NCBI GenBank assembly: GCA_905236385.1
Contig: CAJOOY010000008.1
Span: 1 to 43,527 of the forward strand
Source: an uncultured Spirochaetia bacterium
Lineage (GTDB): Bacteria; Spirochaetota; Spirochaetia; Sphaerochaetales; Sphaerochaetaceae
DNA: 43,527 nt
Direction: 5' to 3'
Shown: positions 1-43,527 of the stretch, piece after piece
How positions within the stretch are numbered: the stretch's first letter is position 1
Layout of the letters: each line of letters begins with the position of its first letter
The notes under the pieces: generated by a model
Databases searched by the model: none
Seen by the model: only the letters and a program-made list of their open reading frames with translations
Told to the model about the DNA's origin: nothing
Made by a program: the position numbers and the translations under genes

Positions 1-79
1 ACTCACATCTGACACTACAAACAGAGAAATAATCATCAAAGGAATTGACTACTCCTATTACTATGAAGAAGTGGAGTAA
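1..79 (+). CDS. 3' end of an unidentified gene (partial)
   Basis: An open frame enters from the left edge (codons starting at base 2) and stops with TAA at 77-79. The visible 25 residues end in ...IIIKGIDYSYYYEEVE, a normal-looking hydrophilic C-terminus. Too little is present to name the family. About 110 bp separate it from the next gene, so it need not be in the same operon. Confidence 0.5.
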   Translation, partial: LTSDTTNREIIIKGIDYSYYYEEVE

Positions 80-86
80 TCCCAAT

Positions 87-111
87 CTTATGCAACTTTA
101 AATAACATAAG
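87..111. promoter_or_regulatory. Inverted repeat upstream of the ABC-2 operon
   Basis: CTTATG (87-92) and CATAAG (106-111) form a perfect 6-bp dyad with a 13-nt spacer. It lies in the 109-bp gap before the ABC-2 operon and could be an operator for a regulator of that operon. No protein can be assigned and the arms are short. I did not find a convincing -35/-10 pair in this gap. Confidence 0.25.
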
Positions 112-188
112 TAGTTAACTTTGGTTGTTTGTATTCTTCGCAACAAAATTTTACCATATTCATAAAAATCATATTCCGGAGGAAATGA

Positions 189-908
189 GTGAATATAGTA
201 GAACTAACAGATGTATGTAAGACTTACCCATCTTTCAGGCTGGAAAAAGTTTCTTTTGGCCTAGAGAAGGGAAAGATTACAGGCTTTATTGGAAGAAACG
301 GAGCTGGAAAGACCACAACCATAAAATCCATGCTGAATTTAATTCACACTGATTGTGGACAGGTTAGCTACTTTGGTCTGCCACTAACTGAAAATGAGGA
401 AGAGATAAAGCAGAGAATAGGCTACTCAACAGGAACTATCAGTTGGTATCCGAGAAAGAAGATAAAAGAGATAGTAGAAGTAACTAGGTCTTTTTATCCA
501 AGCTGGGATGAGTCTTCTTATAGAAAGTACCTAGAACTGTTTTCATTAGATGAGAACAAGAAGCCAATAGAGCTATCAGAAGGTATGAAGGTAAAGTTTA
601 ATCTGCTGCTGTCCCTTTCTCACAGCTCTGAGGTTTTAATTCTAGATGAGCCAACAAGTGGTTTAGACCCGTTTTCTAGAGATGAGCTCCTGCAACTGTT
701 CCTGTTTCTTAAAGAAAGGGGAGTGACAATTATGTTTTCAACTCACATAACCACGGATCTTGAAAGATGCGCAGATAGTATTGTTTACATAAGCAAAGGC
801 AGAATCAGAGCAAACTGCTCAAAGGAAGACTTTATTAATAACTATGGCAAGAATGGGGAGAACTTAGAGCAGATATTTTTGAGAATGGAAAGGGAGGCAA
901 ATGTATGA
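189..908 (+). CDS. ABC-2 type transporter, ATP-binding protein
   Basis: This is the ATPase of a small two-gene exporter. Residues 35-42 (GRNGAGKT) are the Walker A loop, LSEGM at 129-133 is the signature motif, VLILDEPTSGLD at 149-160 is Walker B plus D-loop, and the switch histidine follows in FSTHIT. The length of 239 aa fits the YtrB/EcsA-like subfamily. I chose the GTG start at 189 because GGAGGA (178-183) sits about 5 nt upstream; the ATG at 185 is in another frame. The stop overlaps the permease start by 4 bp (ATGA, 905-908), so the two are translationally coupled. The substrate is unknown. The downstream regulator suggests export or cell-envelope stress, which is inference. Confidence 0.9.
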   Translation: MNIVELTDVCKTYPSFRLEKVSFGLEKGKITGFIGRNGAGKTTTIKSMLNLIHTDCGQVSYFGLPLTENEEEIKQRIGYSTGTISWYPRKKIKEIVEVTRSFYPSWDESSYRKYLELFSLDENKKPIELSEGMKVKFNLLLSLSHSSEVLILDEPTSGLDPFSRDELLQLFLFLKERGVTIMFSTHITTDLERCADSIVYISKGRIRANCSKEDFINNYGKNGENLEQIFLRMEREANV

Positions 909-1558
909 AAGAGCTATTAAGGAAAGAGATGAAGCTTCCAACTCTGATTATTACGTACCTGTTTATTGGTTTTTCATTTATGACTATGATTCCTGGCTAC
1001 CCAATTCTCTGTGGTGTCTTCTTTGTTACTCTTGGGCTTTATCATAGCTATGCAAACGCTAGGGAAGCTGGAGATATAATCTACTCAGTGCTCCTTCCCA
1101 TAGCAAAGCGTCATGTAGTGAAGGCTAAGTACTTGTTTGTTCTCTTTATTGAGGCCCTAAGTTTCATACTCATGCTAGTTCTTACACTGCTACGTATGAC
1201 AGTTTTCTCCAACAGCAGTATTTACCTACAGAACGCTCTTATGACTGCCAACTTCTTTTATCTGAGTGTGGTACTTATTATTTTCTCTCTGTTTAATCTG
1301 GTTTTTGTTGGAGGGTTCTTTAAAACTGCCTATAAAATGGGTTTTCCTTTTGTTGTTTACTGCATTGTAGCCTTTGTAGTTATAGGCTTAGCTGAGGCTT
1401 TACACCATGTGCCAGGACTAGAGAGCCTAAATACTATTGGTTTTGAGAACCTTGGTTTACAGACGGCCTTACTTGTTGTTGGAGTTTTGATTTTTGTTAT
1501 ACTTACAACAGCTTCTTACAAAAAGGCTTGTGTGAATTTTGAGAATACAGATTTGTAA
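905..1558 (+). CDS. ABC-2 type transporter, membrane permease
   Basis: A 217-aa protein with about six hydrophobic segments, starting with a short amphipathic stretch (MKELLRKEMK) typical of ABC-2 permeases in the ABC2_membrane_5-like group. Its start overlaps the ATPase stop (ATGA), and the regulator gene follows 11 bp later, giving an ATPase-permease-regulator order. The ATPase and this protein presumably form a homodimeric half-transporter pair in the inner membrane. Family assignment rests on context and hydropathy rather than a diagnostic motif. Substrate unknown. Confidence 0.8.
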   Translation: MKELLRKEMKLPTLIITYLFIGFSFMTMIPGYPILCGVFFVTLGLYHSYANAREAGDIIYSVLLPIAKRHVVKAKYLFVLFIEALSFILMLVLTLLRMTVFSNSSIYLQNALMTANFFYLSVVLIIFSLFNLVFVGGFFKTAYKMGFPFVVYCIVAFVVIGLAEALHHVPGLESLNTIGFENLGLQTALLVVGVLIFVILTTASYKKACVNFENTDL

Positions 1559-1569
1559 AAGGGGGCCCT

Positions 1570-1995
1570 ATGATAAAGGATAACCTTATCATGCTCAGAA
1601 AACTCAATGGTTACTCTCAGGAACAGGTAGCTGAGAAGATAGATATTTCCCGTCAGGCCTATGCTAAATGGGAAAGCGGAGCAACCATCCCTGATTTAAA
1701 CAAGGCAACTCTGATTGCTAAGCTTTACGGGGTGAGTCTGGACAGCTTAGTCAGCACTCAAGAAATAGAGGGCCTTGGAACTCTCCCTCCAGCTCCTGTT
1801 GGGAAAAATATCTGGGGTTCAGTGAACCTTGGAGAACGTGGGCAGATAGTTATTCCAAAACAGGCAAGAGAAAAACTAGGGCTAGAAATCGGGGACAGAC
1901 TTATTATTTTAAGCGATGAAGTAGGAGTGGCCCTGTTACCCGCTGAAGCCTTTGAGAAGCAAATTGAGGATCTGAAAAGGAGGTTAGAGAACTAG
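1570..1995 (+). CDS. XRE-family HTH / AbrB-type swapped-hairpin fusion regulator
   Basis: A 141-aa two-domain DNA-binding protein. Residues about 1-60 are an XRE helix-turn-helix (NGYSQEQVAEKIDISRQAYAKWE, here in part). Residues about 83-125 are an AbrB/SpoVT-type domain (LGERGQIVIPKQAREKLGL, then GDRLIILSD). The short C-terminus is charged and likely helical. A purine/G-rich stretch precedes the ATG. The gene lies 11 bp after the permease and directly abuts the lactate dehydrogenase start (TAG then ATG), so it is cotranscribed with both and probably autoregulates the operon. XRE-AbrB fusions are known in Firmicutes-type genomes; the target here is unknown. Confidence 0.85.
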   Translation: MIKDNLIMLRKLNGYSQEQVAEKIDISRQAYAKWESGATIPDLNKATLIAKLYGVSLDSLVSTQEIEGLGTLPPAPVGKNIWGSVNLGERGQIVIPKQAREKLGLEIGDRLIILSDEVGVALLPAEAFEKQIEDLKRRLEN

Positions 1996-3032
1996 ATGAT
2001 AAGAATTGCTTTCTTTGATACTAAGGCTTATGACAAGGCGTCTTTTGAGGGTTATGAAAACAAAAAAGACATACAATTCACTTTCTAGAGACAAAACTGA
2101 ATGAAGACACGGTAGAGCTAGCAAGAGATTGTAATGTTGTCTGTGTGTTTGTAAATGACACAGTTAATAAGGCAGTAATTGATAGGCTCTTTGAAATGGG
2201 AGTTAAGCTAATTGCTCTCAGATCAGCTGGCTACAACCATGTAGATATTGGAGCTGCCTACGGAAAGATTCACGTTGTCCACGTTCCAGCGTACTCGCCT
2301 TATGCTGTAGCTGAACACGCCATGGCCCTGCTTTTAATCTCTGTCAGGCGCATACACAAGGCTTACAACAGAACAAGAGAGTTTAACTTCTCCCTAAACG
2401 GACTAACTGGGTTTGATCTTCATGGAAAAACTGTAGGAGTTATAGGAACAGGGAAGATAGGGCAGATTTTCATAGATATTTGCCGTGGCTTTGGAATGAA
2501 TGTAATAGCCTATGACCTCTTTCCTAAGAAGGACAGTGGTATAAACTACGTCTCATTAAATGAGCTTTTCAGTGAGAGTGATATTATCTCTTTGCACTGT
2601 CCATTAACTGAAGAAACTAGACACATGGTGAATAAAGAAGCCATTTCTTCCATGAAGAAAGGTGTGGTCATTGTTAATACCTCAAGAGGTGCTTTGATTG
2701 ACACTCAGGCTTTGATTGAAGGCATAAAGGAAAGAAAAATAGGGGCTGCTTGTCTAGATGTTTATGAAGAAGAAGCAGATGTCTTCTTTGAAGACCGCTC
2801 TGGGCATATTATGGATGATGAAACACTTTCAAGGCTCATCTCCATGCCGAACGTGATAGTTACTTCCCACCAGGCCTTCCTCACGCAGGAAGCTCTGCAG
2901 AGTATAGCAGAGACAACTATAAGCAATATTCTCTCTTTCTTTGATAATGACGGAATCTGTGACAACGAGCTTTGTTACCACTGTGGAAATATAGAACACT
3001 GCAAGAAGGAGCGCAAGGAAAGGTGCTTCTGA
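1996..3032 (+). pseudogene. ldhA: D-lactate dehydrogenase, interrupted by a -1 frameshift
   Basis: NAD-dependent reduction of pyruvate to D-lactate, a fermentative sink. Two frames together give a complete D-2-hydroxyacid dehydrogenase. The first starts at ATG 1996 (MIRIAFFDTKAYDKASFEG...) with AGGAGG at 1979-1984 and hits TAG at 2086-2088. The second frame continues as FLETKLNEDTVELARDC from about 2082 to TGA 3030-3032. Restoring one T in the run at 2082-2084 joins them without residue loss. Downstream everything is intact: the Rossmann motif GVIGTGKIG, catalytic Arg in NTSRGALID, Glu in DVYEEE and His in SHQAFLT. The C-terminus is unusually Cys/His-rich (ELCYHCGN, then C residues to the end). 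It is either a recent pseudogene, a sequencing error or, less likely, recoding. Confidence 0.88.
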
Positions 3033-3081
3033 TTATTGTTGAAAACAGTGGCTTTCATTATCATTGAAGACAAGGTGATAT

Positions 3082-4230
3082 ATGAATAGACTTCTGAACG
3101 GCATTAGTGCTTCTGCCACTGTTTCATTCAATAATTTGGCAAAAAAACTCAAAGAAGAAGGTAAAGATATAGTCTCACTGGCAGGGGGAGACCCTGATTT
3201 TGAAACTCCGGAGAGGATAAGGGATGCTTTGGCATCTGCTGTGGAAGCAGGGCATACGCATTATTGTGACTCAAGAGGGATAGTTCCGTTAAGAGAGAGG
3301 ATTGTCAGGAAGCTTAAAGAGGAAAACGGAATCTCCTGTGCCCCTGAGAATATACTGGTGACACCGGGAGCTAAGTATGCTGTTTTTCTTGCAATCATGA
3401 GTATCTGCTCTTCAGGAGATGAGGTTCTTATTCCTCAGCCTTCATGGGTCTCTTATGAGACCATGACCCGCCTAGCAGGAGCTGTACCTGTTGGACTCCG
3501 GTTGTCCATGGAAGACAATTATCTGATAACTGAAGAGAAACTTGAGAGCCATATAAGTCCAAGGACAAAACTGCTTATAATCAACTCACCGAACAACCCC
3601 ACAGGAAGAGTCATGACTGCCGAAGAGTGGAAGGCTGTCAGAAACGTTGTGAAAAAGCATGATCTGTACCTTATCTCTGACGAGGTGTATGAGAAGATAA
3701 TCTTTGACGGAAGGAAGAACATAAGTCCTGCCGCCTTTGAGGATATCAGGCAGAAAACCATAACAATCAACAGCTTTTCAAAAAGCTACGCCATGACAGG
3801 CTGGAGAATAGGGTATATGTGTGCACCGAGGGTTGTAACTGAACCGTGCTATCTTCAGTTGACACATGAGATTTCCTGCGTGAATGAATTTGTGCAGTAT
3901 GCTGCTCTGGAAGCCTTCAACTGTGAGAAAGAGAGCCTTGAGATGCGGCGCGAGTATGAATGGCGGAGAGATTATCTGTTAAAGGAGCTTTCCTCATTGA
4001 ATGGTTTTACTGTCATGAAACCGGAGGGGGCATTTTATCTCTGGGTCAGGATAGAACGTGAGAACATGAACAGTCAGGCCCTGGCAATGTGGCTTCTTGA
4101 AAAGGCTGGGGTGGTAACAGTTCCCGGAGAGGCTTTTGGAAAGGGTTCAAAGAATTGTGTAAGGTTTTGCTTTGCCTGTTCCCGTTCTGATCTGGAAGAA
4201 GCGGTAAGGAGTATAAAAGAATGTATATAG
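3082..4230 (+). CDS. Class I/II PLP aminotransferase (aspartate aminotransferase-like)
   Basis: A fold-type I aminotransferase of 382 aa, in the aspartate/aromatic aminotransferase Iγ group, moving amino groups between amino acids and 2-oxoglutarate or oxaloacetate. Visible landmarks are GGDPDFETP near residue 36, NSPNNPTGRV at 168-177, SDEVYE at 199-204, and SFSKSYAMTGWRIGY containing the PLP lysine K234. The substrate-carboxylate arginine lies in the C-terminal CVRFCFA segment. The ribosome site (AAGGTG) is modest. Its last 10 bases overlap the start of the following thioesterase, indicating cotranscription. Exact amino-acid specificity cannot be read from the sequence. Confidence 0.9.
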   Translation: MNRLLNGISASATVSFNNLAKKLKEEGKDIVSLAGGDPDFETPERIRDALASAVEAGHTHYCDSRGIVPLRERIVRKLKEENGISCAPENILVTPGAKYAVFLAIMSICSSGDEVLIPQPSWVSYETMTRLAGAVPVGLRLSMEDNYLITEEKLESHISPRTKLLIINSPNNPTGRVMTAEEWKAVRNVVKKHDLYLISDEVYEKIIFDGRKNISPAAFEDIRQKTITINSFSKSYAMTGWRIGYMCAPRVVTEPCYLQLTHEISCVNEFVQYAALEAFNCEKESLEMRREYEWRRDYLLKELSSLNGFTVMKPEGAFYLWVRIERENMNSQALAMWLLEKAGVVTVPGEAFGKGSKNCVRFCFACSRSDLEEAVRSIKECI

Positions 4231-5021
4231 ATGAATTCAATGTATGTAATGAAGATTTCAAAATAACCACATATAATGTAGACTCTGCCTACAGGGCGCT
4301 ACCTGAATTCTACTTTGATGTGGTTCAGGAGATTTCTGGTATACACAGTTACTCAGGAAATGTGGCTGTTCCTCATCTGAATGCTGAAGGAAAGAGCTGG
4401 GTCATAACCAGAACCATTATGGACATATACTCTTACCCCAAGTGGCCTGAGGTTCTGAAGGTCAAAACCGGGATTCCTTTTGCCAAAAGCTATTTTGCTC
4501 CGAGAGCTGTTCTCGCCTGTGACAGTGCCGGGAATCCTGTTTTTTCAGCCAGATCCATGTGGGCAGTAATAGATATAGAGAGCCGTATGCCTCTTAAAAT
4601 GGCGGAAATTTCGCAGAAGATAGGGCCTGTGACCTACACGGACGGACCATTCATAGACTGCGGAAAGAGAACTCCAAAGCTGGATACAGATGCCATGGTT
4701 CAAAAGCCACTTCTTGCTTCACATAAGATGGAACATAAGTTCTTTGATACGGATATTAATGGGCACATAAACAATATTGTGTATCTGAGGTGGATGTTTG
4801 AGTCCATGAGCTTTGACTATCTGAAAGGTCACAACCCGTCATACATAGATATAAACTGGCTTCATGAGGTGCATATGACAGACACTGTTGAGGTCTCCGT
4901 TTATGCTCTTGATGAGTACTCATACGGATATATAGTCAAAAACCTTAGCAAGGATGAGATATCCAGTGTTGGGCAGATAAACTACAGAAGTTTTTTGGAC
5001 TTTCCGCTTTCTCTCTCATAA
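4221..5021 (+). CDS. Acyl-ACP thioesterase (FatA/FatB-like double hot-dog), copy 1
   Basis: Hydrolyses acyl-ACP to free fatty acid and ACP. The 266-aa protein has the two hot-dog repeats of the bacterial acyl-ACP thioesterase family: an N-terminal half with SWVITRTIMDIYSYPKWPE and a C-terminal half with FFDTDINGHINNIVYLRW, the D-x-N-x-H-x-N-N motif that carries catalytic residues. The ATG at 4221 lies inside the end of the aminotransferase gene (10-bp overlap). The 3' end overlaps the convergent LysR gene by 40 bp. A second, divergent copy is present at 33582-34316. Chain-length preference is not deducible. Confidence 0.85.
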   Translation: MYIDEFNVCNEDFKITTYNVDSAYRALPEFYFDVVQEISGIHSYSGNVAVPHLNAEGKSWVITRTIMDIYSYPKWPEVLKVKTGIPFAKSYFAPRAVLACDSAGNPVFSARSMWAVIDIESRMPLKMAEISQKIGPVTYTDGPFIDCGKRTPKLDTDAMVQKPLLASHKMEHKFFDTDINGHINNIVYLRWMFESMSFDYLKGHNPSYIDINWLHEVHMTDTVEVSVYALDEYSYGYIVKNLSKDEISSVGQINYRSFLDFPLSLS

Positions 5022-5893
5022 ATGTGATCTTTTACAAAGTCAATGAACGTCTCGTCCACCAGTGGAAGAGGCTTTCCTTTCAGCCAGACAAAAAGATACT
5101 CAACAAACCGGCCTGAATTTACTATCTCTTTTGCCACAATTCTTTGGTTAAAAACGTAAGATGTTCTAGGGAAAAGACTTATTCCGACATTGCAGCCAGC
5201 CATGGCTGCTACATCCAGGTAGTTGTCCATGGTGCATACTATGTTCGGCTCAGCATTGATTTCCTTGAACCACTTATAGATCATGTTGTTTATATACTCT
5301 CTGCTGGGGACGATCAGAGGCTGGTCTTTCAGGTCTTCAAGGTTTATTGTGTCTCCACTGAGTTTTGCCAAGGGGTTGTCCTTGCTCATGAAGGCGGTCA
5401 TTTTTTCCTGTCCGACCTTGAAGCTGTTCAGAAGAGTCTGGTCACATGGTGCAGTAATCACAGCCAGGTTTATAAGTCCGCTTCTGAGGCGCTCAATGAG
5501 CTCGTCACTGTTCCCATCCATTATTCTGAACCTGACATTCGGATACTTCCTGATGAATGAAGATACCCATTTGGAGGCTATATCAGGAGCAGAGCCCTCA
5601 ACAAGACCTATGGATATGGTTCCACTAATTCCCTTATTCATAAACTTTATTTCACTTGAAGTCTTGTTAGTGAGATTAATTATCTCCTTTGCATGTCTGT
5701 AAAGAAGTTTTCCTGAATCGGTCAATTCCAGATGTCGCTTGCCTCTTATGAACAAAACTGTGTCAAGCTCATCCTCAAGGGCTTTGATCTGGTTGCTCAG
5801 AGGCGGCTGACTTATGTTCAAACGCTCTGCTGCACGGGTTATATTCAGTTCTTCCGCAACAGCAACAAAGTATCTTAAAACCCTGATATCCAT
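4982..5893 (-). CDS. LysR-family transcriptional regulator
   Basis: A 303-aa LysR protein, the usual length. Residues 1-60 form the winged HTH (MDIRVLRYFVAVAEELNITR, then AAERLNISQPPLSNQIKALE), followed by a periplasmic-binding-like effector domain (ISIGLVEGSAPDIASKW onward). I chose the ATG at 5893 over an upstream in-frame ATG at 5995 because it begins the conserved family N-terminus and has AGAGGT upstream. It is divergent from the nitrogen operon at 6025, with 131 bp between start codons. That is the classic layout for a LysR activator of its neighbour, so it probably senses a nitrogen or glutamate signal (inference). Confidence 0.92.
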   Translation of the reverse strand: MDIRVLRYFVAVAEELNITRAAERLNISQPPLSNQIKALEDELDTVLFIRGKRHLELTDSGKLLYRHAKEIINLTNKTSSEIKFMNKGISGTISIGLVEGSAPDIASKWVSSFIRKYPNVRFRIMDGNSDELIERLRSGLINLAVITAPCDQTLLNSFKVGQEKMTAFMSKDNPLAKLSGDTINLEDLKDQPLIVPSREYINNMIYKWFKEINAEPNIVCTMDNYLDVAAMAGCNVGISLFPRTSYVFNQRIVAKEIVNSGRFVEYLFVWLKGKPLPLVDETFIDFVKDHIYERESGKSKKLL

Positions 5894-5920
5894 TGTAATT
5901 ACCTCTGATTTACTTTTTTT

Positions 5921-6423
<503 letters not shown>

Positions 6424-6426
6424 AAA

Positions 6427-8010
6427 ATGTGTTCAATCATAGGTTATACAGCAACTCATTATTCATCGGATTATGTAAGCGGGTTTTTCAACAGAACTGT
6501 ATCCAGGGGACCTGACAGCTCTTCTTTCAGATATGTCGGAAACAATACATATCTGGGTTTTCATAGACTCGCCATTATGGACTGTAACAACTCCGGTATG
6601 CAACCTTTTGTGCTTGGTACTGATGCAGTTGTATGCAATGGTGAGATTTATGGATTCAGAGCCATTAAAGAAAGTCTGAAAGGAAAATACAGTTTTAAAA
6701 GCAATTCTGACTGTGAGGTTCTGCTTCCTCTGTGGAAGGAGAAGGGCGTTGACATGTTCAGTACTCTTGATGCTGAATTTGCTCTTATCATCTATGACGG
6801 AGAAAGCTCTTCACTGATTGCAGCTAGAGATCCTATCGGTATAAGACCCCTGTTCTACGGCTATCTTGCAGATGGAAACATTATTTTCAGCAGTGAGGCC
6901 CGAAGTCTGGTCGGTCTCTGTGACAGAATCCTACCTTTCCCTCCAGGACACTATTACAAAGAAGGACAGTTCGTAAGATATACGGATATTTCAAAGCCTC
7001 TTTCATACTGCCATGATGATATTGATACCGTGTGCCGGAAGATAAGGGATTATCTTATAAAAGGCGTGGAGAAAAGGCTGGATTCAGATGCTCCTCTTGG
7101 TTTTCTTCTTTCAGGAGGTCTGGATTCCAGTCTTGTCTGTGCCATTTCCTCTAAGATACTTGGCCGCAGAATAGAGAGCTTTGCCATAGGTATGGACACT
7201 GATCCCATAGATCTCAAATACGCTGCTGAGGTTGCCTCTTTCATAGGTAGTTCACATATGGAAGTACGTATGAATATGGAAGAAGTTCTGTCAAATCTGG
7301 AAACTGTCATTTCCATTCTCGGAACCTGGGATATTACAACCATCAGGGCAAGCATGGGTATGTACCTTTGCTGCAAGGCAATCCATGAGAATACAAACAT
7401 AAAGGTTCTTCTGACCGGAGAGATTTCGGACGAGCTTTTCGGATACAAATATACGGACTATGCTCCCAATCCTCAGGCTTTTCAGTCAGAGGCCGAGAAA
7501 AGGATAAGGGAGATACACTTCTACGATGTCTTGAGAGCTGACAGATGCATATCAGACAATTCTCTGGAGGCTCGTGTGCCGTTCGGAGACCTTGAATTTG
7601 TCAGATACGTCATGTCGATTGATCCCAAGCTGAAGATGAATACCTACAACATGGGAAAGTACCTTCTGAGAAAGGCTTTTGAGAATGACCACATTCTTCC
7701 TGAACATATTCTTTGGAGACAGAAAGCAGCCTTCTCTGATGCTGTAGGTCACAGTATGGTAGACGGTCTGAAGAGTTACGCAGAGAAAAGATACTCAGAC
7801 AGAGAGTTTGAAATCAGAGCCAACCGTTTTGAGTACAGAACTCCGTTCACAAAGGAAAGTCTTCTGTACAGGGAAATCTTTGAAAAATACTATCCGGGTC
7901 AGGAGAGGATGATTCCTGATTACTGGATGCCGAATAAGGACTGGGAAGGCTGTAATGTTGCAGATCCTTCAGCCAGAGTTCTTTCAAACTATGGTGAAAG
8001 CGGAAAATAA
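6427..8010 (+). CDS. asnB: Asparagine synthetase, glutamine-hydrolysing
   Basis: Makes asparagine from aspartate, glutamine and ATP in the cytoplasm. The 527-aa protein has Cys2 as the N-terminal glutaminase nucleophile (MCSIIGYTA), GFHRLAIMD and CNGEIYG in the class II amidotransferase domain, and the synthetase PP-loop SGGLDSS at 229-235. It is slightly shorter than E. coli AsnB (554 aa). The start is 3 nt after the gdhA-remnant stop, and the GGGGG stretch at 6411-6416, inside that remnant, is the likely ribosome site. Expression is therefore probably coupled to translation of the remnant. It is followed 11 bp later by glnN. Confidence 0.95.
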   Translation: MCSIIGYTATHYSSDYVSGFFNRTVSRGPDSSSFRYVGNNTYLGFHRLAIMDCNNSGMQPFVLGTDAVVCNGEIYGFRAIKESLKGKYSFKSNSDCEVLLPLWKEKGVDMFSTLDAEFALIIYDGESSSLIAARDPIGIRPLFYGYLADGNIIFSSEARSLVGLCDRILPFPPGHYYKEGQFVRYTDISKPLSYCHDDIDTVCRKIRDYLIKGVEKRLDSDAPLGFLLSGGLDSSLVCAISSKILGRRIESFAIGMDTDPIDLKYAAEVASFIGSSHMEVRMNMEEVLSNLETVISILGTWDITTIRASMGMYLCCKAIHENTNIKVLLTGEISDELFGYKYTDYAPNPQAFQSEAEKRIREIHFYDVLRADRCISDNSLEARVPFGDLEFVRYVMSIDPKLKMNTYNMGKYLLRKAFENDHILPEHILWRQKAAFSDAVGHSMVDGLKSYAEKRYSDREFEIRANRFEYRTPFTKESLLYREIFEKYYPGQERMIPDYWMPNKDWEGCNVADPSARVLSNYGESGK

Positions 8011-8021
8011 GGAGGATAACC

Positions 8022-10124
8022 ATGATAGAGAGAAATAACATACCTGAGATGTTTGCTAGTCATGTTTTCAACGAGAAAACCATGAAAAAGTATATTTCTG
8101 AGGAGCACTATAAGCTTTATAAATCATGCATTGAGAGTGGAAAAAGTCTCCCTATGGAAACTGCAGAGGCCATAGCAGAAGGCATGAAGAACTGGGCAAT
8201 CTCCCTTGGTGCCACACACTATACTCACTGGTTCCAACCTCTCAACGGAGGAACTGCAGAGAAACACGAGAGTTTCATTGCTCCTGACGGAAAAGGTTCT
8301 GTTATTATGGAGTTTTCAGGAAAGGAGCTGGTTAAAGGTGAACCGGATGCCTCGTCTTTCCCTTCAGGGGGTCTGAGAGCAACTTTTGAAGCCCGTGGCT
8401 ACAGTGCCTGGGATCCTACCTCCCATGCTTTTGTATATGACGGAAGCCTCTGTATTCCAACCATGTTCTTCTCCTATTCCGGCGAAGCACTGGATAAAAA
8501 GACTCCTCTTCTGAGATCCATAAGAGCCCTCAACACGCAGGCTCTCAGGGTTCTGAGAATTCTTGGCGACAAGGAGACTGACTCAGTTACACCCATGGCC
8601 GGCGCAGAACAGGAGTACTTTCTTCTGGAAAAGGAGCTTTACAAGGAAAGAGAAGATCTGCAGATATGTGGAAGAACTCTATTCGGAGCCAGACCTCCAA
8701 AGACGCAGCAGTTGGATGACCATTATTTCGGAACCATCAAGCCCAGGGTCTCTGCCTTTATGAAGGATCTCGAGGAAGAACTGTGGAAGCTGGGAATACC
8801 TGCCAAGACAAAGCACAACGAGGTGGCCCCGTCTCAGCATGAAATGGCCCCCGTCTACTCGGATTCCAACACGGCAAACGACCAGAACCAGCTCACTATG
8901 AATCTTATGCGTCGTGTGGCTGACAGACATGGACTTGTCTGCGTTCTTTCGGAAAAGCCGTTTGATGGTGTGAACGGAAGCGGAAAACACAACAACTGGT
9001 CAATTGCCACTGACAGGGGAGAGAACCTCTTCTCGCCTGGAAAAACGCCTGATCAGAATGCCCGTTTCCTGCTTTTCCTGACTGCCTTCATCTCTGCAGT
9101 TGATGATTATCAGGAGCTTTTAAGATGCTCTGTTTCCTATGCCGGAAATGACAACCGTCTCGGAGGAAATGAAGCACCTCCCGCAATAATCTCCATATTC
9201 CTCGGCTCTGAGCTTCAGGGTGTTGTGGATTCAATTGTCAATGACAGCAGCTACAGCAGGGCAGATATCAAACCCATAAGGGTAGGGATAGATACCATGC
9301 CTGTCATACCAAGAGATACAACAGACCGTAACCGTACAAGCCCCATTGCCTTTACAGGAAACAAGTTTGAGTTCCGTATGCCTGGTTCAAGCCAGTCTAT
9401 AGCAGGACCGAACGTTATTCTGAATACAATAGTTGCTGAGAAACTTGGAGAATACGCCGACAGGCTTTCTTCTGTTGATGAGAAAAACCTCAAATCTTCT
9501 CTGCATGATTTGATTAGAGATGAGCTGATCAGGCACTCCAGGATAGTTTTCAACGGAAACGGCTATGATTCCTCATGGGTTGAGGAGGCAAAGAATAGGA
9601 GACTGAGCAATCTCAGGACAACTGCAGATGCTCTTCCATGTTATCTTACAGAGAAGAATATTGCCCTCATGGAAAAGCATAAGGTGCTTTCCAGGTCAGA
9701 GATGATTGCAAGAGACGAGATTCATATTGAAAAGTACTGCAATATCATCTCAATTGAAGCCAACACCCTGATAGATATGACCCAAAGGGAGATTATTCCC
9801 GCTGTCTCTGATTTTGAGGCAAGGCTCTGCTCTACGGCAATCAGCAGAAAGGAACTGATTAAGAAGGCTTCCCTGAATGTGGAGACAAGTCTCTGTCTGC
9901 GTCTGGCAGAGGCAAACGCCTCTTTGCAGAGTCTGATAGAGAAACTGAGGTCTGCTCTTTCGAATTCTCCTGAATTCTCTGATTACGCAGCTGCCAGATA
10001 TTTTCATGATGAGATTCTTTCTCTTATGAATGAAATCAGGGATGTCATTAACGTGGAAGAACAGCTTGTTCCACAGAAATACTGGCCATATCCGTCTTAC
10101 AGGCAGCTTCTTTTCTCAGTTTGA
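8022..10124 (+). CDS. glnN: Glutamine synthetase type III
   Basis: ATP-dependent amidation of glutamate to glutamine. At 700 aa it has the length of the GSIII class rather than the ~450 aa of GSI. Visible motifs are LNGGTAEKHESFI, FPSGGLRATFEARGYSAWDP, the metal-binding GAEQEYFL, KTKHNEVAPSQHEMAP, and GSGKHNNWSIATDRG. AAGGAGG stands about 7 nt before the ATG. It is the ammonia-capturing enzyme of the operon; with gdhA broken, it may be the main entry route for ammonia in this cluster. It is followed at 12 bp by glmS. Confidence 0.96.
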   Translation: MIERNNIPEMFASHVFNEKTMKKYISEEHYKLYKSCIESGKSLPMETAEAIAEGMKNWAISLGATHYTHWFQPLNGGTAEKHESFIAPDGKGSVIMEFSGKELVKGEPDASSFPSGGLRATFEARGYSAWDPTSHAFVYDGSLCIPTMFFSYSGEALDKKTPLLRSIRALNTQALRVLRILGDKETDSVTPMAGAEQEYFLLEKELYKEREDLQICGRTLFGARPPKTQQLDDHYFGTIKPRVSAFMKDLEEELWKLGIPAKTKHNEVAPSQHEMAPVYSDSNTANDQNQLTMNLMRRVADRHGLVCVLSEKPFDGVNGSGKHNNWSIATDRGENLFSPGKTPDQNARFLLFLTAFISAVDDYQELLRCSVSYAGNDNRLGGNEAPPAIISIFLGSELQGVVDSIVNDSSYSRADIKPIRVGIDTMPVIPRDTTDRNRTSPIAFTGNKFEFRMPGSSQSIAGPNVILNTIVAEKLGEYADRLSSVDEKNLKSSLHDLIRDELIRHSRIVFNGNGYDSSWVEEAKNRRLSNLRTTADALPCYLTEKNIALMEKHKVLSRSEMIARDEIHIEKYCNIISIEANTLIDMTQREIIPAVSDFEARLCSTAISRKELIKKASLNVETSLCLRLAEANASLQSLIEKLRSALSNSPEFSDYAAARYFHDEILSLMNEIRDVINVEEQLVPQKYWPYPSYRQLLFSV

Positions 10125-10136
10125 GCGAGGTATGTA

Positions 10137-12008
10137 ATGTGTGGAATAGTAGGTTATGTCGGCAAACGACAGGCAGCAAAGATTCTTCTGGATGGCCTGA
10201 GAAAGCTCGAATACAGAGGTTATGACTCTGCTGGAATTGCTGTTAGAAACGGCGCTGAGAACGCCCAGGTTGTGAAAACATCCGGTAGACTTAAAGCTCT
10301 GATTGAAAAGACGGAGAATGGAAAAAACATTCGCGGAACATGCGGTATAGGGCACACAAGATGGGCTACCCACGGTGTTCCTTCAGTTGCAAATGCCCAT
10401 CCCCATGTCAGTGGAAACTGTGCTGGAACAGGGAACGGACCAGTGGAGTCTTCGGTTGTAGGAGTTCACAACGGTATAATTGAAAACTATGCTGAGCTTA
10501 AAGCTAAGCTTATGTCCAAGGGGTATTCTTTCTACAGTGAAACTGACACAGAGGTTCTGGTGAAACTTGTGGACTATTATTATAACAAGTACAGAATAGG
10601 ACCTATAGATGCCATAAACAGAACAATGGTCAGAGCGAGGGGAAGCTACGCTCTGGCCCTTATGTTTACTGATTATCCTAATCAGATTTATGCAGCAAGA
10701 AAGGACTCTCCTCTGATTATAGGAAAGGGCGAGGAAGAGTCTTTTCTGGCGTCCGATGTACCTGCCATCCTGAATCATACAAGAAACGTTTATTATATAC
10801 AGAACCATCAGAGTGCAAGAATTGAAGAAGACAGGATAACATTCTTTGACCTTAACGGAGATGAGGTTTTTCTTCCTGAAACAGTTATAGAATGGGATGC
10901 CAAGGCGGCTGAAAAAGATGGCTTTGCGCACTATATGCTGAAAGAAATACACGAGCAGAGTACGGCCGTCAGAAATACTTTCAATTCCCTGGTAAGGGAA
11001 AGTGCCATACATCTTGAGGACTTTGGTCTTGACCAGAGTATTCTGAACGGAATTTCACATATAGACATAGTAGCCTGTGGTTCAGCCTGGCATGTGGGAG
11101 TGACAAGCCAGTATGTCATAGAGAGTCTTACGGATATTCCGGTCAGGGTTGAACTTGCTTCCGAGTTCAGATACAGAAACATGCCCATTACCTCGGGGAC
11201 TCTTGTCATAGTAATCTCCCAGTCCGGTGAAACAGCTGATACTCTGGCTGCACTGCGAAAAGCAAAACAGGCAGGCATTCCTGTACTTGCCGTTGTGAAT
11301 GTAGTGGGTTCGTCAATAGCACGTGAGGCCGACTATGTTCTTTATACTCTTGCCGGTCCTGAAATCTCCGTAGCTACAACAAAGGCCTACAGTGCCCAGC
11401 TTATAGCCATGGATCTTTTTGCAATCCAGTTGTCTTACTCAAAAGGATTCATAACCAGAGAAAAGTATTCATACTACATAGAGGAGGCCTCATCTCTTCC
11501 AGAGAAGATTGAAAGAATTCTGTTGGACAAGGAAAGACTGCAGTGGTTCTCTTCAAGGATCTCAGGTCAGGCAAACATGTTTTTCATAGGACGCGGTCTT
11601 GATTATTCTGTCTGTCTGGAGGGAAGCCTTAAAATGAAGGAGATAAGCTATATTCACTCAGAAGCCTACGCCGCAGGAGAGCTTAAACATGGAACCATAA
11701 GCCTTATTGAAGACGGTACCGTGGTTGTGGGAATCATGACGGAGAGTTCTGTCATGGATAAGACTTTCTCCAATATGATAGAGTGTAAGGCCAGAGGTGC
11801 GTATCTGATTTCTCTCACTTCCGCAGATCATCCTGTTCCTGATGAAGGAGAGATAGATTTTCAGATAACTGTACCTGCAACTGATGAACTTTTTCTTCCT
11901 TCCCTAGCTGTGATCCCTCTTCAGCTACTTAGCTATTACACAAGCGTAAACCGAGGTCTTGATGTGGATAAACCAAGAAATCTGGCAAAGAGTGTAACCG
12001 TTGAATGA
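10137..12008 (+). CDS. glmS: Glutamine--fructose-6-phosphate aminotransferase
   Basis: Makes glucosamine-6-phosphate from fructose-6-phosphate and glutamine, the first step to UDP-GlcNAc for peptidoglycan. The 623-aa protein has Cys2 in MCGIVGYVG, LEYRGYDSAGIAV, GHTRWATHG, and two SIS domains (ACGSAWHVG, then SQSGETADT and GRGLDYSVCLEGSLKMKE). It ends in the conserved KPRNLAKSVTVE. No glmS ribozyme structure is evident in the 12-nt gap before the start. Its stop lies 10 bp before the chosen nadE start. Confidence 0.97.
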   Translation: MCGIVGYVGKRQAAKILLDGLRKLEYRGYDSAGIAVRNGAENAQVVKTSGRLKALIEKTENGKNIRGTCGIGHTRWATHGVPSVANAHPHVSGNCAGTGNGPVESSVVGVHNGIIENYAELKAKLMSKGYSFYSETDTEVLVKLVDYYYNKYRIGPIDAINRTMVRARGSYALALMFTDYPNQIYAARKDSPLIIGKGEEESFLASDVPAILNHTRNVYYIQNHQSARIEEDRITFFDLNGDEVFLPETVIEWDAKAAEKDGFAHYMLKEIHEQSTAVRNTFNSLVRESAIHLEDFGLDQSILNGISHIDIVACGSAWHVGVTSQYVIESLTDIPVRVELASEFRYRNMPITSGTLVIVISQSGETADTLAALRKAKQAGIPVLAVVNVVGSSIAREADYVLYTLAGPEISVATTKAYSAQLIAMDLFAIQLSYSKGFITREKYSYYIEEASSLPEKIERILLDKERLQWFSSRISGQANMFFIGRGLDYSVCLEGSLKMKEISYIHSEAYAAGELKHGTISLIEDGTVVVGIMTESSVMDKTFSNMIECKARGAYLISLTSADHPVPDEGEIDFQITVPATDELFLPSLAVIPLQLLSYYTSVNRGLDVDKPRNLAKSVTVE

Positions 12009-12018
12009 GAGGAAACGT

Positions 12019-12753
12019 ATGGAAAAATATCAGAAGCTGAAAGATGACTGTGTGAAATGGATAAGGGCCTTCTTTGAGGAGAACGGCAGAGACTGCAATT
12101 GCGTAATAGGTATATCCGGAGGCAAGGACAGCTCAGTTACCGCAGCGCTTTGTGTTCAGGCTCTTGGGAGGGACAGAGTAATAGGTGTTCTCATGCCAGA
12201 CGGTGTACAGCCTGATATAAGCTCAGCGGAACTCCTGGTCAGACACCTTGGCATAAGGCACTATACGGTGAATATAAGAGATGCCGTTATGGGCGTGAAA
12301 AACAATCTTCCGTTTGAGCTGTCTGCTCAAAGTATAATAAACCTTCCGCCCAGAATCCGCATGGCAACTCTCTACGCTGTCTCTCAAAGTCATAACGGAA
12401 GGGTTGCAAACACGTGTAATCTCTCCGAGGACTGGGTCGGTTATTCAACCAGATACGGAGACGGTGCCGGAGATTTCAGTCCTCTTGCACGACTTACCGT
12501 TCAGGAGGTAAAGGGAATAGGCAGAGTTCTGGGTTTGCCGGAATCTCTGGTAGAGAAGGCTCCTTCAGACGGTCTTACCGGAAAAACTGACGAGGACAAT
12601 CTCGGGTTTACGTATGAGGTTCTGGATAACTATATAAGAACCGGCGAAATAGAAGATCCCGAAGCAAAGGAAAGAATAGACAGTCTGCATGAGGCAAATC
12701 TTTTCAAGCTTCAGAGTATTCCATGTTTTGAACCATCAGAGGCTTTAAAATGA
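12019..12753 (+). CDS. nadE: NAD synthetase, ammonia-dependent
   Basis: Amidates nicotinic acid adenine dinucleotide to NAD using free ammonia. The PP-loop SGGKDSS is at residues 33-39 and [13 protein letters not shown] lies near the C-terminus. There is no N-terminal nitrilase glutaminase domain, so it depends on ammonia or a partner. I prefer ATG 12019 (244 aa) over the TTG at 12001, which lies inside glmS, because GAGAGGA at 12007-12013 is properly spaced for the ATG. It overlaps pyrG by 4 bp (ATGA at 12750). Confidence 0.92.
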
Positions 12754-14351
12754 CAAAATATGTATTTGTAACAGGTGGAGTTGTTTCCGGATTGGGAAAA
12801 GGAATAACAGCAGCTTCCCTGGGGAGACTTCTCAAGGAAAGAGGAATAAAGGTTGCCGCACAGAAGCTTGACCCATATATAAATGTGGATCCGGGAACCA
12901 TGAGTCCCTATCAGCATGGAGAGGTCTATGTAACTGAAGATGGCGCAGAGACAGACCTTGATCTTGGACACTATGAGAGATTCATAGACGAAAACCTCAA
13001 CAGGTACTCAAACCTGACCACAGGTAAGGTGTATCACAATGTCCTTGAAAGAGAACGGGAAGGCGGGTACCTCGGGCATACAGTTCAGACTATTCCACAT
13101 ATAACAGATGAGATAAAGACCTTCATCTACCATGTTGGCAAGGAAACAGATGCAGATGTGGTCATAACAGAGATTGGTGGAACCATAGGAGATATAGAGA
13201 GCCAGCCATTTATTGAAGCCATCAGACAGGTCGGACTTGAGGTTGGCAGGGAAAATGTCCTATATATTCATGTAACTCTTGTGCCGTATCTGAAGGCCAG
13301 CTGTGAACACAAATCAAAACCCACCCAGCACAGTGTCAAGGAACTTCAGGGAATGGGAATATCTCCGGATATTGTTGTTCTCAGGGTTGATGAGAAGATA
13401 AACGATCCGTCCATTTTCTCAAAGATAGCACTTTTCTGTAATCTTAAAGACGACTGCGTCATTGAAAACCTCACTCTGCCAATTCTGTATGAGGCCCCTC
13501 TCATGCTTGAAAAGGAAGGTTTTTCAAAAGTTGTCTGCCGAGAATTGAATCTTGAAACAAAGGAACCTGAACTCAGACAATGGGAGGAAATGGTTGAGAA
13601 AATCAAGCATCAGCGAAGAAGCGTGAGAATTGCTCTGGTAGGAAAGTATGTCCAGCTGCACGATGCCTACCTCTCTGTGTCAGAAGCACTCCGCCATGCG
13701 GGCTTCTCCCTTGATTGCAGGGTTGATATCTCGTGGATTGACTCAGAGACCATTACAGTAGAGAACGTTGAGTCTGTTCTGGGATCAGTGAACGGAATAA
13801 TTGTTCCCGGTGGATTCGGAAACAGGGGAACTGACGGAATGATTCTTGCAGCCCGGTATGCAAGAGAGAACCATATTCCGTATTTCGGAATCTGTCTCGG
13901 TATGCAGATTGCGGTAATTGAGTATGCAAGGAACGTCTGTTGCCTGGAAAATGCAAATTCAAGTGAATTCGATAAGGATACTCCATACGCCGTCATAGAT
14001 TTCATGCCTGGTCAGAATGACAGTATAAACAAGGGCGGTACATTGAGATTGGGCAAGTACCCGTGCGTGCTGAAACAGAATACAGTAATCCACAGATGCT
14101 ACGGCACTGATGAAATCTCAGAACGTCACAGACACAGGTATGAGGTAAACAACAGTTTCAGGGGTGTTCTTGAAAGAGAGGGTCTGGTACTGTCCGGTCT
14201 CTCTCCGGATGATAAACTTGTTGAGACTGTAGAGATTCCCGGCGAGGATTTCTTTGTCGGTGTTCAGTTTCACCCGGAGTTCAAGAGCAGACCAAACAGA
14301 CCGCATCCGCTGTTTGTAGGGTTTATCAGCGCCTCTTTGAGGCAAGGTTGA
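12750..14351 (+). CDS. pyrG: CTP synthase
   Basis: Converts UTP to CTP using glutamine and ATP. The 533-aa protein has the synthetase half with [12 protein letters not shown] at the N-terminus and [20 protein letters not shown], then a class I glutaminase half with PGGFGNRG, the nucleophile Cys382 in FGICLGMQ, and the His-Glu pair in [11 protein letters not shown]. It is joined to nadE by an ATGA overlap and is the last gene of the nitrogen operon. Its final 26 bp overlap the convergent membrane-protein gene, so no classical terminator is seen. Confidence 0.97.
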
Positions 14352-14964
14352 TTCCGACTGCAATCAGATAGGCAAAACCCGGGATAGCTACAGCCCAGAA
14401 GAAACTTGCGAGTATGCTCTGTTCCCTGACCATGAGAAACGGATAAGGACCTCTGACTTTTTCAGCTATATTCAGTGGAATGAGTACTGCTGCGTAGAGC
14501 AGTGTGAAGATAATGGCGAATAGCGGAAGTCTCCTGTTGTATGGAAGTGGTTTCTCAAATGCTGTGTAGCTGAGAATGGCCAGAACAGGGCAGATGAAGT
14601 GCATGTAGAGCATGGACCCGTGAAGCAGCAGATACAACAGGTTTTTCCAAATCGGGTTTTCTCCTGCTGTGGTCGGGGCGAGAATGAAGAGCACGACCAG
14701 AAAGGTAACCGTAACCACACAGGTTGCCATATATTTGACTCTTGAGACAAAGGCAGGAAGAGTGTCTTTCTTTCCCTGAAGCACGGGAACTGAAAAGATA
14801 CAGACAAGAAGAGAGGAGACAGCAAGAAAAATATTGCTCAGCACTGTGTAGTACACAAACATGCCTGTCTTCATTTCTCTGTAGGAAAGAACGATTGCAA
14901 CAGCCTCGAGGATTACAATCACTGCATTTATTGTCATTGAAAGCAATGTGTTTCTTTTATTCAT
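14326..14964 (-). CDS. Six-helix integral membrane protein, function unknown (Pr6Pr-like)
   Basis: A 212-aa protein with about six hydrophobic helices, short loops and a positively charged C-terminus (SKRR). The segment [16 protein letters not shown] and the later [19 protein letters not shown] recall the Pr6Pr / FAR-17a-AIG1-like membrane family, but this is a weak resemblance. I use ATG 14964 (MNKRNTLL) rather than the upstream ATG at 14997, since AGGAAG is upstream at a workable distance. Its 3' end overlaps pyrG by 26 bp on the opposite strand, and it is divergent from the DegT-like gene. Confidence 0.7.
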
Positions 14965-15050
14965 CCGGCGGAGCTTCCTTTTGGGGAATAATACCACAGA
15001 GAGTTTTTATTTACCATGCATGAAAGCAGGAAACTTTGAATGACCGATAC

Positions 15051-15080
15051 TTGGACTATAGGGTAAATGTGGGATATACT
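15051..15080 (+). promoter_or_regulatory. Promoter of the degT-like/nadK/recN operon
   Basis: TTGGAC (15051-15056), 18-nt spacer, TATACT (15075-15080). The expected start point is about 6-8 nt further, at or next to the ATG at 15087. The transcript would be leaderless or nearly so, which agrees with the absence of a Shine-Dalgarno sequence before that ATG. Confidence 0.5.
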
Positions 15081-15086
15081 ATAAAC

Positions 15087-16259
15087 ATGATCCGTTTCTA
15101 TAAACCTACATTGAAAAGAAAAGATATGGACGGTGTCCTTCAGACCATGGTTAATGAAGAGATTGGCCCCGGAGAGAGCAGCAAGCTCTTTACTCAGATG
15201 TTTGCTGAGCGAGTAAAGTGTGCCAAGGGGCTGTCTTTTAGAACATACCCTGATTGTATAGATGGCGCCCTGAAGGTTCTTGGCGTTGACAGGACTTCAA
15301 CAGTTGCCATTTCTCCCCTTGCGCCATCCGTGTATGCTCAGGCCTTGAGGAAAACGGGGTGCAAGGTTGTTTTTGTAGATGTGGACAAAGAGAACGGACT
15401 AGTTGATGAGCAGGGCGTTCTTAACAGCGGAGCTCAGGTACTGATTCTTTATGATTCCTGCGGTTCCTTGGCCCTCAAATACAACAAAGAGACCACTTTT
15501 GCTGAGAAAGTCAGCTACGGAGAGATAAAGATTCTTGAAGACGTATCAGAGTCCATTGGTGGCTTCTACTCTGATGAATATGTTCCTGGAGACTGGGGAG
15601 ATGTTGTTATCTCTTCTTTTGAGGAAAACAATGTAGTCTCCTGTGCCGGAGGAGCTGCCTTTGCAGTTAAAAAAGACTATGTTCCTGCTCTTAGAGCGTT
15701 TATTAAAGGGAAAAAGGAAGAAGCATCTGAAGAAATCTCTGAGGCTTCAGAGGCTGAAGCCGGGGCTCAAGCTGTTGATGCTTCTGAAGGCGAGGCTTCT
15801 GATGTGGCTGCTGAGGAGGTCGAGGCTCCTGTTGTCTTTGCTGGAAACTACACAAAAATGACTGACTTAAACGCTTCTCTTGGAGCAGTTCAATTACAGA
15901 ACCTGGACAGCAACTGTGACAGAAGCCGTAAGATCTGTCAGAGATACACGCAGCGCCTCATGCAGACCAGGCACAAGGCTTTTGGGCTGACCTTGGTTGA
16001 CTTTAACAGTTCTTGTTCTTGCTTTGCAGTCTTCTTGGATTCAAAGCCAGAAGACTCCATAAAGTTTGCAGCAAGAAACGGAATCCCGTTGATCAGAACT
16101 TTCAAGGATAGTATTTGCAGTGTCTATGAAGGAGATTTGTTTGCAGATTTTCCAAACAGTGCTGCATACTACTTCAGAACCGTGTCTTTCCCTGTCTATC
16201 CGTTCTTGAAGGATACTGAGATAGATCTGGTGGCAAAAGTTATAGCTCATCTTCTATGA
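15087..16259 (+). CDS. DegT/DnrJ/EryC1-like protein lacking the PLP lysine, with acidic insert
   Basis: The fold-type I sugar-aminotransferase family is recognisable from MIRFYKPTLKRKDMDGVL and GPGE at the start, ILEDVSESIGGFY around the cofactor Asp, and NYTKMTDLNASLGAVQLQ after the active site. In typical members SFHxTKN... supplies the PLP lysine. Here the segment is SSFEENNVVSCAGGA and the aligned position is Asn (about N182), so transamination is unlikely. An Ala/Glu/Ser-rich insert of about 40 residues is encoded at 15709-15831. ATG 15087 starts the conserved N-terminus; an in-frame TTG at 15036 has no support. nadK follows after 14 bp. Role unknown: possibly non-catalytic, or a different chemistry. 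Confidence 0.8.
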   Translation: MIRFYKPTLKRKDMDGVLQTMVNEEIGPGESSKLFTQMFAERVKCAKGLSFRTYPDCIDGALKVLGVDRTSTVAISPLAPSVYAQALRKTGCKVVFVDVDKENGLVDEQGVLNSGAQVLILYDSCGSLALKYNKETTFAEKVSYGEIKILEDVSESIGGFYSDEYVPGDWGDVVISSFEENNVVSCAGGAAFAVKKDYVPALRAFIKGKKEEASEEISEASEAEAGAQAVDASEGEASDVAAEEVEAPVVFAGNYTKMTDLNASLGAVQLQNLDSNCDRSRKICQRYTQRLMQTRHKAFGLTLVDFNSSCSCFAVFLDSKPEDSIKFAARNGIPLIRTFKDSICSVYEGDLFADFPNSAAYYFRTVSFPVYPFLKDTEIDLVAKVIAHLL

Positions 16260-16273
16260 GGTAAGGGTGGTTT

Positions 16274-17125
16274 ATGGAAATCAGAAAAGTTGCTGTATTT
16301 GCTAATCCTGAAAGACACAATGTTGCTTCTTTCTATGAAAAAATCCGCTCTTTCTTGAATGAAAAGAGTATTGAAACAGAGCTTGTTGCTCTCACTTCAA
16401 CTTCCTCGGATTCATCCCTTCCTTCTCCTCATTGTGATCTGGCCATCTCCTTAGGAGGAGACGGAACCGTTCTCTCCTGCGCTTGGCTAGTTAGAGGCAC
16501 AAGAACCCCGATTTTGGCCGTTAACATGGGCACTTTTGGCTATGTAGCAGAGACTTCAGTGAATGAAGCACTGGATGTACTACGCTCCTGCATAGACTCG
16601 CACTGTGTTATAGAAGAGCGCATGAGACTTGAGGTTGTGGTCAGAAGAAAAGGCAAAATAGTATTTGAAGACTCAGCATTAAATGAAATTAGTGTTTCAG
16701 CTGTCTCCCATGCCAAGATGGCCAGACTTAACCTCTTTATTGACGGGGTCATGGCTGCAAACTTTAAAGCAGATGGTCTTATCTTTGCAACTCCCACAGG
16801 CTCCACTGCCTACAGCCTTTCTGCAGGTGGTCCTATAGTGGATGCAAAGATAAAAGCCATAATCATTAATCCAGTAAGCCCGTTTACTATCAGTGCCAGG
16901 CCTCTTGTAGTCTCTGATTCTTCGGTAGCTGAAGTTCAGATTCCTCACCAGGTTTCTGGGCTGGAAGTTATTTCAGATGGGCATGTAATTTTCCCAGTTG
17001 AAGAAGGCGACTGTGTTACTATCAGGCGCAGTCCTGTCAGTTCCTGCTTCATTAAGAACAACAGCAGAAATTCTATAGAAATACTTAGGGATAAACTAGG
17101 ATGGGCCGGAGGCTTTAATGCTTGA
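16274..17125 (+). CDS. nadK: NAD kinase
   Basis: Phosphorylates NAD to NADP. The 283-aa protein contains SLGGDGTVLS (GGDGT at residues 61-65 with catalytic D63), NMGTFGYVAE, the conserved NEISVS segment, and the ATPTGSTAYSLSAGGPIVD motif of the C-terminal beta-sandwich. GAGGTAAGGGTGG precedes the ATG. The stop overlaps recN by 8 bp, so the two are coupled. The DegT-like/nadK/recN order resembles what I recall from treponemes. Confidence 0.95.
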   Translation: MEIRKVAVFANPERHNVASFYEKIRSFLNEKSIETELVALTSTSSDSSLPSPHCDLAISLGGDGTVLSCAWLVRGTRTPILAVNMGTFGYVAETSVNEALDVLRSCIDSHCVIEERMRLEVVVRRKGKIVFEDSALNEISVSAVSHAKMARLNLFIDGVMAANFKADGLIFATPTGSTAYSLSAGGPIVDAKIKAIIINPVSPFTISARPLVVSDSSVAEVQIPHQVSGLEVISDGHVIFPVEEGDCVTIRRSPVSSCFIKNNSRNSIEILRDKLGWAGGFNA

Positions 17126-18791
17126 ACATCTGGAGATTAGAAATTATGCACTTATAGAAAATCTCTCAGCCGACTTCCATGATGGCTTTAATGTTATAAC
17201 CGGAGAAACCGGAGCAGGTAAGTCCATTATCCTGGGAGCCTTGGGTCTACTTATGGGAGAGCGTGCAGACTCTTCTTCCATAAGAACCGGCGCTGATGAG
17301 ATGACTGTAAATGCTCTTATTTCCATTCCAGAAGGTCACTTGGCCCATGAATGGCTTAAAGAGCACAACATGGAAGCTGAGGACTCAGCCATAATAGTTA
17401 AACGCACTGTAAAGAGAAACGGCCGCTCCATGGTCACAGTTCAGGGAAACCTGATAACCAGAAGTGAACTCACTTCCCTTGCAGAAACTCTGATAGACAT
17501 GCACGGCCAGAGTGAGCACCAGAGCCTTCTTTCTTCAGAAAAGCAGAGACGGGTTCTGGACTCTTATTCAAAAAACACTTCTTTGTTGTCAGATGTTTCT
17601 TCTTTAAACAAAAAGATAGGTGATCTTGAAAAAGAGTATGAAGAGATTAAGGCTTTATCAGAAGAGGGAAGGCGCCAGCAGGACTACCTCAGTTTTGCCT
17701 TAAAAGAAATAAAAGATGCCTCCCTTTCAATTGAGGAAGAAGAGGAACTAAAGGACAAAGTGAACGTTTTTAGTCACTTTGAACAGATTTATGACAATCT
17801 GAGCATAGGTGTGGATAAGATGAAAGAGGCTGGGCACCTGATTCATGACGCTTCTTCTTTCACTTCTAAAGCAGCTAAACTTGACTCTTCTTTAACTGAT
17901 TTTACTGCTAGGCTTGAGAGCCTACGGATAGAGCAAGAAGATATATCTCAAGGCCTTAGAGACTATCTGAACAGTGTTGACTATTCAGAAGAGGCTCTTA
18001 ACTCCATGCAGGAGAGACTCTCCCTGATTCAGAAGCTGAAAAGAAAGTATGGACCAACTGTTTCAGATGTTCTTTCTTTTGCAGTCTCTGCTGAAGAGAA
18101 GATAAGCTTAAGTGAAGACTCTGAGTACAGGCTCGGTGAACTTGAAAAAGAGATAGAGAAAACCCGCTCCCTGTACAAAAAGACTTCTTCAGAGCTTTAT
18201 GAAAGAAGGCGAAAAAACGCTTTGGTCCTTGAAAAGTCCATAGAAAAGACCTTAAGAACCCTTGGTATGCCGCAGTGTAAGTTTGAAATACAGATTGAGC
18301 ATGATGAGAGCAAGTTCTCAAGCCACGGAAGTGATAGTATAAGATTCTTTATCAGTCCAAACCCAGGTGAGGAATTGAAAGAGATGAGAGATATAGCCTC
18401 AGGTGGAGAGCTAAGCAGAGTTATGCTTGCATTAAAGACAGTTCTTTCTGATTCAGATGACATACAGACTCAGGTTTTTGATGAGGTTGATTCAGGAATA
18501 GGTGGCTCGGTTGCCCTTTCTCTAGCTTCCTGCATGAAGGACCTTTCTCAAAGAAAGCAGGTTATAGCCATAACCCACCTGGCTTCCATTGCCGCAAAGG
18601 CAGATTCACAGTTTGTTGTGCGTAAGAGTGTTGAGAACGGAAGAACCTATACCAGGCTTGAAGTCTGCGAGGGAGAAGACCGCGTTCATGAGATAGGGCG
18701 CATGCTCTCAGGAGATGAAGAGGCCCTCACACTCTCACATGCAAGAAGCCTCCTCTCGGAAAGCCTTAATCCCACGGATACGCAAAATTAA
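17118..18791 (+). CDS. recN: DNA repair protein RecN
   Basis: An SMC-like ATPase acting in double-strand break repair. The 557-aa protein starts MLEHLEIRNYALIENL and has Walker A GETGAGKS at 29-36, an internal coiled-coil region around residues 160-370, the ABC signature ASGGELSRVMLALK, and Walker B with FDEVDSGIGG. The N- and C-terminal halves of the ATPase are both intact. It overlaps nadK by 8 bp at its start and the convergent GH57 gene by 26 bp at its end. Confidence 0.96.
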   Translation: MLEHLEIRNYALIENLSADFHDGFNVITGETGAGKSIILGALGLLMGERADSSSIRTGADEMTVNALISIPEGHLAHEWLKEHNMEAEDSAIIVKRTVKRNGRSMVTVQGNLITRSELTSLAETLIDMHGQSEHQSLLSSEKQRRVLDSYSKNTSLLSDVSSLNKKIGDLEKEYEEIKALSEEGRRQQDYLSFALKEIKDASLSIEEEEELKDKVNVFSHFEQIYDNLSIGVDKMKEAGHLIHDASSFTSKAAKLDSSLTDFTARLESLRIEQEDISQGLRDYLNSVDYSEEALNSMQERLSLIQKLKRKYGPTVSDVLSFAVSAEEKISLSEDSEYRLGELEKEIEKTRSLYKKTSSELYERRRKNALVLEKSIEKTLRTLGMPQCKFEIQIEHDESKFSSHGSDSIRFFISPNPGEELKEMRDIASGGELSRVMLALKTVLSDSDDIQTQVFDEVDSGIGGSVALSLASCMKDLSQRKQVIAITHLASIAAKADSQFVVRKSVENGRTYTRLEVCEGEDRVHEIGRMLSGDEEALTLSHARSLLSESLNPTDTQN

Positions 18792-21051
18792 GATCTTTCT
18801 TCAGCTGAAGAATTGTTTGCTGAGAATAGTCAGACTCCTTCTTGCCAGTAAGGATTGGATAAATCTCATTCTGCAGCAGTGTAATATCAGGAAAGATTTC
18901 CTCCCTTCTTATGTAGGCCAGAATCTGGATCATCTCAAGAGCCTTTTTCTCTGTAAGCAGAGACCTTGAAGCAATATCTGCGTAGTAGTTCATCTGCTTG
19001 TTCAAGAGAGATTGAATAAACAAGAGGTCTGACATACGGCCTGCGACTTTAATGAACCTGATCAGTGGCATGAGATTCTTAAACTTCTCAATACTCATAT
19101 TCTTTGAATCTGACAGAGAAGACCTTAGTACCAAAAGGTAGAAAGATGTGTTTTCAGGGGACTGGATATCTTTAACCTTACTATCTGCTGAGAATAGGAA
19201 CAAAAAGCGCTGAGCAGCATTGGTGAGCTCGATTATCCTTTCATCTTCAAGATTGACTGAAACACTTTCCGTAATCCAGCTTTTAATCTCATGGCTCATT
19301 AGTTTCGTGATATTTGAGTTTGAGAATGTGTAGGAGTAGCCGGTGTTCTTACTCCTGAAAACAACACTGAGTGTTCCAGCCTGAGTGGAATTATCCTCGT
19401 ATGTATAAGTGTTTTCATTCAGAACAAGAGTATCAATGACTGTGATTGAAGAATCAGTGAGCTCTGAAAGCTTGAAGATTCCGTAGCTGTCCTTAGAGTG
19501 CTTTTCTCCGGCAATTCTTGAGTTTATAATAAAATAAGCACATGCTTCAACTTCCGGTGGAAGCGTCCACGAGAGCTTTCTGCCTATATCTTCTCCTGTA
19601 CCAGCAGAAGATATGTTGCTCTCGGCATGAGAGAGGTCTCTCATAAGAGAAATAAGCACATTCTCATTAGTTATGAAGCGCTGGATCCTGTTTGCACAGC
19701 AGATGGCGTACTGTATGCACTGAGATGGCTCAATACCTGAAATATCATTAAAGAACCAACCGCAACTTGTGTAAGAGAACAGACAGTTTTTCATGGCGTC
19801 CAGCAAGACAGCCAGCGTATTTGTCTCTTCCTCAGTGAGGTTCATTCCTGTTTTGCCCTTGTAGGACTTTATATAGGAGGCTACTGAAAATCTACCTGAC
19901 AGGACCTTTCCGAAATCTTCCAGAAATGAATCCGGAGAAATCTCAGAACCGAGAATATTTCTCACTTCAGTATCAAAAACTGTTCTGGTCTTGGTTTCAA
20001 GATTATTAAAAGCCGTTCTTAATGGAGTTCTCCACTTCTGGTTCCAAGAATCAAGACCGCCAGTGTGGCAACCACAGTCTCTGTACCATCTGCCGACTCC
20101 ATGGCAGCATGACCAAGAGGAGCCTCTGCCATCATCTCCGTTTGAGAGGGTGGCAGTCTCTTTCACGCCGTATCTTTCCAGGTATGCTCCAAAGTTAGTT
20201 ATCTCAAAATCAGTGCCGTTGGAAATCTTTTCAATCAAGGCAGCAAGAGCCATATCTCCGAATGCTTCGTGATGACCATAGATTTCTCCATCTGTTGCCC
20301 AGCTGATAAGAGAAGGGTTATTTCTGTTCTTCTTCATTTCTAGCAGCTTTTCAAAGAGAGAGTCAGCATTTCTTAGCAGATGTCCGAAACTAATTCCACT
20401 GGCAAGTTCCGGGTCATAGAAGAAAGCTACAAGTCTGCTGTTGTTACCTTCTATATAAAAAGGCCTGTCACAAGGAGCAGGGGAGCCCTCGAGACTAACG
20501 CCGTCTATAGCAGTGGCCTGCCAAGGAGAAAGAACAACGAAAGATATGCCATTTTCTGCAAGAACATCTATGGTTGCCTTATCAATTGCACACTCAGCAA
20601 GCCAGAAACCTTCGGGTTTGTGACCAAATCTGAAAGTGTAGTCCTCAATGGCCCATCTGACCTCAGTTCTTTTTGTTCTGTTGTTCTCAAGCGGAAGAAT
20701 GGCATGGTTGTAGCACTGAGCCATTATATTTGAATGCCCGGTTCTGGCCATGCTTTCTTTGTCAGCTTCTTTGAGTTTTTTTATAAACTCAGGATGAGCA
20801 CTGTCCATCCACTTCAGCAGGGTTGGTCCGAAGTTGGAAGATATATAGCAGTAGTTGTTAGTGATCTTATCAACTTTGCCTGCAAAATCCAGATATCTTG
20901 AATAGGCATTCGGGAGATAACAGGTTCTGTAAATCTCTTCATTCCAGTTGCCGCAGTTTCCCGGAGTCTCCTGATAGGGGATGAGACCGGTATACGGATT
21001 CTCCCTCGGCGGCTGGTAAAAATGTCCGTGAATAATCAAAGAGGTAGTCAT
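18766..21051 (-). CDS. GH57 alpha-amylase-like glycoside hydrolase (DUF3536 type)
   Basis: A 761-aa GH57 enzyme acting on alpha-1,4-glucans (glycogen or starch-type). It has the family N-terminus HGHFYQPPRENPYTG, SSNFGPTLLKW, the putative nucleophile E153 in GFWLAECAID and the putative acid/base D254 in WATDGEIYGHHEAFGDMAL. The long C-terminal region matches the DUF3536-type extension. There is no signal peptide, so it is intracellular. It is the last gene of a minus-strand operon, 1 bp after the second GH57 gene. Its end overlaps recN. Confidence 0.92.
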   Translation of the reverse strand: MTTSLIIHGHFYQPPRENPYTGLIPYQETPGNCGNWNEEIYRTCYLPNAYSRYLDFAGKVDKITNNYCYISSNFGPTLLKWMDSAHPEFIKKLKEADKESMARTGHSNIMAQCYNHAILPLENNRTKRTEVRWAIEDYTFRFGHKPEGFWLAECAIDKATIDVLAENGISFVVLSPWQATAIDGVSLEGSPAPCDRPFYIEGNNSRLVAFFYDPELASGISFGHLLRNADSLFEKLLEMKKNRNNPSLISWATDGEIYGHHEAFGDMALAALIEKISNGTDFEITNFGAYLERYGVKETATLSNGDDGRGSSWSCCHGVGRWYRDCGCHTGGLDSWNQKWRTPLRTAFNNLETKTRTVFDTEVRNILGSEISPDSFLEDFGKVLSGRFSVASYIKSYKGKTGMNLTEEETNTLAVLLDAMKNCLFSYTSCGWFFNDISGIEPSQCIQYAICCANRIQRFITNENVLISLMRDLSHAESNISSAGTGEDIGRKLSWTLPPEVEACAYFIINSRIAGEKHSKDSYGIFKLSELTDSSITVIDTLVLNENTYTYEDNSTQAGTLSVVFRSKNTGYSYTFSNSNITKLMSHEIKSWITESVSVNLEDERIIELTNAAQRFLFLFSADSKVKDIQSPENTSFYLLVLRSSLSDSKNMSIEKFKNLMPLIRFIKVAGRMSDLLFIQSLLNKQMNYYADIASRSLLTEKKALEMIQILAYIRREEIFPDITLLQNEIYPILTGKKESDYSQQTILQLKKDLNFAYPWD

Positions 21052-21052
21052 A

Positions 21053-22681
21053 TTAGATTTTCTGGTACTCAGATGTGTAAACCAGACTTGGCTCCTTTAA
21101 ATGCTCGGGATTGAAAATATTGTAATCAATGAACGGGAAGATATTGTTTCTTCTCTCGGCCTTAACCAGCCATTCTGTGTTTACAGCATTCTTACTCATA
21201 TTGTCGTAGACAAGGTTCAGGTTCTCAATATGACCCATTATGCGCTTATTTGCGTACTCTTCCGTTGAGTGGTTGTAGATCATAAACGGCCAGTCACTTG
21301 CCATAAGCAGCAGCGTTTCCCTCGCAGCCTGAGTGAGGAAGCGGTTCTTAAGCGAGCTCTGCTTTGGGAACCTGACAGCCAGCTCCTGCATGTGTTCAAT
21401 TGATTTGTACACGTGCTTGATAATCCATGCATTTGTGCTGTTGTCGTTCCATACCTGAGAGAAGCCACCATCTCCCCAGGAAGAAAATGATGGCCTGAGG
21501 GTCTGGATCTTGTCCGTATTAGCCAGGTATCCAGTAGAGGTGATTAGCTCAATGTCCGTCACTGTGGCTGCCTCTCTAATAAGGTTTTCAAGCCACTGTA
21601 TGCCTTCATACCACCAGTGTCCGAAGAGTTCAGTATCCCAGCTTACTGTGTAGCATGGATCTGTGTCTAGAATTCCATTTACAGACTCTGTCCTGCGTCT
21701 GACATGGTAGAGGAAGTTTGAAGCGTGGAGTTTTGCCTTTTTTGAAGCCTTTTCAGGACTGTAGATAACCTTATCAGTAGTCTTTCCCGTGATAGCCCAG
21801 TACTTGAAACCTGTAAAAACTCTTACATTTGGCTCATGGATGTACGGGGAAATATAATCAAGGGGCAAATCATAACCAATGTCTCTATAGAACTCTCTAT
21901 AATCCGGATCAGCAGGGTAGCCTTCATCAGCTGCCCATACTAGACTTGAAAGGTTGTAGTCTCTTGCAAAACAGTAAAGGCCGTTTGGGCACTTGACCGG
22001 AGCGTAGTTTCCTCTGAGAACCTTGTCTTCAGAAAGAACAAGGGACTGGCCGGCAAGAGAAGTCCAGCTTACATTGTGTCTCTTCAAAGCCTCCTCAAGG
22101 CCCGGATAAAAACCGTTTTCCGGAAGCCAGAATCCACCGTTGTAACGGTCAAAAGTCCTGATCTGACTGATTACGCCTGTCTCAATCTGAGCATTTGTTG
22201 CCACTTCAAAGTTCTTGTAAAGTGGCAGATAGCTGTGAGTAGCAGCAGTTGTGATTATCTCAATGCACCCATCATTGTTCAGCTTGTTAAACTCTTCAAG
22301 CAAATCTGTCTTGCACTCGTCCTTCCAGAATGAGTAGTTCTCATTAAGAGCCTGCAGATATATGCGGGCTATCTTTTCTTCCGCTTTTCCCTGAAGCCTG
22401 TTTACTTCCTTTTCTCCAAGCTCAATGTGTTTCTCCATGTATGCAGCAAAGCGCTCTTTAAGAAGTGGGTCACTGAGCATGGAAGTGAGGGTAGGAGAGA
22501 AAGAAAAAGTTAGTTTAAAAGGAACCTCTTCCATATGGAGCTTCAAGAGCAAGCGGATGAGAGGAATATAGGACTCGTTTATGGCTTCATACAGCCAGTC
22601 TTCCTCAAGGAAGTTTTCATACTCCGGGTGTCTGACAAACGGAAGGTGTGAATTAAAAATCAGATTCAGATAGCTTTTCAT
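21053..22681 (-). CDS. GH57 1,4-alpha-glucan branching enzyme-like protein (DUF1957)
   Basis: A 542-aa protein of the GH57/DUF1957 branching-enzyme type. The N-terminus LIFNSHLPFVRHPE contains the conserved His. GGFWLPENGFYPGLE carries the putative nucleophile E188, and SWDTELFGHWWYEGIQWLE carries the putative acid/base D349. The C-terminal helical part has SDWPFMIYN as expected. It likely introduces alpha-1,6 branches into glycogen, or acts as an alpha-glucanotransferase. It overlaps the upstream DUF4912 gene by 4 bp. No signal peptide. Confidence 0.92.
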   Translation of the reverse strand: MKSYLNLIFNSHLPFVRHPEYENFLEEDWLYEAINESYIPLIRLLLKLHMEEVPFKLTFSFSPTLTSMLSDPLLKERFAAYMEKHIELGEKEVNRLQGKAEEKIARIYLQALNENYSFWKDECKTDLLEEFNKLNNDGCIEIITTAATHSYLPLYKNFEVATNAQIETGVISQIRTFDRYNGGFWLPENGFYPGLEEALKRHNVSWTSLAGQSLVLSEDKVLRGNYAPVKCPNGLYCFARDYNLSSLVWAADEGYPADPDYREFYRDIGYDLPLDYISPYIHEPNVRVFTGFKYWAITGKTTDKVIYSPEKASKKAKLHASNFLYHVRRRTESVNGILDTDPCYTVSWDTELFGHWWYEGIQWLENLIREAATVTDIELITSTGYLANTDKIQTLRPSFSSWGDGGFSQVWNDNSTNAWIIKHVYKSIEHMQELAVRFPKQSSLKNRFLTQAARETLLLMASDWPFMIYNHSTEEYANKRIMGHIENLNLVYDNMSKNAVNTEWLVKAERRNNIFPFIDYNIFNPEHLKEPSLVYTSEYQKI

Positions 22682-23376
22682 TTCCTGCCTCCTTTTTCCT
22701 GTTTGTTCAGTACTTCTGAAAACAGATATGAAACTATTTCGTTTTTAATCAATCTCCCTTCTTTAGTGAAAAGGGAATCAAATGACAACTTAAATGTGTC
22801 CTTGTCCAATAGGTCCTTAATATGGTCCTTAAAATAGAATGAAGGACTTGAAACGCTTTTTGAGGTGCTGAGAACTTCTTCTACTGGCTCCTCATTTCCT
22901 GTAAGTGAAAGAAGGCTTACAGTGTATGTCTTTCCTGGCCATGGAAGCTCAAAGTTCCAAACGCTATCTTCATAATCAACATCTATATCATAGAACTGAT
23001 CCCCAGAAGAGACTCTAAGACAGAGTCTGCTTCCTGCTTCAAGGAGCTCTTCCTTCTTCATGGGAGCAATATTCCACATGGCGTAGGCCCAGTTTGCGTC
23101 CTTTTCAACAGCATAGATGCAGGTCTCATTGTATACTTCCGGCAGTGGTGAGACTCCGGGGAGACTGAGGCTTCCGGGAGGTACGTCAGTCAAACTTCTG
23201 ACAAATCTCGTTTTCCCGAAAATTGATGAGCTCACGTCTGAAGAATCTTCAAAAACGTCTTCAAGACTTTCAATCAGGTCCTCTCTGGACATTTCTTCCC
23301 AGCCATCAATCTGTTCCTGTTCGGCCATGTATTTTAGCTCTGAATCAGAAAGGCTCTCTATATTCAAAAGAAGCAT
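22678..23376 (-). CDS. DUF4912-domain protein
   Basis: A 232-aa protein, first gene of the alpha-glucan operon. Residues 1-45 resemble a Rho-N/SAP-like helical segment (LSDSELKYMAEQEQIDGWEE, then MSREDLIESLED). Residues about 85-180 are a DUF4912-like beta-sandwich (DANWAYAMWNI, then LRVSSGDQFYDIDVD and WNFELPWPGKTYTVSLL). DUF4912 proteins are commonly encoded beside GH57 enzymes; their biochemical role is not established, and a carbohydrate-binding role is inference. Start chosen at ATG 23376, preceded by GAAGGATGG. Confidence 0.85.
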   Translation of the reverse strand: MLLLNIESLSDSELKYMAEQEQIDGWEEMSREDLIESLEDVFEDSSDVSSSIFGKTRFVRSLTDVPPGSLSLPGVSPLPEVYNETCIYAVEKDANWAYAMWNIAPMKKEELLEAGSRLCLRVSSGDQFYDIDVDYEDSVWNFELPWPGKTYTVSLLSLTGNEEPVEEVLSTSKSVSSPSFYFKDHIKDLLDKDTFKLSFDSLFTKEGRLIKNEIVSYLFSEVLNKQEKGGRK

Positions 23377-23412
23377 ACCAAACCATCCTTCAATGTTTCT
23401 TTAATTCAGCCA

Positions 23413-23442
23413 ATTCTACTAAAGAAACGACTAAAAGAACAA
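23413..23442 (-). promoter_or_regulatory. Promoter of the DUF4912/GH57/GH57 operon
   Basis: On the minus strand TTGTTC (23437-23442), an 18-nt spacer and TAGAAT (23413-23418) precede the DUF4912 start at 23376. It lies in the 89-bp gap after rex, so the operon can be transcribed independently or by read-through from rex. Confidence 0.45.
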
Positions 23443-23465
23443 GACTTGAAGGGTGGTTTCAAACC

Positions 23466-24089
23466 TTAGTTGAGAGCATTCAGATGGTTAAAGAGCATGG
23501 CCAAACTTGCAGCCATGTTTTCGTTCTGAACAAGAATCCCTTCAGGAACAATCAAGTGTATGGGGGCAAAGTTCCAAATGGCCTTAACTCCTGAGTCTAC
23601 AAGCTGGTTGCAAACTCTCTGGGCAGCTATAGCCGGGACGGCAATTACTCCCATTTTTATGGATTCTATATTACAGAACTCCTTGAGGCAGTTCATACCA
23701 AAGATAGGTTTTTCTCCGAACATACCAAGTTTTTCAGGGTTGGCATCAAAGCCAGCAATAATCTCACAGCCGTATTCAGAAAACCCCTTGTACCCAAGGA
23801 AGGCGTGCCCCAGAGATCCGCAGCCGACAATGACTGCCTTGTTTATGTTCTGGTATCCGAGAACATTTTCTATATCTACAATCAGAGTTGGGATATTAAA
23901 TCCAATTTTTGGTTTTCCCTGGACTGAACTTACTGAAGCCAGGTCTTTTCTTACCTGGATTTCCGTGTATCCGAAGTGCTGGGCTAGAATAGGGGCAGAA
24001 ACAATGGTCTCCCCGTTCTTGTGCATCTCTTTAAGACGCTCTAGATAATATGGCATACGCAAAAGCGTTTGTTTTGAAATAGTAGACAT
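23466..24089 (-). CDS. rex: Redox-sensing transcriptional repressor Rex
   Basis: A 207-aa NADH/NAD-responsive repressor of fermentation genes. The N-terminal winged helix (LPYYLER-type: RMPYYLERLKEM, ILAQHFGYTEIQVRKDL) is followed by a Rossmann domain with GCGSLG at 89-94 and FDANPEK. The C-terminal swapped helix is present. It is divergent from the cation exchanger, with a strong dyad between them, and lies upstream of the glucan operon. It is a plausible regulator of lactate and redox genes nearby, though I find no consensus Rex box. Confidence 0.93.
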   Translation of the reverse strand: MSTISKQTLLRMPYYLERLKEMHKNGETIVSAPILAQHFGYTEIQVRKDLASVSSVQGKPKIGFNIPTLIVDIENVLGYQNINKAVIVGCGSLGHAFLGYKGFSEYGCEIIAGFDANPEKLGMFGEKPIFGMNCLKEFCNIESIKMGVIAVPAIAAQRVCNQLVDSGVKAIWNFAPIHLIVPEGILVQNENMAASLAMLFNHLNALN

Positions 24090-24133
24090 GTTTTAAACTT
24101 AAAAGAAGTGGGCACTCATGTCAATATATCGAT

Positions 24134-24165
24134 AGTGCGAATAAACCAAAGTGTTGTTTCGCACT
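24134..24165. promoter_or_regulatory. Perfect 8-bp inverted repeat between rex and the exchanger
   Basis: AGTGCGAA (24134-24141) and TTCGCACT (24158-24165) are perfect inverted arms with a 16-nt spacer, located between two divergent start codons. Neither strand has a T-run after it, so it is not a terminator. It is most likely an operator. The spacing does not fit the compact 18-bp Rex box known from other phyla, so the binding protein is open. Confidence 0.5.
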
Positions 24166-24199
24166 TATTAATTCAGTAAGATTGTTTTCGGAGTTTGAA

Positions 24200-25165
24200 A
24201 TGTTGCACGCAGTATTATTCTTTGTCATTGGCCTTGTGCTCCTCATCAAGGGGGGAGATTGGTTTGTGGATGGCGCTGTAGGAATAGCTAGGCGCTACAG
24301 GATTCCTGAGATTCTGATTGGAGCAACTGTGGTTTCAATAGGAACAACCATTCCTGAAGTCATGGTTTCTTCCATTGCCGCGTTAGCAGGACAGAGCCAG
24401 ACAGCCTATGGAAACGCCATAGGTTCCGTTATCTGTAACACTTCTCTCATCTGTGCCATAACCATGGCCTTCTCTCCAGCAGAAGTGGACATAAAAACTC
24501 TCAAGCTCCCAGCAGCCTTTTTTGTCTGTGCTACAGCTATCTACACGTTCTGTGCCTACTATTTTGGAGCCTTCTTCAGGGCTACAGGTATAGTTCTTCT
24601 TTCTCTTTTTGCTGTTTATATGTTCTTGAGCGTCAAGAAAGCTCTCTCTTCTTCAAACACAGATATAGAAGAAGAGAGCGAAGAAGAGCATAGACCGCTA
24701 TATAAGGACCTGATTCTTCTTGTTGGTGGAGCTGTTTTAATTGCTCTTGGAGCAAATGAGCTGGTGGATAACGGTAAGATTATAGCAGCAGGACTCGGAG
24801 TTCCAGAGTCCGTAATAGCTCTAACATTTATAGCTCTGGGTACTTCTCTACCTGAGCTGGTAACGGCCATAACTTCTCTTATTAAGAAGCACAGTTCCCT
24901 CTCTCTTGGAAATATAATAGGAGCAAATCTGTTTAATCTGATTCTTGTAAGCGGAGCTGCTGTCACTATCAGACCATTCTCTGTCCCTACAGAGAAGCTG
25001 ATTGGCGGAATGAACGCCTCTCTTGTAGTAGATATTCCCCTTATGCTCCTCGTTTCAGCCATTCTTATAGTTCCTATCTTTGTTACTAAGAAGGTCAAAA
25101 GATGGCAGGGCATACTCCTGCTAGTTATTTACGCCTCCTACTGCGTTTTCCAGTTCTTCGGCTAA
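24200..25165 (+). CDS. Calcium/sodium antiporter (CaCA family, YrbG-like)
   Basis: A 321-aa inner-membrane exchanger with about ten helices and the two CaCA alpha-repeats: VVSIGTTIPEVMVSSIAA with GNAIGSVICN, and TFIALGTSLPELVTAITS with GNIIGANLFN. An acidic cytosolic loop (DIEEESEEEH) lies between the halves, as expected. I use ATG 24200 with GGAG at 24190-24193 rather than the TTG at 24182. It is transcribed alone, away from rex. The ion may be Ca2+ or another cation exchanged for Na+ or H+. Confidence 0.9.
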   Translation: MLHAVLFFVIGLVLLIKGGDWFVDGAVGIARRYRIPEILIGATVVSIGTTIPEVMVSSIAALAGQSQTAYGNAIGSVICNTSLICAITMAFSPAEVDIKTLKLPAAFFVCATAIYTFCAYYFGAFFRATGIVLLSLFAVYMFLSVKKALSSSNTDIEEESEEEHRPLYKDLILLVGGAVLIALGANELVDNGKIIAAGLGVPESVIALTFIALGTSLPELVTAITSLIKKHSSLSLGNIIGANLFNLILVSGAAVTIRPFSVPTEKLIGGMNASLVVDIPLMLLVSAILIVPIFVTKKVKRWQGILLLVIYASYCVFQFFG

Positions 25166-25252
25166 GCTTAGCGCTTGGCGTTTAGTACGTGTTTTTTAAA
25201 AAAACAGAGGAAATCCGTGGTTTGAAGAATCCGTAGGTAGCGCAATAACCAT

Positions 25253-25290
25253 AAAAAACCGGGTCCGAAAAAAGGAAAAACGGACCCGGT
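25253..25290 (-). terminator. Intrinsic terminator of serC
   Basis: On the minus strand a perfect 10-bp stem (ACCGGGTCCG with CGGACCCGGT; 25258-25267 and 25281-25290) is followed directly by TTTTTT. It lies about 30 bp after the serC stop. There is no T-run on the plus strand, so it acts one way only. Confidence 0.85.
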
Positions 25291-25320
25291 AAGGAGTTTT
25301 CAGAATAGAATATCTGAGGA

Positions 25321-26406
25321 TTATTTCTTACTTGCCTCAAAATCTTTGAGGAATTTCACGAGAGCTTCTACACCCTCTTTAGGCATGGCGTTGTAAACAG
25401 AGGCTCTGAGACCACCAACACTCTTGTGTCCCTTGAGGTTGTCATAACCAGCTGCCTTGGTAGCTGCAACAACTTCTGCATCCAGTTCTGCACTGTCTGT
25501 AACAAACGGAATGTTCATAAGTGAGCGGTCTTTCTTTTCAACTGTTCCTCTGAACATCTTGGAAGAATCCAGGAAGTCGTAGAAGACTTTAGCCTTATCC
25601 TGGTTAATCTTTTCCATGGCCTTCAGTCCACCAAGAGACTTCAGATACTTGAAAACTTTTCCACAGCAATAGATGGCCCAGCAGTTTGGTGTGTTGTACA
25701 TGGAACCATTGTCTGCATGTGTCTTATACTGGAGGTAGATAGGGAGATCTGTAAGGTCATCTCTTATCAGATCCTCACGGATGATTACAACCACCATTCC
25801 GGCAGGTCCAACGTTCTTCTGAACTCCAGCGTAGATTAAGCCGTAATCAGATACGTTACATGGTCTTGAAAGGAACATGGAGGACTGGTCAGAAACAAGA
25901 ATATGGCCCTTTGTATTAGGAAGCTTGTTGTAGGTGAGGCCGTGGATTGTCTCATTTTCACAAATGTAGACATAGTCAGCATCTTCAGGAATATCAAGAT
26001 TGCTGCAGTCAGGAATGTATGTGTAGTTCTTGTCCTTTGAAGAGGCGGCTACAATTACTTCTCCAACCTTCTTTGCTTCTTTGATGGCCTTGTTTGACCA
26101 GGCACCTGTTTCAATATAGACAGCCTTGCCGTTTTTCATAAGGTTCATAGGAATCATAGAGAACTGAAGAGTAGCTCCGCCCTGAATGAAGAGAACCTTG
26201 TAGTTGTCTGGAATCTGCATGAGGTCTCTGAGATCCTGCTCTGCTTCATCAATAATCTGCTGATAAACTTTGGATCTGTGGCTCATTTCCATGACACACA
26301 TACCGCTTCCGCGATAATTCATCATTTCATCTCTGATTTCTTCAAGTACCGGTTCTGGCATGATAGCAGGGCCGGCAGAAAAGTTAAAAGTACGACCGTA
26401 TTTCAT
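25321..26406 (-). CDS. serC: Phosphoserine aminotransferase
   Basis: Second step of serine synthesis, 3-phosphohydroxypyruvate to phosphoserine; also used in pyridoxal phosphate synthesis in some bacteria. The 361-aa protein begins with the conserved FNFSAGPAIMPEPVLEE, has MEMSHRSKVY, IQGGATLQFSMIPMNL, and YAGVQKNVGPAGM with PLP lysine K197. It ends with GHKSVGGLRASVYNAMP, all typical. It is transcribed alone from its own promoter to its own terminator. No serA or serB is in the window. Confidence 0.97.
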   Translation of the reverse strand: MKYGRTFNFSAGPAIMPEPVLEEIRDEMMNYRGSGMCVMEMSHRSKVYQQIIDEAEQDLRDLMQIPDNYKVLFIQGGATLQFSMIPMNLMKNGKAVYIETGAWSNKAIKEAKKVGEVIVAASSKDKNYTYIPDCSNLDIPEDADYVYICENETIHGLTYNKLPNTKGHILVSDQSSMFLSRPCNVSDYGLIYAGVQKNVGPAGMVVVIIREDLIRDDLTDLPIYLQYKTHADNGSMYNTPNCWAIYCCGKVFKYLKSLGGLKAMEKINQDKAKVFYDFLDSSKMFRGTVEKKDRSLMNIPFVTDSAELDAEVVAATKAAGYDNLKGHKSVGGLRASVYNAMPKEGVEALVKFLKDFEASKK

Positions 26407-26429
26407 ATAAATCCATCCTTCTGATTTTT

Positions 26430-26458
26430 AGTGTACACTGAGGTGCAACAGAATGCAA
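26430..26458 (-). promoter_or_regulatory. serC promoter with a 10-bp palindrome over the -10
   Basis: On the minus strand TTGCAT (26453-26458), a 17-nt spacer and TACACT (26430-26435). The -10 lies inside the perfect palindrome AGTGTACACT (26430-26439), which could bind a repressor. A weak AT-rich hairpin at 26554-26567 lies at the end of the upstream gene. Confidence 0.5.
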
Positions 26459-26568
26459 CAATAATAACAAACCAAGTTGCGACTTGAGAAATAATAAAAC
26501 ATAAAATTGAGTAAAATATAAACTTTGAAATAGTAAAACTGAGAAATACCTAAAAATAGGGCTATTTA

Positions 26569-27858
26569 TCAGTTTTCGTATTCTTCTTTTTCTTCTTTTA
26601 CAACAAGGACTTTAGCAACTCTGCGTTCATCCATTTCAAGAACAGTTACAGTCAGCTTTATATCGTCTAGTTCATCAAAGACAAAAGACTCTCCGTTTTT
26701 GGGGAAGTGCTCAAGAGATTCAACAGACCAGCCACCGACTGTTTCACTTTCACAATCAAAGTCGTCTTCAGAAATGTCCAGAAGGTTTAAGAAGTCACCA
26801 ATTGGCATATCGCCATCTATCTCAAACTCGTTTTCTTTTCTGAGTACAACTTCGGTTTCAATTGTGTCTGTCTCATCCCAAATATCGCCAACTAGCTTCT
26901 CAAGAACATCTTCAAGGGTGATTACGCCCATGGTGCCGCTGTATTCATCGGTAACAATTGCAAGATGGATTCTGCTCTTCTTGAACTGCTCAAGAACTAC
27001 AGGAAGCTTCATGGTTCTGTAAACAAAGCAGGGCTTATTAAGGATGCTTCTCAAGTCAAACGGACCGTTGTGTTCAATATAGGCCTTGTAGAAGTTATTT
27101 AGGTGGAGAATACCTATTATGTTATCAATGCTGTCCTGATAGACAGGTAGCCTTGAGTGCCTACTGTTTTCAACCGTGTTCAAGATAGTTTCCCAGCTGT
27201 CTTCTATATCTAAGAAGTTTACATCTACACGGGCAGTCATGACTTCAGAAGCAGAAATATCTGAGAAGTCAATAGCGTTCTGAATGAGCATGGTGTCATC
27301 TTCATCGAATGTTCCTTCATCTCCTGCTGTCTCAATAATTGATTGAAGCTCTTCAACTGTCTCATCTTCCATGTCTTCAGGCTTCTGCTTAAAGGGAAGG
27401 GTTAGTAGCCTTGTGAAAGCAACTACTGGTAATGAGATAGGAGTGAAGATGATCATTAAAAATCTTATGACAAAAGAATTATTAAGAGCCATCTTTGTAG
27501 CTGTCTTCTTGGCTGCAATCTTTGGAAGAGTTTCTCCGAAAATAATTACCAGCACCGTCATGGCCACAGTGGAAACCCATGCGTAACTGTTTCCCATAAG
27601 AAGAATTACAAGAACAGAAGCCATGGATGAACCGGCAATATTTACAAGGTTGTTCCCAATAAGTATAGAGGATAGTGCGTCATCAAAGTGCTCGCAAAGA
27701 TAGAGGGCACGGGAAGCCTTTTTGTTTCCACCTTCCTGAAGGTTCTCAAGTCTTACAGTGTTAGCAGAAGAGTAGGCCATCTCTGAGCCAGAGAAGAAGC
27801 CTGAAAGATAGATACAGATTATAATTCCCAAGGAGAGGATAATAACACTTGTAATCAT
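26569..27858 (-). CDS. CNNM/CorC-HlyC-type membrane CBS protein, copy 2
   Basis: A 429-aa hemolysin-C/CorC-like protein. An N-terminal DUF21/CNNM membrane domain (FFSGSEMAYSSAN, about four helices, residues 1-150) is followed by a tandem CBS pair (VMTARVDVNFLDIED, SRLPVYQDSIDNIIGILHL, IVTDEYSGTMGVITLEDVLE) and a C-terminal CorC_HlyC transporter-associated domain (EIDGDMPIGDFLNLL). The family is linked to Mg2+/Co2+ efflux and ion homeostasis. It overlaps its paralogue by 4 bp and is cotranscribed with it. Confidence 0.9.
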   Translation of the reverse strand: MITSVIILSLGIIICIYLSGFFSGSEMAYSSANTVRLENLQEGGNKKASRALYLCEHFDDALSSILIGNNLVNIAGSSMASVLVILLMGNSYAWVSTVAMTVLVIIFGETLPKIAAKKTATKMALNNSFVIRFLMIIFTPISLPVVAFTRLLTLPFKQKPEDMEDETVEELQSIIETAGDEGTFDEDDTMLIQNAIDFSDISASEVMTARVDVNFLDIEDSWETILNTVENSRHSRLPVYQDSIDNIIGILHLNNFYKAYIEHNGPFDLRSILNKPCFVYRTMKLPVVLEQFKKSRIHLAIVTDEYSGTMGVITLEDVLEKLVGDIWDETDTIETEVVLRKENEFEIDGDMPIGDFLNLLDISEDDFDCESETVGGWSVESLEHFPKNGESFVFDELDDIKLTVTVLEMDERRVAKVLVVKEEKEEYEN

Positions 27859-28919
27859 TTATCTTCTCCTTTGGACTCTTCAAGATAGATTCCTTCATCT
27901 TTTCTTTCTTTCAGATTGTTTTCTTCTGAAAGATCATCTGACTCGTCATAGATGTCTCCAACAAGCTCTTCCAAAATATCTTCAGTTGTTACTATTCCGA
28001 GTGTTCCACCGTAGGAGTCTTTGATTACTGCCATGGTAATCTTGTGCTTTGACATGAGTGGCAGAAGTTCTGAAATCTCTGAATCAGGGTTAGCAAAATG
28101 AACCTTATCCATAAGAGAAGAGATGGATGGAACCTTTCCACTCTGAATGTAGGCCTTCATAAAGGTCCTTATTTGGAGAACTCCTACTATATTATCAATG
28201 GTATTTTTATAGACGGGGAGTCGGCTGTGAGTCTGGTTTTTTAAAAAATCCAGAATCTGATTGGATGGCATATCTATATCTATTCCAACAATCCTAACTC
28301 TTGGAGTTAGTATGTTTTCAGCTTTTACATCTCCAAACTGGATGGCTGAAGTAATGAGTTCACTTTGCTCTTCATCCAGTGTTCCTTCTTCAGTCATATC
28401 TTCAATAATGTCCTGAATCTCATCTTCAGTAACCCCTTCATCTTCTCCCTTAATATGCTTGGCGGCAGCATTTCCAAAGAATGCGAGGAACTTAGAAACA
28501 GGGCTGAGGATTATCATAAAAAAGTGGATAAGGGAGGCTGAGGCAAGGGTCATGGAGTAGCTCTTCTTTTTCCCAACACTCTTTGGAAGCATATCTCCGA
28601 AGAAAAAGGCTGCAATAGTTGTAAAAATAGAAGCCAAGCTTACGTAAGTTATTCCCCAGGTTTTTGTTACATAAACAGTAACTATGGTTGCTGCAGCAAT
28701 AGTACAGAGGTTGTGCAGTACAAGAATTGTAGTAATTGCATTATCAAAATTTTCTAGTACAGTAAGAGCTGTTTCTGCGCGACTGTCGCCTCTTTCTGCA
28801 GCTATTTTAATTTTATTTTTTGAAACTGAGGCCAGAGCTGTCTCGGCCAAGGAAAGGATTCCTGCAAATAAGAACAGGAAAAGAAGTGATATCAGTGGAG
28901 GTTTACTACCATCATCCAT
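27855..28919 (-). CDS. CNNM/CorC-HlyC-type membrane CBS protein, copy 1
   Basis: A 354-aa paralogue of the following gene. It has a DUF21/CNNM membrane domain (LSLAETALASVSKNKIK, VLHNLCTIAAATIVTVYV) and a CBS pair (ILTPRVRIVGIDIDM, SRLPVYKNTIDNIVGVLQI, YGGTLGIVTTEDILEELVGD). It ends in a charged tail without a full CorC_HlyC domain, so it is shorter than its partner. AAGGAG lies about 14 nt from the ATG, a little far for efficient initiation. The coupled pair may work as a hetero-oligomer (inference). Confidence 0.9.
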   Translation of the reverse strand: MDDGSKPPLISLLFLFLFAGILSLAETALASVSKNKIKIAAERGDSRAETALTVLENFDNAITTILVLHNLCTIAAATIVTVYVTKTWGITYVSLASIFTTIAAFFFGDMLPKSVGKKKSYSMTLASASLIHFFMIILSPVSKFLAFFGNAAAKHIKGEDEGVTEDEIQDIIEDMTEEGTLDEEQSELITSAIQFGDVKAENILTPRVRIVGIDIDMPSNQILDFLKNQTHSRLPVYKNTIDNIVGVLQIRTFMKAYIQSGKVPSISSLMDKVHFANPDSEISELLPLMSKHKITMAVIKDSYGGTLGIVTTEDILEELVGDIYDESDDLSEENNLKERKDEGIYLEESKGEDK

Positions 28920-28967
28920 AATTGGATTAAAAACTCCTTAAAAGCGTTTGAAATTAAGATTAAGGAA

Positions 28968-28996
28968 AAAATACCACAAGTGTACTAAACGGTCAA
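28968..28996 (-). promoter_or_regulatory. Promoter of the CNNM/CorC gene pair
   Basis: On the minus strand TTGACC (28991-28996), 17-nt spacer, TATTTT (28968-28973), leaving a leader of about 40 nt before the ATG at 28919. It is divergent from the lysine riboswitch promoter. The 449-bp gene-free interval 28920-29368 holds this promoter, the riboswitch promoter and the riboswitch. Confidence 0.55.
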
Positions 28997-29076
28997 TATT
29001 CAGCCCTAAGTACTGCAAAACTGTAGTGCATGGTACATTAAAAACAGGAAATTCTGCAGACAGCAGGAGATACGTA

Positions 29077-29105
29077 TTGACCATATCAAAAAATAAGTTT
29101 ATGTT
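29077..29105 (+). promoter_or_regulatory. Promoter of the lysine riboswitch transcript
   Basis: TTGACC (29077-29082), 17-nt spacer, TATGTT (29100-29105). The start point would be near 29112, a dozen bases before the P1 helix of the riboswitch. Confidence 0.55.
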
Positions 29106-29124
29106 GACTGCAACTGAATAAATC

Positions 29125-29283
29125 ATGATAGAGGCGCATCTGTTATGAGTAACTGCTTTGTTTCAGGCAATTGCGGGCAGCGGAAGGAACAGATGCCGAG
29201 GGGTTGGATGGAGCCTAACGTCCAGTGCCCGGGATGCAGGAGAATATCTTGCATACTGTCGGTTAATACCGGAGAGCTGTCAT
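29125..29283 (+). ncRNA. Lysine riboswitch aptamer (L-box)
   Basis: Conserved L-box blocks are present in order: GATAGAGGCGC at 29127, ATGAGTA at 29145-29151, GCCGAGG at 29195, and ACTGTC...GGAGAGCTGTC at the 3' end. Helices pair by eye. P1: 29125-29131 with 29277-29283. P2 base: GCATCTGTT (29136-29144) with AACAGATGC (29188-29196). P3: 29201-29230. P4: ATGCA (29234-29238) with TGCAT (29250-29254). P5: CGG (29260-29262) with CCG (29269-29271). AGGC in the P2 loop (29165-29168) can kiss GCCT in the P3 loop (29213-29216), as in known structures. It binds lysine and controls the antiporter gene at 29369. Confidence 0.9.
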
Positions 29284-29300
29284 ATTTTTGCTTTGGAAAC

Positions 29301-29368
29301 GGGATATTCCTAAGACAGAACTATGATAAGCGTGGTTCTGTTCAGAATTTAATTTAAGGAGTTATCCC
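29301..29368 (+). promoter_or_regulatory. Expression platform: stem sequestering the antiporter ribosome site
   Basis: GGGATATTCCT (29301-29311) can pair with AGGAGTTATCCC (29357-29368), 11 pairs with one bulged T, burying the Shine-Dalgarno AAGGAG (29356-29361) right up to the ATG. A second stem ACAGAAC/GTTCTGT (29315-29321 with 29335-29341) closes the loop. No stem followed by a T-run is present, so control is probably at translation rather than termination. The alternative anti-sequestering pairing was not resolved. Confidence 0.65.
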
Positions 29369-30868
29369 ATGAATGTTTTCCAGACCGCATGGTCCCTTCT
29401 TCCGGCAATCATTGCTATTTGTCTTGCACTCATTACCAAAGAAGTCTATTCGTCACTTTTTATCGGTATCCTCGCTGGAGGTCTATTGTACTCAGGTTTC
29501 AGCTTTGAGGGTACTCTCGTCCACGTCTTCCAGGACGGCTTTGTAGGCTCTCTTGCTGATGGCTACAATGTTGGAATCCTGGTCTTCCTAGTTCTGCTCG
29601 GTGCTCTTGTCAGCCTCATGAACAGAGCCGGTGGCTCAGCAGCCTTTGGTAACTGGGCATCAAGAAGAATCAAGACAAAATTTGGCGCTCAGATTGCTAC
29701 AATAGTTCTTGGTCTTCTGATTTTTATTGATGACTACTTCAACTGTCTTACAGTCGGTTCTGTTATGAGACCAGTTACAGACAAGGGAAATATCTCAAGA
29801 GCAAAGCTTGCCTATCTTATAGATGCAACAGCAGCTCCTATCTGTATTATTGCTCCAGTTTCATCCTGGGCTGCAGCAGTTTCAGGTTTTGTAGAAGAGG
29901 GTGGTTTCTCACTCTTCATCAAGGCTATTCCTTACAACTACTACGCCATTCTTACTATAGTTATGATGATTACTCTTGCAATCATGAAGCTTGACTATGG
30001 TCCAATGAAGAAGTACGAAGAGATTACAAACAAGACTGGAGACGTCTTCTCTGGCCTCAAGGCTGCATACAAGGAAGAGGAATCAAACAACGAGAGTGGA
30101 GCTATTGTTCTTGACCTGGTTCTCCCAATTATTGTTCTGATTATCAGCTGCGTAATTGGTATGATCTACTCAGGCGGATTCTTCTCAGGGGAATCATTTA
30201 TAGACGCATTCTCCAACTCAGATGCTTCAGTTGGTCTCATGCTCGGAAGTGCAGTAACTCTTGTTATTACAATTGTTTACTACCTTATCAGAAAGAGACT
30301 CAGCTTCAAGGATGCCATGAGCGGTATTCCTGAGGGATTCAAGGCTATGGTTCCGGCAATCCTCATCCTTACATTTGCTTGGACACTGAAGGCCATGACT
30401 GATTCTCTCGGAGCTAAGGAGTTTGTTGCAGGTCTTGTTGCCCAGTCAGCAGGCGGCTTCCAGAGCTTCCTCCCAATGATTGTATTCCTGATTGCTGTCG
30501 GTCTTTCCTTCTCAACAGGTACAAGCTGGGGAACATTCGGAATTCTTATTCCTATTACACTTTCAGTCTTCCCTGTAACAACATCTCTCGGAGTTGTCTG
30601 TGTATCAGCCTGTATGGCAGGTGCTGTCTGCGGTGACCACTGTTCACCTATCTCAGATACCACAATCATGGCTTCAGCAGGTGCTCAGTGTGACCACGTT
30701 GTACACGTTTCAACACAGCTTCCATATGCTTTGACCTGTGCTGCTGTTTCTGCTGTCACATACCTGATTGCAGGTTTTATTCCTACTTGGCAGATTGTTC
30801 TCCCAATTGGAATTATCCTTATGATTGGTACACTTTTCGTAATCAAGAGAAGAACTTCTTCCAACTGA
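29369..30868 (+). CDS. NhaC-family Na+/H+ antiporter, predicted lysine transporter (LysW type)
   Basis: A 499-aa inner-membrane protein with about twelve helices and two NhaC repeats; FIDDYFNCLTVGSVMRPVTD and later STGTSWGTFGILIPI and CGDHCSPISDTT are characteristic. NhaC-family members include Na+/H+ antiporters and, when preceded by lysine riboswitches, predicted lysine carriers (LysW; comparative-genomics work on the L-box). The riboswitch upstream makes lysine uptake the best assignment. AAGGAG gives a strong ribosome site that the expression platform can hide. The gene is followed by a strong terminator. Confidence 0.88.
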   Translation: MNVFQTAWSLLPAIIAICLALITKEVYSSLFIGILAGGLLYSGFSFEGTLVHVFQDGFVGSLADGYNVGILVFLVLLGALVSLMNRAGGSAAFGNWASRRIKTKFGAQIATIVLGLLIFIDDYFNCLTVGSVMRPVTDKGNISRAKLAYLIDATAAPICIIAPVSSWAAAVSGFVEEGGFSLFIKAIPYNYYAILTIVMMITLAIMKLDYGPMKKYEEITNKTGDVFSGLKAAYKEEESNNESGAIVLDLVLPIIVLIISCVIGMIYSGGFFSGESFIDAFSNSDASVGLMLGSAVTLVITIVYYLIRKRLSFKDAMSGIPEGFKAMVPAILILTFAWTLKAMTDSLGAKEFVAGLVAQSAGGFQSFLPMIVFLIAVGLSFSTGTSWGTFGILIPITLSVFPVTTSLGVVCVSACMAGAVCGDHCSPISDTTIMASAGAQCDHVVHVSTQLPYALTCAAVSAVTYLIAGFIPTWQIVLPIGIILMIGTLFVIKRRTSSN

Positions 30869-30890
30869 TTCACAATGTAGGAATTATAGT

Positions 30891-30921
30891 AAAAGCGGAG
30901 CACTTGCTCCGCTTTTGTTTT
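30891..30921 (+). terminator. Intrinsic terminator after the antiporter gene
   Basis: Perfect 11-bp stem AAAAGCGGAGC / GCTCCGCTTTT with an ACTT loop (30891-30916), followed by GTTTT. It lies 22 bp after the stop codon and isolates the riboswitch unit from the next gene. The A-run on the other side may also let it work backwards. Confidence 0.9.
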
Positions 30922-30954
30922 ATGTTTATCTTTAATGTGTTAGGAGGATTAATT

Positions 30955-31665
30955 ATGGCTAAAGTCAGAAATAGTGTCTTATCAAACCCCGTTCTGAGGG
31001 TCAACGGAATTCTTAAAAATGTTTATCTGTGGATGACCGCAGGACTGCTTCTCACAGGGCTTTCTGCCTATTTTGTTGGTACTACTCCAGCTATTTACAG
31101 AGCCATTTACTCATCTGGATTCGGATTCTTCCTTCTTATCCTTCTTGAGTTCGGCCTTGTTTTCTATATTACTGCCAAAATGAACAGCATGAGCACAGGT
31201 AGGGCAGTCGGTGCATTCCTTGTCTATTCGGTTGTGAACGGAGTCATGCTCAGTTACATTTTCCTTGTTTACACCGGTTCTGTTATCTCACAGGCCTTCT
31301 TTACTGCTGCTGGCATGTTTGCGGGTATGAGCATTTACGGCGCTGTGACAAAGCGGAACCTGAACAGGATGGGAACCTACCTGATTATGGGACTTTGGGG
31401 TCTGATCATAGCCTCAGCTGTTTCAATGTTCTTTGCTTCAGATACAACGTTTTTCCTTATCAGCATAGTCGGTGTAATTATCTTCCTTGGACTTACAGCC
31501 TGGGACACCCAGAAGATTGTTACTCTTGCTGACAGCTACGGAGACAGCATGGATGAGGATATGTACGTGAAGGTTTCAATTCTCGGAGCTCTCATGCTGT
31601 ATCTGGATTTCATAAATATTTTTCTCTATCTTCTCAGATTTTTTGGAAGGGGAAGAAGAGACTGA
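30955..31665 (+). CDS. Bax inhibitor-1 / YccA-family membrane protein
   Basis: A 236-aa seven-helix protein of the BI-1 (TMBIM) family, implicated in Ca2+ leak and membrane stress. It shows VYLWMTAGLLLTGLSAYFV at the start, the conserved YGAVTKRNLNRMGTYLIMGLWG in part, and the C-terminal LTAWDTQKI with acidic residues, then ALMLYLDFINIFLYLLR. ATG 30955 is preceded by AGGAGG (30942-30947); longer in-frame readings run back through the terminator and are rejected. Transcribed alone. Confidence 0.93.
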   Translation: MAKVRNSVLSNPVLRVNGILKNVYLWMTAGLLLTGLSAYFVGTTPAIYRAIYSSGFGFFLLILLEFGLVFYITAKMNSMSTGRAVGAFLVYSVVNGVMLSYIFLVYTGSVISQAFFTAAGMFAGMSIYGAVTKRNLNRMGTYLIMGLWGLIIASAVSMFFASDTTFFLISIVGVIIFLGLTAWDTQKIVTLADSYGDSMDEDMYVKVSILGALMLYLDFINIFLYLLRFFGRGRRD

Positions 31666-31688
31666 TTATCAGTTGAATTAATAATAAA

Positions 31689-31721
31689 AAACCACGCTTG
31701 AGAGCTTCTCTTGCGTGGTTT
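31689..31721. terminator. Bidirectional terminator between the BI-1 gene and thrS
   Basis: Stem AAACCACGC (31689-31697) / GCGTGGTTT (31713-31721) with an inner GAGA/TCTC helix. On the minus strand it is followed by a T-rich run (TTTTTTATTAT), serving thrS; on the plus strand a weaker TTTCC follows, serving the BI-1 gene. Confidence 0.8.
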
Positions 31722-31740
31722 CCTGTTTGTATGGCTTAAA

Positions 31741-33528
31741 TCAGTGAGCCTTTTCCTGAATCTCCTTTGTTACCTTTGCAACAAACTCTTCAAGACCCAT
31801 GGAAACCTGCTCACCAGTGTCTCTGCTTCTTACATTTACTGTACCAGCTTCTTCTTCCTTAGCTCCAAGAATCAGCATGTAAGGAGCTCTGTCAACCTGC
31901 TGGGCTTCACGGATTTTGTAGCCGACCTTTTCGTTTCTGTCATCAAGAACAACACGGACATTTACCTTTTCAAGGGCCTCAGTTACCTTAGCAGCATACT
32001 CATTGTTCTTTTCACTGACTGGCAGAACCTTTACCTGCAGTGGAGCAAGCCAGACAGGGAATTTACCCTTTGTCTCTTCAATGATATAGGCCATGAATCT
32101 GTCCAGAGAACCGAGTATGGCTCTGTGAATGACTACCGGTGTCTGCTCCTTGCCTTCAGCGTCTATGTACTTAAGATCAAACTTCATAGGAAGACAGAAA
32201 TCAAGCTGACAAGTTGAAAGAGTATACTCTGAACCAACAGCTGGCTTAACGTTTACATCAAGCTTAGGACCGTAGAAGGCAGCTTCTCCTATCTCTTCAG
32301 TAAAGTCAATCTTCAGATCCTGAAGAACAGAGCGAAGAGCACTTTCTGCAGTGTTCCACATCTCATCATCCTGATAGTACTTCTCAGTGTCGTTAGGATC
32401 TCTGAGAGAAAGAACACAGCGGTAGTCTGTAATTCCAAAGTCTTTGTAAACATCATTGATCAGGCCGACAACCTGCTTGACTTCCTGCTCAATCTGATCC
32501 GGAGTTACAAAAATATGGGAGTCGTTCTGACAGAAGTGGCGGCCTCTCTCTATTCCCTTTAGGGTCCCGCTGGACTCAAATCTGAAGTCATGAGCAACCT
32601 CGGCTATTCTGATTGGGAGCTCTCTGTAGCTGTGTGGTCTTGAAGCATAGATCATCATGTGGTGAGGGCAGTTCATAGGTCTGAGAACAAAGCTTTCTCC
32701 CTCAACTTCCATAGGTGGGAACATGTTCTTTCTGTAGTGTGCCCAGTGACCTGAGGTTATGTAGAGGTTAACAGACCCTACACACGGTGTCATGACATGC
32801 TGGTAGCCAAGCTTGCGCTCCTTACCCTTAATGTAGTCTTCAAGTTCCTGCCAGATTGTGTATCCGTTAGGTAGGAACATTGGAAGGCCCTTGCCGACAA
32901 GGTCATCTGACATGAACAGACCCATCTCCTTGCCAATCTTTCTATGATCTCTGGCGCGGGCTTCCTCCTGCTCCTTTTCATACTGTTCAAGCTCAGCCTG
33001 TGAGGCAAATGCCACACCGTTTATACGGGTGAGCATCTTGTTTCTGGAATCATTCTTCCAGTAGGCGCCACCCTGCTGAGTAATTTTGAAGGCCTTGATA
33101 GCGTTTGTATATGTGACGTGTGGGCCAACGCACATGTCAATATAGTCTCCCTGCTGATAGAAGCTGATCTCTGCATCTGGAGCCAAATCTCCAATATGCT
33201 CTTCCTTATACTTGGCGTGGCGCTCGTGCATAAGTTTCACTGCTTCATCTCTTGGGAGGATAAACGGTCTTACAGGAAGATGCTCCTTTGTAATCTTCTT
33301 CATCTCTGCTTCAATGGCAAGAAGATCTTCATCTGTGAGCTTTCTATCTCCAAGGTCTACATCATAATAGAAGCCTTTTTCGGTAGCAGGGCCATAGGCA
33401 AAATCTGCTTCCGGATAGAGTCTTTGAATGGCCTGAGCCATAAGGTGTGCTGTTGAGTGACGGAGTACGTGGTTTACTTCTTCTGCCGGACAATCGGCAA
33501 CAGTTCCGTCCTTATAGATTATCTTCAT
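31741..33528 (-). CDS. thrS: Threonyl-tRNA synthetase lacking the TGS domain
   Basis: Charges tRNA-Thr. The 595-aa protein begins only about 23 residues before the editing-domain motif H24-STA-H28 (RHSTAHLMAQAIQ), so the usual ~60-residue TGS domain is absent. The editing site CVGPH is intact. The catalytic core keeps the zinc ligands (Cys in MNCPHH, His in NDSHIF, His in VIHRAILGS). Motif 2 reads FESSGTLKGIERGRHFCQND, unlike the E. coli GLMRVRGFTQDD. The C-terminal anticodon domain has LDDRNEKVGYKIREAQ. GGGAG precedes the ATG. A minus-strand TATAAT at 33558-33563 is the likely -10. Confidence 0.95.
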   Translation of the reverse strand: MKIIYKDGTVADCPAEEVNHVLRHSTAHLMAQAIQRLYPEADFAYGPATEKGFYYDVDLGDRKLTDEDLLAIEAEMKKITKEHLPVRPFILPRDEAVKLMHERHAKYKEEHIGDLAPDAEISFYQQGDYIDMCVGPHVTYTNAIKAFKITQQGGAYWKNDSRNKMLTRINGVAFASQAELEQYEKEQEEARARDHRKIGKEMGLFMSDDLVGKGLPMFLPNGYTIWQELEDYIKGKERKLGYQHVMTPCVGSVNLYITSGHWAHYRKNMFPPMEVEGESFVLRPMNCPHHMMIYASRPHSYRELPIRIAEVAHDFRFESSGTLKGIERGRHFCQNDSHIFVTPDQIEQEVKQVVGLINDVYKDFGITDYRCVLSLRDPNDTEKYYQDDEMWNTAESALRSVLQDLKIDFTEEIGEAAFYGPKLDVNVKPAVGSEYTLSTCQLDFCLPMKFDLKYIDAEGKEQTPVVIHRAILGSLDRFMAYIIEETKGKFPVWLAPLQVKVLPVSEKNNEYAAKVTEALEKVNVRVVLDDRNEKVGYKIREAQQVDRAPYMLILGAKEEEAGTVNVRSRDTGEQVSMGLEEFVAKVTKEIQEKAH

Positions 33529-33557
33529 GGATTATCTCCCTGTTTTGTATTCGCTAC

Positions 33558-33563
33558 ATTATA
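33558..33563 (-). promoter_or_regulatory. Probable -10 element of thrS
   Basis: A perfect TATAAT on the minus strand lies 30 nt before the thrS start, in the 53-bp gap after the thioesterase gene. The matching -35 is poor (TTTAAG at 17 nt). No T-box specifier or antiterminator sequence is visible in so short a leader. Confidence 0.35.
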
Positions 33564-33581
33564 TAGATTATGAAAAAAAAC

Positions 33582-34316
33582 TTAAACCCCACTGAAACAG
33601 ATGAATACAGCAGGTTTGTTTCCGTTGTCCATGTTGAATCCACAGACCTCGGCTTCAGAGCCGTTTCTTCTGATTCTGAATTCAAGAGTGTTTCCTTCAA
33701 AGCACTGTGAGACATACGAGATTTCAAAATGCCGTATGGGATGCTCCTTCATTTCCTTTGAGCTGAGACAGCCAAGGAAGGCCCTTACATAAGAGATGTT
33801 GTTCATGTGTCCGATGAAATCCACATCTATGGAGCGCACTGTATAGGTTCCCAGAGCTTCAGAATCTGAAAAATCATGATCTATCATTCTGAAGTCATTC
33901 TTGCAGACTTCTTCATGCTTCTCCATATCCTGGGGCATGATATTGTCAGCCGGAACAGGAGTGCGCTTTAGTGTATCCAGCGCCGTCCACTCTGTTTTCC
34001 CCGCGATAAGAAGGTTTCCTTCTCCGTCCCTGATTGCATAGTCACGGTAGCTTCTTCCGTTCTTCTGGCCCTCAACCCAGGTTGAGGCTTCAACTTCTTT
34101 CAGAAATCCGGGAGCTCTGTATAAGTCAACCATGGTTTTGGTTGTAATCCAAACCATATTGTTTTTCTGCATACTGTCAAAGCCTATGCCCAGGTTCTGG
34201 GCATGAAGCGTAGCAATGTCCATGAAACAGGTCATGGCTGCCGGCAGCGACAGGTGAAGCGTACTGTCACTGTTTCCTATTGCAACTCTGATTTTTTCCG
34301 AATACATATTTTGCAT
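33582..34316 (-). CDS. Acyl-ACP thioesterase (FatA/FatB-like), copy 2
   Basis: A 244-aa double hot-dog thioesterase releasing free fatty acids from acyl-ACP. The first half has NMVWITTKTMVDLYRAPGF; the second has VDFIGHMNNISYVRAFLG, aligning with the D-x-N-GH-x-NN motif of copy 1 but with Phe-Ile where copy 1 has Ile-Asn, so the catalytic triad region differs. Start taken at ATG 34316; an in-frame ATG at 34307 is an alternative. It lies upstream of thrS and divergent from the galactoside cassette. Confidence 0.8.
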   Translation of the reverse strand: MQNMYSEKIRVAIGNSDSTLHLSLPAAMTCFMDIATLHAQNLGIGFDSMQKNNMVWITTKTMVDLYRAPGFLKEVEASTWVEGQKNGRSYRDYAIRDGEGNLLIAGKTEWTALDTLKRTPVPADNIMPQDMEKHEEVCKNDFRMIDHDFSDSEALGTYTVRSIDVDFIGHMNNISYVRAFLGCLSSKEMKEHPIRHFEISYVSQCFEGNTLEFRIRRNGSEAEVCGFNMDNGNKPAVFICFSGV

Positions 34317-34378
34317 ACTGCCTAGAATACTGTTTTCTGAAAACTGTTTGAATTAATTTGTGTGGAAATAATCAGAAA

Positions 34379-34398
34379 AACAGATAGAATTGTCTGTT
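34379..34398. promoter_or_regulatory. Dyad upstream of the galactoside cassette
   Basis: AACAGA (34379-34384) and TCTGTT (34393-34398) are perfect inverted arms with an 8-nt spacer, ending at the AGGAG ribosome site and 10 nt before the ATG. A longer imperfect pair flanks it (CTGTTTTCTGA at about 34330 with TCAGAAAAACAG at about 34372). An operator for a sugar-responsive repressor is likely; no regulator gene is adjacent. A clear promoter was not found. Confidence 0.4.
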
Positions 34399-34408
34399 AG
34401 GAGTCAAT

Positions 34409-35818
34409 ATGAAAGAACTTAAGCATCTCACTCACAGGCAAATGTGGATATTTGCCATAGGTCAGCTTGGCTGGAGCCTCCTCGGAGGAATAATCAATGC
34501 CTGGCTTGTAACATTCTATCTGCCCACAGAAGAGGGAATCACAAAACTCGTTCCTTCCGGACTTATTGTTTTCGGAATTCTCACGGTTCTCGGAATTATT
34601 ACCTTCGGTTGCCGTATTTTTGATGCCATAACCGACCCATTGATTGCTTCTCTCAGTGACAGAAGTAATAACAAAAACGGTAGACGTATCCCATTCATGA
34701 AGGCTGCAGCCCTCCCGTTTGCAATTGTTACAGTTCTGGTCTTTATGGCCCCTGTTAACGGCTTAAGTGGCTACAACGTGGCTTGGCTGGCCTGTACGCT
34801 GGTTCTTTTCTATCTCTTCATGACCATGTACTGTACTCCGTACAATGCCCTCATCTCCGAGTTTGCAAAGAACCAGGAAGAGAGAATGTACATCTCAACT
34901 TCCATTTCTCTCACATACTTCTTTGGCACCCTTCTTGCATACACACCGTTTGTATTTGCCGGAATGCTCAGAAGCGCTGCCGGCTACTACAACAGCTATA
35001 GAATCTGTTTTGCAGTTCTTGCTGCAGTCGCCCTTGTTTGTATGCTTCTACCAACCTTCCTTCTAAAAGAAAGAGACTATGTAGATTCAAAACCGGATAA
35101 GACAAATACATTTAAGAGCCTAGCTTCTACATTTAAAAATAATGGTTTCAGAATCTTCGTTGCATCAGACATTATGTACTGGGTTGGCCTGACGCTCTTC
35201 CAGACAGGACTTCCGTTCTTTGTTAAGGTTTCAATGAACCTTGATGAGTTCTACACCATGGTCTTCCTCGGAACCATGACAGTACTTTCAGCTTGCTTCT
35301 ATCCGATTGTTGGAAACCTGGTAAAGAAGTTTGGAAAGAAGAAACTCACCATAGTAGGATTCTTGGGTCTGGCCATTGCTTACACAGTTACAGCCTTAAT
35401 TGGAATTCTGCCACTGCCAGGAATTGTGTTTGGAGTAATTATTGTTGTAGTCTCTGCCTTCCCGATGGCACTTCTCGGAATCATTCCTCAGGCTATTGTC
35501 GCAGACGTGGCGGAAGAGGAGGCTGTAGTAACAGGCGAGAACAGACAAGGTATGTTCTTTGCAGCTAGAACCTTCTCCATGAAGTTTGGTCAGAGTGTGG
35601 CCATGCTCACATTTACCTCTCTTGCCATTCTCGGAGTGAATGTTGATGTAACATCCAACGATATTACTGCTTCCTCCTACGGCCTAAGAATAGTTGCCAT
35701 TGTAGCAGTTGTGTTCTGCGTGGCCGGAGCTGTCATCCTCGGCATGTATGACGAGAAGGGAGTTCTTAAGCATATTGCCAAAGAAGAAGACAAGGCATAC
35801 GTTGAGGCAGTCAGGTAA
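34409..35818 (+). CDS. GPH-family sugar:cation symporter (MelB-like, MFS)
   Basis: A 469-aa twelve-helix transporter. GQLGWSLLGGIINAWL lies in the first helix region, and FDAITDPLIASLSDRSNNKNGRRIPFM matches the GPH loop motif between helices 2 and 3 (D-P-x4-SDR...GRR-P). VADVAEEEAVVTGENRQGMF is the conserved cytosolic loop in the second half. It imports a galactoside or similar glycoside with Na+ or H+. The following alpha-galactosidase (TAATG junction, 1-bp overlap) makes melibiose or raffinose-type sugars likely. Confidence 0.92.
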   Translation: MKELKHLTHRQMWIFAIGQLGWSLLGGIINAWLVTFYLPTEEGITKLVPSGLIVFGILTVLGIITFGCRIFDAITDPLIASLSDRSNNKNGRRIPFMKAAALPFAIVTVLVFMAPVNGLSGYNVAWLACTLVLFYLFMTMYCTPYNALISEFAKNQEERMYISTSISLTYFFGTLLAYTPFVFAGMLRSAAGYYNSYRICFAVLAAVALVCMLLPTFLLKERDYVDSKPDKTNTFKSLASTFKNNGFRIFVASDIMYWVGLTLFQTGLPFFVKVSMNLDEFYTMVFLGTMTVLSACFYPIVGNLVKKFGKKKLTIVGFLGLAIAYTVTALIGILPLPGIVFGVIIVVVSAFPMALLGIIPQAIVADVAEEEAVVTGENRQGMFFAARTFSMKFGQSVAMLTFTSLAILGVNVDVTSNDITASSYGLRIVAIVAVVFCVAGAVILGMYDEKGVLKHIAKEEDKAYVEAVR

Positions 35819-37440
35819 TGGACTTTGAACTAAGATACCGTATTCGGAATTCTAATCTCGTATTAAATACTACTTCTGCCAATTCTGACGTTGAAATCTG
35901 CTCAGAATCCAAGGAAAAGTGGTATAGTCTAACTGTTACAGCAAAGCAGGAGCTGGTATTGGATTCTGCTTTGCTTGACAGTGTTTTCAGTATAGGTAAG
36001 ACAGACACGTTCTTTATGAACGGCTATCAGAGTTGGACTGATTCAAAAGAAATGGTTCTCTCTGAAAACCCGACTGAACGGAATTCAAATAGAATTCCCC
36101 GCATTCTTAGAAACATTTTTGCCTTTGACCGCTACGGAGACTCTGTTTTCTACAACTATAAATCCAACACCGTTCATGGTTATGATGTTTTTTATGTCAA
36201 AGGTAAAAAGAGCTTTTTCTCTTTTAACAGAAATTCTGATACTTCTTTTGCTATCTATGAAGTAAATAAAGACGCAGGAAACCTCAGAATTAAATCAGAT
36301 ATAAAGGGTCTCTCTCTTAAAGCCGGAGAGAGTGTAAAGATTTTTGATCTGTACCTTGGCTCTGATTACGAAGAGGGTCTTAAGGAATTTAAGTCTTATT
36401 TCAATGTAGGAAAGAAAGAAAAGATAATAGGTTACACATCTTGGTACAACCACTATCAGAACATTAATGAAGACATCATTTCAAGGGCCCTTGATCATAT
36501 GGACAAGCCTTTCAACCTGTTTCAGATAGATGATGGTTACGAGACCTTTGTTGGAGACTGGACTGATGTTGACCCTGCCAAGTTTCCTTCCGGACTTAAG
36601 GCTATTGTTTCGAGAATACACGAGAAGGGTATGAAGGCCGGAATCTGGCTTGCTCCATTTGTTGCTGAAACAAAAAGCCGCGTTTACAGAGAGCATTATG
36701 ACTGGATTTTAAAGGACAGGGATGGAAAACCCAGTCGTTGCGGATCAAACTGGAGCGGTTTCTATGCTCTGGATCTGAGAAAAGAAGAGGTCAGGGAGTA
36801 CTTGAAAAAGTGTTTTGATAATTTTCTCTCCATTGGTTTTGACTTTTTCAAACTGGATTTTCTCTACGCTTCTATGATTGAAGAAGTTGAAGGCTACACC
36901 AGAGCCCAGATGGCCAGAAAGAGCTATTCATACCTACGCTCTCTTGTGGGAGATAAGATTATTCTCGGTTGTGGGGCTTCTTGTTTTCCAGCCTATGGAC
37001 TATTTGACTACATGAGAATAGGGCCAGATGTTTCTTTGGAGTTTGATGATGTTTGGTATATGCGCCACATGCACAGAGAGCGTGTTTCAACTAAGACAAC
37101 TCTACAGAACACCATCTACAGGTCCATGTTTGACACTTCTCTTTTCGGAAACGACCCTGATGTTGTTCTTTTAAGAGATGCAAATATTAAGCTCACTCCA
37201 AAACAGAGAGAAGCTTTGATTATGATTAATTCCCTCTTTGGCTCTGTGTTTATGACCAGCGACGATATAGGCGAGTATGATGATAAGAAGAAAGGACTTC
37301 TCTCTCGCTGTCTAGATGTTTTCCAAAACGCAGAAGAGAAAAGTTTTGAAAGAAAAGGAAATATCATAACTGTCACCTATGTATGTCATGGCAAAAAGGA
37401 AAGTTTCTCCTACCACACTCAAAAAGGAATACTACTATGA
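35818..37440 (+). CDS. Alpha-galactosidase, GH36
   Basis: Removes terminal alpha-galactose from imported oligosaccharides. The 540-aa protein (shorter than the ~720-aa GH36 group I enzymes) has an N-terminal beta domain, then the TIM barrel with GYTSWYNHY, FQIDDGYE, GIWLAPFVAE, nucleophile D347 in FFKLDFLYA and acid/base D404 in RIGPDVSLEF. No signal peptide, so intracellular, matching uptake by the symporter. Its ATG overlaps the symporter stop and its TGA overlaps the next start (ATGA), giving a tight three-gene cassette. Confidence 0.92.
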   Translation: MDFELRYRIRNSNLVLNTTSANSDVEICSESKEKWYSLTVTAKQELVLDSALLDSVFSIGKTDTFFMNGYQSWTDSKEMVLSENPTERNSNRIPRILRNIFAFDRYGDSVFYNYKSNTVHGYDVFYVKGKKSFFSFNRNSDTSFAIYEVNKDAGNLRIKSDIKGLSLKAGESVKIFDLYLGSDYEEGLKEFKSYFNVGKKEKIIGYTSWYNHYQNINEDIISRALDHMDKPFNLFQIDDGYETFVGDWTDVDPAKFPSGLKAIVSRIHEKGMKAGIWLAPFVAETKSRVYREHYDWILKDRDGKPSRCGSNWSGFYALDLRKEEVREYLKKCFDNFLSIGFDFFKLDFLYASMIEEVEGYTRAQMARKSYSYLRSLVGDKIILGCGASCFPAYGLFDYMRIGPDVSLEFDDVWYMRHMHRERVSTKTTLQNTIYRSMFDTSLFGNDPDVVLLRDANIKLTPKQREALIMINSLFGSVFMTSDDIGEYDDKKKGLLSRCLDVFQNAEEKSFERKGNIITVTYVCHGKKESFSYHTQKGILL

Positions 37441-38879
37441 AAGTAAAAGATAAAAGCGCTGTTATTTTTGGTAACCCTATGCCTGAAAAGGTCTTACGTT
37501 CAGCTGAGAAGAGCAAAGCCTCCTACGAAAAGAAGTTTGGATCAGATGCGGAAAAGCACTACAAACTTGGTTTTGAGAAGATTGAAACACTGGATTTTCT
37601 AGGGGCTCAGAACATAGTCTTTAAAGATAAGGCTGAGAAGTTTGATGAGAAGGCACTGATAGTTGGAAATATAAGAATGGGTTTTGGACACTACAGAATC
37701 TCTATTGCCATGGCTAGTGCTGCACGAGCTTTAGGCTACACGCCTTACTGGCTTGATTTAGCTGGTTTTGAAGCAACCGGTAGCAAGATGATTAGAGCTC
37801 AAAACGACCTGTATTCACTAGCTTCCCGTATTTCTCAGAAGTCAAAACTCTTTAACTCCCTTATTTGGGAGCCGTTGAACAGTGAAGGTTTTAAGAAGAT
37901 TACTTACAACGCTAAGGACCAGAAAAACAGTGAGTTACTTGTTCCGATTTTTGAAGGCATAGACAAGGACGTGCCGTACATTGCCACACATGTGTGGCCC
38001 AGCCAGGGAGCCATTCATGCGGGCATGACACACGTTGTAAATGCTGTGCCGGATAACTGGCCCATGGCTCTTCACCTGTCTGAGGGTGCAATTCATGCAG
38101 TTCAGACCCCGTTTGCTTACTTAGGGTACAAGACTTTTAACGGTTTTGACAAAAAGCCACTTAAGGGCATGAGCGAGAAAGAGCTGAAAATGACTGGTCA
38201 TTTTGTTGACCATGAACTGGTTGTGAACCTTGAACAGGACAATGAAAACAGAAAGAAGAGAGTTCTTGAAAACAGGCCATTAAGGTTCCTTCTAACAGTT
38301 GGAGGAGCAGGGGCTGGCTTTAAGCAGTTTCTACAGGTAGTTGAGCACTTAATTCCTTATGTCAAAGAGAAAAAGGCTGCGCTGTTCATTAACTTTGGAG
38401 ATCATAAAAACGTCTATGACAAGATGCTTAGTAGTCTTGGAAAGATAGAAACAGTGAACTTCTTTGACAGGTATAATGAGCTTAAGGAGTTTAAAAAATC
38501 TCTTGAAGCAGAAGACGTAAGTGGAATCTACTGCATTTGTAATTCAAATATTTTTGAGGCTGTGTACAGCACAAACCTTCTTATGAATGTGTCAGATGTA
38601 CTTGTAACTAAGCCTTCCGAGTTAGCTTACTATCCTATCCCAAAACTATTCATGCGCCATATAGGTGGACATGAGGTCTATGGAGCCATACACGGAAGAG
38701 AGTTTGGAGACTCTACTTGGGAGTGCCCAGACCCTAAATCCATGGCAAACATGCTTGATAGTCTACTTAATGATAGAGAGATTCTTGCACATATGGCTGA
38801 TGAGATAACTAAGCAGAAGGCTCAGGGACTGTACAACGGAGCCTATGAGTGCGTTAAGTTGGCCGCCTCTGGCAGATAA
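37437..38879 (+). CDS. Unplaced protein, possibly a GT-B-fold glycosyltransferase
   Basis: I cannot name this 480-aa protein. Residues about 65-110 have the flavour of an N-terminal Rossmann half (ALIVGNIRMGFGHYRISIAM with ARALGYTPYWLDLAG). The C-terminal half has FLLTVGGAGAGFKQFLQVVE, LFINFGDHK, and VSDVLVTKPSELAYYPIPKL followed by GGHEVYGAIHGREFGDSTWE. That layout resembles the donor-binding half of MurG/MGDG-synthase-type GT-B enzymes. The central THVWPSQGAIHAGMTHVVNA and HLSEGAIHAVQTPFAYLG are striking and conserved-looking. It is coupled to the alpha-galactosidase by ATGA, so it may process the same sugar. Function is inference. Confidence 0.6.
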   Translation: MKVKDKSAVIFGNPMPEKVLRSAEKSKASYEKKFGSDAEKHYKLGFEKIETLDFLGAQNIVFKDKAEKFDEKALIVGNIRMGFGHYRISIAMASAARALGYTPYWLDLAGFEATGSKMIRAQNDLYSLASRISQKSKLFNSLIWEPLNSEGFKKITYNAKDQKNSELLVPIFEGIDKDVPYIATHVWPSQGAIHAGMTHVVNAVPDNWPMALHLSEGAIHAVQTPFAYLGYKTFNGFDKKPLKGMSEKELKMTGHFVDHELVVNLEQDNENRKKRVLENRPLRFLLTVGGAGAGFKQFLQVVEHLIPYVKEKKAALFINFGDHKNVYDKMLSSLGKIETVNFFDRYNELKEFKKSLEAEDVSGIYCICNSNIFEAVYSTNLLMNVSDVLVTKPSELAYYPIPKLFMRHIGGHEVYGAIHGREFGDSTWECPDPKSMANMLDSLLNDREILAHMADEITKQKAQGLYNGAYECVKLAASGR

Positions 38880-38885
38880 GAAGTA

Positions 38886-38914
38886 TTGACGAGATTCTCT
38901 GTTGGTAGTATATA
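38886..38914 (+). promoter_or_regulatory. Promoter of the csoR-copA operon
   Basis: TTGACG (38886-38891), 17-nt spacer, TATATA (38909-38914). The start point would be about 38921, the first base of the copper operator, 7 bp after the galactoside cassette ends. Confidence 0.6.
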
Positions 38915-38920
38915 TGGACT

Positions 38921-38937
38921 ATACCCTCTAGGGGTAT
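38921..38937 (+). promoter_or_regulatory. CsoR operator
   Basis: ATACCCTCTAGGGGTAT is a G/C-tract inverted repeat that closely matches the known Bacillus subtilis CsoR site ATACCCTACGGGGGTAT. It begins at the predicted transcription start and ends 12 bp before the csoR ATG, so binding would block initiation or escape, relieved by Cu(I). Confidence 0.8.
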
Positions 38938-38949
38938 TTGGAGGTTCGT

Positions 38950-39249
38950 ATGGATTGCCAAAACTGCAGTGTCAGGAAGACTGTCAGAGATGAAGAGCAG
39001 AAAAAGAAACTCATTAACAGACTTAGTCGTATTGAGGGCCAGATCAGGGGCCTGAAGACTATGATGGAAAATGACTGTTACTGTAATGATATTCTCATTC
39101 AAAGTTCGGCTGTCTCACAGGCCCTTTATTCCTTTGAGAAAGAAGTTTTAAGGTCCCATATGCACACCTGTGTGGTCAAAGATATTAGAGAAGGCCATGA
39201 TGAAGTTGTTGATGAACTACTTGAGACCATCCATAAGTTAATGAGGTAA
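38950..39249 (+). CDS. csoR: Copper-sensing transcriptional repressor CsoR
   Basis: A 99-aa all-helical DUF156 repressor. The core [20 protein letters not shown] is followed by the metal ligands of the C-H-C set: Cys in CYCNDIL, His and Cys in SHMHTC. An extra CxxC occurs at the N-terminus (MDCQNC). I use ATG 38950 with GGAGG at 38940-38944; the TTG at 38938 overlaps that site. It is followed 2 bp later by copA. Cu(I) binding should release it from the operator at 38921-38937. Confidence 0.9.
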
Positions 39250-39251
39250 GT

Positions 39252-41744
39252 ATGACACAGTACAACGTTACAGGTATGAGCTGTGCAGCTTGCTCAGCAA
39301 GGGTTGAGAAGGCTGTTTCAAAAGTAGAAGGGGTTACTTCCTGTTCAGTGAGCCTACTAACTAACTCAATGGGCGTAGAAGGAACGGCAGACAGTGAAAA
39401 GATAATAAGGGCCGTAACTGAGGCTGGTTATGGGGCTTCCCTTAAAGGAGAAAACAAGAAAAAAGCTACCAAGATGGAAGAAGAAGAGGCCTTAGCAGAC
39501 CATGAGACTCCAATTCTTAAAAGAAGACTCTTTACTTCTTTAGGTTTTCTGCTTCTTCTCATGTATGTCTCAATGGGACACCATATGCTCTCTCTTCCTC
39601 TTCCAGCCTGGTTTGAAGGAAACTATTTAGCTCAAGCACTCTTGCAGATGATTCTTGCAGCCATAGTTATGATTATTAACTCAAAGTTTTTCACCAGCGG
39701 TTTTAAAAGTCTCTTTCACCTCTCTCCAAACATGGACACACTTGTGGCTTTAGGCTCTTCTGCTTCCTTTTTATGGAGCACAATCGTTCTGTTTCAAATG
39801 ACAGGAAACATTTCTGAATCCGCAAATCTTATTCATAATCTTTACTTTGAAAGTGCTGCCATGATTCTAACTCTTATAACAGTTGGGAAGATGCTTGAAG
39901 CTCGCTCCAAAGGTAAAACTACAATTGCTCTTAAGGCACTAATGAAGATAGTGCCACAGAGTGCAACTGTAATTAGAGACTCAAAACAGATAGAAGTTCC
40001 GGTAGAAGAAGTGGTAGTTGGAGACATTTTTGTTGTAAAACCCGGTGAAAGCATTCCTGTAGATGGTTTAATTATTGAAGGTAGCAGTGCTGTAAATGAA
40101 TCTTCTCTTACCGGAGAGAGCATACCAGTAGATAAGAGTGTAGGGGACAAGGTAAGTGCTGCCACAATTAATCAAAGTGGCTTTATCAAATGCCGAGCAA
40201 CAAGAGTTGGAGAAGATACAACCCTCTCCCAGATAATTAAAATGGTAAGTGACGCAGCTGCAACCAAGGCGCCGATTGCCAGAACAGCTGATAAGATTTC
40301 TGGCTACTTTGTTCCATCTGTTATAGGGGTTGCTACCATAACAACAATAGTTTGGCTTTTACTTGGAAGAAGTTTTTCATTTTCTCTGGCTAGAGGTATT
40401 TCAGTTTTAGTAATCAGCTGCCCCTGTGCTTTGGGCCTGGCTACTCCTGTGGCCATAATGGTTGGAAACGGAGTTGGAGCAAAAAACGGAATTCTATTTA
40501 AAACTTCAGCCTCTCTTGAAGAGACGGGAAGAGTTTCAGTTGTAGCTTTGGACAAGACAGGAACTATTACTAATGGAACACCTGTTGTAACAGATATGAT
40601 TAGCTGTAATGGCTTTACTGATAAAGACTTAATTGAGACAGCTACTTCTCTTGAAAGTAAAAGCGAACATCCACTATCTAGAGCCATAATGGAAAAAGCT
40701 TCTGCTATTCTTACAGAGATTCCTGAAGTGACTGACTTTAAGGCTCTTCCAGGAAACGGTCTTTGTGCCATGAGAGATGGAGTTCCTCTTACTGGTGGAA
40801 GTCTTTCATTTATAAGCTCTCGCTTTAAGGTGGATGAAAAGACTATCTCTTTAGCCAAAGAGCTTGCAGCCCAGGGAAAGACACCCCTGCTGTTTGTTAA
40901 GGGTGAAACAGTCTGTGGCATGATAGCTGTAGCGGACACAGTCAAGTCAGACAGCGTCAAGGCTATCAGGCAACTACAGAACATGGGTATTCACGTGGTC
41001 ATGCTCACAGGAGATAATAAGAGAACAGCTTCAGCAATTGGTAAGCAAATTGGGGTAAATGAAGTTATATCTGAAGTTCTTCCAGGGCAAAAGGCTGCAG
41101 ATGTAGGAAAGCTTAAGAGTAAGGGAAAGGTTGCCATGGTTGGGGACGGGATTAATGACGCTCCAGCTCTTACCTCCGCAGATATAGGAATAGCAATAGG
41201 CTCTGGAACAGATGTAGCCATAGATGCTGCAGATGTAGTGCTTATGAAGAGTTCTCTAATGGACGTTTGTGCAGCTGTGCGTTTAAGTAGATCTACGCTT
41301 AGAAATATACATGAGAACCTCTTCTGGGCGTTCTTTTACAACGTAGTTTGTATACCTCTTGCCGCAGGGTGCTTCACATCTTTGGGGCTAACACTCAATC
41401 CTATGATTGGAGCAGCGGCCATGAGCCTTTCAAGCTTCTGTGTAGTTTCAAATGCACTGAGGCTGAATCTGTGCAAGATACATGATCCCTCAAGGGACAA
41501 AAAGATAGTTAAAAAGGAGAAAAAAACAATGGATAAAGTATTTGAAATGAGTATTGAAGGTATGATGTGCTCCCACTGCGAAGCTAGAGTAAAAAAGGCT
41601 CTTGAGGCTGTCTCTGGCGTTAAAATGGCAGAAGTAAGTCATGAGAAGAACTCTGCCACAGTTACAGCTACCACTTCAGTAACAGCAGAAGAACTGACAA
41701 AGGCCGTCACTGACGCTGATTACAACGTTATTTCTATACGCTGA
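39252..41744 (+). CDS. copA: Copper-exporting P1B-type ATPase with C-terminal CopZ-like domain
   Basis: Exports Cu(I) across the inner membrane. The 830-aa protein has an N-terminal HMA domain (GMSCAAC, C11/C14), about eight helices, the transport motif CPC at 390-392, phosphorylated D434 in DKTGT, the SEHPLSRA motif, and GDGINDAP from residue 631. After the last helix a lysine-rich linker ([11 protein letters not shown]) leads to a second HMA domain (residues 760-830, [14 protein letters not shown]773/C776). AAGGAG at 41514-41519 stands 9 nt before Met760, so the tail can probably also be made as a free chaperone. Confidence 0.95.
41514..41744 (+). promoter_or_regulatory. Internal ribosome site and in-frame start for a CopZ-like product within copA
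   Basis: AAGGAG (41514-41519), 9-nt spacer, ATG 41529. The resulting 71-aa product ([20 protein letters not shown]...) is a complete copper chaperone of normal CopZ length ending at the copA stop. Confidence 0.5.
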
Positions 41745-41771
41745 AAAATATAAATTTTTTCTGATTTTATC

Positions 41772-41935
41772 TTGACCCTTGCCCCCTTAGCTAGTAAGGT
41801 AGCCCTTGTAAAGTGCGGAGACCAACCAGATCCAAGAATCTCCACAGTTCTGAAGGCAAACAATGCATGTGGTGCCACCCTAGTCAAGTAAGACGACTTC
41901 AGGACGAACTGCATTTTACCTAGGGTTAGTGCGGA
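41772..41935 (+). promoter_or_regulatory. Structured leader of the amino-acid ABC operon (unidentified)
   Basis: The 191-bp gap after copA is rich in dyads. TTGACC (41772-41777) and TAAGGT (41795-41800) may be a weak promoter. Pairings seen are CCTTA/TAAGG (41785-41799), GGAGA/TCTCC (41817-41843), AGTTC+TGAAG (41846-41855) with CTTCA+GAACT (41897-41910), and ACCCTAG/CTAGGGT (41877-41883 with 41920-41926). AGTGCGGA occurs at 41812-41819 and again at 41928-41935, directly before the ATG. It matches no riboswitch class I know. A 39-codon reading frame (41772-41891) also runs through it, so a gene remnant is possible. Confidence 0.4.
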
Positions 41936-43048
41936 ATGATAGAAATTCGTCATTTGCGAAAGGAGTTTGATGATAACACAATTCCACTGAAGGATATAAA
42001 CGTTACCATCAACAATGGGGATGTGATAAGCATCATCGGACCTTCTGGCACGGGCAAGTCCACATTGCTCAGATGTATCAACATGCTGACCGAACCAACT
42101 GGCGGTCAGATTATTGTAGATGGCCAGGACATCACAGAACGAGGCTGTGACCTCAACGAAGTGAGAAAGAAGATGGGAATGGTTTTCCAGTCCTTCAATC
42201 TCTTTGGGCACCTTACCGTAATCGAGAACATAATGAATCCTCAGATCACATTGCTCGGCAGAAGCCGACAAGAGGCCTATGATAAGGCCATGTATCTGTT
42301 GACTCAGGTCGGTCTGGTTACAAAGGTTTTTTCTTATCCTGACGAGTTGTCAGGCGGACAGCAGCAGAGAATTGCCATAGCCAGGACCCTTGCCATGGAT
42401 CCGGATATTATTCTCTTTGATGAGCCGACAAGTGCGCTTGATCCTTCAATGATTGGAGAAGTACAGTCAGTTATTAAGCTTCTTGCCAAGACAGGAAGAA
42501 CAATGATGATTGTTACCCACGAGATGGATTTTGCCCGTAAAATCTCCAACCGCGTTCTGTTTATGTCAGACGGTGAAATCTACGAAGAGGGAACTCCTAA
42601 GCAGATTTTTGAAAATCCGAAGAGGGAGCTTACAAGACGCTTTGTACAGAGGCTCACAACTCTTAGCTACAAGATTGACAGTACAGAGTTTGACTTTGAG
42701 GTTATTAATGAAGAACTCATGAACTACGGTGAGAAGCTTCTTATTGAATCAGAAAGACTCAGTAAGCTCTCCCTTGCTATTGAGGAAATCTGTATTAACA
42801 ATATTGCAGCTTACTCTGACAATCCTTTCATTCTTGTTAAGATTGAGTATTCAGAGAAGCAGGACGTTCTCTCCGTATCAATCAGATACAAGGGTGATGA
42901 GCGTTTTGATCCACGTACTTCAGAAAGTAAGCTCTTCTTGCTTATGCTTGATGAAAGCACAACTTCACTTTCAGAGAAACCTCTTGAAAATGATCCGGAC
43001 GGATGTCTCTATCAGATTGATATGAGCTTTAAGTGGGTGGAGGAGTGA
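41936..43048 (+). CDS. Polar amino-acid ABC transporter ATPase fused to an RsbW-like GHKL domain
   Basis: Residues 1-~245 are a GlnQ/HisP-type ATPase: Walker A GPSGTGKS at 35-42, signature LSGGQQQR, Walker B IILFDEPTSALDP, switch VTHEMDF. Residues ~255-370 are an extra domain with ESERLSKLSLAIEEICINNI, matching the N-box of anti-sigma-type GHKL ATPases (E284 and N288 in ExxxN). Then comes SIRYKGDERFDP, matching the G1 box but with Tyr318 where Asp is expected. GlnQ proteins are about 240 aa, so this is a true fusion. The ATG has GCGGA directly before it rather than a spaced ribosome site. The binding-protein gene follows after 2 bp. Confidence 0.85.
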   Translation: MIEIRHLRKEFDDNTIPLKDINVTINNGDVISIIGPSGTGKSTLLRCINMLTEPTGGQIIVDGQDITERGCDLNEVRKKMGMVFQSFNLFGHLTVIENIMNPQITLLGRSRQEAYDKAMYLLTQVGLVTKVFSYPDELSGGQQQRIAIARTLAMDPDIILFDEPTSALDPSMIGEVQSVIKLLAKTGRTMMIVTHEMDFARKISNRVLFMSDGEIYEEGTPKQIFENPKRELTRRFVQRLTTLSYKIDSTEFDFEVINEELMNYGEKLLIESERLSKLSLAIEEICINNIAAYSDNPFILVKIEYSEKQDVLSVSIRYKGDERFDPRTSESKLFLLMLDESTTSLSEKPLENDPDGCLYQIDMSFKWVEE

Positions 43049-43050
43049 GT

Positions 43051-43527
43051 ATGAAAAAGACTATTCTTATTCTTTTAATTGCTGTTCTTCTCTGCACAAG
43101 TGTTTTTGCAGCAACAATAGACACTTCTTCATTTAAAAAGCTTGAAGATTTTAACGGACTTCCTATAGGCGTCCAGACGGCTGTTCTTTATGAAGAGCTT
43201 ATGATGGACAAGGTCCCTGATACTGAATTCCAGTATTATACCATGCCTACAGATATGATCCAGGCTCTCAAGAGCGGCAAGGTGGCAGCCTATCTTGTTG
43301 AAGGAGTTGGATACTATGTTCATAAGGCTAATCATCCTGAACTTGATACATTTGTTGAAATTCCAGGCTACATCAGTGCTAGTAACATAATTGGTAATAA
43401 CGACAGACAGGAGCAGCTCCTTGCTGAGATGAATGAATTCATTGCCAACGGTTACAAGAATGGCCTACTTGGAGACGATGGGGAGCTCTATCAGTACTGG
43501 ATTGCAGACTTTGACCCTGAAACAGAC
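43051..43527 (+). CDS. Amino-acid ABC transporter substrate-binding protein (5' part)
   Basis: The frame is open for 159 codons to the window edge. Residues 1-20 are a signal peptide (MKKTILILLIAVLLCTSVFA) cleaved after VFA. The rest is type 3 solute-binding protein material: LEDFNGLPIGVQTAVLYEEL, MPTDMIQALKSGKVAAYLVE, and a late NEFIANGYKNGLLGDDGELYQYW that resembles the conserved end of a lobe. As only one short lobe precedes that segment, it may be the first part of a binding-protein/permease fusion or a tandem-lobe protein. GGAGG lies before the ATG. It is coupled to the ATPase gene. Confidence 0.8.
   Translation, partial: MKKTILILLIAVLLCTSVFAATIDTSSFKKLEDFNGLPIGVQTAVLYEELMMDKVPDTEFQYYTMPTDMIQALKSGKVAAYLVEGVGYYVHKANHPELDTFVEIPGYISASNIIGNNDRQEQLLAEMNEFIANGYKNGLLGDDGELYQYWIADFDPETD

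Follow-up and report, generated by a model that had tools for sequence, protein, structure and literature searches.

In an uncultured member of the Spirochaetia, a lysine riboswitch (L-box) appears to act as a translational OFF switch on a LysW-type carrier, which is itself probably the lysine importer of the cell. We put the probability of this reading at roughly 0.72, and three parts of it are inferred: that the ligand binds, in which direction control runs, and that lysine is what the carrier moves. The unit lies on a 43,527-nucleotide stretch of DNA that was analysed as a whole and is referred to below as the window (contig CAJOOY010000008.1, positions 1 to 43,527 of the forward strand). 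The aptamer and the promoter-like site ahead of it comprise the following features.

29077 to 29105, forward strand: promoter-like site, TTGACC-17-TATGTT (consensus scan, 9/12)
29121 to 29287, forward strand: lysine riboswitch aptamer with five helices (Rfam RF00168)
29125 to 29131, forward strand: 5' strand of P1 (partner 29277-29283; 7/7 pairs in 11 sequences)
29136 to 29196, forward strand: P2 arm (29136-29144/29188-29196 and 29153-29158/29175-29180; L2 AGGC at 29165-29168; Rfam alignment)
29200 to 29230, forward strand: P3 arm (L3 GCCU at 29213-29216; Rfam alignment)
29231 to 29257, forward strand: P4 (Rfam alignment)
29259 to 29272, forward strand: P5 (Rfam alignment)
29277 to 29283, forward strand: 3' strand of P1 (the switching strand is UGUCAUA, 29278-29284)

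A scan with Rfam matched RF00168 over the full model (1-182) at 95.0 bits (gathering score 30 bits, E value 4.8e-24). This is the clear L-box match that the initial annotation had expected, and it was the sole Rfam match in the whole window; a search of the genome found the window copy of the lysine riboswitch and none elsewhere. Mapped onto the RF00168 model with high alignment posteriors, 47 of the 49 aligned consensus pairs are canonical. P1, P2 (in two parts), P3, P4 and P5 are each present, as are the five-helix junction and the conserved core, so the helices and core that had been traced from the letters are borne out. The kissing-loop complement described earlier is likewise there, if short: AGGC in L2 and GCCU in L3, read from the sequence, could form four contiguous pairs, with a fifth lying past a C/A mismatch. 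On these grounds the element is a genuine lysine riboswitch, and lysine binding is predicted. Transcription from the promoter-like site is predicted to start at about 29111-29113, just 5' of P1. Sites of this kind are about as frequent in the region as chance predicts, and the one at 29077-29105 therefore carries little weight by itself.

Downstream of the aptamer, the RNA platform, the carrier gene and the end of the unit are laid out as follows.

29301 to 29311, forward strand: 5' arm of the sequestering stem, GGGAUAUUCCU
29314 to 29342, forward strand: nested 12-bp hairpin inside the outer stem (arms 29314-29325/29331-29342)
29322 to 29328, forward strand: anti-P1 segment UAUGAUA, in the 5' arm and loop of the hairpin (partner P1 3' strand, 29278-29284)
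29356 to 29361, forward strand: Shine-Dalgarno AAGGAG (read from the sequence)
29357 to 29368, forward strand: 3' arm of the sequestering stem, AGGAGUUAUCCC
29369 to 30868, forward strand: gene for an NhaC-superfamily carrier of 499 aa, LysW-like, a putative lysine importer (PF03553)
30888 to 30919, forward strand: intrinsic-terminator-like hairpin 3' of the carrier gene

The platform folds at -30.4 kcal/mol, compared with -17.7 +/- 2.8 kcal/mol for 200 shuffles. U29362 is bulged in the sequestering stem, and the mean unpaired probability of AGGAG is 0.06 when P1 is formed. The initial annotation had proposed that this stem hides the Shine-Dalgarno and implies translational control; it had the coordinates exactly, and no terminator was found between the aptamer and the start codon in a scan of the window. 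Intrinsic termination before the start codon was considered as a mechanism for the window and rejected, since the terminator scan was empty there.

Conservation of the stem was judged by shuffle and arm-swap tests and not from a MAFFT alignment: the spacing between P1 and the 5' arm differs among relatives, and the alignment put that arm in the wrong place. In the shuffle test, the 5' arm was subjected to dinucleotide shuffling and the number of shuffles per 1000 that reached the energy of the native duplex was counted. The window sequence (L001) gave 26, which is only modestly significant when taken alone. Counts for relatives from the family that share the gene order were 0 for L094, L105 and L106, 1 for L096, 2 for L090, 7 for L086 and 8 for L093; the stem of L091 is not significant (85), and that of L084, a close relative, is unsupported (671). 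When arms were exchanged among five lineages, the native pairing was better than all 119 other permutations (120 in total), with a summed energy of -80.8 kcal/mol against a mean of -53.6 kcal/mol. The stems themselves differ in sequence from lineage to lineage (GGGAU.../...AUCCC, AGACGUCC/GGAGACGUCU, AAUGUCUUC/GGGAGACAUU). That native arms form the best of 120 permutations despite these differences argues that the predicted stem is conserved as a stem, through compensatory change across the five lineages, with L084 as a clear exception. In L099, a long insertion of about 100 bases or more lies between the conserved nested hairpin and the NhaC start codon, and control there may be broken or altered.

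Hiding of the ribosome site might be only a trigger, with control falling mainly on transcription or RNA stability through Rho-dependent termination or RNase cleavage. There is precedent in the E. coli lysC riboswitch, where control of translation is coupled with cleavage by RNase E (PMC5584792), and a related genus (L100-L102, L115, L116) has terminator-like stems that include the Shine-Dalgarno. The window, however, carries no intrinsic terminator ahead of its start codon, and we regard control of this kind as rather unlikely.

A link between the stem and P1 would be provided by the anti-P1 segment. Across the window and ten relatives, its complementarity to the 3' strand of P1 amounts to 7/7 pairs in 10 of the 11 sequences and 6/7 in the remaining one, and its position is identical in all 11. 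Three of its bases lie in the loop and vary (AUA, ACA, GCA, AUG, AUU), with the pairing kept except at one position in L105; past a bulge, two more pairs could lengthen the helix. The energy of the pairing alone is unexceptional, being reached by 88 of 1000 shuffles for the window and by up to about 450 for relatives with the same platform. The support for this candidate helix is its fixed position, not its energy. The 5' strand of P1 can in turn pair with the 3' arm of the hairpin (6/6 pairs in ten sequences, 5/6 in one), partly because the hairpin resembles P1. Another candidate, the pairing of GACAG (29314-29318) with CUGUC, was dropped for want of conservation among relatives.

Since the 5' arm of the hiding stem lies within the anti-P1 helix, the stem and that helix are mutually exclusive in a nested fold. 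The proposed mechanism would then run as follows. With lysine bound, P1 would close and the downstream RNA would fold its own 12-bp hairpin; the outer stem (29301-29311/29357-29368) would cover the Shine-Dalgarno, and little carrier would be made. When lysine is absent, the 3' strand of P1 would pair with UAUGAUA (29322-29328) and open the nested hairpin, and the stem, its 5' arm enclosed by the anti-P1 helix, would be blocked, allowing ribosomes to load.

Energy calculations suggest when during synthesis this choice could be made. In unliganded nascent RNA, anti-P1 has an advantage of ~2-4 kcal/mol over P1 when the transcript ends at 29331-29337 or at 29346-29362, and the two are near-equal when it ends at 29340-29343. 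Once the 3' arm of the stem has emerged (from 29368), the hidden state leads by ~1-4 kcal/mol, and in the finished RNA it is favoured even without P1; with the ON fold enforced, the Shine-Dalgarno is unpaired to the extent of only about one third. Because the hidden state wins in the full RNA without P1, the ON state would be kinetic, and this is how it is most easily read.

The product of the gene under this switch belongs to the NhaC superfamily, scoring 167.9 bits with PF03553 in Pfam (cut-off 23). Against TIGR00931, the equivalog model for the NhaC Na+/H+ antiporter, it scores 43.4 bits, far short of the curated cut-off (370 bits). Its predicted structure (pLDDT 84) shows the elevator fold common to INDY/NaS1, ArsB and TRAP carriers and to an MleN model. 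Such a fold is consistent with a solute carrier but does not tell which solute is moved. Among solved structures, a search by sequence returned no relative, and the open literature searched held neither lysine uptake data for LysW nor experimental evidence on the carrier family. By arrangement the protein is LysW-like: it is an NhaC-superfamily protein under a lysine riboswitch, and one clade of the superfamily is so associated.

Genome context bears on what the carrier moves. The genome is a 1.4-Mb draft in 92 contigs, estimated at 96% complete, and contains one PF03553 gene. Searches of this draft gave no match for lysA, dapA or dapB, nor for AA_permease or AA_permease_2, the two APC-type families that made up the permease search; aspartokinase is present, as two pieces on two contigs. 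The absent lysine genes could be draft gaps. With no dapA, dapB, lysA or APC permease detected, the host looks like a lysine auxotroph. Such a cell would need lysine from outside, and the only gene it keeps under a lysine riboswitch is the carrier, which favours lysine import. Lysine uptake is thus predicted as the most likely role of the carrier, ahead of pH control.

The same riboswitch could in principle govern a true Na+/H+ (or other cation) antiporter that balances pH or sodium when lysine is short. The name of the family is that of a Na+/H+ antiporter, the alternative has been raised before (PMC11477304, PMC5584792), and the predicted elevator fold, shared by many carriers, does not identify the solute. 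Against this stand the apparent dependence on external lysine, in a genome where neither a lysine pathway nor an APC permease was detected and the sole riboswitch-controlled gene is the carrier, and the finding that within the family the riboswitch follows only one clade of the superfamily; we consider an antiporter role unlikely. An ON switch, in which lysine would raise expression of, for example, a lysine exporter, is highly improbable: some lysine riboswitches have been assigned ON logic (PMC2258182) and NhaC-type carriers can be antiporters, but P1 does not overlap the hiding stem, its freed strand can disrupt the nested hairpin (which gives OFF logic), and a cell that seems to be an auxotroph would have little reason to keep an exporter as the only gene it regulates by lysine.

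Comparison across the family returns to lysine import under an OFF switch. A riboswitch precedes NhaC in 18 of the 23 family genomes with a homologue of at least 67% identity and in none of the 50 with only 34-53% homologues; within the family, the predicted riboswitch goes with a single clade of the superfamily. LysA, counted as present when matched strongly (at least 270 bits, a threshold chosen in the analysis), is missing from 9 of 11 genomes with the riboswitch-NhaC pair as opposed to 7 of 26 others (Fisher p 0.003, with genomes that are not independent); counted by genus, the figures are 5/6 and 2/16.

Other lysine riboswitches of the relatives precede dapA, lysC and asd-like genes, as named from the starts of the proteins. 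The sister species G001 has a second riboswitch, which lies ahead of dapA and leads into a classical terminator (GACAGUUGCUUCGCAGCUGUC and a U-run), unlike the NhaC copy of the same genome, which hides the ribosome site. A single cell thereby couples one aptamer class to two kinds of output. At the dapA locus of G001 (L082, contig 113), both dapA and dapB lie under the lysine riboswitch, and lysA was detected in none of the four genomes of its genus. In G002 (L085, contig 12), a dapA-type riboswitch with a terminator lies next to a gene whose product has the zinc ribbon of an ISL3 transposase, and dapB was not found in the draft; since the neighbour is of transposase type and dapB was not found, this riboswitch looks like the relic of a lost lysine pathway or operon.

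In the genus g8 (L100-L102, L115, L116), the stem hides GGAGG and is followed directly by a U-run and then the start codon, and the hairpin may be both terminator and ribosome-site lock. We entertain only tentatively a wider scenario, doubtful as it stands, in which the nested hairpin would be a mimic of P1 and would exchange strands with it reciprocally in the absence of lysine (P1 3' strand with hairpin 5' arm, P1 5' strand with hairpin 3' arm). The ON state would then be short-lived and co-transcriptional, not an equilibrium, and related lineages would either have remodelled the scaffold as a terminator that overlaps the ribosome site or have retained a pure translational switch.

Around the start codon, L005 has the sequence of L094 and L030 that of L091; L005 and L030 belong to a Sphaerochaetaceae and a Spirochaetales draft genome, which makes a gut spirochaete of Sphaerochaetaceae type the most likely host of the window. 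Beyond the family, the wider close homologues of the carrier are clostridial, and a lysine riboswitch lies just upstream in 51 of the closest 80. The initial annotation had set translational control in the window against the termination typical of Firmicutes. This contrast holds for most clostridial relatives, which do have terminators, but not for L010 and L014, Firmicutes that share the pure hiding stem. The arrangement is thus shared by more than one phylum, perhaps through transfer.

Several other loci of the window deserve brief mention. Asparagine synthase-like, type III glutamine synthetase and SIS/glutamine-amidotransferase genes stand in a row at 6427-12008 (forward strand). Two adjoining CNNM/CBS-domain (CorC-like) genes occupy 26569-28919 (reverse strand), the second of them divergent from the riboswitch-NhaC unit. 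A 498-aa protein composed of DUF6937 and DUF6938 is encoded at 37383-38879, just after a sugar-transporter/melibiase-like pair.

The LysW designation is said, in later citations, to go back to Rodionov et al. 2003. NhaC-superfamily LysW (COG1757) is a listed target of lysine riboswitches in Firmicutes, Gammaproteobacteria and Betaproteobacteria, in a paper with no mention of spirochaetes (PMC5584792). The C. difficile gene CD1655 pairs a lysine riboswitch with an NhaC-type gene whose function a 2024 review calls unknown (PMC11477304), and an Exiguobacterium NhaC has been annotated as a lysine transporter on the strength of its riboswitch (PMC5399880). Sequestor/antisequestor control and dual platforms, in which a terminator also covers the ribosome site, were described by Barrick and Breaker in 2007 (PMC2258182), who predicted mechanisms for lysine riboswitches too and remarked that riboswitches had rarely been seen in spirochetes at that time. 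The interpretation offered by the initial annotation is thus largely right and not new, riboswitch-LysW pairs and both kinds of platform having been published: its transfer of an NhaC antiporter to lysine uptake finds support in the genome context, whereas its novelty falls with the earlier listing of LysW (PMC5584792). What is added is that context, an apparent auxotroph with one lysine riboswitch, one NhaC and no APC permease detected. Whether NhaC-type genes under lysine riboswitches serve lysine import or pH was still described as open in 2024 (PMC11477304), and an apparent auxotroph with a single riboswitch and a single carrier is something of a natural test case, one that argues for import.

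Set beside known systems, the aptamer resembles RF00168 in its full-length match, five helices, conserved core and use of P1 as the switching helix, and departs from it only by ordinary sequence variation and a short L2/L3 complement. Like the translational OFF riboswitches of PMC2258182, the platform has a ribosome-site hairpin that cannot coexist with a pairing made by the 3' strand of P1; unlike them, it places the antisequestor in a separate, nested 12-bp hairpin, whose arms mimic P1 such that both P1 strands have alternative partners. The unit as a whole shares with the riboswitch-LysW arrangement (PMC5584792, PMC11477304) a riboswitch directly before an NhaC-superfamily carrier, and differs from it in that the host is a spirochaete and that the carrier is the sole lysine-regulated gene of an apparent auxotroph.
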